Shown: positions 1 to 64,000 of the stretch, one piece after another
Position numbering within the stretch: position 1 is the first letter of the stretch
Layout of the letters: every line of letters begins with the position of its first letter
Source of the DNA: Chromohalobacter sp. 11-W
Lineage (GTDB): Bacteria > Pseudomonadota > Gammaproteobacteria > Pseudomonadales > Halomonadaceae
NCBI RefSeq assembly: GCF_029889905.1
Contig: NZ_JARANZ010000003.1
Coordinates: 62,001 to 126,000, forward strand
Length of the DNA: 64,000 bases
Direction of reading: 5' to 3'
The notes under the pieces: generated by a model
The model's input: only the letters and a program-made list of their open reading frames with translations
Told to the model about the DNA's origin: nothing
The model's database searches: none
Made by a program: the position numbers and the translations under genes

Positions 1-505
1 GCTGGCGATCGAGCATCAGCTGCGCTTGCACCATGCCCACCGCGTTATCGGCCCCCTCGGTACTGTGATGGGCCCGCTTGAGTAGCGTATCGGCATGCTC
101 GAAACGCCCTTGATAATGCGCCGCCAGCGCCGCGGAAAGGTAATTGACCAGCGGCGTGCTGGAATCGTCAGCTGCCTTGACCAGATCCTTCTCGGCACGC
201 TTCCAGCGGCCTTCGGCGAGCGCCACCAAGCCTCGCACGGTACGCTTCATGGCATTGCGATTGCGCGTACGACTATTCCAGACCTTGAGCCGGCTTACCG
301 GACGGCGCAGACGGTGGAGGACGCGCAGCAGGAAATGCAGGGCCAGAAATACCGCCAGCAATATCACCAGGCCCAGCCAGAACGAGGTCTGGATCGAGGT
401 ATCGCCCACGCGCACCAGCCAGTAACCGGGCATCGACTGCATCAACTGGCCGAATAGCGCACCGACGGCCAGCCCCACGACGATGAGAAGAATCAGTTTT
501 CTCAT
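1..505 (-). CDS. hemY: HemY, porphyrin-biosynthesis membrane protein (N-terminal part, cut by window edge)
   Basis: HemY is an inner-membrane TPR-containing protein encoded at the end of hemCDXY operons; its exact role in late haem synthesis is not settled. The visible 168 codons begin MRKLILLIVVGLAVGALFGQ, giving a first membrane segment at about residues 3-25, and a second follows at about residues 40-62. After that comes a basic stretch and the start of helical repeats (ALAEGRWKRAEKDL). The start codon overlaps the hemX stop as ATGA, indicating translational coupling. The C-terminal part lies outside the window. Family identity rests on the twin N-terminal helices and operon position. Confidence 0.85.
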   Translation of the reverse strand, partial: MRKLILLIVVGLAVGALFGQLMQSMPGYWLVRVGDTSIQTSFWLGLVILLAVFLALHFLLRVLHRLRRPVSRLKVWNSRTRNRNAMKRTVRGLVALAEGRWKRAEKDLVKAADDSSTPLVNYLSAALAAHYQGRFEHADTLLKRAHHSTEGADNAVGMVQAQLMLDRQ

Positions 506-2130
506 TCACTGTCTCCTTCATCGTTCTGACGTTGCTCGCCACCACCGTCATCGTTGCCATTCTGGAAACGCTTCTCGATGAAGGCCTTGAGCGTCTGCTG
601 CGACTCGCTGATATCCGGCAGCTCGGGCCGAATGGTCTTGTCACGCAGCGACTCGAGACGCTCGAGGGAATTTTTCACCGCATCGCGCTCGGTGTCGTAG
701 TAGCGATCGATCAGCGTAATCGCCTTGTCGAGGCTGGCTTGGTAAAGCTTGGGCTCGGTCTTGAGCAAAGCCAATTGAGCCTGCTCGAGCAAGAGACGCA
801 CGTTCTGGCGCAGGTAGGACTCCTGCTCGGGCGTCACCAAGGCCTCCAGCGCTTCATCGTGACGGCGTATGACGACGAGATCCTTGAGCTCGCCGCCCAG
901 GCGAGAGAGCTGTTGTTGCCAGCCACCCTCGAGCGAGGAATCGTCGTCGTTGTGAGCAGCCATTTCTTCCACATCCTGCTTGAGTGGCAGCCCCGCCAGT
1001 TGTTCCTGCTGCGCCATCAACGCCAGATACAGCCCGGTGCGATCCACCGTGGGCACCGAATCAAGCGCCGCCAGCTCGGACTGAATCGCCCGGCGCACCG
1101 GAATCAAGGCCGGGTTGTCGGCATCGGTCAAACGCTCATCAGCGGCCTTGAGCAATGCCTTGGCGCCCTTGACGTCTCGCTCGAGCTGCAAGCGCTGGTT
1201 GGCCAGGCGCAGCAGATACTCGGCCTCGGCGTGCAACCACTCGCGCGGGTCGGCCTCCTGCTCGTCGGCCAGCTCGGCGAGTACCTTGTCGAGATTTTTG
1301 TCGATGTCTTGACGATAGTCCTGAAAATCGCCTTTAAGCGATTCGAACGCTTGCTGCCGCTGGTCGAGACGCTCGCGCAACGTGGCGAGGGTCTGCGCGT
1401 TCTCATCGCTGGCGCTGGCCAGTTCGGCCTGTTGCGTCTGCAGGCGTTTCCAGCCGTATCCCAGCCCCAGCGCCACGACGATGGCTACGATCACGGCGAT
1501 GATCAGCGCCACGATGGCCAAGCCACGCCCGTTGCCACCGCCGCCACCGTGCGACGCTTGAGTGGAGGAAGGCGAGGTGCCGTTGCCGGCGCCGCCGGCT
1601 TTACTCGACGTCGTCTTGTCATGCGCGGCCGTCTTGTCGTGCGCGGTAGTGCCCGCCGATGTCCCACCGGCCGACGATGCGCGCGTGCCGCCGGTCCGGG
1701 TCTTGCCCGTGTCCTTGGCCGGGGTGTCCGTCGCTTTTTGCTGGGACTTGGTGCTTTGCTGGGACTTGGTGCTTTGCTGGGACTTGGTGCTCTGTTGGGA
1801 CTTAGCGTCACGCTTGGCGGTGGACGTCGATGCGCCGGCCCCGGACGTCGTTGCGCTCGCCTTGCGCGACGCAGCGTCCGCCTTTTCATCCGTCTTCGGC
1901 GTCGCATCGGAAGAGGTCTGTGACGCCGCGGCGCCGGTCGTCGATGCCTTGGACGACGCGGCGTCCGCCGCCTTGTCCGAGGCACCGCGCGTCTCGTCGG
2001 CTACCTCGCCGCTGGCGTCGGTGTCGGCCTTGTGAGTCTCGGAGGAGGCCGGCGACTGAGGCGTCTCGTCGGCGGACGTCGACGCATCGGTGGGCGTGTT
2101 CTTGTCATCCTGATCCTGTCGTTTGCTCAT
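502..2130 (-). CDS. hemX: HemX-like membrane protein with long low-complexity N-terminus
   Basis: HemX family protein, often labelled uroporphyrinogen-III C-methyltransferase, although the HemX domain itself has no proven methyltransferase activity. It has 542 residues. Residues 1-200 are Ala/Thr/Ser/Lys/Asp-rich and include a repeated KSQQST unit at about residues 108-131. A Gly-rich linker and one membrane helix (about 204-227) follow. The rest is a coiled-coil-prone periplasmic region with the family's WLHAEAEYLLRLANQRLQLE stretch. It sits between hemD and hemY. The low-complexity tail is unusually long. The gene is identified by context and the C-terminal domain. Confidence 0.88.
   Translation of the reverse strand: MSKRQDQDDKNTPTDASTSADETPQSPASSETHKADTDASGEVADETRGASDKAADAASSKASTTGAAASQTSSDATPKTDEKADAASRKASATTSGAGASTSTAKRDAKSQQSTKSQQSTKSQQSTKSQQKATDTPAKDTGKTRTGGTRASSAGGTSAGTTAHDKTAAHDKTTSSKAGGAGNGTSPSSTQASHGGGGGNGRGLAIVALIIAVIVAIVVALGLGYGWKRLQTQQAELASASDENAQTLATLRERLDQRQQAFESLKGDFQDYRQDIDKNLDKVLAELADEQEADPREWLHAEAEYLLRLANQRLQLERDVKGAKALLKAADERLTDADNPALIPVRRAIQSELAALDSVPTVDRTGLYLALMAQQEQLAGLPLKQDVEEMAAHNDDDSSLEGGWQQQLSRLGGELKDLVVIRRHDEALEALVTPEQESYLRQNVRLLLEQAQLALLKTEPKLYQASLDKAITLIDRYYDTERDAVKNSLERLESLRDKTIRPELPDISESQQTLKAFIEKRFQNGNDDGGGEQRQNDEGDSE
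1738..1809. repeat. 18-bp tandem repeat inside hemX (three exact copies plus one diverged)
   Basis: The unit at 1738-1755 is repeated exactly at 1756-1773 and 1774-1791, and a diverged fourth copy fills 1792-1809. Because 18 is a multiple of three the frame is kept, and the repeat encodes Lys-Ser-Gln-Gln-Ser-Thr units in the disordered N-terminal region of HemX. Copy number could vary between strains by slippage without breaking the gene. Confidence 0.95.
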
Positions 2131-2175
2131 GTGTCGCTAGCCCTTTTCAAACTCATCGTGATCAACGTCGGCGCG

Positions 2176-2931
2176 TCACGTGTCGCCTACTTCCTGTACG
2201 GCGGTCACCAAGGCTTCGGGGGTCGCACCCTGCGCCACGTGTAGCGAAGCGAAGCCCATCGTGTCTGCCAGTGTAGCCAAACGCTGACTGGAAACGATTA
2301 GCGGTTTGTTCAACGCCGCCTGTCCGCACCAGATAACCAGATGCTCGAGCAATTCGCCACTGGTCACGGTCATGGCCGTGAAATCGCCCGTGGCGAGCCA
2401 GCCGGCAGCGGTCGTGTCCGGCGCCGTATAAACGCGCCGATAGAGTGCCAGCTTGGTGGCCCGGGCGCCACGTGCCTCGAGCGTCTGAGCAAGCGCCTGG
2501 CGCCCGCCCACTCCGCCGACGACCAGCGCACGCTGACCGTCGAGCCGGGCCAGCGAGCGCATCGCCAACAGCGCCTCGCTGGTCATGCCCAGGCCGGGGT
2601 CGGGCACACTCGCCTTGACGCCCAGGCCGCGGTAAAGCGTCGCCGCCGTTGCCACACCCAGCGCATAGAAACGCGGCCCCTGCGGCAATTGCGGCCAATA
2701 GCGATCGAGCCACTCGACCAGGCACTCGGCAGCGAAAGGGCTGGTCACGACCACCACGTCGTACTGATCGACATCCAGCAGGGGCGTGCGCTTGACCTCG
2801 TCGATGTCGAGCGGCTGCAAGTGAATCAACGCCGGGCGGGCGGGCGCGAACCCCGCCTCCGACAAGGCCTTGACTAGGCGTTCGCCGCCCTCGCCGGGGC
2901 GCGTCACCAGGATGCGTGACGCGGCGCTCAT
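2176..2931 (-). CDS. hemD: Uroporphyrinogen-III synthase
   Basis: Cyclises hydroxymethylbilane to uroporphyrinogen III with inversion of ring D, in the cytoplasm. The protein has 251 residues, normal for HemD. It begins with the N-terminal [17 protein letters not shown] segment and has the [12 protein letters not shown] and [15 protein letters not shown] stretches characteristic of the two HemD lobes. The start overlaps the hemC stop by four bases (ATGA) and hemX follows 45 bp downstream, so the gene is within a hemCDXY operon. Sequence conservation of HemD is low, so the call leans partly on position. Confidence 0.93.
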
Positions 2932-3872
2932 TCACCTTGGCCGTAGATATCCGCGAGAATCTCGCCGGCCCCCTGCTCGAGCAGCGACTCGGCGATACGC
3001 ACACCCAAGGCCTCGGGTTCGGAAGCCGAACCACGCCCCTCGGCACGCAACACATGCGAGCCATCCGGATCACCGACCAGCGCCCGTAGCCATAGCGTGC
3101 GGTCGCCATCCTCGAGCACAGCGTAGCCGCCGATGGGCACCTGGCAACCGCCGTCCAGGCGCGTGTTCATGGCACGTTCGGCGCGCACACGGGTGGCCGT
3201 CTGCGAATGATCGAGCGGCGCCAGGATCTCGAGCAGCGTTTCATCGTCATAGCGACATTCGATGCCCAGGGCGCCCTGGCCGCAAGCCGGCAGGCTGACT
3301 TCCGGCGGCAGCTCTTGGGTGATGCGATGGCCAAGCTCGAGACGTTCGAGCCCCGAGGTCGCCAGAATGATCGCCTCGAACTCGCCGCCGTCCAGCTTGC
3401 CCAGGCGAGTCTGCACGTTGCCACGCAGATTGAGCACCTCTAGATCGGGGCGCGCCTCCTTGACCTGCAGGCCCCGGCGCAGGCTCGAAGTACCCACACG
3501 CACGCCCTCGGGCAAGGCGTCCAAGGTCGCGTAATCGTTGGAGACGAAGGCATCCGTGGGTGCGCCGCTCTCCAGAATCACCGATAGCCCCAGCCCTTCG
3601 GGGAAGTGCATCGGCACATCCTTCATCGAGTGCACGGCGATATCGGCACGCCCGTCCAGCAGCGCCTCCTCCAATTCTTTGACGAACAGCCCCTTGCCGC
3701 CGACCTTGGACAGCGGCGAATCGAGAATCTTGTCGCCACGCGTCGTCAGGGCGACCAGCTCCACCTCGAGTCCAGGATGTAGCGCCATCAGACGAGCCTT
3801 GACGTGCTCGGCTTGCCATAACGCAAGGCGGCTCTGTCGGGTGGCGATGCGCAGTGTCTGCATGGCGGGCAT
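2928..3872 (-). CDS. hemC: Porphobilinogen deaminase (hydroxymethylbilane synthase)
   Basis: Polymerises four porphobilinogen molecules to hydroxymethylbilane, using a covalently bound dipyrromethane primer. The 314-residue protein opens with [19 protein letters not shown] and carries RGDKI, SMKDVP and the [11 protein letters not shown] cofactor-attachment site, with Cys at about residue 242. The start at 3872 is preceded by AGGAG eight bases upstream; a second ATG three codons in is possible. It is the first gene of the hem operon and is divergent from argH, with about 180 bp between them. Confidence 0.97.
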
Positions 3873-4053
3873 TGAACTCTCCTAAATGGGCGCACACCGA
3901 TTCGGCGGCGGGATAACTATCATCATAAAGCAGTCCCCGGTCGAGGAAAAATCCCGCCCCCAGCGTTCCCGTGCCCTGTCCCACCTCGCCAGCGGCGCCG
4001 ACTCTGGTACACTCAGGGCATCACCATCTCGACCAAGCAGGACGCCACGCCCG

Positions 4054-5457
4054 ATGAGCAATACGACCAACCAATCCTGGGGCGGACGCTTCAGCGAACC
4101 CACCGACGCCTTCGTCGCGCGCTTCACGGCGTCGGTGGACTTCGACCGGCGCCTCTATCATCACGACATTCGCGGCTCCATCGCGCATGCCACCATGCTC
4201 GAACGCGTCGGCGTACTCACCTCTGATGAGCGCGAGACCATCGTGCAAGGCCTCGGTGAAGTCGAGCGGGAAATCGAGGCCGGGCAGTTTCCCTGGTCGG
4301 TGGAACTCGAAGACGTCCACATGAACATCGAGGCCCGGCTGACCGAAAAAATCGGCATCACCGGCAAGAAGCTGCATACCGGGCGCTCGCGCAACGACCA
4401 GATCGCCACCGATATCCGGCTTTATCTGCGCGACGAGATCGATGTCGTCGCGGCCGAGATCGCCCGCCTGCGTGAAGGGCTAATCGAGCTGGCCACGCGC
4501 GAGGCCGATACCATCATGCCCGGCTTCACGCACCTGCAGACCGCCCAGCCGGTAACCTTCGGCCACCACCTGCTGGCCTGGCAGGAAATGCTCGCCCGCG
4601 ACCACGAACGCCTGCTGGACTGCCGCAAGCGCGTCAACGTGATGCCGCTGGGTGCCGCCGCGCTGGCCGGCACCACCTATCCCATCGACCGCCACGTCAC
4701 CGCCGAGCTGCTGGGCTTCGAACGCCCCGCCGAGAACAGCCTCGACGCGGTCAGCGATCGCGACTTCGCCATCGAATTCGGCGCCTTCGCCAGCGTACTG
4801 TTGATGCACCTGTCACGCATGAGCGAGGAGCTGGTGCTGTGGACCAGCGCCCAATTCGACTTCATCGACCTGCCCGACCGTTTCTGCACCGGCTCGTCGA
4901 TCATGCCACAGAAGAAGAACCCAGACGTGCCAGAGCTGGTGCGCGGCAAGACCGGGCGCGTCTACGGCCACCTGATGGGGCTTTTGACGCTGATGAAGTC
5001 GCAGCCGCTGGCTTACAACAAGGATAATCAGGAAGACAAGGAACCGCTTTTCGATACCCTCGACACCGTGCAGGGCTGCCTCAAGGCGTTCGCCGACATG
5101 GTGCCGGCCATCGAGGCCAAGACGGACAACATGTTCGAGGCCGCGCGCAAGGGCTTCTCCACCGCCACCGATCTAGCGGACTACCTCGTGCGCGCCGGTG
5201 TGGCCTTTCGCGATGCCCACGAAATCGTCGGCCAAGCCGTGGCGTTGGGCCTGCGCGAGCAGAAAGACCTTTCAGAGATGTCCCTCGACGAGTTGCGCCA
5301 GTTCTCCGATGCCATCCAGGCCGACGTCTTCGAAGTACTGACGCTGGAAGGTTCGGTGGCAGCGCGCAATCACATCGGCGGCACCGCGCCGGATCAGGTC
5401 CGCGCCGCTGCCCAACGCGCCCGCGATGCGCTCGCTACGCTGCAACAGGAGGCATGA
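4054..5457 (+). CDS. argH: Argininosuccinate lyase
   Basis: Last step of arginine synthesis: cleaves argininosuccinate to arginine and fumarate. The chosen start ([20 protein letters not shown]) gives 467 residues, the usual length; an upstream in-frame ATG at 3886 would add about 56 non-homologous residues. The fumarase/aspartase superfamily signature [12 protein letters not shown] lies near residues 280-291, and the HTGRSRNDQ and THLQTAQP active-site segments are present. The 3' end overlaps lptM by four bases, which couples it to the lptM-lysA-dapF series. Confidence 0.97.
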
Positions 5458-5663
5458 TGCGCTTACTTCCCATGCTGGCCATTCTCGGCATAGCTGCGTT
5501 CACGCTCGCCGGTTGCGGCCAAAAGGGGCCGCTTTACATGCCCGATGACGAACAGGCCAGCGAGCAGTACGATCCGGCGAACGCCTATGAAGACGACGCC
5601 GACCAAGGCGAAGAAGGCGCCGCAGACGACGCTTCTTCTCAATCCGACAGCGACGCAGACTGA
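5454..5663 (+). CDS. lptM: LptM-type small lipoprotein (YifL family)
   Basis: A 69-residue lipoprotein. It has a short signal segment, the lipobox LAGC (mature Cys at about residue 21) followed by GQKGPLYMP, the family hallmark, and then a very acidic Asp/Glu tail. LptM (formerly YifL) assists maturation of the LptD/LptE lipopolysaccharide translocon in E. coli; that role is transferred from the family. The gene overlaps the argH stop and lies 2 bp before lysA. Presence just upstream of the lysA/dapF cluster is typical of gammaproteobacteria. Confidence 0.9.
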
Positions 5664-5665
5664 CG

Positions 5666-6922
5666 ATGGATCATTTCAACTACCGCGACGGTCAACTCTA
5701 CGCTGAAGACGTCCCAGTGGCCGACATCGCCGAGCGTTTCGGCACGCCCTGTTACGTGTATTCACGGGCGACCTTCACGCGCCACTTCAAGGCCTATAGT
5801 GACGCGTTGGGCGAGCATCCGCACCTGATCTGCTACGCGGTGAAGGCCAATGCCAACCTTGCCGTGCTCGACCTGTTGGCGCGCCTCGGCGCGGGGTTCG
5901 ATATCGTCTCCCAAGGCGAGCTCGAGCGTGTGCTGGCCGCTGGCGGCGACCCCGCCAAGGTGGTATTTTCCGGCGTCGCCAAGCAGGCCAGCGAAATGGC
6001 ACGCGCACTGGAAGTGGGCATCAAGTGCTTCAACGTGGAATCGCTGCCGGAACTCGAGCGCCTGAGCCAGGTAGCAGGCGAATGCAGCCAGGTGGCGCGG
6101 GTCTCGCTGCGCGTCAATCCCGACGTCGATGCCCGGACGCATCCCTACATTTCCACCGGCCTCAAGGCCAACAAGTTCGGCATCGCCGTCGATGACGCCT
6201 TCGAGGTCTATCAGCGGGCCGCCGAACTGCCGAACCTTGAGGTCGTCGGTCTGGATTGCCACATCGGTTCGCAGCTCACCGAGCTTTCGCCCTTCCTCGA
6301 CGCACTGGATCGCCTACTGGTGCTACTCGACCGCCTGCACGAGGCAGGTATTACCATCGAGCATCTCGACCTCGGCGGCGGCCTCGGCGTGCCCTATCAA
6401 GACGAGCAACCGCCCGCGCCCTATGATTACGCTCGCGCTCTGCTCGAGCGTCTCGGTGGCCGCAACCTGACACTGCTCTTCGAACCGGGCCGCTCGATTG
6501 CCGCCAACGCCGGTGTGCTCGTGACGCGCGTCGAGTACCTGAAGCCCGGCGAGACTCAGCATTTCGCCATCGTCGACGCCGGCATGAACGACCTGATTCG
6601 CCCCGCGCTGTATCAAGCATGGCAGCGCATCGTCCCGGTCGATACCCGCAAGTCCCGCGAAACGGCACTCTACGACGTGGTCGGCCCAGTCTGTGAAACC
6701 GGTGATTTTCTGGGTAAGGCGCGTGAACTGGCCATCGCGCCGGGCGACCTGCTCGCAGTCCGTTCGGCGGGTGCCTACGGCTTCGTGATGGCCTCCAACT
6801 ACAATAGCCGGCCGCGTCCCGCCGAGATCATGGTCGACGGCGATAGCGCGCAGGTCGTGCGCGAACGCGAGACGCTCGCCGACTTGTGGGCCGGCGAGCA
6901 CCGCCTGGCGGAGACTTCCTGA
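5666..6922 (+). CDS. lysA: Diaminopimelate decarboxylase
   Basis: PLP enzyme that converts meso-diaminopimelate to L-lysine. The 418-residue protein has CYAVKANAN with the PLP-binding Lys at about residue 60, the CHIGSQ segment, the glycine loop [14 protein letters not shown] for phosphate binding, and CETGDFL, whose Cys comes from the neighbouring subunit's active site. It starts 2 bp after lptM, and its TGA shares a base with the dapF ATG (TGATG). This places two consecutive lysine/peptidoglycan-precursor genes in one coupled unit. Confidence 0.97.
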
Positions 6923-7755
6923 TGCTGCTGCATTTCACCAAGATGCACGGGCTCGGCAACGACTTCATGGTGGTCGACCTAGTCACCCAGCGGGCGCGGC
7001 TCGACACCGAACGCATACGGCAGTTGGCCGACCGTCATCTCGGCATCGGTTTCGATCAGTTGCTGCTGGTCGAACCGCCGCGCGACCCCGAAATGGATTT
7101 CCGCTACCGCATCTTCAACGCCGATGGCCACGAGGTGGAAAATTGCGGTAACGGCGCCCGCTGCTTCGCGCGTTTCGTGCGCGAAGCGCGCCTGACCCAC
7201 AAGCGCGAGATTCGTGTCGAAACCCAGGCCGGGCCTCTGACCCTTCGCGTCGAGGAAGACGAGCGAGTTCGCGTGAACATGGGCGTGCCGCGTTTCGCGC
7301 CCGAAGCCGTGCCCTTCGACGCCCCGACCGATGCGCCCACGCATACCCTGGAAGTCGACGACGCACGCTGGGAGATCGGCGTGGTCTCGATGGGCAACCC
7401 CCATGCCGTGCTCGTGGTCGACGATGTCGCTACCGCGCCGGTGGCACGCCTGGGTCCGCTCATCGAACGCCACGTGCGCTTCCCCCGGCGCGTCAATGTG
7501 GGCTTCTTGCAGGTCGTCTCGCGTCACGAGGCGCGCCTACGGGTTTTCGAACGCGGCAGCGGCGAAACGCTGGCCTGCGGCACCGGCGCCTGCGCGGCGG
7601 TGGCCAACGGCATCCGGCGCGGGTTGTTCGAAAGCCCTGTCGATGTTCATCTACCCGGTGGCACGCTAACCTTGGAATGGCCCGCCGAGGATGCCCCCAT
7701 GGTGATGATCGGCCCCGCCACCAGCGTCTTCGAGGGGCGCATCGCGCTACCTTAG
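6922..7755 (+). CDS. dapF: Diaminopimelate epimerase
   Basis: Interconverts LL- and meso-diaminopimelate. The start at 6922 ([19 protein letters not shown]) gives 277 residues; a longer in-frame opening at 6886 runs inside lysA and is not needed. Both catalytic cysteines are visible: ENCGNGARC (Cys about 75) and [11 protein letters not shown] (Cys about 219). The start is coupled to the lysA stop. It supplies the substrate for LysA and the meso-diaminopimelate for peptidoglycan. Confidence 0.97.
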
Positions 7756-7830
7756 CAGCATTGCCGAGTGCCCGGAGAACCTTCAAACAACGACACGGCA
7801 CGCAAGACGGAAACACAGGAGAACATACGC

Positions 7831-8550
7831 ATGTCCCAAGCCCAGGCGCCCGAGCCGCGCACTACGCTCGACCCAGAGCGTGTCGCGCATTGGCTGGCCC
7901 GTCATCCCGACTTCTTCGTCGGCCGAGAGGGACTGCTCCAACAGCTAAAGGTGCCGCACCCCCAGACTCAGGGCGCGATTTCGCTGCTCGAACGCCTCGT
8001 GCACGACCTGCGCGAGCGCGCCGAGACCGCCGAATGGCGCCTCGAGCATCTGTTGGAGACGGCGCGCCACAACGAGGCGCAGTACCAACGCACACGCGCG
8101 CTGATCCTGGCGTTGCTCGAGGCGGAAAACGTCGACGCGCTGGGCGAGGCCCTCTCGACCCAACTCAGCGAGCAATTTCGCACCCAGGCGGTCGCGTTGT
8201 GGCTGGACTCGCCCCACGACGACAGCGCCGTACAGCCACCCCAATTGCGTCTCGATGACGCCGCGCGCGCGACACTGGAAGAGCTTCTCGACGGCCACAA
8301 CAGCCGCTGCACCCAGCTCTCGCGAGAAGCGTGGTGTAAGCTCCTCCCGCATTCCGAGCCACCCGAGAACAGCGGTTCATGCGCCGTGACGCGCCTCACC
8401 ATGGGCGAGCCGCTCGGCTACCTGCTGCTTGCCAGCCAGGAGAGCGAGCACTTTCGTGCCACGCTCGACACCCTGTTCACCGATTACCTCGGCGAAATCG
8501 TCGGGCGCTTGCTGATCCGGCTGGATACCGAACATGCACGCCGCGATTGA
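7831..8550 (+). CDS. DUF484 (GAF-like) family protein
   Basis: A cytoplasmic protein of about 239 residues belonging to the DUF484 family. Its N-terminal WLARHPDFFVGREGLLQQLKVPHP segment is the family signature, followed by a coiled coil (RLVHDLRERAETAEWRLEHLLETAR) and a GAF-like domain. The function is unknown. It lies between dapF and xerC, its conserved place in pseudomonads and relatives, and overlaps xerC by 17 bp. The start at 7831 was chosen for the AGGAGA about ten bases upstream; an in-frame ATG at 7768 is less likely. Confidence 0.9.
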   Translation: MSQAQAPEPRTTLDPERVAHWLARHPDFFVGREGLLQQLKVPHPQTQGAISLLERLVHDLRERAETAEWRLEHLLETARHNEAQYQRTRALILALLEAENVDALGEALSTQLSEQFRTQAVALWLDSPHDDSAVQPPQLRLDDAARATLEELLDGHNSRCTQLSREAWCKLLPHSEPPENSGSCAVTRLTMGEPLGYLLLASQESEHFRATLDTLFTDYLGEIVGRLLIRLDTEHARRD

Positions 8551-9430
8551 AGATTTTCTGCGCGGGCTGGCAGGGCATGCCAGCCCCGCGACGCTGGATG
8601 CCTATCGGCGCGACTTGGCCGCGCTGGCGCATTTCCTCGAGGCGCATGACATCGACGACTGGTCCACGCTGGATGTCGCCCTGGTGCGTCGCTTCTTGGG
8701 CGCCGAGCGCACCCGTGGCCTGGCCCCACGCAGTCTCGCCCGGCGCCGCGCCGCGCTATCGCGCTTCGCCGATCATCTGGTGCGCAATGGCGTGCTCGCT
8801 CACAATCCCGTGGCCTTGACTCAGACCCCGCGTCAGCCTCGGCACCTGCCGCGCCCGGTGGATGTCGATCAGTTATCGCGCTTTCTGGACACCCCGCACG
8901 ACGACACCCCGCTCGCCGTGCGCGATCAGGCCATGCTGGAACTGTTCTATTCCTGCGGGCTGCGTCTAGCGGAGTTGACGGCACTGGACGTCACGGACCT
9001 GGAGGCTCGGCGTGTGCGGGTCATAGGCAAGGGTAGCAAGCCGCGCCAGATGCCCCTCGGCAGCCGTGCCGAAGCGGCGCTGGCGGCATGGTTCAAGGTC
9101 CGTGGCCAACTCGCCGACGCGGAAGAACACGCGCTGTTCGTCGGTCAACGCGGCGTAAGGCTCGGACATCGCGCGGTGCAAAAGCGCCTCGTGCATCTTG
9201 CCCGCGAGCGCGGCCTGCCCGAACACCTGCACCCGCATCGCTTGCGTCACTCCTTCGCTAGCCATCTGCTCGAATCGAGCCAGGACCTGCGCGCCGTGCA
9301 GGAGTTGCTGGGGCATGCCAATCTGTCCACCACGCAGATCTATACACGCCTCGACTGGCAGCATCTCGCCGATGCCTACGATCAGGCACACCCGCGTGCC
9401 CGGCGTCACGAGACGTCCGATGATCGCTGA
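8534..9430 (+). CDS. xerC: Tyrosine recombinase XerC
   Basis: Site-specific recombinase that resolves chromosome dimers at dif together with XerD. The 298-residue protein has an N-terminal SAM-like DNA-binding domain (about 1-90) and a catalytic domain with ELFYSCGLRLAEL (catalytic Arg), GKGSKPR (Lys), HPHRLRHSFASHLL (His and Arg), LLGHANLSTT (His) and the nucleophile Tyr at about residue 270 in QIYTRLDW. Length and position after DUF484 and before a HAD gene fit XerC rather than XerD. Confidence 0.95.
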   Translation: MHAAIEDFLRGLAGHASPATLDAYRRDLAALAHFLEAHDIDDWSTLDVALVRRFLGAERTRGLAPRSLARRRAALSRFADHLVRNGVLAHNPVALTQTPRQPRHLPRPVDVDQLSRFLDTPHDDTPLAVRDQAMLELFYSCGLRLAELTALDVTDLEARRVRVIGKGSKPRQMPLGSRAEAALAAWFKVRGQLADAEEHALFVGQRGVRLGHRAVQKRLVHLARERGLPEHLHPHRLRHSFASHLLESSQDLRAVQELLGHANLSTTQIYTRLDWQHLADAYDQAHPRARRHETSDDR

Positions 9431-9456
9431 CAAACCCGGCTCTGGAGACAACCCAC

Positions 9457-10182
9457 ATGGCGATAACCGCGCTGACCTTCGACCTTGACGACACGCTGTG
9501 GAACAACCGCCCGGTCCTCGAGCGTGCCGAAGCCGGTCATTATCAATGGCTCAGCGACGCACTCGCCGCCGCCTCGCCAGACACCGACAGCGCGTTCATG
9601 ACGCACTATCCTTTGAGCGCATATCAGAAGCACCGCGCCGATGTGGCGCAGCGTTTTCCGCTCAAGCGCGGCGATTTCACTTGGATTCGCGAACGTGCGT
9701 TGTTCGAGATGGTGGAAGCCTACGGGCTGCCTCGCCTTCGGGCGCGCCTGTGGGCGGCACACGCCATTGCGCATTTCCTCGACCTGCGTCATGACCTAAC
9801 GCCCTACCCCGAGGTAGCGGCCATGCTCGACACGCTACGCCGGCACTATCGGATCGCCGCGATCACCAACGGCAACGCCGATCTCAAGCGCCTGGAGCTG
9901 GCCGACCATTTCAGCGTCATGATCGCCGCGGGCGAGCTGCACGCCCCCAAACCCGACCCGCGCGCCTTCCTCGCGGCGCTGGCAAGGCTCGGTGCCCAGC
10001 CGGCGCAGGGGCTGCATGTCGGCGACTCCTGGCGCGAGGATGTACTACCCGCGCAGCGCCTGGGCATGCAGGTGGCCTGGATCGACGCCAAGAACGAAGG
10101 CCCGTGCGAGCTGCCACCCGGCGTGCATCGCCTCACGCATGTGCGTGAACTGCCCACCCTACTCGCTAGGTTGGCGGGCTAG
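9457..10182 (+). CDS. yigB: HAD-family phosphatase, YigB-like
   Basis: Haloacid-dehalogenase-type phosphatase of 241 residues. The nucleophile motif DLDDTLW is at about residues 8-16, motif II is AITNGNAD, and the late motif HVGDSWREDVLPAQ carries the metal-binding acids. E. coli YigB dephosphorylates a riboflavin-pathway intermediate, and the neighbourhood (downstream of xerC) matches yigB. Substrate assignment is inference. The gene converges on engB, with only 2 bp between the stops. Confidence 0.85.
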   Translation: MAITALTFDLDDTLWNNRPVLERAEAGHYQWLSDALAAASPDTDSAFMTHYPLSAYQKHRADVAQRFPLKRGDFTWIRERALFEMVEAYGLPRLRARLWAAHAIAHFLDLRHDLTPYPEVAAMLDTLRRHYRIAAITNGNADLKRLELADHFSVMIAAGELHAPKPDPRAFLAALARLGAQPAQGLHVGDSWREDVLPAQRLGMQVAWIDAKNEGPCELPPGVHRLTHVRELPTLLARLAG

Positions 10183-10184
10183 GT

Positions 10185-10808
10185 TTACGCGTCATCCCTC
10201 TCGCATAGCCAGGCATCCATGCGCGCGCATGCCTCGTCGACACCTTGCCGTTTGAGCGCAGAGAAGAGCTGCACACTGACCAGGTCTTCCCACTCGGCGA
10301 GTTGGCGGCGCACCGCCAGAAGCGAAGACTTGGCCGCCCCGGGCTTGAGCTTGTCGGCCTTGGTCAACAGGATGTGCACGGGCATCGCTTTCTCGTCGGC
10401 CCAGCCCAGCATCATCTGGTCGAACTCGCTCAGCGGGTGCCGCACGTCCATGACCAACATCAAGCCCCTGAGCGCCTCACGCTGGTACAGATACTCGCTC
10501 AAGTGGCGCTGCCACTCCAGCTTGACCTGATCCGGCACCTTGGCGAAGCCGTAACCGGGCAGATCCACCAACCGGTACGCCTCGTCGTTAGCGAGGGTGA
10601 AGAAGTTGATCAGCTGCGTGCGCCCCGGCGTCTTGGAGGTACGCGCCAGTGCCTTCTGCTGTGTCAGCGCATTGATCGCACTGGACTTGCCGGCATTGGA
10701 GCGCCCGGCGAACGCCACTTCCGCGCCCGTGTCAGAAGGGCACAAGGCCAAGCGCGGCGCACTGATCAAAAAACGCGCGGTCTGATAGTTGATCTTGCCA
10801 TCTTGCAT
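10185..10808 (-). CDS. engB: Ribosome-biogenesis GTPase EngB (YihA/YsxC)
   Basis: Essential-type GTPase for large-subunit assembly and cell division. From the start [14 protein letters not shown] (207 residues) the G1 motif GRSNAGKSS is at residues 35-43. [11 protein letters not shown] (G2), [10 protein letters not shown] (G3) and TKADKL (G4) follow in order. An upstream in-frame ATG at 10964 would add 52 unrelated residues and was rejected. The 283 bp between engB and dsbA shows no convincing gene. Confidence 0.96.
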
Positions 10809-11091
10809 GTTGGTTCTCGACTGAGCTGCCGCCCATGAGCGGCGAATGATCCATGAAGGACGTTTGCGCCACAGTGTATCATTGCGTGGACGCCGCGCAT
10901 GCGGGCAAAGCCGCCACCGATAGTCCTCGCACCCTTTCCATGGCGATGCTTGGAGTGGTATCACTAAAGCATGTGTTCACATTGGCCGTTCGGGAACCCT
11001 GGTTGCCGTCGCGGTTCAAACGTTCATCAGGGTGGGCAACGAACGCTCACCGTCTGTTTTTCTGCTGTTTATGCAAGGCAAGGAGAGATGC

Positions 11092-11724
11092 ATGTTGAAG
11101 TCGTTGTTAGTACTGGTCGCCGGTCTGGGTATGTCAACGCTGGTCATGGCCGCCGGCCCGGTCGCGGGAGAAGATTACAATGTGCTCGACGAACCCGTGA
11201 AGACCGAAGTCCCGGATGGCAAGATCGAGGTCAACGAGGTGTTCTGGTACGGTTGCCCGCATTGCTACGCCCTTGAAGAGCCGCTCAATGCCTGGGTCGA
11301 CGAACTGCCCGACGACGTTGCCTTTCAGCGCATTCCAGCCACCATGGGCGATACCTGGACCAAGCATGCGCGCGCCTTCTACGCCGCCAAGGCGTTGGGC
11401 ATCCAGCAAGAAATGCACAGTGACTTCTTCGATGCCATCCACGAGAAAGGCCAGCGCCTCACCGAACCGGACGCCATTGCCGAATTCTTCACTCACTACG
11501 GCGTCAGCAAGGACGATGCGCTCGAGGCCCTCGAGTCCTTCGGCGTGAAGAGCCAGATCAATCGCGCCAACGCCAAGATGCGTAGCTACAAGATCATGGG
11601 AGTTCCCGCCCTGATCGTCGACGGTCATTACGTGATCACGCCCAGCAGCGCCGGCTCGCTGGAGAACATGCCCAAGATCGCCGATGCCCTGATCGACAAG
11701 GTACGCAGCGAACGCAATGAGTAA
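11092..11724 (+). CDS. dsbA: Thiol:disulfide interchange protein DsbA
   Basis: Periplasmic oxidase that introduces disulfides into exported proteins. It has 210 residues with a signal peptide (about 1-21, cleaved near VMAA-GP). The thioredoxin-fold active site C-P-H-C is at residues 55-58, inside VFWYGCPHCYALE, and the cis-proline loop is GVPALIVDG. AAGGAGAG lies just before the start at 11092; the longer opening at 11032 is not a signal sequence and was rejected. The stop overlaps the next gene by eight bases. Confidence 0.96.
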   Translation: MLKSLLVLVAGLGMSTLVMAAGPVAGEDYNVLDEPVKTEVPDGKIEVNEVFWYGCPHCYALEEPLNAWVDELPDDVAFQRIPATMGDTWTKHARAFYAAKALGIQQEMHSDFFDAIHEKGQRLTEPDAIAEFFTHYGVSKDDALEALESFGVKSQINRANAKMRSYKIMGVPALIVDGHYVITPSSAGSLENMPKIADALIDKVRSERNE

Positions 11725-12535
11725 CGCCACCGCCGCGGCGCCTGCTTCCCAGGCGCCCCGCTCGCTACGCCTGCTGACCTGCAACCTGCAGGTCGGTATT
11801 CATACCTCGGCCTACCATCACTACCTGACGCGCAGTTGGCAGCACCTGTTGCCGCATCCCAAGCGTCAGGGACGCCTCGATCTGATCGGCGATACACTAC
11901 GCGACTACGATATCGTCGGCCTTCAGGAGGTCGATGGGGGCAGTTTCCGCTCGGGGCACGTCAATCAGGTCGAGTATCTCGCCATGCGGGCCGAGTTTCC
12001 TCACTACTACCAGCAGCTCAACCGCAACCTGGGGCGTGTCGCCCAGCACAGCAACGGCCTGCTGTCGCGCCTGACGCCGCGCCAAATAGACGAGTATCGC
12101 CTGCCCGGCACGTTACCGGGACGCGGCGCCATTCACGCGCGCTTCGGCGACGGCCCCGATGCCTTGCATCTGGTCGTGGCGCACCTGGCTCTGGGACATC
12201 GCGCGCGTACCCGGCAACTCGACTACTTGAGCGAACTCATTCAGCCGCTACGCCACGTGGTCGTGATGGGCGATCTCAACTGCACGCCGGATCAGATCAA
12301 TGCCCACCAGCGCTTCTGCCATGCGCTGCCGCTGCACCCCGTGGCGATGCCGTTGTCATATCCCGCCTGGCAGCCGCGCCGCGCGCTCGATCACATCTTG
12401 ATCTCCGACGCCTTGCACGCCGAACGCTTCGAGGTACTCGACCGGCTGTTTTCCGACCATCTGCCGGTGGCGGTGGACATTCAACTGCCCACCGCCTGCC
12501 TACGCAGCATGCCCGACGACAATGCCGCCTCATGA
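11717..12535 (+). CDS. Endonuclease/exonuclease/phosphatase (EEP) family hydrolase
   Basis: A 272-residue metal-dependent hydrolase of the EEP superfamily. The ordered family motifs are visible: LLTCNLQVG near the N-terminus, LQEVDGG (metal-binding Glu), VVAHLALGH, VMGDLNCTP (Asp/Asn), ALDHILISD and the terminal FSDHLPVAVD (catalytic His). No signal peptide is apparent. It is coupled to dsbA by an eight-base overlap, a pairing seen in pseudomonads and halomonads. The substrate (nucleic acid, phospholipid or inositol phosphate) cannot be read from the sequence. Confidence 0.88.
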   Translation: MSNATAAAPASQAPRSLRLLTCNLQVGIHTSAYHHYLTRSWQHLLPHPKRQGRLDLIGDTLRDYDIVGLQEVDGGSFRSGHVNQVEYLAMRAEFPHYYQQLNRNLGRVAQHSNGLLSRLTPRQIDEYRLPGTLPGRGAIHARFGDGPDALHLVVAHLALGHRARTRQLDYLSELIQPLRHVVVMGDLNCTPDQINAHQRFCHALPLHPVAMPLSYPAWQPRRALDHILISDALHAERFEVLDRLFSDHLPVAVDIQLPTACLRSMPDDNAAS

Positions 12536-12568
12536 GCGACCGGCACCACGCTGGTAAGACCGCGACGC

Positions 12569-14002
12569 TTACGTCGCGGCCATGAGACGTATCCAGTCGA
12601 TCATCGGCGCAGGATAGACCCCCAACAGCACGACCAAGGCCGCCAGCGCCAGCACCACCACACCGCCGGCGCGTTGCGCCCAATCGGTGGTAGCGTCACG
12701 GCGCTGCATGCCCGGCTCGGGCAAAAAGAGCGTCACCATCACGCGGAGATAGTAGAAAAGCCCGATGGCGCTCCCGGCCACCACGCCGCCGACCAGCCAC
12801 CAACGACTGGCTTCGACCCCCACCGCGACGATGTAGAACTTGCCGATGAAGCCCGCGGTCAGGGGAATGCCGGCCAGCGACAGCATCATCACCGTCAGCA
12901 CCGCCGTCAGGTAGGGCCGCCGCCAGAACAAGCCTCGATAATGGTGCAAACGGCTGGCATCGGCGCCACCGTAAGGGCTCGACAGAAGCGTCACCACACC
13001 GAACGCGCCCAGCGTCGTCAGCACATAGGTCACCAGATAGATACCTGCGGTTTCCACCGCCAGCCCCTCGTTGATCACCAGCGCCACCAGCAAATAGCCG
13101 AAATGCGCGATCGAGGAATAGCCCAGCAGGCGCTTGAGATCTTGCTGCATCAACGCCAGCAGGTTACCGGCCAGCATCGTCACGAAGGCGAGTACGGCGA
13201 GCAGGCTGTGAAACCAGGCATCCTGGGTCACCGGGGCGGATTGTAGCAGGCGCAGCAAGACGATCAGCACCGCCACCTTGCTGGCCGAGGCCAGAAAGGT
13301 GGCCGCCGGCGCGGGGCTTCCTTCATAGACGTCCGGCGTCCACAGATGGAACGGCACGATGGAGAGTTTGAAGCCCAGCCCGATGAGCATCATGCCTATG
13401 CCGGCCAGCAGCCATCCATCGCCTCCTGCCGACGCCAATGCCCCACCCAATCCGGCGAAATCGAGATGTCCGGTGCGCGCGTATAGAAGTGCCATGCCGA
13501 ATAGCAAGAAGGCCGAGGCTGCCGCGGAGAGCACCATGTACTTGATCCCCGCTTCCAAGGCACCACGCTCGCGATAGGTGTAGGCCAGCATGCCGTAAAG
13601 CGGCATCGACAACAGTTCCAGGCTGAAGAACAGCGAAGCCAAGTGGCGACTGCTCACCAGCGCAATCCCACCAGCGGCAGCACACAACAACAGCAGGTAA
13701 TATTCCTCGCGTGGACCGCGCGCGCCTTCGAGGTAAGCATGCCCCAGCGTGGCGCAGGCCAGCGTCGCGACGAGAATCAATACACCGCCGAAGATCGACA
13801 GGCCGTCCACCGTCATCAGCGACGTCACGTCGAGCGGCGCCTGCCACCAGGCCAAAAGCTGTGCCGCCAGCGCCAGATTGAGACCAATCACGGTCAGCGT
13901 GGCCGTCAGGTCATAACACCGACGCCACGCAATGGTCAGCATTACGACGATGGCCGTAGCGCAGACGAGAATCAGTGGTGAAAGAGCAAGCAACGACGTC
14001 AT
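12569..14002 (-). CDS. nuoN: NADH-quinone oxidoreductase subunit N
   Basis: Proton-pumping antiporter-like subunit of complex I, and the last gene of the nuo operon. The 477 residues form about 14 hydrophobic helices. The conserved helix with Lys appears in GFKLSIVPFHLWTPDVYEGSP, and LKRLLGYSSIAHFGY is the TM8-type segment. The start overlaps the nuoM stop by four bases. Its 3' end converges on the EEP hydrolase gene 33 bp away. Confidence 0.96.
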   Translation of the reverse strand: MTSLLALSPLILVCATAIVVMLTIAWRRCYDLTATLTVIGLNLALAAQLLAWWQAPLDVTSLMTVDGLSIFGGVLILVATLACATLGHAYLEGARGPREEYYLLLLCAAAGGIALVSSRHLASLFFSLELLSMPLYGMLAYTYRERGALEAGIKYMVLSAAASAFLLFGMALLYARTGHLDFAGLGGALASAGGDGWLLAGIGMMLIGLGFKLSIVPFHLWTPDVYEGSPAPAATFLASASKVAVLIVLLRLLQSAPVTQDAWFHSLLAVLAFVTMLAGNLLALMQQDLKRLLGYSSIAHFGYLLVALVINEGLAVETAGIYLVTYVLTTLGAFGVVTLLSSPYGGADASRLHHYRGLFWRRPYLTAVLTVMMLSLAGIPLTAGFIGKFYIVAVGVEASRWWLVGGVVAGSAIGLFYYLRVMVTLFLPEPGMQRRDATTDWAQRAGGVVVLALAALVVLLGVYPAPMIDWIRLMAAT

Positions 14003-15540
14003 GGCGTCTCCTCAGGCATGGCAGGCGTTTCTTCCAGCGTCATGATGTGCTCAACGTTTTGCATCGCCGCCTCCGAGGTATCCAGCAACGGACCAGGGTA
14101 GAGCCCGACCCACAACACCAGGGCCAGCAGGCCGAGCATCATCACGATTTCGCGGCCATCGAGCCCACCCAGAGGCGTGTCTTCTTTGGCCGGACCGAAG
14201 TAGACGCGTTGCATGATGAAGAGCGAATAGATCGCCGCCAGTACGAAGCCGCCACTGGCGACCACGACCACCCAGGGCCAGGTATCGAAGGTGCCGAACA
14301 ATACCAGGAACTCACCCACGAAATTGGCCGTCCCCGGAATGCCCATCGAGGCTGCCACGAAGCACAGCGCAATGCCCGGCAGCCCCTTGATGCGTCCCCA
14401 TAGGCCACCCATCAGGCGCATGTCGCGGGTATGCAGACGCTCGTAGAGCTGGCCACTGATAATGAAGAGTCCCGAGGCCGAGAAGGCATGCGCGACCATC
14501 AGCACCACCACGCCCTGCAGCGCCAGCTCGGTGCCACTGTAGATGCCGATCAGTACGAAACCCATGTGGGAAATGCTGGAATAGGCCACTAAGCGTTTCA
14601 GATCATGCTGGCCGCAAGCCAGGATCGCGCCGTAGAAGATCCCCAGGATGCCAAGCCCCATCGCGACCGGCGCGAAAGCCTGGGAGGCCTCGGGAAACAG
14701 CGGCAAGGCGAAACGCAACATACCGTAAGCGGCCGTCTTGAGCAGAATCCCTGCCAGGTCGACGCTCCCCGCGGTCGGCGCCTGGGCGTGCGCGTCGGGC
14801 AGCCACCCATGCAGCGGCACCACCGGCATCTTGACCGCGAAAGCGATGAAGAAGCCCAGCATCAACCACCATGCCATCTGAGGGGAAAGCTCGTTCTGGG
14901 CAGTATGGCGCAGCGCCTCGTAGCTGAAGCTGTATTCCCCGGTGGCGGCGTGATGTGCGAACACCAGGCCGAGAATGGCCACCAGCATCAGAAGCCCGCT
15001 GGCCTGGGTGTAGATGAAAAACTTCGTCGCCGCCTGAATGCGCGTGTTGCCTGTGGAACCGCTATGCCCCCACAGCGCGATCAGGAAGTACATGGGGACC
15101 AGCATCATCTCCCAGAAGAAGAAGAACAGGAACAAATCGATGGCCAGGAAGACGCCGACCACGCCACCCAGAATCCATAACAGGTTGAGATGGAAAAAAC
15201 CGATGCGGCGCGAGATCTCGTGCCATGAGCACACCACCGCCAGCACGCCAAGCAGCCCGGTGAGCGCGATCATGATCAACGACAGGCCATCCAGCGCCAG
15301 GTGGACCTCGATGCCGAAACGCGGGATCCAAGCGGCGCGCCACTCGAGGACCCAGTCCGAGGCCCCCTGCGCGGAGTTCAAGCCGTAATCGCCATGCCAC
15401 CACACGCCCAAGACCAGCGCCAATTCGAGCAGCATGGTGCCCAGGGCAATCCAGCGCGGCGGTTGCTCGCCGAAACGCTCGGCTTGCCAACACAGCAACC
15501 CGCCGATGAAGGGAATCAGAATCAAACAGACAAGAATCAT
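13999..15540 (-). CDS. nuoM: NADH-quinone oxidoreductase subunit M
   Basis: Second antiporter-like membrane subunit of complex I. It has 513 residues with FFFWEMMLVPMYFLIALWG (the Glu used in proton transfer) and KMPVVPLHGWLPDAHAQAPT with its conserved Lys. LKRLVAYSSISHMGFV and the discontinuous helix region are also present. It is separated from nuoL by 77 bp, the only sizeable gap among the distal nuo genes, and overlaps nuoN. Confidence 0.97.
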   Translation of the reverse strand: MILVCLILIPFIGGLLCWQAERFGEQPPRWIALGTMLLELALVLGVWWHGDYGLNSAQGASDWVLEWRAAWIPRFGIEVHLALDGLSLIMIALTGLLGVLAVVCSWHEISRRIGFFHLNLLWILGGVVGVFLAIDLFLFFFFWEMMLVPMYFLIALWGHSGSTGNTRIQAATKFFIYTQASGLLMLVAILGLVFAHHAATGEYSFSYEALRHTAQNELSPQMAWWLMLGFFIAFAVKMPVVPLHGWLPDAHAQAPTAGSVDLAGILLKTAAYGMLRFALPLFPEASQAFAPVAMGLGILGIFYGAILACGQHDLKRLVAYSSISHMGFVLIGIYSGTELALQGVVVLMVAHAFSASGLFIISGQLYERLHTRDMRLMGGLWGRIKGLPGIALCFVAASMGIPGTANFVGEFLVLFGTFDTWPWVVVVASGGFVLAAIYSLFIMQRVYFGPAKEDTPLGGLDGREIVMMLGLLALVLWVGLYPGPLLDTSEAAMQNVEHIMTLEETPAMPEETP

Positions 15541-15617
15541 CAGCGCTGCGCCCCCTCAGCTTGCCACGTTAGCCTTCTATCCCCGCCACCGGTGTCTTTC
15601 TTCAAGTCGTACATCGC

Positions 15618-17471
15618 TTACCCCAAAGCCAGGAAGATCAGCACCACGGTCGCGCCCAGCGTCATCGAAACGGCATAGTGGCGCAGCCGCCCCGTCTGGG
15701 AACGCGTCAACAACCAGCGCAGGCCGCGCGCCAGCAACGGCACTAGATTGCACAATCCATTGATCCAGTCGCTACGCCACAGCCACACCAGGCCACGGAA
15801 CGGCTTGACCAGCACTGCGTCGAACAGGGCATCGAAGCCCCAAGCGTGATGCCACAAGCGCCACAGGCGGGCGCCTTCGGGCAGGGCGACCAGGCGCGCC
15901 ACCAACTCGCGGCGCCACGCGAACAGCCACAGCGCCACGGCCACACCGCCCACGGCGACCAGCATGGCCCCGATCTCCAGCGCATGGCGTCCGGCTTCCT
16001 TCGCCGCGCCGGGGCTCGCCGGCAGCACTTCGTCGAGCGGTGGGTGAATCCAGGCGCCGACCAGGGTCGAGAGTACGATCAGCACGACCAGTGGCAGGCC
16101 ATGCACCAGACCGCGCCCGCCCTCGGCATGGCGGCTATGATCGCTTCCCGGTGTGCCGTGGAAAGTGCCGACGATCAAGCGCACGGTATACAGCGAGGTC
16201 AGCAGCGCGCCGACCAGGCCCGCCATCAGCAAACCGATATGCCCGGACGCCAGCGCTTCCCAGAGAATTTCGTCCTTGCTGTAGAAGCCAGCCGTCACCA
16301 GCGGCAATGCCGCCAGCGCCGAGCCACCGACCACGAACCCGGCATAGGCCAGTGGCAACTTGCGCCACAGCCCACCGAGGCGCCGCATATCCTGTTCGTG
16401 GTGACAGGAGACGATCACCGAGCCGGCCGAGAGGAACAACAACGCCTTGAAGAAGGCGTGAATCATCAGATGGAAAATGGCCGCATCGAAGGCCCCCACG
16501 CCCAGGGCCAGGAACATGTAGCCGATCTGGCTCATCGTCGAATAGGCCAGCACGCGTTTGATATCGGTCTGCGCCAGGGCGGCGAATCCGGCCATCAGTA
16601 GCGTCGCCGCGCCGATCCAGCCCACCAGCGTCAGAACATCCGGCGCCAGCAGGAACAGGCCATGCATACGCGCGATCAGATACACCCCGGCGGTGACCAT
16701 GGTGGCCGCGTGGATCAGCGCCGAGACCGGCGTGGGGCCGGCCATGGCATCGGCCAGCCAGGTGTGGAGCGGCAACTGTGCGGACTTGCCCAGCGCCCCG
16801 CCCAGCAGCATCAACGTGGCCAGCTCGACCATCAGATCGCCGCGCGCCCAGACCTCCGGCGCCCGCGCCAACAGCGTCTGGATATTCAGCGTGCCCAGCT
16901 CGACGAACAGGATGAATAGCCCGATCGCCATCAGCACATCGCCGATACGCGTCACCAGGAAGGCCTTGAACGCCGCCCAGCCATTGGCTGATTCATGGTA
17001 GTAGTAGCCGATCAACAAATAGCTACAAAGACCGACGCCCTCCCAACCGAGATACAGCAGCAGCAGGTTGTCGCCCAGCACCAGCAGCACCATGCTGAAC
17101 ACGAACAGGTTCATGTAGGCATAGAACCGGCGGACACCGGTGTCGCCGCGCATGTACCAGGCCGCAAACAGATGGATCAAAAAGCCCACGCCGGTGATCA
17201 CGCCGAGCATCGTCAGCGACAGCCCATCGACCAGCAGTCCCATCGACGACTGGAAATCGCCCACGTCGATCCAGGTCCAAAGCTCCATGACCTGCGCCGC
17301 CGAGCCATGCTCGAGGAAGTCGAGGCCCACCCACACGGTCGTGGCCGCCGCCAGTCCCAGCACGGTGACCCCCACCGTCGCCGCGCCACGCAACGACAGT
17401 CGATCACCGCTCAGCGCCAGGACGAGACACCCCAATAGGGGAAACAAGAATGTCAGAGTGAGTAGATTCAT
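15618..17471 (-). CDS. nuoL: NADH-quinone oxidoreductase subunit L
   Basis: Largest antiporter-like subunit of complex I, with the lateral helix that runs along the membrane arm. It has 617 residues. Conserved blocks are [57 protein letters not shown] and [16 protein letters not shown], and the C-terminal third contains the long amphipathic helix region. The start overlaps the nuoK stop by four bases. Confidence 0.97.
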
Positions 17472-17776
17472 CCGCGCAACCTGCTTGCCGCATCGATATC
17501 AAGGGTCTTGAAGCGCCGATAGAGCTGCAACAACAGCGCCAGTCCCACGCTTGCCTCGGCCGCTGCCAGAGTAATCACCAGCAGGAACATTACCTGGCCG
17601 TCGGGCTGCCCCCAGCGCGTCCCCGCGACGATGAAGGCGAGCCCCGCCGCGTTCATCATGACTTCCAGGCTCATCAGCACGAACAGCATGTTGCGGCGCA
17701 TCATCAGCCCCACCAGCCCCAGCGCGAAGAGGATCGACGCCAGGATCAGGCCGTGTTCCATGGGAACGCCATTCAT
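17468..17776 (-). CDS. nuoK: NADH-quinone oxidoreductase subunit K
   Basis: Small three-helix membrane subunit of complex I. The 102 residues include [20 protein letters not shown] with the conserved Glu of helix 2 and [19 protein letters not shown] with that of helix 3. The start at 17776 overlaps the nuoJ stop; an internal Met five codons in is also possible. Coupled on both sides. Confidence 0.97.
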
Positions 17777-18384
17777 CGTGAATTCTCCTCGCTTGAGGTG
17801 TCGTCACCGAGCGCTCGCTCGCTGGCGGCGCGCCCGCGGCCATCTGCGGTGCGCTTGCTCGGCACTTGGCGTACTGCATGTGACTCGTCATGCGCCTCGC
17901 TGCGCCCCAGATGAGACGCCGCCACCAGCGCCGCCAGCAGCAGCATAGCGGCGAGCTCGACGACGATCAGATAAGGCCCGAACAACAACGTACCCACCGC
18001 CTTGGCGGTCAAGGTCTCGCCCCCGATACGGCCGCCCACATCGGCGCCGATCAAGGTCACCAACAGCACCAGCAGCAAGACCCCGCTGAGTATCGCCGGC
18101 CCTAGCCAGGTGCTCAGACGCAACCAGGCGCGCTCCTGCTGCGCGGCGGCCTCACCCAGGTTGAGCATCATCACCACGAACACGAACAGCACCATGATCG
18201 CGCCGGCGTAGACGATGATCTCCAGCGCCCCGGCGAAGGGCGCACCCAGCGCAAAGAACACCATCGCCACCGCGATCAGCGAGACGATCAGGTAAAGCAA
18301 GGCATGTACCGGGTGCCGCCCGGTGACCACCCCAAGCGTCGCGAGCACGGCGACCACGGCGCTGAGATAGAAGGCGATTTCCAT
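17773..18384 (-). CDS. nuoJ: NADH-quinone oxidoreductase subunit J
   Basis: Membrane subunit of complex I, with five predicted helices in the first 165 residues. The segment [20 protein letters not shown] contains the flexible helix-3 motif, followed by MMLNLGE. The last 35 residues are hydrophilic and charged, a family-variable tail. It has 203 residues and overlaps nuoK by four bases. Confidence 0.96.
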
Positions 18385-18417
18385 GGTGTCTCCCTATCCT
18401 AGTAAGGGCATCCCTGA

Positions 18418-18960
18418 TCAGGGCATCAACGACTTGACGTTGATCGGCTCGGCTTCGTTCTGCGCCTCACCCTTGTCTTTTCCGGCGATCGACAGCCCCG
18501 CCACGCGATAGAAGTTGTAGTTATGGTCCTTGCCCGGCCCGGAGATCAGCAGGTCCTCCTTCTCGTAGACCAGTTCCTGGCGCCGAAACTCGCTCATCTC
18601 GAAATCCGGCGTGAGCTGGATCGCCGAGGTCGGGCAGGCTTCTTCGCACAACCCGCAAAATATGCAGCGCGAAAAATTGATGCGGAAGAATTCCGGGTAC
18701 CAGCGGCCATCGTCGCGCTCGTCTTTCTGCAACGAGATGCACGCTACCGGGCACGCCACCGCACATAGATTGCACGCCACGCAGCGCTCCTCGCCGTCGG
18801 GATCGCGGGTCAGCACGATGCGCCCGCGATAGCGCGGCGACAGATAGACCGGTTCTTCCGGGTACTGCAGGGTCTCGCGCTTGCGGAAGGCGTGCATGAA
18901 CACCATGCCCAGCGTCCGCAGCTGCGACCATGTTCCCGCGAGCAGTGATTTAATCGTCAC
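18418..18960 (-). CDS. nuoI: NADH-quinone oxidoreductase subunit I (2x[4Fe-4S])
   Basis: Ferredoxin-like peripheral subunit carrying clusters N6a and N6b. Two C-x2-C-x2-C-x3-C-P motifs are visible: [12 protein letters not shown] and [12 protein letters not shown]. Length is 180 residues. The start codon is GTG (GTGACGATTAAA), preceded by GGAGGAGACC, an unusually strong ribosome-binding site for this operon. It lies 21 bp after nuoH and 33 bp before nuoJ. Confidence 0.97.
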
Positions 18961-18981
18961 GGTCTCCTCCAGTCTCGACGC

Positions 18982-19968
18982 TTAGCCACCGGCAGGGCTG
19001 AATATGAGAATCAGCGCGCCGGTCAACAGTAGATTGATCAGGGTCAGTGGCAGGCAGATCTTCCACCCGAAGCTCATCACCGCGTCATAACGGGGACGCG
19101 GCAGTGCCGCGCGCAGCAGCACGAAGAAGCCCACGAATATGGTGGTCTTGAGCAGGAACCACACGATAGGCGGCAGCCACGGGCCGTGCCAGCCACCCAG
19201 GAACAGCGTCACCATCAGCGCCGATACCAGCACGATGCCCACGTACTCGCCGATGAAGAACATGCCCCATTTCATGCCCGAGTACTCGACGTGATAACCG
19301 TCGGCCAGTTCCTGCTCGGCCTCGGGCTGGTCGAACGGGTGACGGTGCGTCACGGCAATGCCGGCGACCAGAAAGGTACAGAAGCCGAAGAACTGCGGCA
19401 CGATGAACCATATCGTGTCCTGGGCGGCGACGATCTCGCGCATGTTGAACGAACCGGCCATGGCCACCACGCCCATCAGCGACAAGCCCATGAAGACTTC
19501 GTAGGACAGCGTCTGTGCCGAGGCGCGCATCGCCCCCAGCAAGGCGTACTTGTTGCCGCTCGACCATCCGCCGAAGAGCACCGCATAGACGTTGATACCC
19601 GCCATGGCGAAGAAGAACAGCAAACCGATGTGCAGATCGGCCACCCCCCAACTGGGCGTGATGGGGATGATCATGAAGCTCAACAACAATGACGCCATGG
19701 CGATCGCCGGCGCCAGCACGAAGAAGGTACGATCGGCGAACGGCGGGATCCAGTCCTCCTTGAAGAGGATCTTGAGCATGTCGGCGAGGATCTGCAGCAC
19801 CCCAAACGGCCCGACGCGGTTGGGACCGTAACGATCCTGCCATAGGCCCAAAAGACGCCTTTCCACCATGGTCAGTAGCGCCCCTGCGCCCACCGCAGCG
19901 ATCAGGATCACCAATGCTTGAAAAAGCGCGAACGCGATCGCCTCGACCTGTGGCGTCCACCAGCTCAT
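18982..19968 (-). CDS. nuoH: NADH-quinone oxidoreductase subunit H
   Basis: Membrane subunit at the quinone-binding junction of complex I. From [13 protein letters not shown] the protein has 328 residues and about eight helices. Conserved blocks are [28 protein letters not shown], the acidic [20 protein letters not shown] loop near the quinone site, and [10 protein letters not shown]. The ATG overlaps the nuoG stop; the longer opening to 20001 lies inside nuoG. Confidence 0.97.
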
Positions 19969-22727
19969 GCGCTCACCTCCTGGGGTTCGAGATGAGCCCA
20001 CTCAGGCGCAGCCAAGGGCAGCCCCGACTGATCCGGCACGCCGATCACACCATCGGGCCACGCATCGCTGATCGCCACCGGTAATGTGAGCCGCCGCTCC
20101 CCTAGGTTGAGCGTCAGTGGAGCGTCCGGCGACATCCGCAACCGCTCGGCGGCACCGCGCGACACGGTAAAGCGCGTCGCGTCCATACGTGCCTGGATCG
20201 GCTCGGCCCGCGCCGAGGTTTCGTCGCCTCCAAACAACCGCGCCTGAGGCACCGCCAGCCATTGATCGTCACGCGCAGCGAAGCGTGCCGGCAACGTTCG
20301 TGCATAGTCGTAATCCCCGGGCAGCGGTCCCAATAACCGCACGCCGGGATCGCCAGCCCGCAGATGCCCACCGACCTCATCCTGGAACTTGTTCCAGGCT
20401 TGCGGCGAGTTCCATCCCGGCGCCCAGGCGAAAGCCACTTCGCGACGCGGTTCGGCGTAACCGGCATAGCCCTCCATGGAGAACGCGAACGGTGTGTCGG
20501 GATCCTGCGGTGCGCGGGGTTCACTGACATCGAGGTTGGCGCGCATCGCCGTGCGACCGCTATAACGGTGAGGCTCGCGCGCCAAACGTAGCCCATGTAC
20601 GCGATAGGCGGCGCTCAAACCGGCATCGCCGGCCGGCGCCAGGGCGGGGTACGTCATGGCCATGTCACGCGTCACCTCATCGAGCGTGAGCGGTGTCATC
20701 GCCTGACGTTCGACGCTGACCTTGAGCGCGTTGAGCCACCGCCAGCTTTCGCGGATGCGCGTTTCGGGGCGGATATAGCTGGGCTCGAAGACCTGATAGA
20801 AACGCTGGGCCCGGCCCTCCAGGCTGACCAAGGTGCCATCGCTTTCGGCGAAGCTCGCCGCCGGGAGTCCGATATCCGCCTTGTCCCAGGTCGCGGTGCG
20901 CTGATGATCGAGCGTGACGATGCAGTCGGCACGCTGCAGGGCGGCATCGACCTGACCCGCATCGGCACGTACGTACAGGTCGTTTTCGAGAATCACCACG
21001 CCATCGGCCTCACCGCTGGTCAAGCATTCCAGGGCCCAATCCAGCGATTGCCCGCCGAGTAGCGACAGGCCGGTGCTGTTGGCCTCACGGCGCACCAACG
21101 ACAACGCTCCGGGCCGTGTCCGACGCGCCAGGGCGCGCGCCACGTTGCCGGCCGCCTCGAGCACCGCCGGTGTTCCCAGCGAGCCACCCGAGACCACCAG
21201 CGGACGCTGAGCCGTCATCAAGGCCTCGGCGATACGGCTTGCCAGCGCTGTGGTCACATCGTCAAGCGCGTCCGGGCACGGCGCCTCGGGATCGATATAG
21301 TGCGCCACGGCGAAGCCCAGCCGCGCGATATCGTCCGGCGCGGCGTTGTAGGTCTGCTCCGCCAATGCGTCCAGCTCGGTCGCATCCGGCGTGGCCTGGA
21401 AAAAGGGATGATGCGCTTCTTGCGCCAGCGTTTTCACCGCCTCGGCGTTCCAGGACGGGATACCGCGCTCGGCGGCCAGCGCCTCGCCTTTGGCGTTGAC
21501 CGCCTGGCGAATGGCCAGCGCCATGCGCGCGGCACTGTTGATGAGATCTTCGCCGAGCACGAACACCGCGTCACAACTTTCGATCTCGCGCAGGCTCGGC
21601 GACGGCAGGCCACAGCGAGTATTGAGCTCGTTCATGCGTACCAGCAACTCGAGCTCACGGGCGGCGATGCCTGTGGAGAAGTTGGCGTCCCCCACCAGCG
21701 TGCGCAGCATATGATTGCTTTCCAGGCTCGCCCGTGGCGAACCGATGCCGATCACGCGGCGCGCGTTGCGCAGTCCATCGGCGGCACGGTCCAGCGCATC
21801 GTCGATTTCCAGGCTGATGGTGCCGGCGACCACGCCCGTTTCACCGGACTCGGCGCCGACACGTTGGCGCTCGCGCCATTCGGGAACGCGCGGGCGGTCC
21901 TCGCGGTTCACGTAGCCATAGCCGAAACGCCCGCGGTCACACAGGAAGTAGTGATTCACTTCACCGTTGTAGCGATTCTCGATCCGTCGGATATCGCCGT
22001 AGCGCTCGCCGGGGCTGATATTGCAACCCACCGCGCATTGATGGCAGACGCTGGGCGCGAACTGCAGGTCCCACTTGCGCGTGTATTGCTCGGAGTGGGT
22101 CTGGTCGGTGAATACCCCGGTCGGGCACACCTCGGTGAGGTTGCCAGAGAAAGGACTCTCCAGCGTGCCTTCTTGAAAGCGCCCGAAATAGACGTTGTCG
22201 TGCGCCCCGAAGGCGCCCAGATCACCGCCGCCGGCATAATCCTGATAGAAGCGCACGCAGCGGTAACAAGTGATGCAGCGGTTCATCTCATGTCCGATGA
22301 ACGGCCCCAGGTCCTGGTTCTGGTGGGTACGCTTACGGAACCGGTAACGGCGGCTGTCATGGCCGGTCATCACCGTCATGTCCTGCAAATGGCAGTGACC
22401 GCCTTCCTCGCATACAGGACAATCATGCGGGTGGTTGATCATCAACCATTCGATGACGTTGGCGCGAAACGCCTTGGCCTCATCGTCCTCGATGGAGATA
22501 TAGGCATCGTCCTGCACCGGCGCCATGCACGACATGACCAGCATGCCCTGAGTGTCGTCGGCATTCTTGTACTGCTTGACCGCGCACTGGCGACACGCAC
22601 CGACACTGCCCATGGCCGGGTGCCAGCAGAAATACGGAATATCCAGCCCTAGCGACAGGCACGCGTGCAGCAGATTGTCGGCGCCGTCGACCTCGTAATC
22701 CCGGCCATCCACGTGAATCGTTGCCAT
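19965..22727 (-). CDS. nuoG: NADH-quinone oxidoreductase subunit G
   Basis: Large iron-sulphur subunit of the hydrophilic arm. From [20 protein letters not shown] it has 920 residues, close to the E. coli length. The N-terminal domain binds a [2Fe-2S] ([17 protein letters not shown]) and [4Fe-4S] clusters ([29 protein letters not shown]). CHQCAVGCN follows in the molybdopterin-oxidoreductase-like domain, whose cofactor is lost in this family. The start has GGAGCG just upstream; the frame stays open to 23033, but that extension lies in nuoF antisense space. Confidence 0.96.
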
Positions 22728-22761
22728 TATCGCTCCTCGCCCGTCGTCATCGTCACGTCGT

Positions 22762-24102
22762 TCATACGCTACCCACCGGGATCGGGTCGGCATGCGCCTT
22801 GCCCTGGCCACGCGTGACGCCACGCTCGAACTCATCGCGGAAATAGTGAATCGCCGACGCCATTGGCATGGCCGCGCCTGGCGCATGCGCGCAGAAAGTT
22901 CGTCCCGGCCCCAGGTCCACCGCCAGCGATTCCAGCAAGTCGATGTCCCCTCGCTCGCCCTCGCCGGCCTCCAAGGCCTGCAGGAGCTTGACGCTCCACG
23001 GCAGCCCATCGCGGCACGGCGTACACCAGCCACAGGACTCGCGGGAGAAGAATTCCTCCAGGTTGCGCGCCAGCGATACCACGCTTTGATCGTCGGCCAC
23101 CACCGCGATCAGCCCGGTGCCCAGACGGCTGCCGGCATTGCCGATGGTGTCGAAATCCAGCGCCAACTCGAGATGCTCGGGCAGCAGAAAGCCGGTACTC
23201 CCGCCACCGGGTAGCCAGGTCTTGAGCGTATGGCCATCGCGCATGCCGCCAGCGCGCTCCATCAGCTCGTTGCCCGTGGTGCCCATCGGCAACTCCCACA
23301 GGCCGGGCCGCTTGACCTTGCCGGAGACGCCGTACAGCTTGGTGCCGCCATCGCCGCTCTTGCCCTGAGACAAACCTTGATACCAATCCGCCCCGTGCAG
23401 CACGACGGACGGCACATTGCACAGCGTCTCGACGTTGTTGACGACGGTGGGCTTGCCCCAGGCCCCGCTTTGCCCCGGAAAGGGCGGCTTGGCCCGGGGA
23501 TTGGCACGCTTGCCTTCCAGCGAGTTGATGAGCGCGGTTTCCTCACCGCAGATATATCGCCCAGCCCCCGTATGCAGGGCGATATCGAAGTCCCAGCCAC
23601 TGCCGGCCACATCACGGCCCAGCCAGCCGGCAGCACGCGCTTCTTCCAGCGCGCGCTGGACCGTCCGCGCGGCATCGACGTATTCGCCGCGCATGAAGAT
23701 GTAGCCCTGGTACGCATTGTTGGCGAAGCCGGCGAGAATCATGCCCTCGATGAGCAGGTGTGGCTGCTGCTCGAGCAACAGGCGATCCTTGAAGGTGCCG
23801 GGCTCCATTTCATCGGCGTTGCAGACGATATAACCGCGCGGGATGCCCTCACCCTGCATGGTCAGGCTCCACTTGAGCCCGGCGGAGAACCCGCCGCCAC
23901 CGCGTCCGCGCAGATTGGCGGTCTTGAGCTCGTCGATCAGCGTCTTCGACGTCAGGTCACTAAAGGCCCGCTCGACGCTGGCGTAACCCTGCTGCTCGCG
24001 ATAGGCGTCGAGCATCACCGGCGTGCCGTCGTCGTTGAGCCGAAAGGTCAGCGGATGCGTTTCAGGGCGGCGTTCGTCGCGGTCTTGCAGAATCCGGCTC
24101 AT
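22762..24102 (-). CDS. nuoF: NADH-quinone oxidoreductase subunit F (FMN, NADH site)
   Basis: NADH-oxidising flavoprotein subunit. The glycine-rich NADH/FMN loop is [32 protein letters not shown] binds FMN, and [11 protein letters not shown] plus [10 protein letters not shown] supply the N3 [4Fe-4S] cysteines. Starting at [12 protein letters not shown] (GAGG just upstream) gives 446 residues, matching family length. An ATG at 24126 would add eight residues and overlap the nuoE stop. Confidence 0.97.
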
Positions 24103-24118
24103 GCCTCGTTCTCCCAGT

Positions 24119-24634
24119 TCATGCATACCCCTCCAGCAGCGTGGGGATCTCCTCGGGCGTCACCGGCCCGTAGGTATCGTCACCGATCATCAGCGCCGGA
24201 CCACGGTCACAGGCACCGAGACAGCACACCGGTAGCAGCGTGAACCGATCATCCGGCGTGGTCTGCCCGAAACCGATGCCGAGATGCGCGAAGAAGGCAT
24301 CACGCAGGGCTTCGTAATCGGTGAGAAAGCACGAGCTGCTGTCACATATCAGGATCACGTGGCGCCCCACCGGCTGGCGGAAGATCAAGCTATAGAAGGT
24401 CGCCACGCCCTCAACGCTCGCCGGCGGCACACCGAGTTCACGCGCGATGGCCTCGATAGCGGCGTCCGGCACCCAACCATGGCGTTTCTGAACGATCTTG
24501 AGCGCCTCGATGCTAGCCGCCTGCGGATGTGGGTAATGCTTGCGCTCATGGGCGATGGCCGCCCGGTCCTCGTCGTGCAGCACGAAACCGTCGGTGGCGA
24601 TGGGCGCGGAGGTAGAAGTCGAAGCGTGTGTCAT
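24119..24634 (-). CDS. nuoE: NADH-quinone oxidoreductase subunit E ([2Fe-2S])
   Basis: Thioredoxin-like [2Fe-2S] subunit (cluster N1a) that pairs with NuoF. The 171 residues contain the cluster cysteines in CDSSSCFL and, about 40 residues later, [10 protein letters not shown]. The helical N-terminal part ([23 protein letters not shown]) is typical. It begins 1 bp after the nuoCD stop. Confidence 0.97.
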
Positions 24635-24635
24635 G

Positions 24636-26414
24636 TCAGCGGTCCACGTCGGCCATCACGAAATCGATACTCCCCAGATGAGCGATCAAATCCGGCACCA
24701 AGGAACCGCGCACCGCTGCTGGGATCTGCTGAAGATGCGGAAAACTGGGCGTGCGGATGCGCGTGCGATAGCTCATGGTGTTGCCATCCGAGGTCAGGTA
24801 ATAGCTGTTGATGCCCTTGGTCGCCTCGATCATCGACAGCGACTCGTTAGGCTTGAGCACGGGGCCCCAGGAGACCTGCAGGAAGTGCGTGATCAGGGTT
24901 TCGATGTGCTGGAGCATCTTCTCGCGCGGCGGCGGCGTGGTCAGCGGATGATCGGCCTTGTAGTCGCCGGCCGGCATATGATCGACGCATTGCTGGATGA
25001 TGCGCAGGCTCTGGCGCATCTCGTCGATGCGCAGTTGGCCCCGATCGAAGGCATCGCCATTGGCACCCAGCGGCACCTCGAAATCGAAGTTCTCGTAGCC
25101 GGAATAAGGGCGCTTCTTGCGTAGGTCGAAGTCGCAGCCGGTGGCACGCAGATTGGGCCCGGTCACCCCCCATTCGAGCGCCTCGCGGGTAGTGAAGGCA
25201 GCCACCTGTTTGGTGCGCTCGCGAATGACGGCGTTTTCCATCATCGCGCGCTCGTATTCGACGAGTCGCTTGGGCATCCAGTCGAGAAAACCCTGAACCA
25301 GCTTATCCCAGCCATTGGGGAGGTCGTGCGCGGTGCCGCCGATGCGATACCACGCCGGGTGCATGCGAAAGCCGGTGATGCCCTCGATGACCTCATAGGC
25401 TTTCTGACGATCGGTGAAGGTGAAGAATACCGGCGTCATCGCCCCCAGATCTTGCAGATAGGTGCCCAGGAACAGCAAGTGGCTGTTGATGCGGAACATT
25501 TCCGCCATCATCACACGAATGGTCTTGGCGCGATCGGTGACCTGAATACCCGCCAGTTTTTCCACCGCCATCACATACGGCAGGTTGTTCATTACCCCGC
25601 CGGTGTAGTCGATACGATCGGTATAGGGAATGTAGCTGTGCCAGGACTGGCGCTCGGCCATCTTCTCGGCGCCGCGATGGTGATAGCCGATATCGGGGAC
25701 GCAATCGACCACGACCTCACCGTCGAGCTGCAGGACAATGCGGAAGGCACCATGCGCGGAGGGGTGATTGGGCCCCAGGTTGAGAAACATGTAGTCCGTG
25801 TTCTCGTCCTTGCGCTTCATGCCCCAGGATTCAGGATCGAAACGCAGCGCTTCCTGCTCGGTATCCTGACCTTCCACGGTCAGCGTATAAGGGTCGAACT
25901 CGGTGGCGCGCGCCGGGTAATCCTTGCGCAGCGGATGCCCGTGCCAGGTCGGCGGCATCAGCAGACGCGTCAGGTGTGGATGCCCGCGGAAGTCGATGCC
26001 GAACATGTCCCAGACTTCGCGCTCGTACCAATTGGCATTGGGATAAAGGCTCGCGACGCTGGGCACCTCGAGATCGCGCTCGGAAAGCGCCACCTTGAGC
26101 ATGATATCTCGGTTTCGCGACACCGACATCAGCTGGTAAAAGACCGTGAAATCCGCAGGGGGCAAATCCGCGCGATGGCTACGCAGACGCTCGTCGATGG
26201 CATTCAGATCGAAGAGCATCTCGAAGGGTTCGGGCATGTCCCGCAGGAAGCCGAGCACCTCGAGCAGGTGCTCGCGATCGATCCACAGGACCGGCATGCC
26301 GGTGTACGTCGCTTGCTCGACGAACACATGGTTGCCGAAGCGCGCGAATAACGCCTGGACCACCGGGTCATCGGCGTGCGAGTGATTGGCGTATGGCGAT
26401 TGAACTGCGCTCAT
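24636..26414 (-). CDS. nuoCD: NADH-quinone oxidoreductase fused subunits C and D
   Basis: A single 592-residue polypeptide combines NuoC (about residues 1-185: [50 protein letters not shown]) and NuoD (about 200-592: [34 protein letters not shown], the quinone-site HPAWYRIGG, and the terminal [11 protein letters not shown]). The fusion is usual in many gammaproteobacteria. NuoD forms the quinone pocket with NuoB and NuoH. Confidence 0.97.
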
Positions 26415-26482
26415 GATCGGTTTTCATTCCCCGGCAAGGTGGATCGACTTCGAATAACAGGCGACGGCATCAGGCACGCAGC

Positions 26483-27163
26483 CTACACCTCATCCGGGGA
26501 GCGCAGTTCCGTCACGGCGATACGCCGATCGCGATTCGCCTCGCGTTGCGAAGGCATTTCGGCTTGATACACCCCCTGGTCACCAACCACCCAGGAAAGC
26601 GGACGACGCTCTTGCTGGATGGAGTCCTGAAGCAGTTGCAACCCTTGTAGAAACGCCTCGGGACGCGGCGGGCAGCCAGGCACATAGACGTCCACCGGGA
26701 GAAACTTGTCGACGCCCTGCACCACTGAGTAGATGTCGTACATGCCCCCGGAATTGGCACAGGAGCCCATCGAGATCACCCACTTGGGTTCGAGCATCTG
26801 ATCGTAAAGCTGCTGGATGACCGGCGCCATCTTGATGAAGCAAGTGCCAGCGATGACCATGAAATCGGCCTGACGCGGGGAAGCGCGGATGACCTCGGCC
26901 CCGAAACGCGCCACGTCATGCGGCGCGGTAAAGGCCGTGGTCATTTCCACATAGCAGCAGGAGAGGCCGAAGTTGTACGGCCACAGGGAGTGTTTGCGCC
27001 CCCAGTTGACACTATCGTTGAGTACATCTTCCAGCTTGCCGGTGAAGACGTTGCGATGAACCTGTTCCTTCATCGGGTCATCGGTGGTTTCACGCTTGTC
27101 CAGCGGATAGCTTGCGCTACCCGGCGCCGGCTCACTATCCGCTCGCGTCAGGGTATATTGCAT
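26483..27163 (-). CDS. nuoB: NADH-quinone oxidoreductase subunit B (cluster N2)
   Basis: Carries the terminal [4Fe-4S] cluster N2 next to the quinone site. The 226 residues include [10 protein letters not shown] with the adjacent cysteines, the [16 protein letters not shown] loop, [12 protein letters not shown] and [11 protein letters not shown], together giving all four cluster ligands. The first 35 residues are a variable extension. GAGG lies six bases before the start at 27163. Confidence 0.97.
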
Positions 27164-27253
27164 GATGCGCCTCGAAGCTCTGAAAAAGAAAATTCGGGTA
27201 TCTGGCGCTATGCCGGTCGGTGCCGGCTCAAAACCGCCTCTAAGGCGGTACGC

Positions 27254-27679
27254 TCATCGATCCGTCACGATATCGGGCGATTGACCGCGCTTGCGTGGCG
27301 CCCACTCCAGGGCACCGACACGACTATCGTAGATCAACCCCGCCAACAGGATGAAAATGAAAACGGCGGCGCCCGCAAAGCCCTCCCAGCCCACCTCGCG
27401 GACCGATACGGCCCAGGCGAACAGGAACACGGCCTCGATATCGAAGATCACGAACAGCATCGCAACCAGATAGAACTTGACGGAAAAGCGTTGGCGGGCA
27501 TTGCCGGTGCCGACAATGCCAGATTCGAAGGGGAGGGACTTGCTACGACCACGGCTACGACCACCGAGCAGACTCGCGGCACCGATCATCAGGGCACATA
27601 ACGTGAACACGGCTATTATAAATAGCCCCACGGCCCAATATTCGGCGATCAGCGCGGTTGCCTCATCGGTCATTGCCAT
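27254..27679 (-). CDS. nuoA: NADH-quinone oxidoreductase subunit A
   Basis: Three-helix membrane subunit, first gene of the nuo operon. The 141 residues include [24 protein letters not shown], the conserved cytoplasmic loop that shapes the quinone path, and [16 protein letters not shown] with acidic residues in helix 2. Two in-frame ATGs at 27679 and 27673 are possible; GAGG sits about seven bases before the second. A promoter and a structured leader lie upstream. Confidence 0.96.
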
Positions 27680-27693
27680 GCCTCACAAGCAGC

Positions 27694-27751
27694 GGATAGC
27701 GCGGTAGGGCGCTATCCCAATATTCGTTATCATCGAGGTGCGCACACCTCG
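27694..27751 (-). promoter_or_regulatory. Two perfect stem-loops in the nuo mRNA leader
   Basis: A 9-bp perfect stem (27694-27702 with 27709-27717, six-base loop) ends 15 bases before the first nuoA ATG. A 7-bp perfect stem (27734-27740 with 27745-27751, four-base loop) lies just upstream of it. Both would fall within the transcript made from the promoter at 27792-27820. Neither is followed by a T-run, so they look like leader structure and not terminators. Confidence 0.6.
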
Positions 27752-27791
27752 TAGCGCCATTCACGTTGCCTGCGTGTGGCGAGTCCCTACG

Positions 27792-27820
27792 ATTCTAGGG
27801 GATTTAGCAGCGCCTGTCAG
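27792..27820 (-). promoter_or_regulatory. Sigma-70-type promoter for the nuo operon
   Basis: Read on the minus strand: CTGACA (-35, five of six matches), 17-bp spacer, TAGAAT (-10, five of six). It lies about 110 bp upstream of nuoA and is the best promoter match in the region. The predicted start is near 27785, giving a leader of about 105 nucleotides. Confidence 0.6.
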
Positions 27821-28097
27821 GAAGACCAACGATAAAGTTAGTAAGTTAACGCCATGTCGAGCACCATGATCACCACTCATCGGACTTAGTCCGTAAGTCA
27901 TCACTTACGTCGGAAGCGTTATTCAGTAAAGATTGTTTTAATTAAGCACGATCCTACGGGGGAGTCTCGCCTCTCGCCAGGCGTCAACGAAAGTCTAAGT
28001 TACCCAGGCACATCCCGAGTTGCTGCATCACATGCCCTGTTCGCCGAACGTTTTGCCGGTATCCTACGCACCACGCCAGAATACTGAAGGTTAGCCC

Positions 28098-28931
28098 ATG
28101 TCCACCGCTCAGACACCGCCCAATGTCCTCACCATCGCCGGCTCTGACCCTTCTGGTGGCGCCGGGTTGCAGGGAGATATCAAGACGTTTTCAGCGCTGG
28201 GCACCTACGCCACCAACGTCATCACGGCGGTCATCGCCCAGAACACGCAAGGCGTACGCGCCGTGCACCCGGTCCCCGCCGAGATGATCGCCGAACAACT
28301 CGACAATCTGCTCGGCGATGTGCGCATCGACGCGGTCAAGATCGGCATGGTGGCGAGCATGGACGTCGCCACGACGATTCGCGACGCCCTGACCCGCTAC
28401 CGGCCACGCTGGATCGTGCTCGATCCGGTGATGGTCGCCAAGAGCGGTGACATCCTGGTCGATCATGCCGGCATTCGCGCGGTGCGTGACGTCCTGGTTC
28501 CCCTGGCCGACGTGATCACGCCCAATCTGCCGGAGGCTGCAGTGCTACTGGGCACCGACACCCCGCGCTCCACGCAGGCGATGGCCACATTACTGCCCGA
28601 ACTGGCGCGTCTCGGCGCCCCGTATGTGGTGCTCAAGGGCGGGCATCTCAGCGGCGAGCACTGCCCCGACCTGCTCGCGACACCGCAGGGTGTAGAATGG
28701 CTCGAGGCACCGCGCATCGCCACCCAGAACCTACATGGCACCGGTTGTGCGCTGTCCTCGGCGGTGACCGCCTATCTCGCCCGCCTGCCGGCCGAGGCCA
28801 GCGCCCACGCCGATATCCACGCGGCCATCGGCGACGCCAAACGCTGGCTGCATACCGCGCTGGATGCCAGCGTGCATCTCGATGTCGGCCAGGGACGGGG
28901 GCCGGTGCATCATTTTCACGCCTGGTGGTGA
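28098..28931 (+). CDS. thiD: Hydroxymethylpyrimidine/phosphomethylpyrimidine kinase
   Basis: Phosphorylates HMP and HMP-phosphate for thiamine synthesis. The 277-residue ribokinase-fold protein has TIAGSDPSGGAGLQGDIKTF near the N-terminus, VKIGM, LDPVMVAKSG, the DVITPNLPEA segment, VLKGGHL, and the anion-hole motif GTGCALSSA with its catalytic region. It stands alone, about 11 kb from thiG and thiS, which are also in this window. No thiE is fused or adjacent. Confidence 0.94.
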   Translation: MSTAQTPPNVLTIAGSDPSGGAGLQGDIKTFSALGTYATNVITAVIAQNTQGVRAVHPVPAEMIAEQLDNLLGDVRIDAVKIGMVASMDVATTIRDALTRYRPRWIVLDPVMVAKSGDILVDHAGIRAVRDVLVPLADVITPNLPEAAVLLGTDTPRSTQAMATLLPELARLGAPYVVLKGGHLSGEHCPDLLATPQGVEWLEAPRIATQNLHGTGCALSSAVTAYLARLPAEASAHADIHAAIGDAKRWLHTALDASVHLDVGQGRGPVHHFHAWW

Positions 28932-28964
28932 GAACGCAGAGGCGTACGCTGTGCTTAGCGTCAC

Positions 28965-28990
28965 CCCGTACTTGCAGCCCGTACTTGCAG
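28965..28990. repeat. Perfect 13-bp tandem duplication
   Basis: The 13-base unit CCCGTACTTGCAG is present twice, head to tail, at 28965-28977 and 28978-28990, in the thiD-usp gap. It probably records a small slippage or duplication event; no function is suggested. Confidence 0.95.
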
Positions 28991-29121
28991 AGAGCGCCGA
29001 GGGCAACCATGCTTTGCTTCACCGCAATGCCCCCATGGCGTCGCGGTCACGACCATCCGGCTCGACGTCAGCGCGGTGTCGCCTGCATTCGCACGCCGCC
29101 TTCTCGTAGGAGGGACGTATC

Positions 29122-29979
29122 ATGCCTCAGACCTTATTGCTGGCTTGCGACCTGTCCGCCGAAAACCGTGCCGCTTTCGCACGTGCCGTGAAACTGGCCC
29201 ATGCCAGTGGCTGCCGCTTGGACATCCTCCACGTCCTCGATCCCTATCTGCCGCATCAGGCGCTGCACGATCTGGAGGCCGGCGTCGTCCACGAGCTCGA
29301 GCGTCAGTTGACCGACATTCGCGAGGATTATGCGCTTACCGCACCTGAAACCTTGATACAGACGGTCACCGGGGCACCCTATGCCGAGATAATTCGCGAA
29401 GCGCATGATCGCGATGCCACCATGATCGTGCTCGGTACCCACCGTAAACGCGGCCAACACGCACTGGTCGGCGGCACGACCCTGGCCCGCGTGCTGAGCC
29501 GCGCGCCGTGCCCGGTACTCACCGTGAGCCACAGCCCCGAGCAAGCGTGGCAAGACGTGCTGGTGCCGGTGGATTTTTCGTTGGCCAGCCGCCATACCTT
29601 GCGCGACGTCCTGACCCACTTCCCACAGGCACGCCTGACGCTACTGCATGCCTGGCACTTACCCGGCGACGATGAAATGGGCTCCGACAGCGGCTATGCC
29701 CGCTGGCGCGAGCGTGAACTCGCCGCACGGCGCATCCGCTTGGAAGCGGAAATCGACAAACTAATGGAAGAAGTGGGCGATGTACCGGAGCTCGAGCTGG
29801 TCCTCGAACAAGGCGATCCCGGAGAGGTCCTGATGGATTATCTGCGTCGCCAACCGCCCGACCTGTTAGCACTCGGCCATCAGGATTTGGCGCTCTTCGG
29901 CCGGCATCAACCGGCGCCCTTGATCGAACGACTGCTTGCCGAAGCGCATGTGGACATGATGGTATGCCGGGCCTGGTAG
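29122..29979 (+). CDS. Universal stress protein with two UspA domains
   Basis: A 285-residue cytoplasmic protein made of two UspA domains (about 1-138 and 148-285). The first has the ATP-loop-like MIVLGTHRKRGQHALVGGTTLARVLSRAPCPVLTV with G-x2-G-x9-G spacing. In the second, that loop is changed to ALGHQDLALFGRHQPAPLIERLL, so nucleotide binding there is doubtful. GGAGGG precedes the start. Usp proteins assist survival under stress; the specific role here is unknown. It is not the single-domain TeaD associated with ectoine transport. Confidence 0.9.
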   Translation: MPQTLLLACDLSAENRAAFARAVKLAHASGCRLDILHVLDPYLPHQALHDLEAGVVHELERQLTDIREDYALTAPETLIQTVTGAPYAEIIREAHDRDATMIVLGTHRKRGQHALVGGTTLARVLSRAPCPVLTVSHSPEQAWQDVLVPVDFSLASRHTLRDVLTHFPQARLTLLHAWHLPGDDEMGSDSGYARWRERELAARRIRLEAEIDKLMEEVGDVPELELVLEQGDPGEVLMDYLRRQPPDLLALGHQDLALFGRHQPAPLIERLLAEAHVDMMVCRAW

Positions 29980-30006
29980 CCACCCACGCCCACAAGGATC
30001 CTCATC

Positions 30007-30444
30007 ATGCGAGCCGTCATTCAACGTGTCAGCCATGCCAGCGTCGGTGTCGGCGACCGCACCACGGGCGCCATCGAGCAAGGCGTAATGGCCTTGATCG
30101 GCGTGGCGCCCGAGGATACCCAGGCCCACGCTGACAAGATGCTGCATAAACTGCTCAAGCTGCGCATATTCGGCGACGAGGCAGGCAAGATGAACCTCAA
30201 CGTGCAGCAGGTAGAAGGCGGCTTGCTGCTGGTGCCGCAATTCACCCTCATGGCCAACACCGCCAAGGGCTTGCGACCAGGTTTCGATGGCGCCGCGACA
30301 CCCGCCCATGGCGAGGCGATATTCGATTACTTGGTGGCGCGAGCGCAGCAGGCTTGGTCACGCGTCGCCACCGGCGAATTCGGCGCCGACATGCAGGTCT
30401 CGCTGCTTAACGACGGCCCCGTGACCTTTATCGTCGAGACATAA
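30007..30444 (+). CDS. dtd: D-aminoacyl-tRNA deacylase
   Basis: Hydrolyses D-amino acids from mischarged tRNA. The 145-residue protein starts [15 protein letters not shown], has the [23 protein letters not shown] core and ends with the cross-subunit motif [11 protein letters not shown]. The catalytic loop reads VPQFTLMAN: the Thr is kept, but the usual first Ser of the SQ-x-x-T motif is Pro. It lies 27 bp after the Usp gene and is probably co-transcribed with it. Confidence 0.95.
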
Positions 30445-30481
30445 AGGCCGGTGGCTGGCGGCAGACGTCACTCTCCACGTA

Positions 30482-32416
<1,935 letters not shown>

Positions 32417-32481
32417 GCCCGCTCCGGTGGTGATTCGGTGAGTTCCGCCGCCATGCCTGCCAGGACGGCTGGAGATTGCCC

Positions 32482-32997
32482 ATGCATTCTACCCAATTGT
32501 GCGATGTCCTGCGGAATCCACCGCTTTGGGATTATGCCTTGGCGTTGTACCAGCGCCCCGGGGTCGCCGACGCCTGCTTGCAGCTACAAGATACGGCAGG
32601 GGCGGATGTCTGCGAATTGTTGTGGCGCTGCTGGCTCGATCATCACGCTCTCGTGCCCACCGAGCAGACGTACAGCACGCTGGATGAGATCCGTGCCTGG
32701 CAAGCCGAGGTCACACAGCCGATCCGCTACCTACGCCGCATGCTCAAGCCGCGGGCGCGACATGCACATGACGTGGCGACGCTGCGCGATCATCTCAAGG
32801 AAGCCGAGCTACTCGCCGAACGCGAAACACTGCGCCAGTTTCAGGCACTCAGCGAGACGTTGCATGCCGTCCGCAAGCGCCGGGCGGACGACGCCAGCCT
32901 GACAATGCAGCTAACACGCTGCTTGACCATACACGAGCCAGCGCAAGAAGCCGCGCTGGCAACGCTGACCACCCAAAACACGGCTCACCATCCATAA
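32482..32997 (+). CDS. TIGR02444 family protein (DUF2390)
   Basis: A predicted cytoplasmic protein of 171 residues. The opening PPLWDYALALYQRPGVADACLQLQD and CELLWRCWLDHH are typical of the TIGR02444/DUF2390 family, whose function is unknown. It is divergent from the YheS-type ABC-F gene, a neighbourhood common for the family. The ATG at 32482 has GGAGA about six bases upstream; the frame also opens at a TTG two codons earlier. Confidence 0.85.
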   Translation: MHSTQLCDVLRNPPLWDYALALYQRPGVADACLQLQDTAGADVCELLWRCWLDHHALVPTEQTYSTLDEIRAWQAEVTQPIRYLRRMLKPRARHAHDVATLRDHLKEAELLAERETLRQFQALSETLHAVRKRRADDASLTMQLTRCLTIHEPAQEAALATLTTQNTAHHP

Positions 32998-33208
32998 TAC
33001 GTTATCGCTTCGCCATCAGCTCAACGCTCGAAAAGCGTATATCACGCATGTGCGGACACGCCATTGACGAGTGGCGCTCACCCCGCAAACTCTGTAGGTT
33101 TTATAGAAGCCAGTCCGATTGATCGCGACACCTTCACGGCGCGGTACGGACGTCGAGATCCATGCCATTCGCACGACGAATCGGCCATCACAAAAAGGAC
33201 TCTACGAC

Positions 33209-33838
33209 ATGACACCTTCACAGCCTGGCAATAGCGATGAAAAGGCTGAATCACGCAGTGCCTTGCTTCGTGTACTGGGAACTATCGATCATGGCCTAGG
33301 CATCATCGAGCGCGTGATCATCGCGGGGGGCGTACTCGCCATGGCCGTGCTCATGAGCGGTCACGTCGTCGGCAATCTGCTATTCGATCAAGGCATCCCC
33401 GGCACCTATGAAGTCACCGAGATGCTCATCGTGGTGATTACCTTCGTCGGTGTCGGCTATGCAGCTCGTAATGCCCGCCATATCAGCATGTCGGCGATCT
33501 ATGACCAGCTCAGCGGCCGCTGGCGCAAGGCACTCCTCATCCTGATTTGTCTGGGCACTGCGGTATTGATGTTCTATTTCGCCGACAAGTCCATCGACTA
33601 TGTCATGGCCATTCACGATCGCGGTCGTAACAGTGCTTCATTGAACATCCCGCTATGGATCGTCTATCTCGCCCTCCCTGTCGGCTTCATTCTCGCCGGC
33701 GTGCAATACCTGCTCACCGCCGTGCGCAACCTGGTCAGTGACGATATCTATCGTGCCTTCAACGAAAAAGAGGAATACGACGAAGTGCCCCCGGAAGCGG
33801 AAGAAGGCAATGGCAATGATGCACGCCGCGATGCCTGA
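33209..33838 (+). CDS. dctQ: TRAP transporter small membrane subunit (DctQ type)
   Basis: Small four-helix subunit of a tripartite ATP-independent periplasmic transporter. The 209 residues have helices at about 30-52, 62-84, 104-126 and 148-170 and an acidic Glu/Asp C-terminal tail. GTYEVTEMLIVVITFVGVGYAARNARHIS is typical of the family. AAAAGGAC precedes the chosen ATG; a longer opening at 33119 has no signal for initiation. Only 47 bp separate it from dctM. Confidence 0.92.
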   Translation: MTPSQPGNSDEKAESRSALLRVLGTIDHGLGIIERVIIAGGVLAMAVLMSGHVVGNLLFDQGIPGTYEVTEMLIVVITFVGVGYAARNARHISMSAIYDQLSGRWRKALLILICLGTAVLMFYFADKSIDYVMAIHDRGRNSASLNIPLWIVYLALPVGFILAGVQYLLTAVRNLVSDDIYRAFNEKEEYDEVPPEAEEGNGNDARRDA

Positions 33839-33885
33839 ACTGCCTCTCCGAAACACGACCGCCATCAACGCGAGGACGTAAAACA

Positions 33886-35169
33886 ATGCTAACTTGGCTA
33901 GCCGTGATCATGCTGGTGCTGCTGCTGCTCGGATTCCCCATGATGGTCCCTCTGGCGGCGGGCACGCTGTTCATGATGTTCACCGATATGACGTTTTTCG
34001 GGCCCGACCAAGCCGTGAGTTGGATGATCAATGGCATCGGCAGTTGGGTACTCGCCGCCGTGCCCATGTTCATCTTCGCTGCCGACATTCTCACCAAAGG
34101 CCATACTGCCAACCGCCTGCTCGATGTCGTCGATGTCTTCACCCGTCATGTCCGTGGGGGGTTGCCCATCACTACCGCCGCCTCGTGCGCCTTGTTCGGG
34201 GCTGTATCGGGCTCTACGCAGGCCACCGTGGTCGCCATGGGTGGACCGATGCGTCCTCGTCTCCTGGCGCGGGGCTACCCTGACAGTTTCGCTCTGGCCC
34301 TGATCATCAACGCCAGCGATATTGCGCTGCTGATTCCACCCAGCATCGGCTTCATCGTCTACGGCGTGGTCATGAAGACTTCGATCGGCGACTTGTTCCT
34401 CGCCGGCATTCTCCCCGGCCTTCTGATCCTGGCCATGTTCGCCGTGTACTGCTATATCGGTGCACGCCTGAAAGGGATCGAACCCGAGCCACGCGCCACC
34501 TGGGCGGAACGCTTCAAGGCGGTTCGCAGAGTCATTCTGCCGTTGGGTTTCCCGGTGCTGGTGGTCGGCGGTATCTACGGCGGCTTCTTCAGCGCCGTCG
34601 AGGCCTCGGCAGTCGCGGTGGCCTATGCCTTTCTCCTCGAGGTCGTCATCTACCGTCAGGTATCGATCCGTGACCTCGGTAGCCTGGCACTCTCTACCGG
34701 CATGATCACCGCCGTGGTCTTCATCCTCGTCGCCATCGGCGCGGCGTTCTCACAGACCCTAGGCACCGCCGGCGTACCGGAGCAAATTCTCGGCCCCATC
34801 ATCGAGGGTATCGGCGACAACCAGTTTCTGGCACTGCTGCTGATCGCTGCAGCCTTCTTCGTGGGCTGCATGTTCGTCGACCCGATCGTGGTCATTCTGA
34901 TTCTGGTGCCGATCTTCAAGCCACTGGTCGAAGCCACCGGGTTGGACCCGGTGCATGTGGGCGTGATCGTCACCCTGCAGGCGGCCATCGGCTCGGCCAC
35001 CCCACCGTTCGGTTGCGATATCTTCACCGCCATCGCGGTATTCCGCCGCCCTTACATGGACGTCATTCGCGGCACGCCGCCCTTCATTGCCATCCTGGCC
35101 TTGGCAACGATCATCTTGATCATGTTCCCCCAGATATCGCTGCTCCTCCCCTCGCTCGGCGGCGACTGA
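33886..35169 (+). CDS. dctM: TRAP transporter large membrane subunit (DctM type)
   Basis: Large subunit of the TRAP transporter, about 12 hydrophobic helices over 427 residues, driving solute uptake with a sodium gradient. Family blocks include AAVPMFIFAADILTKGHTANRLLD, GAVSGSTQATVVAMG, LIINASDIALLIPPSIGFIVYG and the late TLQAAIGSATPPFGCDIFTA. It ends about 80 bp before a bidirectional terminator shared with the convergent dctP gene. Confidence 0.95.
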   Translation: MLTWLAVIMLVLLLLGFPMMVPLAAGTLFMMFTDMTFFGPDQAVSWMINGIGSWVLAAVPMFIFAADILTKGHTANRLLDVVDVFTRHVRGGLPITTAASCALFGAVSGSTQATVVAMGGPMRPRLLARGYPDSFALALIINASDIALLIPPSIGFIVYGVVMKTSIGDLFLAGILPGLLILAMFAVYCYIGARLKGIEPEPRATWAERFKAVRRVILPLGFPVLVVGGIYGGFFSAVEASAVAVAYAFLLEVVIYRQVSIRDLGSLALSTGMITAVVFILVAIGAAFSQTLGTAGVPEQILGPIIEGIGDNQFLALLLIAAAFFVGCMFVDPIVVILILVPIFKPLVEATGLDPVHVGVIVTLQAAIGSATPPFGCDIFTAIAVFRRPYMDVIRGTPPFIAILALATIILIMFPQISLLLPSLGGD

Positions 35170-35248
35170 GTGCGCCCGGCCCGGCCTTCGCCGGGCTAGT
35201 ACGTCGTGGCGCGACATTACTGACTCACCACTATCCGCTAGGCACATA

Positions 35249-35280
35249 AAAACCCCGGAAGCTTGCGCTTCCGGGGTTTT
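35249..35280. terminator. Bidirectional rho-independent terminator between dctM and dctP
   Basis: A perfect 14-bp inverted repeat (35249-35262 with 35267-35280) with a four-base TTGC loop. The core is CCCCGGAAGC/GCTTCCGGGG, flanked by AAAA on the left and TTTT on the right, so it can stop transcription from both the plus-strand dctQM and the minus-strand dctP. Confidence 0.93.
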
Positions 35281-35320
35281 GCATGCGGCATGTCAGTACT
35301 TCAGACGCTGACAGTCAGGC

Positions 35321-36346
35321 TTACTCCGCCTTGTCGCCGGACTGATTGACATGATCCAGCACGATGTCCAGCGCTTTCTGACCACGTTCGCCGACCATGT
35401 CGACGTAGGTCTGACGCACCGGCTCGGCCAGCTTACGGAAGGCATCACGCTCATTTTCGTCCAGATGGACGATGTTGATGTCGCTTTTTTCCTTGATGGT
35501 CTCGAGACGCTCGGAGTTGAACTGAGTCTGGATGTCGTGGCCCTTCTGAACCATCTCGTCGAGCGTCGACTCGAGCATCTCGCGCTGATCGTCAGACAGG
35601 TCGTCGTACCACTCTTCGTTGCCGATGAAGTTGGCGATGAACTGCGACTGATCGGCGAAGATCATGTAGTCCTGTACTTCGTAGAAGCCCATGTTCTCAT
35701 GAGCGAAGACCGGCTGAATGTTACCTTCCGCCTGACCTTGCTGCAGGGCGCTATAGAGCTCGCCGTAAGCGATGGTGATCGGCGAAGCACCATAGGCTTC
35801 ATAGGTCGAACGTAGCAGGCTGTTATCCATGACACGGATCTGCAGGTTATCCATGTCCTCCGGCGTACGGACCTCCTTGTTCGCAGTCCAGACCTGATAC
35901 CCTTCGGGCAAGGTGGCCAGCGGTACCAGTCCGCGCTCGCGGAACGAATCCTGCCACGCATCACTCTTGAGGAAGTCGTCGGAGTTGAGAATCTCGGCCG
36001 TCTCCAACTGATCGTTCGGCATGACGAAGTTGAGACTCATCAACTGGCTTTCCGGCACGGTACCGCCCAAAAAGCCCGAGCCGAAGCCAAGCGGAATGGC
36101 GCCGCTCTGGATGGCGTCATACAACGCCGAATAGCTCGACCCCCATTTGCCATACGGCAGCAACTCGACCGTGATGTCGCCGTCGCTCTTTTCCTCGATC
36201 AACTTCTTGAACTCTTCCGCATAGCCGTACTGCACGCTACCTTCAGTCTCCTCGAGACCGAAACGCCAGGTATCGGCGGACGCCGTGGAAGCGACACCGA
36301 CCAAGCCTAAAGCCGTGATACTCAGAACGATATTGCGCAGTTGCAT
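35321..36346 (-). CDS. dctP: TRAP transporter solute-binding protein (DctP family, TeaA-like)
   Basis: Periplasmic binding protein of 341 residues with a signal peptide ending near ASTASA-DT. The mature N-terminus (DTWRFGLEETEGSVQYGYAE) and the QIRVMDNSLLRSTYEAYGASP block, with the family's substrate-carboxylate-binding Arg, recall the ectoine-binding protein TeaA of Halomonas. Similarity is partial, so the ligand could be another compatible solute or organic acid. It is transcribed towards dctQM and shares the terminator, an unusual arrangement for TRAP genes. Confidence 0.9.
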   Translation of the reverse strand: MQLRNIVLSITALGLVGVASTASADTWRFGLEETEGSVQYGYAEEFKKLIEEKSDGDITVELLPYGKWGSSYSALYDAIQSGAIPLGFGSGFLGGTVPESQLMSLNFVMPNDQLETAEILNSDDFLKSDAWQDSFRERGLVPLATLPEGYQVWTANKEVRTPEDMDNLQIRVMDNSLLRSTYEAYGASPITIAYGELYSALQQGQAEGNIQPVFAHENMGFYEVQDYMIFADQSQFIANFIGNEEWYDDLSDDQREMLESTLDEMVQKGHDIQTQFNSERLETIKEKSDINIVHLDENERDAFRKLAEPVRQTYVDMVGERGQKALDIVLDHVNQSGDKAE

Positions 36347-36492
36347 AGAGTTCCCTCTTTCTTATCAATGTAGATTCAGAGAAGAGCAAAGTCGCTTCGA
36401 TGTCAAGCCGTCGCCCTTCGCGCAGGTGCGCAACGGCACCGGTGCTGGTACAGTCGAGGGGCGGTGTTTGTTTATTTTGTTAAGGAGTTTTC

Positions 36493-37209
36493 ATGAAACG
36501 TTTGATGACGGCTGTGGCATTCGGCGGCCTCGTAGCGACGCCGCTGCTGGCCATGGCTGCCCCGCAGAGCGACGAAGCCAAACTCAGCTATAGCATTGGC
36601 GCAACGCTCGGCCAGAGCATTAAGCAGGACATCTCGGATCTCGATACCGACGCCTTTACCCAAGCGGTTGAGGACGTTTACGCCGGCGGTGACCTGCAGA
36701 TGAGCGATAAGGAGATCGCCGCCACGCTCTCTGACTTCCAGAAGCAGAAGATGGCTGAGCAGAAGAAGGAAAAGGCGCAGTCAGCCGAAAAGAACCGCAA
36801 GGCCAGCGAGGCATTCCTTGAAGAGAACGCCAAGAAAGACGGTGTGAAGGTCACCGACTCGGGGCTGCAGTACAAGGTTCTCGAATCCGGCGACGGCGAA
36901 ACCCCAAGCGCCGACGATACCGTGAAGGTCAACTACGAGGGCAAGCTGCCCGACGGTACCGTGTTCGATAGTTCCTACGAGCGCGGCGAACCCATCACCT
37001 TCCAGGTCGGCCAGGTCATCGAGGGCTGGCAGGAAGCGCTGCAGAAGATGCAGGTCGGCGATACCTGGATGCTCTACGTGCCCGCCGATCTCGCTTACGG
37101 CCAGGGCGGCACCGGGGGCCCGATCGGTCCCAACCAGGCACTGACCTTCAAGATCGAGCTGCTGGGTATCGAAGCCGGCGACGACCAAGAAACGTCGACC
37201 GACGAGTAA
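36493..37209 (+). CDS. FKBP-type peptidyl-prolyl isomerase (FkpA/Mip-like)
   Basis: Exported prolyl isomerase/chaperone of 238 residues. It has a signal peptide (cleaved after about MAMA-AP), an FKBP N-terminal dimerisation domain (LSYSIGATLGQSIKQD, then a long Lys/Glu-rich helix), and a C-terminal FKBP domain (VKVNYEGKLPDGTVFDSSYERGEP, VIEGWQEALQKMQVGDTWMLYVP, LAYG). The C-terminus is acidic. AAGGAG is seven bases before the ATG. A hairpin at 37223-37244 follows the stop. Confidence 0.93.
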   Translation: MKRLMTAVAFGGLVATPLLAMAAPQSDEAKLSYSIGATLGQSIKQDISDLDTDAFTQAVEDVYAGGDLQMSDKEIAATLSDFQKQKMAEQKKEKAQSAEKNRKASEAFLEENAKKDGVKVTDSGLQYKVLESGDGETPSADDTVKVNYEGKLPDGTVFDSSYERGEPITFQVGQVIEGWQEALQKMQVGDTWMLYVPADLAYGQGGTGGPIGPNQALTFKIELLGIEAGDDQETSTDE

Positions 37210-37602
37210 GCGCTCGTCACGTTAGGCGCCTCGCGGGGCGCCTAGCATCTCTCTTCACGCTGTCCTCGTCTTTCTACGCATGGCCTTCTTGCCGGACGCT
37301 CGCGCTGTGCGTTTTCCACACCCCATCGCCACTACCGCCTGTGGATAGTTTTGTGGAGCGTCTGTGGCTTGGCGGTGAAAACCGGCTTTCCTGCCCCCGC
37401 TGCGCCCTTGCATGACGCTCGCCTGTAGTCAAGCACACCCCACCACCGCATCAAAAATTAAACATTAAGCTATTGTTTTAATTAATTTTTTAATAAACAC
37501 CACTCCCTAGAGGCAAACACGGAGTAAGCGTTGGCTTACCCACAAGCCGCACGGTAAGCGCAATTGTCATAATGTGGACAAACGTCACGTGGGATGCCGT
37601 GC
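37210..37602. other. Convergent intergenic region with DnaA-box-like sites and AT-rich core
   Basis: This 393-bp gap lies between two 3' ends, so it needs no promoter. It contains a hairpin after the FKBP gene and four DnaA-box-like 9-mers: 37312-37320 plus, 37340-37348 minus, 37536-37544 plus and 37573-37581 minus. The 50-bp stretch 37451-37500 has only seven G/C bases. A perfect 6-bp hairpin (37524-37529 with 37534-37539) is followed by another GGTAAGCG copy at 37553-37560. No open reading frame stands out. Confidence 0.55.
37223..37244 (+). terminator. Probable terminator of the FKBP isomerase gene
   Basis: An 8-bp perfect stem, TAGGCGCC with GGCGCCTA, and a six-base loop lies 14 bases after the stop codon. 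The following sequence is only moderately T-rich (CATCTCTCTTC), so termination strength is uncertain. Confidence 0.45.
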
Positions 37603-38094
37603 CTAGCGGTGAATATCGAAGTCGAACCAGCTCCCCTCTTGCCCCTCAGGGGTTGTGAGAATCACTTGTGCCCGCCACGGCATGACCGTTTCCGTGCAAG
37701 GACGGAGCTCGCCCACGCCTCGGAAGTGGCCATCACCGACCTCTTCCAGCTCGACCCGAGTAAGGCCCATATTCATGTCACGTCCGACGAACTCCACGAC
37801 CGCCGACGCCACCTCGATACCGGATGTCTGCACATCCAGCGTCAACGGCTCGTACGAGGCGAAGTCGCCGTGTATCTCGAAACGCAACGTCCCACTCAAG
37901 CCGATATCGGTACGGCACGCCCCGTCGCGTAGATCGCAATGCATACGCGGGGGATACCAGGTGACGTTCTCGCGCGAATCACGCAGGTAATAGTCGGCGA
38001 GATAACCAGCCGCTACCAGAACCGTTATCAGCGTTACTAGCGTCAGTAGATTGAGCAGCGGCGATCTTACCGGATCTTCATCATGATGTTGCAT
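37603..38094 (-). CDS. Membrane-anchored protein of unknown function, possibly FixH-like
   Basis: Predicted to have about 163 residues with one N-terminal membrane helix (about residues 18-40, LLTLVTLITVLVAAGYLADY) and a periplasmic beta-rich domain. Visible features are two Cys in MHCDLRDGACRTD, VEFVGRDMNMGLTRVEL and ELRPCTETVMPWRAQVIL. The MNMG...C...MPW pattern recalls FixH/YtkA-type periplasmic domains linked to copper delivery, but this is inference. The start is uncertain: in-frame alternatives exist upstream to 38226, none with a clear ribosome-binding site. Confidence 0.6.
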   Translation of the reverse strand: MQHHDEDPVRSPLLNLLTLVTLITVLVAAGYLADYYLRDSRENVTWYPPRMHCDLRDGACRTDIGLSGTLRFEIHGDFASYEPLTLDVQTSGIEVASAVVEFVGRDMNMGLTRVELEEVGDGHFRGVGELRPCTETVMPWRAQVILTTPEGQEGSWFDFDIHR

Positions 38095-38212
38095 ATCGTT
38101 AGGTCGAATCCCATTACCCAGGGGCATCGCGCTAAGCTTACCAGTTCGTGTCCCGGCGAGCTTGGCTGCAGTCAGCGTCCGGTGTCCATGAAGTTGCTCA
38201 AGCGGAGGCACA

Positions 38213-39127
38213 ATGAGCGGTGTCACTGGGGCCCTGGGCCCTCTGTTTTTACTGATTCTACTCGGCGCCCTGCTGGGTTGGCGGCGTTTTCCCGGAGGCG
38301 ATTTCTGGCCCGCGATGGAACGGCTGATCTACTTTCTGCTGTTCCCCGCCATGCTGGTCTCGACGCTGGCTACGGCGAATGTGGCGCAGGTGCCGGTCAT
38401 CCGCCTGGCCGTGGTATTGATGGGCACCATGGCACTGTTCGCGCTGGGGCTCTGGTGCGCGCGTCATCGCCTCGCGCTGGCGCCATCGGCGTTCACCTCG
38501 GTGCTACAAGGCACGCTGCGCTTCAATACTTACGTAGGAGTCGCCGGCGCCGCCGCGCTACATGGCCAAGCTGGGGCGACGGTAGCCGCAGTCGCCGTTG
38601 CATTGATGGTCCCGCTGGCCAACATTCTCTGCGTGAGCGGTTTCATCGCCGCGGGCACGCTGGGGCCTTCTAGCTTGGGGCGCAGCCTGGCTGCCCTGTT
38701 GCGTAACCCCCTGATCCTGGCCTGTGTACTCGGTATCGCCCTCAATGTCACCGGCATCGGTCTGCCGGGTTGGCTGGGCAGCACCGTCGAACTCACTGGC
38801 CGTGCCGCCCTCCCGCTAGGGTTGATTGCCGTAGGCGTGGCACTGCGACCCAGTGCCCTTGTCGGCAGCGGGCATGCGTTCTGGTACTCGGCCACGCTCA
38901 AGCTTGTCGCCACCCCCGTGATCGTACTGGCCCTAGCCTGGCTGACCGGGCTCGACCCAGTGAGCCGCGACATCGCTCTTCTGTTCGCCGCCTTACCCAC
39001 CGCCACCTCGGCGTATATCCTCGCCCGCCAGCTAGGCGGTGACGCCGAGCTGATGGCGGCGCTAATTACCGGCCAGACCCTGCTGGCCATGGTGACGCTG
39101 CCAGCATGGATGGCACTGGCGAGTTGA
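38213..39127 (+). CDS. AEC family transporter
   Basis: Inner-membrane permease of the auxin efflux carrier (AEC) family, 304 residues with about ten helices in two inverted halves. LIYFLLFPAMLVSTLATAN at the N-terminus and DIALLFAALPTATSAYILARQLGGDAELMAALIT at the C-terminus are family blocks. Bacterial members move small organic acids such as malate; the substrate here is unknown. AGCGGAGG precedes the start. Confidence 0.9.
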   Translation: MSGVTGALGPLFLLILLGALLGWRRFPGGDFWPAMERLIYFLLFPAMLVSTLATANVAQVPVIRLAVVLMGTMALFALGLWCARHRLALAPSAFTSVLQGTLRFNTYVGVAGAAALHGQAGATVAAVAVALMVPLANILCVSGFIAAGTLGPSSLGRSLAALLRNPLILACVLGIALNVTGIGLPGWLGSTVELTGRAALPLGLIAVGVALRPSALVGSGHAFWYSATLKLVATPVIVLALAWLTGLDPVSRDIALLFAALPTATSAYILARQLGGDAELMAALITGQTLLAMVTLPAWMALAS

Positions 39128-39146
39128 GCCTCCCGACGAGACTAAT

Positions 39147-39196
39147 TGAAAAATATTCTCGTTACGCTTGACGATTCAAATGAGAATGGTTTACCT
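39147..39196 (+). promoter_or_regulatory. Promoter overlapped by two Fur-box-like sequences
   Basis: The -35-like TTGACG is at 39168-39173, followed by a 17-bp spacer and the -10-like TTACCT at 39191-39196. Against the 7-1-7 Fur model, 39147-39161 matches 10 of 14 positions and 39181-39195 matches 9 of 14, the second overlying spacer and -10. The arrangement fits iron-repressed transcription of the RNA starting near 39203; this is inference. Confidence 0.45.
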
Positions 39197-39202
39197 TAAC
39201 AA

Positions 39203-39318
39203 CCGTGGCGCCGCCAAGCGCCACTGACCTAAGCAGCGAATGTCAGGTTCCTGCCCATGGTTATCTCCTCATCAAGCTAGTCACGGTCTTTAAGCCGCCC
39301 ACCCGGGCGGCTTTTTTT
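39203..39318 (+). ncRNA. Candidate small regulatory RNA, possibly Fur-controlled
   Basis: About 115 nucleotides. A 5' stem-loop has a 7-bp perfect stem (39205-39211 with 39218-39224). A less structured middle contains TTATCTCCTCAT (39261-39272), complementary to a Shine-Dalgarno sequence. The 3' end is a rho-independent terminator: 9-bp stem 39292-39300 with 39305-39313, then seven T. The size, 3' end and Fur-like promoter resemble the RyhB/PrrF class, though I see no sequence identity with them. It has no convincing reading frame. Confidence 0.5.
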
Positions 39319-39416
39319 AGATTCATCGCAGAGCGGCATGAAATGAACAGGACCAAGGCAGGCAGCACTTTGCCAGCGTCTTGCTCGCCGTGACGTGATT
39401 CAGATCAGCCAGAATC

Positions 39417-39444
39417 GAAAAAACCGCTGCAAGCAGCGGTTTTC
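39417..39444 (-). terminator. Terminator downstream of trmB
   Basis: AAAACCGCTGC and GCAGCGGTTTT form a perfect stem around a tiny loop. On the minus strand the stem is followed by a T-run, so it should terminate transcripts coming from trmB; it may also act on the plus strand. Confidence 0.75.
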
Positions 39445-39502
39445 GAGGAAATCAGCGTTCTGTGTTGAAAGTGTTCTGTGAGAGCGGTGCTGCAACGTGC
39501 GC

Positions 39503-40252
39503 TCATCCGTCCTCACGGGCATAGATCAAATCCCAGACCCCATGGCCAAGCTTTTCGCCACGGCTCTCGAACTTGGTCAGCGGGCGGAATTCCGGGCGCG
39601 GCACATAGGGCGCGCTCTCAGCCGACGCCGTGTTGCGATAGCCCGGCGCCGCCTCCATGACCTCGACCATGTGCTCGGCGTAGGCTTCCCAATCGGTCGC
39701 CATGTGCAGATACCCGCCAGGCGCCAGACGCGTGCGTACCAGTTCGACGAAGGCCGGCTGCACGATGCGCCGCTTGTGGTGCTTCTTCTTCGGCCAGGGG
39801 TCGGGGAAAAACAGCTGCAGCCCCGTTAGGCTCGACTCGGGTAGACACTTACCGAGCACTTCCAACGCGTCCTCGCGGTACACGCGCAGGTTGGTCAGGC
39901 CGCGCTTATCCGCTTCGTCGAGCAGCTTGCCAACACCCGGCGCATGCACCTCGATGCCGATGAAGTCGGTCTCGGGATGTGTACTTGCCTGTTCGACCAG
40001 CGACTGCCCCATGCCAAAGCCGATCTCCACGACACAAGGCGCCTGCCGGCCGAACAGCGTCTCCAGCGACTGGCGGCCATCGGCCACGTTTAGCCCCAGG
40101 CGGGGCCAGACCTCTTCGAGCCCCCGCGACTGGGCAACGGTCATGCGTCCGGCGCGCAGTACATAACTCTTGATACCGCGCGGTGGGCGCGAGGATGACG
40201 CCGAGCCCGCCTCAGGGGCGTTCTCGGGGGAAGACGATGGTGAATCACTCAT
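39503..40252 (-). CDS. trmB: tRNA (guanine-N7-)-methyltransferase
   Basis: SAM-dependent enzyme that methylates G46 in the tRNA variable loop. From [14 protein letters not shown] it has 249 residues. The first 25 are a Ser/Pro/Ala-rich tail. After that come [12 protein letters not shown] (SAM motif I), [34 protein letters not shown] (the TrmB signature) and [17 protein letters not shown]. The ORF opens at a TTG two codons earlier; ATG at 40252 is preferred. It is downstream of thiG by 58 bp. Confidence 0.95.
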
Positions 40253-40310
40253 GGGCAAGTCTGCGTTATCGATCAGGTAGCGAAGCAGGCCGTGCGGGCC
40301 GCGAAAGGGT

Positions 40311-41111
40311 TCAGGCGTTGATGCGCCCGGCGAAGGGCGACGACGGGCTCGCCGATGCCCGACGTGGCATGCGTTCGGCGAGATACGCCTCGCGCCCCGC
40401 CTCCACCGCCAGTTTCATGGCATGCGCCATGCGCACCGGTTGTCGGGCGTTGGCGATGGCCGAGTTGATCAGCACGCCGGCGCAGCCCATTTCCATGGCC
40501 AGCGCAGCATCCGAGGGCGTGCCGATACCGGCATCGACGAGGATCGGCACCTCGGCATTGCCGAGGATGATCTCAAGCGTTGCCGGATTGAGCAGGCCAT
40601 GCCCCGAGCCGATCAATGAGCCCAGCGGCATCACCGCGCAACAGCCGATGCGCTCCAACTCCTTGGCGACGATAGGGTCATCGCTGGTGTAGACCATGAC
40701 ATCGAAACCGTCGTTGACCAGCGTCTCAGCGGCCTTGAGGGTCTCGACCACATTGGGGTAAAGCGTGCCATCGTCGCCCAGCACCTCGAGCTTGACCAGG
40801 TTGTGGCCGTCGAGCAGCTCGCGTGCCAGCTTGCAGGTCCGCACCGCGTCCTTGGCGGTATAGCAACCCGCCGTGTTGGGCAGGATCGTGTAACGGCTCG
40901 TCGGCACAGCGTCGAGCAGGTTGGGCTCATCGGGATTCTGGCCCAAGTTGGTGCGGCGCACCGCGACGGTGACGAGCTCGGTGCCACTCGCCTCGACGGC
41001 GGCGGCGGTCTCGTCGAAATCCCGGTATTTGCCGGTACCCACCAGCAGGCGTGATGAGAAGACGCGACCGGCGACGGTCAATGGGATGTCCTGGCGCTGC
41101 TCAGCGGACAT
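40311..41111 (-). CDS. thiG: Thiazole synthase
   Basis: Forms the thiazole phosphate of thiamine from deoxyxylulose phosphate, dehydroglycine and ThiS thiocarboxylate. The 266-residue TIM-barrel protein has [35 protein letters not shown] (Schiff-base Lys region), [15 protein letters not shown] and [26 protein letters not shown] lies before the start. It is 78 bp downstream of thiS. Confidence 0.96.
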
Positions 41112-41189
41112 GACGAACCTCCTGGCGTAAAGGGAGCCGCCGACGCGGGTGGCCGCTTAGTGGCTCCGCGCGTCGGCGAGCGAGTAACA

Positions 41190-41390
41190 TCAGCCGCCGC
41201 CGATGGCATGCACGATTTCCACACGGTCGCCCGGGGACAGGCGCGTCTCGGCATGCTGGCTGCGCGGCACGATTTCCTCGTTGACTTCGACGGCGATGCG
41301 GCGCCCGGTCAGTGCAAGCTGATCGATCAACTCACTGATCGTCAGCTGGGACGCGAGCTCGCGATGATCGCCGTTGAGCTGAATGTGCAT
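41190..41390 (-). CDS. thiS: ThiS sulphur-carrier protein
   Basis: Ubiquitin-fold sulphur carrier for thiazole synthesis. It has 66 residues, starts MHIQLNGDHRELA and ends VEIVHAIGGG, providing the C-terminal Gly-Gly that is thiocarboxylated. The ATG directly follows a perfect 11-bp inverted repeat whose 3' arm includes the only visible Shine-Dalgarno-like GAGAGG. Paired with thiG. Confidence 0.94.
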   Translation of the reverse strand: MHIQLNGDHRELASQLTISELIDQLALTGRRIAVEVNEEIVPRSQHAETRLSPGDRVEIVHAIGGG

Positions 41391-41424
41391 GGCGGCCTCT
41401 CACGTTAGGTGGGGAGAGGCCGCC
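41391..41424 (-). promoter_or_regulatory. Perfect 11-bp stem-loop covering the thiS ribosome-binding site
   Basis: 41391-41401 (GGCGGCCTCTC) is exactly complementary to 41414-41424, with a 12-base loop. On the minus strand the second arm reads GAGAGGCCGCC and is followed at once by the thiS ATG, so the stem hides the Shine-Dalgarno. TATAAT on the same strand (41425-41430) abuts the repeat and could start a shorter transcript lacking the upstream arm. Confidence 0.55.
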
Positions 41425-41446
41425 ATTATAACGCCAAATGCCGTGT

Positions 41447-42928
41447 TCAAGAATCCTTGGACGGCCATACGTCGTCATCTACCTGGTCGGGGCGCTTGAG
41501 GATCTTGGGGTCGAAGCGCGGCTCCTTGACGCCTTCGCGACGCTGGCGCTCGTAGTCCTTGAGCACACGCATGGCGATCGGCGCCAGGATCAGGATCGCG
41601 ATCAGGTTGGTGGTCGCCATCAGCCCCATGGACAGATCGGCGAAGTCCCATACGAAGGTCAGTTGCGACACCGAGCCGATCATCACCATGGCCAGCACGG
41701 CCAGGCGCAACGCTTGTACCGCGCCCTTGGCATGGCGCTTGAACATGTACTCGATATTGACCGTGGCGAACGAGAAGTTGGCGATGATCGAGGTGAAGGC
41801 GAACAGCAGAATCGCCACGGCGATGAAGACTTCACCGAAGCCGCCGAAGTGATCCGCCATCGCATCCTGGGTGAGCTGGATGCCGACGATGTCCTGTCCC
41901 GGCGAATTGGCCATCAACTTCTCGTAGACGCCGGAAAGCAGGATCACCACCGCCGTGCAGCTGCAGATGACCAGGGTATCGACGAACACGCCGAACGACT
42001 GCACCAAGCCCTGCGCGGCAGGATGCTTGACGTTGGCCTGGGCCGCCGCATTAGGCGCCGAGCCCATGCCGGCCTCGTTGGAAAACAGGCCACGCTTGAT
42101 GCCGTTCTCCATCGCCGTCTTGATGGCATAGCCGGCCGCGCCGCCCACTGCGGGCCCATAGCCGAAGGCACTCTTGACGATCAGCGCCAGCATATCCGGC
42201 ACTGCGGTGATGTTGAGCGCCAGCACCACCAGCGCCACCAGCAAGTAGGCGATGGCCATGATCGGCACGATCTTCTCCGCCGTGCGCGCGATGGACTTGA
42301 GCCCGCCATAGATGACCACGGCCACGACACCGACCAAAATCAAACCGGTGACCCAATTGGGCATGCCGAAAGCCTGGTTCATGCCCTGGGCGATGGTGTT
42401 GGCCTGGGCGCCGTTAAACGCCAGACCATAGGCCACCAGCAGAAAGAAGGCGAACAGCAGACTCATCCAACGCCAGCCGAGCGTGCGCTCGATATAGTAG
42501 GCGGGACCGCCGCGGTACACACCGTCTTCGTGGCGCTTCTTGTAGACCTGCGCCAGGGTCGACTCGACGAACGAGGTGGCGAACCCGACCAACGCGGTGA
42601 TCCACATCCAGAAGATCGCCCCCGGGCCGCCGATCCACAACGCGATGGCCACACCAGCCAAGTTCCCGGTGCCCACGCGCGCCGCCAGCGACGTGGCAAA
42701 TGCCTGGAACCCGCTGACGCCTTCGCCCGCGCCACGGCTATTGAAAGTCACGCGCGCCATGTGACCGAACAGCCGAAACTGCATGCCACGCGTCAGCACG
42801 GTGAACAACACCCCCGCGCCTAACAAGAGATAAACGAGAATATACGACCAGATGAAATCGCTGACAGGGGTCATCACCGCGTAGATAGCATCGTGCAGCG
42901 GTGCGACGAGACTGGCGAGAGAGTCCAT
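41447..42928 (-). CDS. Sodium:alanine/glycine symporter (AGCS family)
   Basis: Sodium-coupled amino-acid importer of the AGCS family, 493 residues and about 11 helices. Signature stretches are GMQFRLFGHMARV, ALSLAARVGTGNLAGVA-type sequence (here ATSLAARVGTGNLAGVAIAL), GGPGAIFWMWITALVGFATSF, YRGGPAYYIERTLG and NGIKRGLFSNEAGMGSAPNAAA. The C-terminal tail is charged. It lies upstream of thiS on the same strand, but its promoter is separate. Confidence 0.93.
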   Translation of the reverse strand: MDSLASLVAPLHDAIYAVMTPVSDFIWSYILVYLLLGAGVLFTVLTRGMQFRLFGHMARVTFNSRGAGEGVSGFQAFATSLAARVGTGNLAGVAIALWIGGPGAIFWMWITALVGFATSFVESTLAQVYKKRHEDGVYRGGPAYYIERTLGWRWMSLLFAFFLLVAYGLAFNGAQANTIAQGMNQAFGMPNWVTGLILVGVVAVVIYGGLKSIARTAEKIVPIMAIAYLLVALVVLALNITAVPDMLALIVKSAFGYGPAVGGAAGYAIKTAMENGIKRGLFSNEAGMGSAPNAAAQANVKHPAAQGLVQSFGVFVDTLVICSCTAVVILLSGVYEKLMANSPGQDIVGIQLTQDAMADHFGGFGEVFIAVAILLFAFTSIIANFSFATVNIEYMFKRHAKGAVQALRLAVLAMVMIGSVSQLTFVWDFADLSMGLMATTNLIAILILAPIAMRVLKDYERQRREGVKEPRFDPKILKRPDQVDDDVWPSKDS

Positions 42929-43109
42929 GGATTAATGCTCCATTATGATTCTTGAGATCGGCAAGGCCGCGACGATACGCCATCCCGAGAGGCTTGTCAT
43001 GGCGTAAGCGACGCCATAGGGTAAGCGCCAGCGCGGCGATACCGGGCCCCGGGATGACATTCCGGCGCTCACTCACCGTTTCAGCGTAGTCAGTGATAAA
43101 GGATGAGAC

Positions 43110-43493
43110 ATGCACAACTGTCGTGGCTGGATACTCGTCGCCTTGAGCGGCTTCGTGGTCGTGGTGGCGGGCGCGTTCGGCGCCCACGCGCTGGGCGGCA
43201 CGCTCTCGCCCACACGACTCGACGCCTTCGACACCGGCGTGCGTTACCAAGCCTGGCACACCCTGGCCGCCATGGCGGTACTCATCTGGCGGGTACAGCA
43301 ACCGCTGAAAGGGCAGCGGGCAGCGCTCTGGCTATGGAGCATGGGGATGGCGGCGTTTTCCGGCTCGCTGTATCTACTGGCCCTGACCGGCGCCCATTGG
43401 CTGGGGCCCATCACGCCGCTCGGCGGACTGTTGCTGATGGCCGGCTGGCTGACGTTGGCGGTATGCGCCTGGCGTCAGCGCCTCGCTGATTGA
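43110..43493 (+). CDS. DUF423 family membrane protein
   Basis: A small four-helix inner-membrane protein of 127 residues. The GAFGAHAL motif near residues 21-29 and DAFDTGVRYQAWHTLAAM near residue 45 define the DUF423 (YgdD-like) family. Its function is unknown. The C-terminal TGAHWLGPITPLGGLLLMAGWL is also typical. It converges on the thioesterase gene, with 7 bp between the stops. Confidence 0.9.
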   Translation: MHNCRGWILVALSGFVVVVAGAFGAHALGGTLSPTRLDAFDTGVRYQAWHTLAAMAVLIWRVQQPLKGQRAALWLWSMGMAAFSGSLYLLALTGAHWLGPITPLGGLLLMAGWLTLAVCAWRQRLAD

Positions 43494-43500
43494 GCCGACG

Positions 43501-43920
43501 TCAGTCGTCGTCATGCTCGGGTAGCGCATAGGTCGCGGTGACGGTTGCCACCGGTTCCTCGTCGCCAGCGGGGAACAAACGCACTTCGCCTACCGCCAGG
43601 CGCTCGCCCAGCTTGACGACGTGCGCATTGGCGATGAGATCGCGGTCGCCGCGCGCGCGGCGCAGGAAGTGGCAGTTGAAGTCCGTGGTCACCGCCATCG
43701 GCTCCGGGCCGATCTGGGCCAGAATCGCCACGTACAGGCAAACATCCGCCAGCCCCATCAGCGTGGGCCCCGAGACACAACCACCGGGGCGCAAATGTTC
43801 ATCCTCGATGGCCAAGCTCATGGTCGCGCGCATTTCGCCCACGCCTTCGATGGTGCCTTGTCGCTGTGGAAAGACCTCGTCGAGGAACTCCTCTATGGCG
43901 GCGGCGGTCATCACGGTCAT
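43501..43920 (-). CDS. PaaI-like hotdog-fold thioesterase
   Basis: A 139-residue acyl-CoA thioesterase-like protein. The hotdog core has LRPGGCVSGPTLMGLADVCLYVAIL, with the acidic residue of the catalytic helix, then AVTTDFNCHFLRRARGDRDLIANAHVVKLGERLAVGEVRLF. The start at 43920 (MTVMTAAAIEEF) has GGGGAG upstream; a longer opening to 43998 is not needed. The substrate is unknown. Confidence 0.88.
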   Translation of the reverse strand: MTVMTAAAIEEFLDEVFPQRQGTIEGVGEMRATMSLAIEDEHLRPGGCVSGPTLMGLADVCLYVAILAQIGPEPMAVTTDFNCHFLRRARGDRDLIANAHVVKLGERLAVGEVRLFPAGDEEPVATVTATYALPEHDDD

Positions 43921-44104
43921 GGCAAATTCTCCCCTGGCAATGGTGCTCGAGACGGCAGCGCAGTGATCAAGGTAGCGCAACATCATCCGAACACACACTA
44001 CCGTGCGCCCCTCACCGGCTCACCGTCCCCCCAAGACGTATTTGCGCCAAAGCTCATGCACTTCCAAAACACCATCTGACATTACCCTGAATCCGCCGGA
44101 GGGC

Positions 44105-44869
44105 TTATAAGATTAACCTGACGCCCGCAACTACGCCGGTATCTTCGGTCCTGTCCCCACCTGCACGGGAAAAATCCGCAGTATCGCCATACTCTTTTTC
44201 CCAGTAAGCGCCCACGTAAGGCGCGACGCGGCGGGTCACCTCATAACCCAAACGCATGCCGACACGCACGGAGTTTAGCCCTTCGCCAACGCCAAATTCT
44301 TTGACTTCATTGGCGGCCATGGCGATTTCCGTGCGTGGCTGTACATAGAGTCGCTGAGTAAGTCGAAAGTCATATTCTCCCTCGAAACTAGCAGATACAT
44401 CTCCTTCGTCACTCACTTGCAAGGCTACATCGGTCTCAATTTCATATGGCATAACCCCTTGCAACCCAACGACACCGTAGGTTCGCTCTTCATGATCATC
44501 AGAGAACACACCCCCTTGGTAACCCACGCCACCCTGCAGCTCCCAAAAATCGGCAATCAACCGGCTATAGAGTAGCTCCAGGGACTCAAACTCGGCGTCT
44601 TCACCGTCTCCCTGAATATTTTCACCTTCCGATTTTACGTACATACGGTTAACGTCGCTGCCGTACCACCCCTGGAAGTCCCATACCATGGCATCCTTAC
44701 CATTCTCCGGAATACTATATTCAAGCCGATCAAATTGTGCCGTGCCTTGATTATGCTCCACGATAGGGGATGGCCAGCCATCAGGAGCATCGTAACCATC
44801 ATCAGCTTTAGCCAAGGAAGCAAAGATGAATGCCGCACTCACACCCACGAGGTAAAGTTTTATCTTCAT
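44105..44869 (-). CDS. copB: Outer-membrane copper-resistance protein CopB
   Basis: CopB family beta-barrel protein of 254 residues with a signal peptide (about 1-22). The family blocks WDFQGWYGSDVNRMYVKSEGE, LELLYSRLIADFWELQGGVGYQ and RVGMRLGYEVTRRVAPYVGAYWEKEYGDTADFSR are present. The Met/His-rich segment found at the N-terminus of many CopB proteins is absent, so this is a short form. It starts 9 bp after copA, with GAGGAGG as ribosome-binding site, and is the last gene of the copI-copA-copB series. Confidence 0.92.
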   Translation of the reverse strand: MKIKLYLVGVSAAFIFASLAKADDGYDAPDGWPSPIVEHNQGTAQFDRLEYSIPENGKDAMVWDFQGWYGSDVNRMYVKSEGENIQGDGEDAEFESLELLYSRLIADFWELQGGVGYQGGVFSDDHEERTYGVVGLQGVMPYEIETDVALQVSDEGDVSASFEGEYDFRLTQRLYVQPRTEIAMAANEVKEFGVGEGLNSVRVGMRLGYEVTRRVAPYVGAYWEKEYGDTADFSRAGGDRTEDTGVVAGVRLIL

Positions 44870-44878
44870 ACTGCCTCC

Positions 44879-46675
44879 TCAAGAAACCTGAACAACGCGG
44901 AACATGCCAGCTTCCATGTGGTAAAGAAGGTGACAGTGAAAAGCCCAGCTTCCTTCCGCATCTGCCGTGATAAGCGCGGAGACCCGCTCACCGGGCTTCA
45001 CGTTCAGGGTATGCTTGCGTGGAATTAACTCACCCTGGCCGTTTTCCAGCTCCATCCACATACCGTGAAGATGAATGGGGTGCTCCATCATGGTGTCATT
45101 GATCAAGATCAGGCGCAGACGCTCATCCTTTTCAAAGTGGATAGGGCCTGAGACTTCGCTGAATTTCTTGCCATCGAACGACCACATGTAGCGTTCCATG
45201 TTGCCGGTCAAATGCAGCTCCAGCTCGCGGCCGGGGCCGCGCCGGTCAGGCCATGGGGTGAAGGCTTTCAGGTCGCGGTAGACCAGCATACGGCGCTCGT
45301 CGGGGTCGATGCCGATGCCTGCCTCGCCATAGCGTGAGCCCGGCTGGGCCTCACCGGCCACAAGCATGCCATTCTCGCGCGTCTTGGCTTTTTCTTTCGC
45401 CATGCCGTCGCCGCTGCCGTGGTCCATGCCCTCCATGTCTCCGCCGGACATATTGGAGTGGTCCATGCCCTCCATGTCATCTCTGGACATGCCGGAATGA
45501 TCCATTCCTTTCATGCCCACCATTGCGCCAGCTGCCATCCCTTCCATCCCGCGGTCGGCAATTTGGCGGCGCTTGGGGATTTCAGCCTGCATGCCATCAC
45601 GTGGGGCCAGGGTGGCACGGGCGTAGCCGCTGCGATCCATTGATTCAGCAAAGATCGTATAAGCTTGATCGTCTTCGGGGGAGACCAGCACGTCGTAGGT
45701 CTCGGCCACACCAATGCGGAATTCGTCCACAGGCACGGGTTGCACTGGCTGGCCATCGGCGGCTACCACGGTCATTTTCAGGCCGGGAATGCGCACATCG
45801 AAATACGACATCGCCGAACCGTTAATCACTCGAAGGCGCACGCGCTCACCCGCCTTGAACAACGCCGTCCAGTTCTCCTCGGGGGCGCGGCCATTTAGCA
45901 GGTAAGTGTAAGTGCTGCCAGTCACATCGGCGATATCCCGCGAACTCATGCGCATTTTTGACCACATTCGGCGCATTTCCACCGTGTCTGAAAAGCCTTC
46001 ACGTCGAACATCGGCAAAGAAATCAGCCATCGTGCGCTCTTGGAAGTTGTAATAGCCTTCCATGGTTTTCAAATTACGAAATACCGACGCAGGATTTTCG
46101 AAAGTCCAGTCAGTCAAAAGCAGCACATGCTCGCGGTCATAGCGGAAGGGTTCACGCTCGGCGGCATCAACAATCAGCGGCCCCACATGCCCCACCTGTT
46201 CCTGAAGGCCCGAGTGGCTGTGATACCAATAGGTGCCGTTCTGGCGTACGGGAAAGCGGTAGGTAAAGGTCTCGCCTGGCTCAATACCGGCAAAACTGAC
46301 GCCCGGCACGCCGTCCATGCCGGAAGGAAGAATCAAACCGTGCCAGTGGATTGAGGTGGGTTCGTCGAGCAGGTTGGTGACGCGTAATACGGCGTCCTGG
46401 CCTTCCTTAAGGCGGATCAGCGGGCCGGGGCTGCTGCCGTTAATACTAAAGGGGCGAGCCTCTTTGCCGTCAATCGGAATGGACTCACGGCGAATGGCTA
46501 ATGCCACCTCTGGCCCTTCTTCAACGCCTTTGGAATAGACGTTTGTGCGCCCCCAGGGATTGGCCCAGGCAGGACTCATGCCCATAGCGGCTGCGGAGCC
46601 CAGCCCAAGCGCAGCCCCCCCTTTCAATATCTGGCGGCGCGAGAAGGGGCGCGATACAACAGGTGAGCGTGCCAT
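44879..46675 (-). CDS. copA: Periplasmic multicopper oxidase CopA
   Basis: Copper-resistance oxidase of 598 residues with a twin-arginine signal (FSRRQILKG, cleavage near AWA-NP). Copper-ligand motifs are HWHG (SIHWHGLILPSGMDG), TYWYHSHSG, HPIHLHGM and the C-terminal FHCHLLYHMEAGM, covering types 1, 2 and 3 copper. A Met-rich insert (GMEGM...GMKGMDHSGM...MEGMDH) at about residues 375-425 probably binds Cu(I). The ATG at 46675 follows GGGAG; the ORF also opens at a TTG two codons earlier. An operator-like repeat lies just upstream. Confidence 0.95.
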   Translation of the reverse strand: MARSPVVSRPFSRRQILKGGAALGLGSAAAMGMSPAWANPWGRTNVYSKGVEEGPEVALAIRRESIPIDGKEARPFSINGSSPGPLIRLKEGQDAVLRVTNLLDEPTSIHWHGLILPSGMDGVPGVSFAGIEPGETFTYRFPVRQNGTYWYHSHSGLQEQVGHVGPLIVDAAEREPFRYDREHVLLLTDWTFENPASVFRNLKTMEGYYNFQERTMADFFADVRREGFSDTVEMRRMWSKMRMSSRDIADVTGSTYTYLLNGRAPEENWTALFKAGERVRLRVINGSAMSYFDVRIPGLKMTVVAADGQPVQPVPVDEFRIGVAETYDVLVSPEDDQAYTIFAESMDRSGYARATLAPRDGMQAEIPKRRQIADRGMEGMAAGAMVGMKGMDHSGMSRDDMEGMDHSNMSGGDMEGMDHGSGDGMAKEKAKTRENGMLVAGEAQPGSRYGEAGIGIDPDERRMLVYRDLKAFTPWPDRRGPGRELELHLTGNMERYMWSFDGKKFSEVSGPIHFEKDERLRLILINDTMMEHPIHLHGMWMELENGQGELIPRKHTLNVKPGERVSALITADAEGSWAFHCHLLYHMEAGMFRVVQVS

Positions 46676-46721
46676 GTACAACTCCCGTTAGGTTTTACAT
46701 GGCCCTATCCTGCCAGAACAA

Positions 46722-46738
46722 GCTGAATCAAAACTGAA
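46722..46738 (-). promoter_or_regulatory. Direct-repeat operator upstream of copA
   Basis: On the minus strand: TTCAGT, five bases, TTCAGC, an 11-bp-spaced direct repeat in the 64-bp copS-copA gap. The same TTCAG-N6-TTCAG arrangement is present upstream of copI (49263-49279). OmpR/PhoP-type regulators bind 11-bp-phased direct repeats, so the adjacent response regulator is the obvious candidate; this is inference. No strong -10 is visible, only GATAGG about 13 bases downstream. Confidence 0.55.
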
Positions 46739-46745
46739 CGAACTG

Positions 46746-48077
46746 TTACCTCGCCCCCTCTGCCAAGGTCAGCGTCACCTTAGCGCGCAACCCACCAAGT
46801 GAGCTATGGGAAAATTGTGCGTATCCAGCATAGCGCGCAGCTAGCTGAGTCAAGATGGACAACCCCAAGCCATACCCCGGATGGCGCTCGTCCAAACGCT
46901 TGCCCCGCTCGCCCAACCTAGGCAAATCGCTTTCCACCACACCAGGGCCATCATCATCGACGGTTATCACTAGCATTTCTGTTAATAACCTTATATCACA
47001 GCAAATATAGTATTTCGCCCATTTACCTCCATTATCTAATAATATACCGAGCATTTCCGAAAAGTCGTGGGGCTCTATGGGTATCTGATCCCGGTCAACA
47101 TTAGAATACGTTATTTGGAACTCTTTTTCCGGGTAAAGACCACGAAACATATCTATAAGGCGAGGACTATCGTTCATTAAATGAGTCACCCTCCCCATAT
47201 TGGGACCCGCGATTCGAGAGCGGCGCAGCTCAGCATCAAGCTGAGCATTAATACTTTCTATCCTTACGAGCAACTTGAGGCGTCGATCATCATCAATTGG
47301 CCGATTCCCACGAAGCACCTGTGTCACGGCAGCCAATGGCGTCTTCAACGCGTGAGAAAGATTCGCCGCCGACTCACGCGAGTGCTGTAAGCGTGAATCT
47401 ATATCATCCATGAAACGGTTGAGCTGCTCGACGAGGACATTCAATTCGGAAGGTACCAATACTGAGAACCGCCGACGCTGCCCCGCTTGTAGTGCATCAA
47501 GTTGTTCGCGTAGTTCCCTCAATGGCTTCAAGCCACGATTGACTGCCAACATGTTAAGCACTATCAATACTATTAACAAGGCTCCTGCGACCGCCCCCAC
47601 CCACCAATGCAAGGTTGCAAGCCCAGCCTCCACTTGTGAAAAGTCTTCCCCAATAAGCAAAACACCGTTACTATCTTCCCAGCTAAAATGGCGACGATAG
47701 ACCAGTAAGTGGCGCCCCCCTTCTTCTACTTCTACCAAGGAATCACGGTCACTTGCGAGCAGTGGAGAAAGTCTTGTCTGCCACTTCGGATCCGAGGCAC
47801 TAACACTATCGCCAATAGACAGCACATACAGGTGGTGAAAAACCTGATAACTTTTGCTCACAGACTGTAATGACTCAGGGACCAGGGAACGTTCTTCACC
47901 CAACTGAGAAACAGCATGATCGGCCTCTCTACGCAGGCGCTCACCAAGAAAGTCCTTGGCGATACTTTCCAAAAAAAAGCCGTGCATCAACCATGTCACG
48001 ACCACGACTATAAGCGCCACGCTTCCTAGCCAAGCTAGCAGGCGAAACCGCAAGCTATGCCAATCAATGCGATACAA
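46746..48077 (-). CDS. Sensor histidine kinase of the copper islet (PhoQ-like)
   Basis: Inner-membrane kinase of 443 residues. Helices at about 16-37 and 155-176 enclose a periplasmic sensor of about 115 residues. HAMP, the H-box NLSHALKTPLAAV (phospho-accepting His about 242), an N-box (LLDNGGKWAKYYICC, with Asn in an altered context) and the GPGV and GYGLGLS ATP-binding boxes follow. SHALKTPL is the PhoQ-type H-box, not the CusS type. Translation starts at TTG, 14 bases inside the regulator gene, so it is coupled. Copper sensing is inferred from context. Confidence 0.88.
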   Translation of the reverse strand: MYRIDWHSLRFRLLAWLGSVALIVVVVTWLMHGFFLESIAKDFLGERLRREADHAVSQLGEERSLVPESLQSVSKSYQVFHHLYVLSIGDSVSASDPKWQTRLSPLLASDRDSLVEVEEGGRHLLVYRRHFSWEDSNGVLLIGEDFSQVEAGLATLHWWVGAVAGALLIVLIVLNMLAVNRGLKPLRELREQLDALQAGQRRRFSVLVPSELNVLVEQLNRFMDDIDSRLQHSRESAANLSHALKTPLAAVTQVLRGNRPIDDDRRLKLLVRIESINAQLDAELRRSRIAGPNMGRVTHLMNDSPRLIDMFRGLYPEKEFQITYSNVDRDQIPIEPHDFSEMLGILLDNGGKWAKYYICCDIRLLTEMLVITVDDDGPGVVESDLPRLGERGKRLDERHPGYGLGLSILTQLAARYAGYAQFSHSSLGGLRAKVTLTLAEGAR

Positions 48078-48729
48078 ATAAGTACCCCTGGCCGCGGCGT
48101 GTTTGTATCAACGCCTTACCTAAATACCGGCGCAGCCGGGCAACATACACTTCCACCAGATTAGACTCAGCTGCATCTTGTTCAAGCGCATAAAGTTGAT
48201 CGAGCAAATGATCTTTAGAATGCACACGATCGGGATGGTGCATTAGATAACGCAACAGTCGAAATTCAGTTGCCGTTAGCGAACGCCAAGGAAGACTTTC
48301 TGTACAAACCGACTGCCCAGCCTCATCTAAGGAAACCCCGTTAACTGTCAATATTTGAGATACACTACCAGAGCGACGCCTAAGCAATGCTTTAAGTCTC
48401 GCCAATAACTCGGCCTCATGAAACGGCTTTGTCAAATAATCATCTGCGCCAGTTTCTAATCCAGACACTTTATCTTCCCAAGTATCCCTTGCCGTAAGAA
48501 CCAAAATAGGCATGTCACGATTTTGCTTATGCCAATGTGCAACCAATTCAAGCCCAGAACCATCAGGCAGCCCAATATCGACAACAGCCAGTTCATAACA
48601 TTCGGTTGCCGCAAGCGACGTGGCCGCCTTTATAGAGTCGGCCACGTCAACGAGGTAACCGTTGTCCTTCAAGCTTTCCGCCAGGCTTTCGGAAAGCAGA
48701 TCATCATCTTCGAGAAGCAACAGTCTCAT
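48064..48729 (-). CDS. OmpR/PhoP-family response regulator of the copper islet
   Basis: A 221-residue regulator. The receiver domain has acidic EDDD at residues 7-10, the phospho-acceptor Asp 51 in VVDIGLPDG, Thr in VLTARD and Lys in LTKPF. The C-terminal winged helix has LTATEFRLLRYLMHHPDRVHSKDHLLDQLY and VEVYVARLRRYLG. It lies 9 bp downstream of copI and overlaps the kinase gene. Likely targets are the direct repeats upstream of copI and copA. Confidence 0.93.
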   Translation of the reverse strand: MRLLLLEDDDLLSESLAESLKDNGYLVDVADSIKAATSLAATECYELAVVDIGLPDGSGLELVAHWHKQNRDMPILVLTARDTWEDKVSGLETGADDYLTKPFHEAELLARLKALLRRRSGSVSQILTVNGVSLDEAGQSVCTESLPWRSLTATEFRLLRYLMHHPDRVHSKDHLLDQLYALEQDAAESNLVEVYVARLRRYLGKALIQTRRGQGYLFVSH

Positions 48730-48738
48730 ATATTCACA

Positions 48739-49215
48739 TCATTTTACTGTAACATTACCATACATGCCTGACTCATAATGACCTGGGATGTTGCAGGCAT
48801 ACTCTAAGCTTTTATCACTGTCAGGAGCTGTCCAAACCAGCTCTTTGGTCTCACCGGGTTCAATGGTCACCGAAGCCATGCCATCACCACCTTCCGACAT
48901 ATGGTGTCCCCCATCGCCTTCACTCATTTCTTGCATCATATCACGATGTTCCTCTTGAGCAGACTCGTCTCCGATTGTGAACTCGTGTTCTATACTACCC
49001 GTGTTAGTGATCTCGAATTTAATGGTTTCCCCGGTAGAGGCCTCAATGTCCTCAGGATCAAACCACATGTCTCCCGCTTCCACCGTGATGGTGCGATCAA
49101 CGTCAGCGTCACTCACCTTTTCGCTATTTCCATGCCCGGCCGAGGCCCAGGAAGCCGCCGCCAGCGTACTCAACGAGATTGCCAAAAGGCTTGATACCAG
49201 ATGCTTCTTATACAT
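48739..49215 (-). CDS. copI: Periplasmic cupredoxin, CopI-like
   Basis: A 158-residue exported blue-copper protein with a signal peptide (about 1-26). The type-1 copper ligands are all visible: His 77 (SIEHEF), Cys 141, His 146 and Met 151 in ACNIPGHYESGM. Between them lies a His/Met-rich insert (EEHRDMMQEM...GGHHMSEGGDGM, about 88-112), as in CopI proteins that protect against copper in Rubrivivax and Vibrio. TAGGAG precedes the start. It is the first gene of the copI-regulator-kinase-copA-copB cluster. Confidence 0.9.
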   Translation of the reverse strand: MYKKHLVSSLLAISLSTLAAASWASAGHGNSEKVSDADVDRTITVEAGDMWFDPEDIEASTGETIKFEITNTGSIEHEFTIGDESAQEEHRDMMQEMSEGDGGHHMSEGGDGMASVTIEPGETKELVWTAPDSDKSLEYACNIPGHYESGMYGNVTVK

Positions 49216-49247
49216 CAGTGTTCTCCTACAAAAGTGGATGTCTACCC

Positions 49248-49279
49248 TTTATAGAGGCACAACCTGAAATGATCCTGAA
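49248..49279 (-). promoter_or_regulatory. copI promoter with direct-repeat operator
   Basis: On the minus strand: TTCAGG, five bases, TTCAGG (49263-49279, an exact 6-bp direct repeat with 11-bp phasing), then nine bases, then TATAAA as -10 (49248-49253). The repeat occupies the -35 region, as expected for an activator-dependent OmpR/PhoP-type promoter. The same motif recurs upstream of copA. Confidence 0.6.
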
Positions 49280-49327
49280 TACATCTACTTAGTTTGCTAA
49301 CAAACAAGCCATGATCATTTCTACAGC

Positions 49328-49359
49328 TTGACCTTTGGGCTACACAAAGGCTGTACTCT
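49328..49359 (+). promoter_or_regulatory. MerR/CueR-type promoter driving the copG side
   Basis: TTGACC (-35, 49328-49333) and TACTCT (-10, 49354-49359) are separated by 20 bp, longer than normal, as in MerR-family promoters. Within lies the dyad CCTTTG-N7-CAAAGG (49332-49350), in exactly the register of the E. coli CueR operator at copA (TTGA-CCTT-N11-AAGG). No cueR gene is in the window, so the regulator would act in trans. Confidence 0.65.
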
Positions 49360-49392
49360 TTACCTTAGGATAGCACTGCCAAGAGGATTTTC

Positions 49393-49542
49393 ATGATGAA
49401 TTCAGAATGTTTCGCTTTAATGGGCTCAATGGGATGGATAGGGTGGCTTATGCCACTAACATTACTTTTGCTTATTGGATTAAGCATTGCTTCTCTTATT
49501 AAGTACCTTTTCAGGGGGCCTCATGAAGGATACAGGCATTAA
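49393..49542 (+). CDS. Small membrane protein of 49 residues in the copper islet
   Basis: A short gene preceded by AAGAGGA. It encodes MMNSECFALMGSMGWIGWLM followed by a hydrophobic helix (about residues 17-40) and a short basic tail ending GPHEGYRH. The N-terminus is Met-rich with one Cys, suggesting possible Cu(I) contact, but that is speculation. Its last 20 bases overlap the start of copG in another frame, so the two are translationally linked, and both lie behind the MerR-type promoter. Similar short Met-rich, single-helix proteins are known near copper genes. Confidence 0.7.
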   Translation: MMNSECFALMGSMGWIGWLMPLTLLLLIGLSIASLIKYLFRGPHEGYRH

Positions 49543-49975
49543 ACAACTCCTTGCTTCACTACTGGCATGTAGTTTCTTGGCAACAGGGGCAGTGTCGGCA
49601 AACGACCTACCTGATGAAGCAATTCTTTACAAAGACCCCAGGTGCGACTGTTGTACAGCTTATGCACATTACCTTGAAACGCAAGGTGTCAGGATCACGA
49701 TCGTGGATGATGTTGCGCTGGATAGCATCAAGAAGCGAGCAGAAGTGCCCAAGAATTTGGCTTCATGCCATACCCTTAAAATGGGTAAGTATTGGATCGA
49801 GGGTCACGTTCCTAAGAAAGCACTAGCAACGCTTTTCTCTAAACAACCAGATATAAATGGCATTGGCCTTGTCGGCATGCCGAAAGGATCCCCAGGCATG
49901 CCCGGGGCTCAAGAAGCACCCTTTAAAATCTATGAATTTAAAAATAATAAAGACCATTCTTTCATGACTTTTTAG
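49523..49975 (+). CDS. copG: CopG-like periplasmic copper protein (DUF411)
   Basis: A 150-residue exported DUF411 protein. From MKDTGIKQLLASLL a signal peptide ends near VSA-ND, and the metal motif KDPRCDCCTAY supplies Cys 41, 43 and 44. LASCHTLKMGKYWIEGHVP and GLVGMPKGSPGMPG carry further Cys, His and Met. CopG of Vibrio cholerae binds copper through this region and is proposed to act in copper redox handling. CAGGGGG precedes the start at 49523; the earlier in-frame ATG at 49487 lies within the small membrane protein gene. Confidence 0.9.
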   Translation: MKDTGIKQLLASLLACSFLATGAVSANDLPDEAILYKDPRCDCCTAYAHYLETQGVRITIVDDVALDSIKKRAEVPKNLASCHTLKMGKYWIEGHVPKKALATLFSKQPDINGIGLVGMPKGSPGMPGAQEAPFKIYEFKNNKDHSFMTF

Positions 49976-50004
49976 AAAATATTTTCATCGCAGCCTGGCT
50001 TTTA

Positions 50005-50030
50005 GAGGGGGGCATCTCCCCTCCTTTTTT
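50005..50030 (+). terminator. Terminator after copG
   Basis: GAGGGG pairs with CCCCTC across a seven-base loop and is followed by six T (50025-50030), about 30 bases past the copG stop and 26 bases before the end of the opposing cytochrome gene. Confidence 0.85.
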
Positions 50031-50055
50031 ACACACGACAAATTCTTAACCAAAG

Positions 50056-50568
50056 CTATTGATTTTTCCCTATCATTTTTTCCCAAGTTCCGTCACGATG
50101 TACTAGGCGATGCAATATCGCCATAAACACATGTCCTGCAATCAACGCTGTCAGTATATAAGCAAGTGGGCCATGCAGCTCCTGAAAAATCGTATCCCAT
50201 TTTGTGTCAAGACCTTTTGTCAGAAGAGTATCAAAAACTAAAACGGGATAACCTTGCAATAAGCCACTCAACGGGATAGCGATCAGAACAACGTATATAC
50301 TAAAATGCCCAAACCTTACCATTATACTTCTACTTCGTGGCCTATGCTTTCTCTGCACCAACAACCAGATCATGCGGAGCAACATTACCCCCAAAATAGA
50401 AACCCCTATCGTCATATGCCACGGCTGTACATACTGACTAAAAATATTCTTGGGGTCCCAACTACGCATATATACATCGGCTAGCTGTATAATGACCAAT
50501 ATTGCAGTTATCCAATGCAATACGCGACTAACAACACCATAGTATTTATATGAGTCCGTTGCCTTCAT
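50056..50568 (-). CDS. Cytochrome b561-type membrane protein
   Basis: A four-helix b-type cytochrome of 170 residues. Candidate haem ligands are His in SRVLHWITAIL (helix 1), QPWHMTIGVS (helix 2), FQELHGPLAYIL (helix 3) and LIAGHVFMAILHR (helix 4). Family members such as CybB pass electrons between quinol and periplasmic or superoxide partners. The ATG at 50568 was chosen over a GTG three codons earlier. The gene is clearly AT-rich: for example, 50041-50100 has 21 G/C in 60. Confidence 0.88.
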   Translation of the reverse strand: MKATDSYKYYGVVSRVLHWITAILVIIQLADVYMRSWDPKNIFSQYVQPWHMTIGVSILGVMLLRMIWLLVQRKHRPRSRSIMVRFGHFSIYVVLIAIPLSGLLQGYPVLVFDTLLTKGLDTKWDTIFQELHGPLAYILTALIAGHVFMAILHRLVHRDGTWEKMIGKNQ

Positions 50569-50657
50569 TATCCACACCCCATGCTATTTTAGGATTGCAC
50601 ACTACAAGAAGAACCGGCCAACCCCAATCAGCCGGCCCTTAATTTACCATGCATCAC

Positions 50658-51074
50658 TTATTGATATTGGGTGTGGAGTTGGTAGATATTCCGACTTTCA
50701 TGAGCGCCTCCCATGGTAGTGCTTCCAGTAACCATAAGCTGATAATCTCCTGGCTCTAATGACCTGACAAGAGAAAAGTGCCCATCAGGATCTGACGCTG
50801 CGGCAACCATTTCTCCTGATGCGTCATAGAGCACCGCCTTCAGATAGTTTCCACGGCTAGAGCTACCAGCATAGTGCTCACTTGTTACTGTTAAAGTAGT
50901 CGGCTTATCAATAGGCACGGTGTATCGGTTTTCGTTGCCATTGCTAATCATCTGACTCGATGAAATACCATCTTCTAGCACGGGAACGCCACCGTCATGA
51001 CCAACGCTCGCAACAGCAGGAATTGCTAACACGCTGGAGATAAAAGCTGTCAATGCAATCATTTTCACTTTCAT
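50658..51074 (-). CDS. Small secreted protein of unknown function
   Basis: A 138-residue exported protein with a signal peptide (about 1-23, AVA-SV). The mature part is one beta-rich domain with SSSQMISNGNENRYTVPID and LVRSLEPGDYQLMVTGSTTMGG, a pattern reminiscent of pre-peptidase C-terminal (PPC-like) or cell-surface beta-sandwich domains. No Cys is present after the signal peptide; several Met and His are. GAGGTG precedes the start. The -10 and the proximal CTGAA half-site resemble those upstream of copI, so it may belong to the islet's regulon. Confidence 0.65.
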   Translation of the reverse strand: MKVKMIALTAFISSVLAIPAVASVGHDGGVPVLEDGISSSQMISNGNENRYTVPIDKPTTLTVTSEHYAGSSSRGNYLKAVLYDASGEMVAAASDPDGHFSLVRSLEPGDYQLMVTGSTTMGGAHESRNIYQLHTQYQ

Positions 51075-51104
51075 GGCACACCTCATTTCATTGGGTACAA
51101 ATAC

Positions 51105-51136
51105 TTTATATCCCATAAAGCTGAAATGAGTATTAA
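51105..51136 (-). promoter_or_regulatory. Possible third copper-islet promoter
   Basis: On the minus strand: TATAAA (-10, 51105-51110) is nine bases from TTCAGC (51120-51125), the same -10 and spacing as at copI. The distal half at 51131-51136 reads TTAATA and is poor. It may be a half-site or a degenerate operator for the secreted-protein gene. Confidence 0.35.
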
Positions 51137-51301
51137 AAACACCCTTACACTATGCGGCAACCATGTGCAGCCTGACGAGCGACGTAGCTCGCCAAACTTT
51201 TGCGTTCAAAATCGGCAAAAAGCCTGACATGACAGAAAGCGGGATGCCAGGCTCAGATGGTGAGCGCCGAGGAAAGAGTTAGCCTCGGCGCCCAGTTCAG
51301 A

Positions 51302-53506
51302 TCAACCCAACTTGGCCTTGTGCACCGCTCGCCAATGGTGCAGCAGCGGTTCGGTGTAGCCGGCCGGTTGCTCGCGTCCCTTGACGATCAGGTCGGATGC
51401 CGCCTGGAAGGCGCTGGACTCCGCCAGGTGCGAGGTCATCGGCGTATAGTCGGGGTCGTGGGCGTTCTGGTCGTCGACCACCTTGGCCATACGCTCCAGC
51501 GTCTCGCGCACCCGCGCTTCGCTGACGATGCCGTGATGCAGCCAGTTGGCGATGTGCTGACTGGAGATACGCAACGTCGCACGATCCTCCATCAGCCCCA
51601 CATCATGGATGTCCGGCACCTTGGAGCAGCCCACACCGTGCTCGACCCAGCGCACCACGTAGCCGAGGATCCCCTGGCAGTTGTTATCCAGCTCCTGCTG
51701 AATCTCGTCGTCGGCCCAGCTCGGGTTCTTGTTAGCACCCGAAGCCGCGCTTTTGACCACCGGCACGCTGAGTAGATCGTCGAGCAGGTCGTCGCTCGGC
51801 TTGGCTTCCAGTTCACGCTGAATCGTCGCGACATCGACCTGGTGATAATGCAGCGCATGCAGCACTGCCGCTGTAGGCGAGGGGACCCAAGCCGTAGTCG
51901 CACCCGCTTGGGGATGACCGATCTTCTGCTCGATCATCGCTGCCATCAGCTCCGGCATCGCCCACATGCCCTTGCCGATCTGCGCCCGACCGCGCAGACC
52001 GCATGCCAGACCGGTCTGGACATTGTTCTTTTCGTAGGCCGCAATCCACTTGGTGCCCTTCATCTCCCCCTTGCGCAGCATGGGACCGGCTTCCATGGCG
52101 GTATGCATCTCGTCGCCGGTGCGATCCAGAAAGCCCGTGTTGATGAATGCCACGCGCGAGGCGGCTTCAGCGATGCACGCCTTGAGGTTGATCGAGGTGC
52201 GACGTTCCTCGTCCATGATGCCCATCTTGAGGGTATCGCGCGGCAGGCCCAGCATGTCCTCGATGCGCATGAACAGGCTGTTGGAGAAGGCGACTTCCTT
52301 GGGCCCGTGCATCTTCGGCTTGACGATATAAACCGAGCCCGTCCTCGAGTTACTTGCGTCACCTTCGCGCTTTTTAAGGTCGTGGATCGCCAGCAGGCTG
52401 GTAATTACGCCATCCAGTATGCCCTCGGGGATCTCGTTACCCTCGCCGTCGAGCACCGCCGGGGTCGTCATCAGGTGGCCGACATTGCGCACGAACAGCA
52501 GCGAGCGCCCGGGCAGACGCACCTGGCCACCCTGCGGCGCCGTGTAGTCGCGATCCGGATTGAGACGCCGCGTCACGGTCTTGCCACCCTTGTCGAAGCG
52601 CTCTTCGAGATCGCCTTTCATCAGCCCCAGCCAGTTGCGATAGAGCAGCGTCTTATCCCCGGCATCGACTGCGGCCACGGAGTCCTCGCAATCCATGATC
52701 GTACTCACCGCCGCTTCGACCAGGACGTCCTTAACGTGCGCCGGATCGGTCTTGCCAATGGGATGCGTAGCGTCGAACTGCACTTCCAGATGCAGACCGT
52801 GGTTGGCCAGCAGTACCGCAGTGGGTGCTTCCGTCTCGCCTTGATAACCCACCAGTTGGGCGGGACGCGCCAGCGTCGTCTCGCTGCCCCCCTGCAACTG
52901 CACCACCAGCTTACCGTCGCGGATGCTGTAGCCACTCGACTCGGCGTGCGAGCCCTCGGCCAGCGGCGCGGCCTGATCGAGTACGCCACGCGCATAGGCG
53001 ACGACCGCTTCACCACGCTTGGGATTGTAGTCCTGACCCTTCTCGGCGCCATCGGTCTCGGGAATCACATCGGTGCCGTAGAGCGCGTCGTACAGGCTGC
53101 CCCAGCGCGCGTTAGCGGCGTTGAGCGCGTAGCGCGCATTGCTCACCGGCACCACCAGTTGTGGCCCGGCCTGGATAGCGATCTCGTCGTCGACATGGGC
53201 GGTCGTCGCCTGCACCTTCGCCGGCGCCTCGACCAAATAGCCGATGTTTTTCAAGAAGGCGCGATAGGCGTCCATGTCTTGCACCGGGCCAGGGTGAGCC
53301 TTGTGCCACGCATCCAGCTCAGCCTGTAACCGCTCGCGTTCGGCCAGTAGCGTCTGATTGGTGGGCGTAAGGTCGTGGACCAAGGCATCGAACCCGGCCC
53401 AGAAGGCCTCGGAGTCGACACCCGTACCGGGCAAAGCTTCGTCGTTGATGAAACGATCGAGCTGGCTGGCCACCTGCAAACGATGGCGTGTCGTACGGTC
53501 TGTCAT
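51302..53506 (-). CDS. glcB: Malate synthase G
   Basis: Condenses glyoxylate and acetyl-CoA to malate. The 734-residue protein is of the G type. Blocks include [22 protein letters not shown], with the catalytic acidic cluster, [34 protein letters not shown] and [34 protein letters not shown] precedes the ATG at 53506; the longer frame to 53551 is unnecessary. It is divergent from the alpha/beta hydrolase gene. A promoter and a palindrome lie directly upstream. Confidence 0.96.
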
Positions 53507-53534
53507 GCGGCTCTCCTCGGGTGTCGCCTCAAAC

Positions 53535-53580
53535 GTGGAAAATAATTCCACAAATTAGACGTAAATCCTCGCGCTGTCAT
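53535..53580 (-). promoter_or_regulatory. glcB promoter with adjoining palindromic operator
   Basis: On the minus strand: ATGACA (-35, 53575-53580), 17-bp spacer, TAATTT (-10, 53552-53557). Immediately downstream is the perfect palindrome GTGGAA-N5-TTCCAC (53535-53551), which would cover the transcription start and sits 29 bases before the glcB ATG. The placement suggests repression; the regulator is not identified. Confidence 0.5.
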
Positions 53581-53738
53581 CTCCACCATTGGTCTGAGCG
53601 TCGTTTTTCGGCACGGAAGAAAGCGATGCCAATGCTGACAAATGCCGTGCAAGACCTGAAAAAATGGGCCCGGCAATCACTTCCCTATAGCCTCGGGGAC
53701 CGCGCGGACGCTAGCATGGAACGCACCGGGAGAATTGA

Positions 53739-54740
53739 ATGACCGACTTTACCCCCTTGAAACAGCTAGGCCTGCTGACGCCGATGGCACGCCCCGTGTC
53801 GCCGGCTATGAATGCCTATCTCGAGCACTATCGCTTAGCGTCGCTGTTGACAGAGAATACCGATCTACATGCCGGCTTCTTCGAGGCTCGGGGGTTTCAG
53901 TTGTGGGCTCAGGTATGGAGCCCGCCCAAACCGCAAGGCACGGCGTTCGTCGTGCACGGCTACTTCGATCACCTAGGGCTCTACCGCCATCTTCTCAAAC
54001 TGCTGCTGGCGCGTGGCTGGCGCGTGGTGATGTGGGATCTCCCGGGGCACGGGCTCTCCAGCGGCGCGCGCGCTTCCATCGACGACTTCGGCGACTATGT
54101 CGGCTGCCTGAGCGCGCTGACTGAGGAGGTCACGCGTCTCGGCCTGGCCGATGGCCCTTGGATCGGCATCGGCCAAAGCACCGGCGCGTCGATTCTCGCC
54201 ACCGACGCCCTGACCCACGGCCATCAGACACGCTGGGACGGCCTGGCGCTACTGGCACCGCTGGTGCGCCCCTGGGGCTGGCAGCAATCCAGTTGGCTGC
54301 ACCGTGTGGTCAGTCCTTTCGTGCGCTCGGTGCCGCGCCGGTTTCGCCCCAACACCACCGATCTTGGCTTCGCCGATTTCCTGCGCCGCGGCGACCCCTT
54401 GCAGCCGGACCGCCTGGCCTTGACCTGGGTCAGCGCCATGCGCGACTGGATCCCCCTGCTGATGTCCATGCCGCCCAGCGAATTGCCGGTGCTGATCCTC
54501 CAGGGCGAACAAGACTTCACCGTGGACTGGCAGTGGAACCTGGAAACGCTGACGGACAAATTCCCCAATGCCGATGTCCATCGGCATCCGGAAGCCCGTC
54601 ATCATCTGGTCAACGAGGCCAAGCCGATTCGCACCCCTCTCTTCCATGAACTGAGTGGTTTCCTGGCGGGTTACGAGCGCCGGCTCGACCCGCACGACGC
54701 GCTATCCAGTGCCGACCCTTGCCCGCAGGAAACACCATGA
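53739..54740 (+). CDS. Alpha/beta hydrolase (lysophospholipase-like)
   Basis: A 333-residue hydrolase of the Hydrolase_4/PldB type. FVVHGYFDHLGLYRHLLKLLLARGW is the oxyanion region, MWDLPGHGLSSGARASIDDF follows, and the nucleophile elbow is GIGQSTGAS with Ser at about residue 147 (Gln replaces the usual His before it). LILQGEQDFTVDW gives the acid, and EARHHLVNEAKP gives the His. GGGAGAATTGA precedes the ATG. It overlaps the next lipoprotein gene by four bases. Confidence 0.88.
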   Translation: MTDFTPLKQLGLLTPMARPVSPAMNAYLEHYRLASLLTENTDLHAGFFEARGFQLWAQVWSPPKPQGTAFVVHGYFDHLGLYRHLLKLLLARGWRVVMWDLPGHGLSSGARASIDDFGDYVGCLSALTEEVTRLGLADGPWIGIGQSTGASILATDALTHGHQTRWDGLALLAPLVRPWGWQQSSWLHRVVSPFVRSVPRRFRPNTTDLGFADFLRRGDPLQPDRLALTWVSAMRDWIPLLMSMPPSELPVLILQGEQDFTVDWQWNLETLTDKFPNADVHRHPEARHHLVNEAKPIRTPLFHELSGFLAGYERRLDPHDALSSADPCPQETP

Positions 54741-55228
54741 AGCATGCCCACGCCGCTGGCATCATCGCACTCTGCCTGCTGTTGGCGGGATGCGCTGGGC
54801 TCGGCGACGCCCCGCCCGAGGACATGCGCCAGGCGGTATATGGCATGAGTAGCCAGGCCGCCGAGGCACTGCTCGAATCGCCGCCCTGGTCGGGTGAAGC
54901 GCAGGATATGGTGGTGATGCTGGCACCACCGACGGTATCACCAGCGCTGGGTATCGCACCGGGACGACTCACCGAAACCTTGGGCCGCGCCCTACTGGCA
55001 CAGGCAGAGGGCCCCCAAGTCCTCGATTGGACGCCGGGCATGCTGGCCGACGATGCGCCGGACAATCACTGGGTACTCGAGAGTCGGCTCCAAGGCAACG
55101 GCGTACTGCGCCTCTCCGATCGAGAGTTGCGTCCCTATCAGTGGGAAATCACCTTGCGCCGTCCCGGCCAAGACGCCCCCAGCTGGCGCGCCACGCTCTC
55201 CGGAGCCCTGGACGCCAGCGCGTTGTAA
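54737..55228 (+). CDS. Lipoprotein of unknown function, LpoB-like features
   Basis: A 163-residue lipoprotein with a signal peptide and lipobox LLAGC (mature Cys about 20). The mature part, with AEALLESPPW, MVVMLAPPTVSPALGI and LTETLGRALLAQAEGPQVLDW, resembles the pattern of LpoB-type activators of penicillin-binding proteins: a strand, then a helix starting after a Leu-Thr turn. That likeness is weak and inferred. The start overlaps the hydrolase stop (ATGA). Confidence 0.65.
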   Translation: MKHAHAAGIIALCLLLAGCAGLGDAPPEDMRQAVYGMSSQAAEALLESPPWSGEAQDMVVMLAPPTVSPALGIAPGRLTETLGRALLAQAEGPQVLDWTPGMLADDAPDNHWVLESRLQGNGVLRLSDRELRPYQWEITLRRPGQDAPSWRATLSGALDASAL

Positions 55229-55321
55229 TGCGTGCGTGCGAGGCATCGGACGTATGCGTGTCACGTTGTGCCCAGCGCGTCTCGGTCGCACAATGAGCCT
55301 TTTGCGTTTCAGGAGTCTCGC

Positions 55322-56431
55322 ATGTCGCGTCACGCTCGCCACCTTGATCGTTCCGGGCCGTCCAATCCGTTCCCCGGCCTCAAAGCGCTGGAACGCAAGC
55401 TAGGCCGTGAGGTGCCGCATCGCCTGGGCTCCAACGAAGGATTGGACATGCCCCACCAGGCGCTCAAGGCGCGTTTTGGCGATGAGGTCGCCACCCTGGC
55501 CCGCGCCTACGGCGACGCCGAGGCCATGGATGTACGCCAACGCCTGAATGCCCTGCTCGGCACGCCACTGGAGGCGCTGATCATCGATGCCGGCGCCGAC
55601 AGCCTGATGGCGCTCGCCCTGCGCACGCTGTGCGATCCCGACAGCACGGTCATCGCCAGCGCGGGTACCTATCCCACCTTTCGTTACTTCGCCGAGGGTC
55701 AGGGCTGTCGGCTGGTCGAAGTTGACTATCACGACGCGCCCAGCGTGCTGGCGCCGGACCTCGACGCCCTGGCCGACCGCGCGGTGCGCGATAACGCCCG
55801 CGTGGTCTACCTGGCCAATCCCGACAACCCCAGCGGCCACCTGCACAGCGACGCCGATATCCTCACGCTGCGCGATGCTCTGCCCGAGGACTGCACGCTG
55901 TTGCTCGACGAGGCCTATCACGACTTCCGTGACGATGCCGACGCTCCCGCTGCAGGCGAAGTCTGGCCCGGCGTGGTGCGCCTACGCACCTTCTCCAAGG
56001 CACACGGCTTGGCCGGCTTGCGGATCGGCTATGCCATCGCCGAACCGGCGCTGATCGAGGTGATGCACAAGGTGCGTATTCATTACGCGGTCTCATCGCT
56101 GGCACTGGCCGCCGCCGAGACTGTGCTCGACCACCCGGAGGAAACCACGCAGCACGTACGCGACGTGATCGCCCGCCGCGAAGCACTGGCCGGCCATCTA
56201 CGAGTTCTCGGCGCTGACGTGCCGCCCAGTGCCACCAACTTCATCGCCGTGCGCCTGCCGGAGGCGGAGCTCGCCGCCCGCATCCATCGCGAACTGCTCG
56301 AGGCCGGCACGCTCGTGCATCGTCCCGCGCATCCCGCGCTGGGCCACGTGCTGCGCATCAGCACGCTCGAGGACGCCCTGGCGCCCGGTCGACTGGCCGC
56401 GCTGGAACGCGCGCTCGAGGCACAGCACTGA
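55322..56431 (+). CDS. PLP-dependent aminotransferase, histidinol-phosphate-aminotransferase-like
   Basis: Class I/II aminotransferase of 369 residues. RLGSNEGLDMPHQAL near the N-terminus, VYLANPDNPSGHLHS, LLLDEAYHDFRDD and RTFSKAHGLAGLRIGYAI are visible, with the PLP-binding Lys at about residue 226. The C-terminal Arg for the substrate carboxylate is in HVLRISTL. It most resembles HisC-type enzymes, but no his gene is nearby, so a different amino acid is possible. AGGAG precedes 55322; a longer frame to 55232 is not supported. Confidence 0.85.
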   Translation: MSRHARHLDRSGPSNPFPGLKALERKLGREVPHRLGSNEGLDMPHQALKARFGDEVATLARAYGDAEAMDVRQRLNALLGTPLEALIIDAGADSLMALALRTLCDPDSTVIASAGTYPTFRYFAEGQGCRLVEVDYHDAPSVLAPDLDALADRAVRDNARVVYLANPDNPSGHLHSDADILTLRDALPEDCTLLLDEAYHDFRDDADAPAAGEVWPGVVRLRTFSKAHGLAGLRIGYAIAEPALIEVMHKVRIHYAVSSLALAAAETVLDHPEETTQHVRDVIARREALAGHLRVLGADVPPSATNFIAVRLPEAELAARIHRELLEAGTLVHRPAHPALGHVLRISTLEDALAPGRLAALERALEAQH

Positions 56432-56433
56432 TC

Positions 56434-57483
56434 ATGGCACGTCCCGGCTGGCTTGCCTCACTATGGCACTGGCTCATCGCCGGCGTGCTGGCACTGCTCA
56501 TCGTCGCCAGCAGCGGCTGGGCGGTGCTGGCGCTGTGGTATCGCCTTCCCGGTCCCACCGTGCTGCGTTACGGCGTGGCGGGGCTGTGGATCATCGCCGC
56601 GCTGGCATGCTGCATGGGGCTGTTCCTCAAGGGCTGGCCGGCACGCGCCCTACTCGGCTATCTAGCCATGTACCTCGTGCTCGGCATCTGGTGGTGGACG
56701 ATCCAACCCGCCACCGAGCGCGACTGGGCGCCGGATGTCGCGCATATCGTCAGCGGCACACAAGAAGACGACAACCGCGTCACCGTCAACAACGTGCGTA
56801 ACTTCCAATGGCGCACCCCGCAGGATTTCGATGAGCGCTGGGAAACCCGCCACTACGACCTGGACCAGCTACGCTCGGTCGATCTGCTGGTGTCCTACTG
56901 GATGGGGCCGGCCATCGCCCATACGCTGGTCAGCTTCGGCTTCGACGACGGGCGCTACCTGACGTTCTCGGTGGAGATACGCAAGGAGCGCGGTGAGGCC
57001 TTCTCCACCTTGGGCGGCTTCTTCAAGGAATACGAAGTCAGCATCATCGCCGCCGACGAGCGCGATATCGTGCGCGTGCGCACCAACACGCGCGGCGAGG
57101 ACGTCTATCTATATCGCGTGCAGATGCCCAAGCCGGTCATGCAGGATCTGTTTCGCGCCTACCTCGACGAGGCCCACCAGTTACAACGCGAGCCGCACTA
57201 CTACAACACGCTGACCTCCAACTGCACCACGCTGGTCTACGCCATGATGAAGCGCATCGTCCCCGGTCTGCCCTTCGACTACCGACTGCTGCTATCCGGC
57301 TACCTGCCCGAGTACGTGCACAGCGTCGGCGCGTTGGCACCCGGCGTTCCCTTCGCCGAACTCAAGGCCAAGGGGCATATCAACGCCCAGGCCCTGAAAA
57401 CGAACGGCGCCGACGGCTTCTCCGCCCGCATTCGCGAGGGCATCCCCGGCACCGACACGCCTTCCTACGACGCCGACAACTAA
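56434..57483 (+). CDS. DUF4105 membrane protein (Lnb N-terminal-like)
   Basis: A 349-residue protein with three N-terminal membrane helices (about 10-35, 45-65 and 70-88), followed by a DUF4105/Lnb-type periplasmic domain. Conserved elements are NVRNFQWRTPQDFDERWETRHYDLDQL, AHTLVSFGFDDGRYLTFSVEIRKERGE and YNTLTSNCTTLVYAMM, with the Cys of a papain-like (NlpC/P60-related) fold. Function is unknown, possibly envelope amidase- or peptidase-related. It begins 2 bp after the aminotransferase stop and converges on comM with a four-base overlap. Confidence 0.85.
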   Translation: MARPGWLASLWHWLIAGVLALLIVASSGWAVLALWYRLPGPTVLRYGVAGLWIIAALACCMGLFLKGWPARALLGYLAMYLVLGIWWWTIQPATERDWAPDVAHIVSGTQEDDNRVTVNNVRNFQWRTPQDFDERWETRHYDLDQLRSVDLLVSYWMGPAIAHTLVSFGFDDGRYLTFSVEIRKERGEAFSTLGGFFKEYEVSIIAADERDIVRVRTNTRGEDVYLYRVQMPKPVMQDLFRAYLDEAHQLQREPHYYNTLTSNCTTLVYAMMKRIVPGLPFDYRLLLSGYLPEYVHSVGALAPGVPFAELKAKGHINAQALKTNGADGFSARIREGIPGTDTPSYDADN

Positions 57484-58994
57484 GCCCCTCCATTGCCACC
57501 GATCAGCCGATCCAACTGACGATAGCCGATGGCTTCCATCAGTTGCGGCTGGCGGGGGCGGGGCTCCTCGGCAAGATCGGCGAGCGTCAGGGCGACGCGT
57601 AGCACGCGATGATAGGCGCGGGCGGAGAGGTTGAGGCGGTTGAGCACGTCGGCCAGCCAGGTGCGTTCCTGGCCATCCAGGGCGCAGAGGTCCTCCAGCG
57701 CGCTGCTGGGTAAATAAGCGTTGAGCGCGCCGCGCTGGGCTTGGCGCTGGCGCGCAGCGAGAACACGCTGGCGAACGACCTCGGAGCTTTCGCCGCTGCG
57801 TTGTTCGGTGAGTTGTGCGGCGGGCAATGCGGGGACTTCCACCTGCAGATCGATACGGTCGAGCAGTGGGCCCGAGATACGGGCCTGGTAGCGCTGCACT
57901 TGGGCCGGCGTGCACACACAGGCTTTGCGCGGGTCGCCGAGATGTCCGCACGGGCACGGATTCATTGCCGCGACGAGTTGAAAGCGAGCGGGAAAGCAGC
58001 TCTGCATCAATGCCCGCGAGACGACGATCTGGCCCGATTCCAGCGGTTCGCGTAGCACCTCCAGCACACGCCGGTCGAACTCCGGCAATTCATCCAGAAA
58101 CAGCACCCCGTGATGCGCCAGTGAAATCTCCCCCGGGCGTGGCTTGCCGCCACCGCCGACCAAGGCCACACCACTGGCGGTGTGATGCGGCGTACGAAAC
58201 GGCCGTTGCCCCCAGCGTTCTAGGATCGGCAGGCCGCATACCGAGCGCACGGCGGCCACTTCCAGCGCTTCATCTTCTTGGAGGGGTGGCAAAATCCCGG
58301 GTAATCGACTGGCGAGCATGGTCTTGCCGGTACCCGGCGGGCCAGCGAACAAAAGATTGTGGCCACCGCTGGCGGCAACTTCCAGCGCCCGCCGGGCCTG
58401 CTGCTGGCCACGCACCTCGGCGAGGTCGGGCTCGGCCAAGCGCGGTGCAGGCCGCTCACCAAGTTGGTGCGGCGTAATCGGCGATTGTTTGAGCAAGTGG
58501 GCGACGACTTGTGGCAGGTCGGCGGCGGGGAGAACGTCCAGGTCGCCGGCCAACGCCGCTTCATCGGCATTGCTCTCGGGCAGCAACAGAGCACGCCCGG
58601 CGCGACGCGCTTCCAGGGCCGCCGGCAGCACCCCGCGCACGGGGCGCAACTTGCCATCCAGCGCCAACTCGCCCAGGCATTCGAGATCCGCCACCGCCTC
58701 GCCGGGAATCTGCCCTGAGGCCACCAGAATGCCCAGCGCAATGGGAAGATCGAAGCGTCCGCCTTCCTTGGGGAGATCCGCCGGGGCGAGGTTGAGCGTG
58801 ATGCGTCGCGTGGGAAAGTCGAAACCGGCATTAATCAGAGCGCTGCGCACCCGCTCGCGGCTCTCTTTGACCGCCGCCTCCGGCAGTCCGACGATCGCCA
58901 GCCCGGGGAGGCCGTTGGTGAGATGCACCTCGACCAGCACATCCGGCGCCTCCAGCCCCAAGCCGGCACGCGTATTGATGATGGCAAGCGCCAT
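57480..58994 (-). CDS. comM: ComM/YifB family AAA+ ATPase
   Basis: A 504-residue Mg-chelatase-like ATPase. The N-terminal Lon-protease-like domain is followed by the AAA+ module: Walker A FAGPPGTGKTMLASRL (about residue 220), Walker B GVLFLDELPEF, the sensor region FQLVAAMNPCPCG, and the C-terminal helical bundle. ComM acts as a branch-migration helicase during natural transformation; YifB is the non-competent homologue name. GGAAGGAGG precedes the start. Confidence 0.93.
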   Translation of the reverse strand: MALAIINTRAGLGLEAPDVLVEVHLTNGLPGLAIVGLPEAAVKESRERVRSALINAGFDFPTRRITLNLAPADLPKEGGRFDLPIALGILVASGQIPGEAVADLECLGELALDGKLRPVRGVLPAALEARRAGRALLLPESNADEAALAGDLDVLPAADLPQVVAHLLKQSPITPHQLGERPAPRLAEPDLAEVRGQQQARRALEVAASGGHNLLFAGPPGTGKTMLASRLPGILPPLQEDEALEVAAVRSVCGLPILERWGQRPFRTPHHTASGVALVGGGGKPRPGEISLAHHGVLFLDELPEFDRRVLEVLREPLESGQIVVSRALMQSCFPARFQLVAAMNPCPCGHLGDPRKACVCTPAQVQRYQARISGPLLDRIDLQVEVPALPAAQLTEQRSGESSEVVRQRVLAARQRQAQRGALNAYLPSSALEDLCALDGQERTWLADVLNRLNLSARAYHRVLRVALTLADLAEEPRPRQPQLMEAIGYRQLDRLIGGNGGA

Positions 58995-59112
58995 GCAGCC
59001 TCCTTCCGGTCACATCAAAATATGCGTATACACTAATTGATTGACTACGGTAACGCACGCGCTGCGAAAGGCGGCGAGAGGGCCTATCGGCAAGAAAGAG
59101 GCAAAAGGCGCG

Positions 59113-59136
59113 ATGCCGTCTCGACCGAGACGGCAT
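59113..59136 (-). terminator. Terminator downstream of ubiK
   Basis: A perfect 11-bp palindrome (ATGCCGTCTCG and its complement) with a two-base centre lies 17 bases after the ubiK stop. On the minus strand a short T-run follows a few bases later, so it probably ends the ubiK transcript. Confidence 0.6.
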
Positions 59137-59153
59137 TCGTGATCGAGCGGCGT

Positions 59154-59507
59154 TCAGCTCTTGCGGGAAGTGTCGGACGCGCTCGACTCGTCGGCGTCGT
59201 CCTTGGCGTCGTGTGCGGTCGCCGGCTCGGCGCCTTCGGCGGCGGCCACCGGCGCACTCTGGCCCACGTCCAGCGCCGCTTCCAAGGCCGTGACCTGCGC
59301 CTCGAGGGATTCGACACGCGAACGCGTGCGCTGCAGCACTTCCATCAAGATATCGAAGTCCTCACGCGAGACCAGCTCCATGCGATCGAAGGCGCCGCGC
59401 ATCACACCCTGGACGCTGCGCTGAATGTCTTCCGGCGCGTGCGAGGCGTCCTGGAGCCGGTCGCCGACTTGCTGTGCGAGACGTGAGAAGAGGTCGTGTG
59501 TCGCCAT
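59154..59507 (-). CDS. ubiK: UbiK, ubiquinone biosynthesis accessory factor (YqiC family)
   Basis: A 117-residue protein with the BMFP/YqiC N-terminal region (LFSRLAQQVGDRLQDA), an amphipathic helix, the MELVSREDFDILMEVLQRTRSRVESLEAQVTALE trimeric coiled coil, and a disordered acidic Ala-rich tail. UbiK binds UbiJ and assists aerobic ubiquinone synthesis. CGAGGGAAC precedes 59507; the in-frame extension to 59612 is not family-like. It is divergent from the PII/amtB genes. Confidence 0.92.
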   Translation of the reverse strand: MATHDLFSRLAQQVGDRLQDASHAPEDIQRSVQGVMRGAFDRMELVSREDFDILMEVLQRTRSRVESLEAQVTALEAALDVGQSAPVAAAEGAEPATAHDAKDDADESSASDTSRKS

Positions 59508-59694
59508 GAGAGTTCCCTCGGATTGAACGTTTCCTTCTCGCCACAGCATACGCAAGGCCGACGAAATACGCATGCGCCATATTGGTGCAGCCATGCCAGC
59601 GTCACGCACCAAAAGCTGGCGCGGCGTGTTCCATGTTTGGGCACCACATAATGCTACGGCTCCCCGCCCCTCTGTAACCGGCTGTTTTTAATGA

Positions 59695-60102
<408 letters not shown>

Positions 60103-60129
60103 GGCAAGGGCTGAAGGGAGACACAATAA

Positions 60130-61380
60130 ATGACTGAAGATATTACACAGCTATCGTACGCGCTCGACACCTTCTATTTCTTGATCGCCGGTGTGCTGGT
60201 CATGTGGATGGCCGCCGGCTTCGCCATGCTCGAAGCGGGCCTGGTCCGCTCCAAGAACACGGCGGAAATCCTGACCAAGAACGTGGTGTTGTTCGCCATC
60301 TCTTGCACCATGTATCTGCTGTTCAGCTACCACTTGATGTATTCCAGTGGCGCTGGCGGCTTCCTGCCGAGTCTGGGCTTTCTGCTCGGCGGCGAGAACT
60401 CCGTCGATCAGGTAATGGGCAGCAACGGGGATATCTATTATTCCAACCGTGCCGACTTCTTCTTCCAGGTGGTGTTCGTCGCAACCGCCATGTCGATCGT
60501 CTCCGGGGCCGTGGCAGAACGCATGAAACTCTGGGCGTTTCTGGCCTTCGCCGTGGTGATGACCGGGATCATCTATCCGACGTCCGGCTATTGGACCTGG
60601 GGCGGTGGCTGGCTCTCCGAGCTGGGCTTCTCCGACTATGCCGGTTCTGGCATCGTGCATATGGCGGGGGCATCGGCCGCATTGGCTGGGGTGCTGGTAC
60701 TCGGGCCGCGCAAGGGCAAGTACGGCAAGAACGGCGCGATCTATGCCATTCCCGGTGCCAATCTGCCGCTGGCGACGCTAGGTACCTTCATTCTGTGGAT
60801 GGGCTGGTTCGGCTTCAACGGCGGCAGCGAGCTGATGGTCTCCAACATCGACTCCGCCAATAACATGGCGCAGGTGCTGGTCAATACCAATGCCGCGGCT
60901 GCCGGGGGCGTAATCGCCGCGCTGATTCTCGCCAAGATCTGGTTCCGCAAGGCTGACCTGACCATGGCGCTCAACGGCGCAATCGCTGGTCTCGTCGCGA
61001 TCACCGCCGATCCACTGTCGCCCAGCGGCTTGGGCGCCACCCTCATCGGTGCCGTCGGCGGGTTGCTGGTCGTCTTCTCCATCGTGGCGCTGGATAAACT
61101 GAAGATCGACGATCCGGTCGGTGCCATCTCCGCGCACGGCGTGGTGGGTCTGTGGGGTGTATTGGCAGTGCCTATCACCAATGCCAGTGCCTCCTTCGGT
61201 GTACAGATCATCGGCGCCCTCGCCATCTTCCTGTGGTGCTTCATCGCCAGCTTGATCGTGTGGCTGATCATCAAGGCTGCGATGGGTGTCCGGGTCAGCG
61301 AAGAGGAAGAATACGAAGGGGTCGACCTGGCCGAATGTGGCCTGGAAGCCTACCCCGAGTTTGCCTCCAACAAGACGTAA
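60130..61380 (+). CDS. amtB: Ammonium transporter AmtB
   Basis: Ammonium channel of 416 residues and 11 helices. Conserved blocks are MAAGFAMLEAGLVRSKNTAEIL, GAVAERMKLWAF, SGIVHMAGASAALAGVLVLGPRKGK (first pore His), LGTFILWMGWFGFNGGSEL and SAHGVVGLWGVLAVPI (second pore His). There is no clear cleavable signal peptide. The last cytoplasmic helix is followed by an acidic tail. A terminator with a TTCG loop follows. Confidence 0.96.
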   Translation: MTEDITQLSYALDTFYFLIAGVLVMWMAAGFAMLEAGLVRSKNTAEILTKNVVLFAISCTMYLLFSYHLMYSSGAGGFLPSLGFLLGGENSVDQVMGSNGDIYYSNRADFFFQVVFVATAMSIVSGAVAERMKLWAFLAFAVVMTGIIYPTSGYWTWGGGWLSELGFSDYAGSGIVHMAGASAALAGVLVLGPRKGKYGKNGAIYAIPGANLPLATLGTFILWMGWFGFNGGSELMVSNIDSANNMAQVLVNTNAAAAGGVIAALILAKIWFRKADLTMALNGAIAGLVAITADPLSPSGLGATLIGAVGGLLVVFSIVALDKLKIDDPVGAISAHGVVGLWGVLAVPITNASASFGVQIIGALAIFLWCFIASLIVWLIIKAAMGVRVSEEEEYEGVDLAECGLEAYPEFASNKT

Positions 61381-61419
61381 ACCTTGTTGGAGTACCGAGT
61401 GAGCTGGCGTGCTCCCCTG

Positions 61420-61441
61420 GCCCCCTTCGGGGGGCTTTTTT
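61420..61441 (+). terminator. Rho-independent terminator after amtB
   Basis: GCCCCC and GGGGGC enclose a TTCG tetraloop and are followed by six T. It separates glnK-amtB from the second PII gene, which therefore probably has its own promoter. Confidence 0.93.
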
Positions 61442-61490
61442 AATCCCGCGACCAGCGGTGTATGCTTGAAAGCATGATCGTTGGGCATAA

Positions 61491-61877
<387 letters not shown>

Positions 61878-61995
61878 GCCACGCTCCGCCAACACGACGA
61901 TGCGACGATGCCCCTCGCAGCTCCTCGATGTCAGGGGCCGCGAGGGGCGTCATCGTTTCCGGGGTCGTGTTCGAGCGGTCGTGATCAAGAAACGC

Positions 61996-62517
61996 TTAGA
62001 CGGCATCGAGCATCGCGGGTGTGCGTGTCGCGCCCATTGCCGAGGCGAGTTCGCTGGCCGTCATGCCGCGGCTTTCGGTGGCACGCGGGTCGGCGCCTTG
62101 AGCCAGTAGGAAGTCGACGACCTCGGCGTTGTCGAACATGGCGGCAAACATCAATGCCGTCTTGTCGTCGGGAGAGCGGGCATGGACCGAGGCGCCATGC
62201 GACACCAGCAGCTCCGCCATGGCCAGGTCGCCCTTGAAGGCCGCGCCAGAGAGTGGATGATGGCCGTTGTCGTTGTACATCTCGGGATCGGCGCCCTGCT
62301 CGAGCAGCAGTTGCGTGGCTTCGAGATGCCCATGATAGCTGGCCAGCATCAACAAACTGTCGCCCTTGTCGTTGCACATATTGGGCGGCAGCCCTTGGGC
62401 CAGCCAGCCGCGTAGCTTTTCCGCCTCGCCGTTGCGCGCGCTATTGAAAATCTCCGTGGCCAGGCGAATCGTGGCCTCATCCAGCTCGGCGTTGCCGGTG
62501 TCATTATCATCCGACAT
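61996..62517 (-). CDS. Ankyrin-repeat protein
   Basis: A 173-residue predicted cytoplasmic protein. After an acidic N-terminus come about four ankyrin repeats, visible as GDSLLMLASYHGHLEATQLLLEQGADPE, GHHPLSGAAFKGDLAMAELLVSHGASVH and KTALMFAAMFDNAEVVDFLLAQGADPR. A protein-protein interaction role is expected; the partner is unknown. AAGGAG precedes 62517. It is divergent from the LysR gene, with 86 bp between them. Confidence 0.92.
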   Translation of the reverse strand: MSDDNDTGNAELDEATIRLATEIFNSARNGEAEKLRGWLAQGLPPNMCNDKGDSLLMLASYHGHLEATQLLLEQGADPEMYNDNGHHPLSGAAFKGDLAMAELLVSHGASVHARSPDDKTALMFAAMFDNAEVVDFLLAQGADPRATESRGMTASELASAMGATRTPAMLDAV

Positions 62518-62603
62518 CGTGTCGTGCTCCTTGTGGCATCTAGCATCGAGCGTAGCATGTCGTTTCACGCGACGCGTCACCCTCCAAGAGACCCGAGAGT
62601 CCC

Positions 62604-63488
62604 ATGCTGGATATCAAGTATTACGTATTGATCGACGCCATTGCCACCCACGGCACCGTGCACGATGCTGCCGCCGCCATCGGCATCACCCAGCCTGCGG
62701 CGACGCATCGCATTCGGGAGATGGAACGCCGCCTGGGCGTCGCTCTTTTCCACCGCGAAGGACGCCGGCTGACGCTTTCCGCCTCGGGCGAGCGTCTGCT
62801 CGAAACCGCGCACGAAGTGCTACCCCAGCTACGCAGCGCCGAGCTCGAGGCGTGGCAATTGGCACGTCGGGCCGAACCCGCCTTGCGTTTGGGCATCGGC
62901 CCTTACGACACCTTCTCGCGGGCGATTCCGCATCTTTATGATCAGCATGCGCGCGACATCGATCTGGTCCGCCTGCCCATGGCGGACATGACCACGGCGC
63001 TACTCGCCAGCCGCGTCGACATGATCTGCATGATCGAGGTGCCCTCGCAGCGCGGCATCGCTCATCAGCTATTGTTCGAGGAACCGCTGGTGGCCGTTTT
63101 GCCGCCCGAGCATCCTTATGCACAGAGCGATGGGGTACCCGCCGAGGTTTTCGACCAGGGGCGGCATTTCACCTACAGCATCACGCCCGAATCGGGTCAT
63201 GAGTTCGAGCATTTCTTCCAGCCGGCCGGCGTCTATCCTTCGCACATGGTGCAGATCGAGTCGGTGGCCTTGATCCTGGAACTCGTCGCCGCCGGCAAGG
63301 GCGTGAGCATTCTCTCGCGCTGGGCCGCGCGGGATGCGCATCAGGCAGGGCGCGTCGTCATGCGTCCCCTGGCCGGCGAGCTGCCACGCATCCCCTGGTA
63401 TCTGGCTTATGCACAGACTCCTCACATCACCGCTGCTGCCGAGTCGATGGCGGCCACGCTGCGTCATCTCTACCGCACCGACGACTGA
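62604..63488 (+). CDS. LysR-family transcriptional regulator
   Basis: A 294-residue regulator. The N-terminal winged helix-turn-helix (about 16-40, GTVHDAAAAIGITQPAATHRIREMERRLGVALF) is followed by a linker helix and an effector-binding domain. RLTLSASGERLLETA and SVALILELVAAGKGVSILSRWAA resemble MetR-type LysR proteins, but no methionine genes are near. It may control the ankyrin gene or the downstream dioxygenase. Confidence 0.92.
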   Translation: MLDIKYYVLIDAIATHGTVHDAAAAIGITQPAATHRIREMERRLGVALFHREGRRLTLSASGERLLETAHEVLPQLRSAELEAWQLARRAEPALRLGIGPYDTFSRAIPHLYDQHARDIDLVRLPMADMTTALLASRVDMICMIEVPSQRGIAHQLLFEEPLVAVLPPEHPYAQSDGVPAEVFDQGRHFTYSITPESGHEFEHFFQPAGVYPSHMVQIESVALILELVAAGKGVSILSRWAARDAHQAGRVVMRPLAGELPRIPWYLAYAQTPHITAAAESMAATLRHLYRTDD

Positions 63489-63595
63489 AACAAGACGCCA
63501 TCCGCTGCAACGCACGCGATCGATAAGAATCTCGTCGCAGATGGCCGGACATTCTCATTAGTTTCACGCCCTCCCTCCTTTTACCGTATCGCTAC

Positions 63596-63651
63596 TCCTT
63601 ATCAAGGACTCCCAATCAACGACTCCCAACCAACGAGTCCCGATCAACGAC
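63596..63651. repeat. Four 14-bp imperfect tandem repeats before the dioxygenase gene
   Basis: Units at 63596-63609, 63610-63623, 63624-63637 and 63638-63651 follow the pattern TCCCAATCAACGAC; the last two differ from it by two and one bases, the first by three. They end 19 bases before the ATG at 63671. They could be an operator array or a slippage product. Confidence 0.8.
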
Positions 63652-63670
63652 CGCACAGGAGGGCGATCTC

Positions 63671-64000
63671 ATGTCACAGGCCACGCTCGCAACTCAAACC
63701 ACCGCGCAGGACGTCACTGCCGAGCATCATCCCCTGGCGCGTTTCATCGACCTCGAACGTTATCCGATCCTGGAGCGCGATAGCGACGCCTACCGGGCCA
63801 CTGTCGAGGGTGTGCGCGATCAACTGCGCACCGACGGCTGCGCCCTGTTGTCGAAGTTCATCCGCGAGGACCTCATCGAGCCGCTGCGCGAGGAAAGCGA
63901 GGCCCTGGCACCCAAGGCGTTCTACTCGGACAACAACGTCAATCCCTACGTCACGCCGGACGATCCGTCGCTGCCCGAGGATCACCCCGCTCGCTTCTTC
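63671..64000 (+). CDS. Probable Fe(II)/2-oxoglutarate dioxygenase (N-terminal part, cut by window edge)
   Basis: Open from ATG at 63671 to the end of the window, 110 codons, with AGGAGG twelve bases upstream. The visible part has VEGVRDQLRTDGCALLSKFIREDLIEPLREE, the opening helix and strand common to phytanoyl-CoA- and HalD-like oxygenases, then NVNPYVTPDDPSLPEDHPARFF, a segment I associate with that group. The catalytic His-x-Asp...His lies beyond the window, so the class is provisional. The LysR gene and a tandem repeat lie directly upstream. Confidence 0.5.
   Translation, partial: MSQATLATQTTAQDVTAEHHPLARFIDLERYPILERDSDAYRATVEGVRDQLRTDGCALLSKFIREDLIEPLREESEALAPKAFYSDNNVNPYVTPDDPSLPEDHPARFF

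Follow-up and report, generated by a model that had tools for sequence, protein, structure and literature searches.

The window analysed here, a 64,000-nucleotide stretch of DNA from Chromohalobacter sp. 11-W, very probably holds a single-copy gene for a PrrF-homologous, trans-acting small RNA (sRNA) that would be repressed by Fur and spare iron, where expression, Fur control and pairing are what we infer from the sequence. A cmscan search run with an E-value threshold aligned positions 39168-39320 with the entire Rfam PrrF model (RF00444, model positions 1-150 of 150; 55.7 bits, E 5.3e-9), and the alignment covers the promoter/Fur segment, both hairpins, a near-identical core and the terminator. 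The core reads UUAUCUCCUCAUCA.GCUA.UCACGGU and equals the RF00444 consensus except at the two dots. The elements of the locus are as follows (coordinates of the window).

38213-39127, same strand as the sRNA: membrane transport gene (PF03547), the 5' neighbour
39147-39161, no strand assigned: upstream Fur-like site TGAAAAATATTCTCG, matching the 7-1-7 model at 10 of 14 positions
39168-39173, plus strand: -35 hexamer TTGACG, from the sequence; TTGAC is conserved and opens the Rfam PrrF match
39181-39195, no strand assigned: Fur-like site TGAGAATGGTTTACC, 3' of the -35 and overlapping the -10, 9 of 14 positions
39192-39197, plus strand: probable -10 hexamer TACCTT, spacer 18, from alignment with relatives that read TATATT or TATCTT
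39203-39318, plus strand: sRNA of about 115 nt, its start taken from the promoter and its end from the terminator
39205-39224, plus strand: hairpin 1, GTGGCGC..GCGCCAC, from fold and covariation
39226-39262, plus strand: hairpin 2, outer GACC/GGTT and inner GCAG/CTGC, preceding and partly overlapping the seed
39259-39275, plus strand: seed 1, GGTTATCTCCTCATCAA, complementary to the ribosome-binding sites of acnA, sodB and an IlvD/Edd dehydratase
39276-39286, plus strand: block 2, GCTAGTCACGG, the most conserved part, complement of the sdhC start CCGTGAATAGC with one mismatch
39292-39318, plus strand: rho-independent terminator, stem 39292-39313 with 9 pairs, then a T run
39503-40258, strand opposite to the sRNA: trmB (PF02390; the gene name is our own reading)

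The sRNA had remained unannotated because its score falls 34 bits short of the 90-bit gathering cut-off of RF00444, and a scan of the window at Rfam gathering thresholds returned nothing. This cut-off is a curation line, and the sRNA is therefore named here a PrrF homologue and not a member of RF00444 as Rfam draws that family. The features that mark PrrF were recovered: the core UUAUCUCCUCAUCA.GCUARUCACGG, of which intermediates occur in other families; a putative Fur box, recognised by sequence, overlapping the promoter as in PrrF; a PrrF-like structured terminator and 5' hairpin, with 10 of 11 pairs covarying; and, among the sodB, sdh and acn starts, complementarity to those of acnA, sodB and sdhC (the last with one mismatch) and none to that of acnB. 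The covariance-model comparison with RyhB and PrrF that had been suggested in the first-pass annotation thus matched PrrF, while a RyhB identity was ruled out, as RyhB is missing from the ten Rfam matches obtained at E<=10. The second-lowest E among these ten was 0.05, and the nine other matches (E 0.05 to 5.5) were discarded as weak, largely matches to terminators. The same annotation had likened the design to RyhB/PrrF-type RNAs, which agrees with a sRNA gene that has a seed and a promoter bearing Fur-like sites; its further remarks, that the conserved core was not recognised and that an independent family could be involved, have to be given up, as the core is that of PrrF and RF00444 aligns end to end with the gene as a whole, including its promoter.

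An independent family of iron-regulated sRNAs, PrrF-like by convergence on the pairing with ribosome-binding sites, would be in line with the score below the Rfam gathering cut-off and with hairpin and terminator sequences unlike the PrrF consensus. We regard such convergence as very improbable, since the common core GCUA-UCACGGU far exceeds an anti-Shine-Dalgarno run, the order of promoter/Fur segment, hairpin 1, hairpin 2, core and terminator is the same, the alignment with RF00444 spans the full model, and relatives are found well outside the family. The latter were detected with a model (R1) built from 45 aligned copies, all from the Halomonadaceae sRNA family. At E<=0.001 and with strict filters, R1 matched 39 of 293 genomes across the order; 12 of these belong to the own family, and 27 (E 1.3e-8 to 4.0e-4) are spread over six others. 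Eighteen of the other-family matches were fetched and read, and their cores include UAUCUCCUCAUCAGGCUAAUCACGG or CUCUCUCAUCAAGCUAAUCACGG, which are some of the intermediates toward PrrF. Homology with PrrF is the reading we retain.

R1 matched the sRNA of the window at 39204-39319 with 107 bits, a score obtained with a training set that includes the window itself. The region 39203-39318 folds with -46 kcal/mol (z -3.78), equalled by none of 200 shuffled sequences. RNAalifold gave a consensus of the 45 copies that consists of the terminator and hairpin 1 and in which 10 of 11 pairs covary, with compensatory changes in 5 of 6 consensus pairs of hairpin 1 and in 5 of 5 of the terminator; the earlier description of a structured RNA of about 115 bases with a 5' stem-loop and a strong rho-independent terminator is well borne out by these results. 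Hairpin 2 is absent from this consensus and the minimum free energy structure of the whole RNA (39203-39318) differs, while sub-region folds of the 45 aligned copies do show this hairpin, with stem bases changing, as judged by eye. The pyrimidine-rich seed for ribosome-binding sites that had been described is also present, reading TTATCTCCTCAT at 39261-39272, and is complementary to the acnA and sodB sites. An open reading frame across the sRNA (39205-39393, 62 aa, GTG start) passes through the terminator, and the length of the RNA differs between relatives; no reading frame is therefore kept, as had been stated before, and a protein-coding gene at 39205-39393 was ruled out by this frame and the alignment of relatives.

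The promoter pair TTGACG/TTACCT named in the first-pass annotation stands in its -35 hexamer, which is conserved, and is probably misplaced in its -10 hexamer. TTACCT occupies 39191-39196, 17 nt from TTGACG, and the relatives read TTATATT or TTATCTT at this position, so that TACCTT, one base to the right, is the likelier -10. This hexamer is weak, and a sigma-70 consensus scan of 38000-40500 called no promoter. The two matches to the Fur 7-1-7 model that were said to flank and overlap the promoter were obtained again with identical scores. Over 303,818 positions of the own genome (the 64-kb window plus twelve 20-kb stretches), a score of at least 10 was reached at 58 and of at least 9 at 353, and a single Fur-like site is therefore unremarkable; two putative sites whose starts are 34 bases apart and which lie in the conserved blocks of the relatives are not. 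The upstream profile of 41 non-redundant relatives reads aaTAAAAAa.aTTC.C.TT....TTGACg....AAATGAGAATGATTa, and its first block, aaTAAAAAa.aTTC.C.TT, holds the upstream Fur-like site. Conservation amounts to 1.2 bits per column in the promoter/Fur segment, a figure inflated by the pattern used for selecting the copies, to a mean of 0.85 in the preceding block, the columns of which lie outside that pattern and are free of this inflation, and to 0.13 farther upstream. It is possible that the A-rich block serves as an UP element as well. Among 70 core copies (L013-L087), 58 of the 68 with sufficient upstream sequence carry the promoter/Fur signature, two are short upstream, and ten are off the strict pattern, with a similar promoter seen by eye in five, one of these partly. 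Two FUR-family genes are found in the own genome.

The promoter region begins 20 bases past the 3' end of the transporter gene, and the RNA about 75, both on the strand of that gene; a 3' UTR or cis element of the transporter gene, with no separate gene involved, was also weighed. This is extremely unlikely: the sRNA has its own promoter with a conserved -35/Fur block, tandem copies with promoters of their own occur at Halomonas, Vreelandella and Modicisalibacter loci, and the RNA is homologous to a stand-alone sRNA. A separate sRNA gene is thus preferred. On the minus strand, a hairpin (AAAACCGCTGC/GCAGCGGTTTT) followed by a T run is found at 39420-39443; it is probably the terminator of trmB, which is convergent with the sRNA gene.

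The own genome contains one copy of the sRNA. By blastn, a match was found in all 10 genomes of the genus and, at E<=0.1, in 263 of 275 genomes of the family (own genome counted in both), many of the family matches being weak or partial. Among 61 family genomes, RF00444 matched 57 at E<=10 and 53 at E<=0.001, none of them over the cut-off; at the very loose E<=10, 6 of 14 control genomes matched too. R1 detected 73 copies in the window plus 80 named loci. Within 3 kb of trmB it matched at 63 of the 75 named Halomonadaceae loci (L032 and L033 among them being the two ends of a single contig), and in the trmB neighbourhood at none of five loci of Marinospirillum, Stutzerimonas and Alteromonas. 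Some of the 12 Halomonadaceae loci without a match have the sRNA elsewhere, e.g., Larsenimonas (L117, L085), and Marinospirillum alkaliphilum (G134) has a diverged copy at L309 though none at its trmB locus (L088). In this diverged copy, the core near position 206 has kept the ribosome-site seed and lost block 2.

At 7 of the 63 loci, the sRNA occurs two to four times within 3 kb of trmB. In Vreelandella alkaliphila (L025, 4868-5531, minus strand), four tandem copies follow each other about 183 bases apart; the promoter/Fur signature is missing from the three downstream ones, and longer read-through RNAs are therefore possible. PrrH of P. aeruginosa is a longer RNA of this read-through kind. 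Seed 1 has been replaced by GUUUCUCCCUCUCAUU, with block 2 unaltered, at L016, L024, L037 and other Halomonas and Vreelandella loci, so that different ribosome sites may be targeted there. Three genomes of family f35 (L246-L248) have a best-scoring copy that reads GCUAAUCACAG and a second copy nearby that keeps GCUAAUCACGG, and these siblings, one with an altered and one with an intact block 2, possibly divide the labour between them.

Targets of seed 1 were predicted against the start regions of 247 ORFs crudely called in 304 kb of the own genome, a background that flatters the target ranks because some of its genes are miscalled and have poor ribosome sites. Contiguous-helix energies were calculated with an incomplete stacking table in which missing stacks were set to -1.0, and the start codons of acnA were picked by ribosome-site score. 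Target prediction with the seed, as had been proposed for it, yielded helices at the start regions of acnA (UUGAUGAGGAGG; 12 nt, one G-U, equally strong in 1 of 247 background regions) and sodB (GUGAGGAGA; 9 nt, one G-U, equally strong in 4 of 247). By gapped duplex energy, the corresponding figures were 0/246 for acnA and 62/246 for sodB, the latter being unremarkable. No good site was predicted for acnB, the candidate starts of which rank 66/247 or worse, and the second SOD of the own genome scored poorly. With the own cores of 30 family genomes, acnA ranked within the top 10% in 20 of the 28 genomes parsed, and within the top 5% in 14 of them (G134 without a core and G171 without a start in range were left out). 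The best SOD was in the top 5% in 11 and the top 10% in 13 of 29 (G134 left out), a test that took one best-scoring SOD of either type per genome and in which some best helices lie outside the seed; in L196 the script recognised no SOD. For sdhC, contiguous helices placed 3 of 26 genomes in the top 5% and 5 in the top 10% (four left out).

A whole-genome search with the seed, allowing up to three mismatches, gave 26 matches (the sRNA itself included) versus 3 for the reversed control. Three of the 26 lie within 20 bases of an apparent true start, namely those of an NCS1-type transporter (L125), an IlvD/Edd dehydratase (L126) and a glyoxalase-like protein (L146), the first and third product names being our own reading and the target ranks of all three not being independent of the seed search. 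The transporter combines a strong seed match with no iron link. The dehydratase (NF009560, annotated as dihydroxy-acid dehydratase) belongs to an Fe-S enzyme family. The IlvD/Edd-family dehydratase gene of the own genome at L266:594-2399 is perfectly complementary over 12 nt (GAGGAGATAACC) at the ribosome-binding site and is a candidate for a lineage-specific target.

Block 2 was compared with the sdhC start. The GUG start codon of sdhC lies within CCGUGAAUAGC, which pairs with GCUAGUCACGG save one central mismatch (10/11), and the maximum among the 247 background starts was 9/11, reached by one of them; sdhC stood at 2/247 by duplex energy and at 29/247 by contiguous helix. Counted at the in-frame start with a threshold of 9/11, block 2 (GCUAGUCACGG) matched the sdhC start in 28 of 30 family genomes. 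In the other families, the match was present in 14 of 15 genomes with an R1 hit versus 2 of 13 without (Fisher p 5e-5, relatedness ignored), where "without" stands for genomes lacking an R1 hit at E<=0.001 and not for a proven absence, and where the two of 60 genomes with unparsed sdhC (G277, G286) both belong to those without a hit. G014 has a perfect complement of block 2 at sdhC.

It may be argued that this complementarity is incidental, arising from the conserved SdhC N-terminus VNSKRPVNLDL and a preference for AAT near starts, and that block 2 is kept for contact with Hfq or RNase E or for other targets. A/T-rich codons are commonly favoured near start codons, the counts are inflated by relatedness, and the mismatch has persisted unmended in most genera, though one change would suffice. 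Besides, two genomes deviate: G121 possesses block 2 with only 8/11 at sdhC, and 7/11 is reached in G514, whose R1 hit is weak, its core not having been read. We nevertheless hold an incidental origin to be unlikely, without dismissing it. Five genomes, each from a different genus, have a longer SdhC N-terminus, and in these the motif (exact or 1-3 bases off) is found at the start codon and not at RPVNL. G134 is changed in both places, with GCGAGTC in the sRNA block and CCGTGAAAGAC at the sdhC start. Furthermore, the Asn at codon 2 is encoded by AAT, the synonymous choice that pairing requires, in 38 of 38 Val-Asn-Ser starts, compared with 14 of 38 for the Asn a few codons downstream; the sampled Asn codons of the own genome are AAT in 758 and AAC in 1233 cases. 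We lean, with some reserve, towards the view that PrrF is an ancient sRNA in much of the order with two pairing blocks, a drifting seed and a near-frozen GCUARUCACGG held by the sdhC start, and that the frozen block and this start coevolve, having changed together in G134, down to a synonymous base of codon 2. The part with some novelty is this likely coevolution of the most conserved block with the sdhC start codon.

We envisage that, under iron sufficiency, Fur-Fe(II) would occupy the two promoter sites and keep the gene off, and that the RNA of about 115 nt would be made when iron is short. Its block GGUUAUCUCCUCAUCAA would then cover the Shine-Dalgarno regions of acnA, sodB and others, and its block GCUAGUCACGG the GUG start codon of sdhC. 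By pairing, PrrF and RyhB shut off translation of the mRNA and open it to degradation; the same course, presumably dependent on Hfq, would spare iron here.

Industry makes use of Halomonas and Chromohalobacter as halophiles (PHB, ectoine), and at the Rfam cut-off the sRNA arm of the iron response in these bacteria goes unnoticed. In the accessible literature covered, we found neither a PrrF homologue described for Halomonas, Chromohalobacter or Halomonadaceae nor a pairing of the sdhC start with block 2. In C. salexigens, ectoine synthesis is tied to iron and Fur (PMC6104435), and in Halomonas bluephagenesis the PrrF1 scaffold of P. aeruginosa has been used as a scaffold for engineered sRNAs (PMC13101641, PMC13414033). 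A native PrrF relative in Halomonadaceae could interact with PrrF1-scaffold designs. The Halomonadaceae copies also offer many natural variants for dissecting the parts of PrrF, and a testable explanation of its most conserved block.

In its Fur-like site overlapping the promoter, its two hairpins, core and terminator, the sRNA resembles PrrF1 and PrrF2 of Pseudomonas, as it does in the predicted targets acnA, sodB and sdhC. It differs from them in the diverged hairpins and terminator, in adjoining trmB, in block 2, which reads GCUAGUCACGG here and GCUAAUCACGG in PrrF, and in occurring once in the Chromohalobacter genome; two PrrF copies per genome are usual in Pseudomonas, a trait that we do not consider defining. 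The PrrF RNAs measure 116 and 114 nt according to PMC2851614, versus about 115 nt here, and the same source names sdhCDAB, acnA and acnB of Pseudomonas as PrrF-regulated; sdhC of Pseudomonas is given as an experimentally validated PrrF target in PMC8534726, and sdhC and sodB as confirmed targets of both RyhB and PrrF in PMC7377471. With RyhB of Escherichia coli, the sRNA would share repression by Fur and the iron-sparing mode of action, and has no sequence match (cmscan, E<=10). ArrF of Azotobacter vinelandii, NrrF of Neisseria and BrrF of Burkholderia, set beside it by description, are iron-repressed and alike in function; NrrF and ArrF are called PrrF homologues in PMC2851614, and BrrF is reported, in PMC7377471, to have no Fur box of its own and no sequence similarity to known Fur-regulated sRNAs. 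Placed among these systems, the sRNA is, judging from its alignment, a distant but clear relative of PrrF, i.e., a known kind of sRNA in a lineage where it had gone unannotated.
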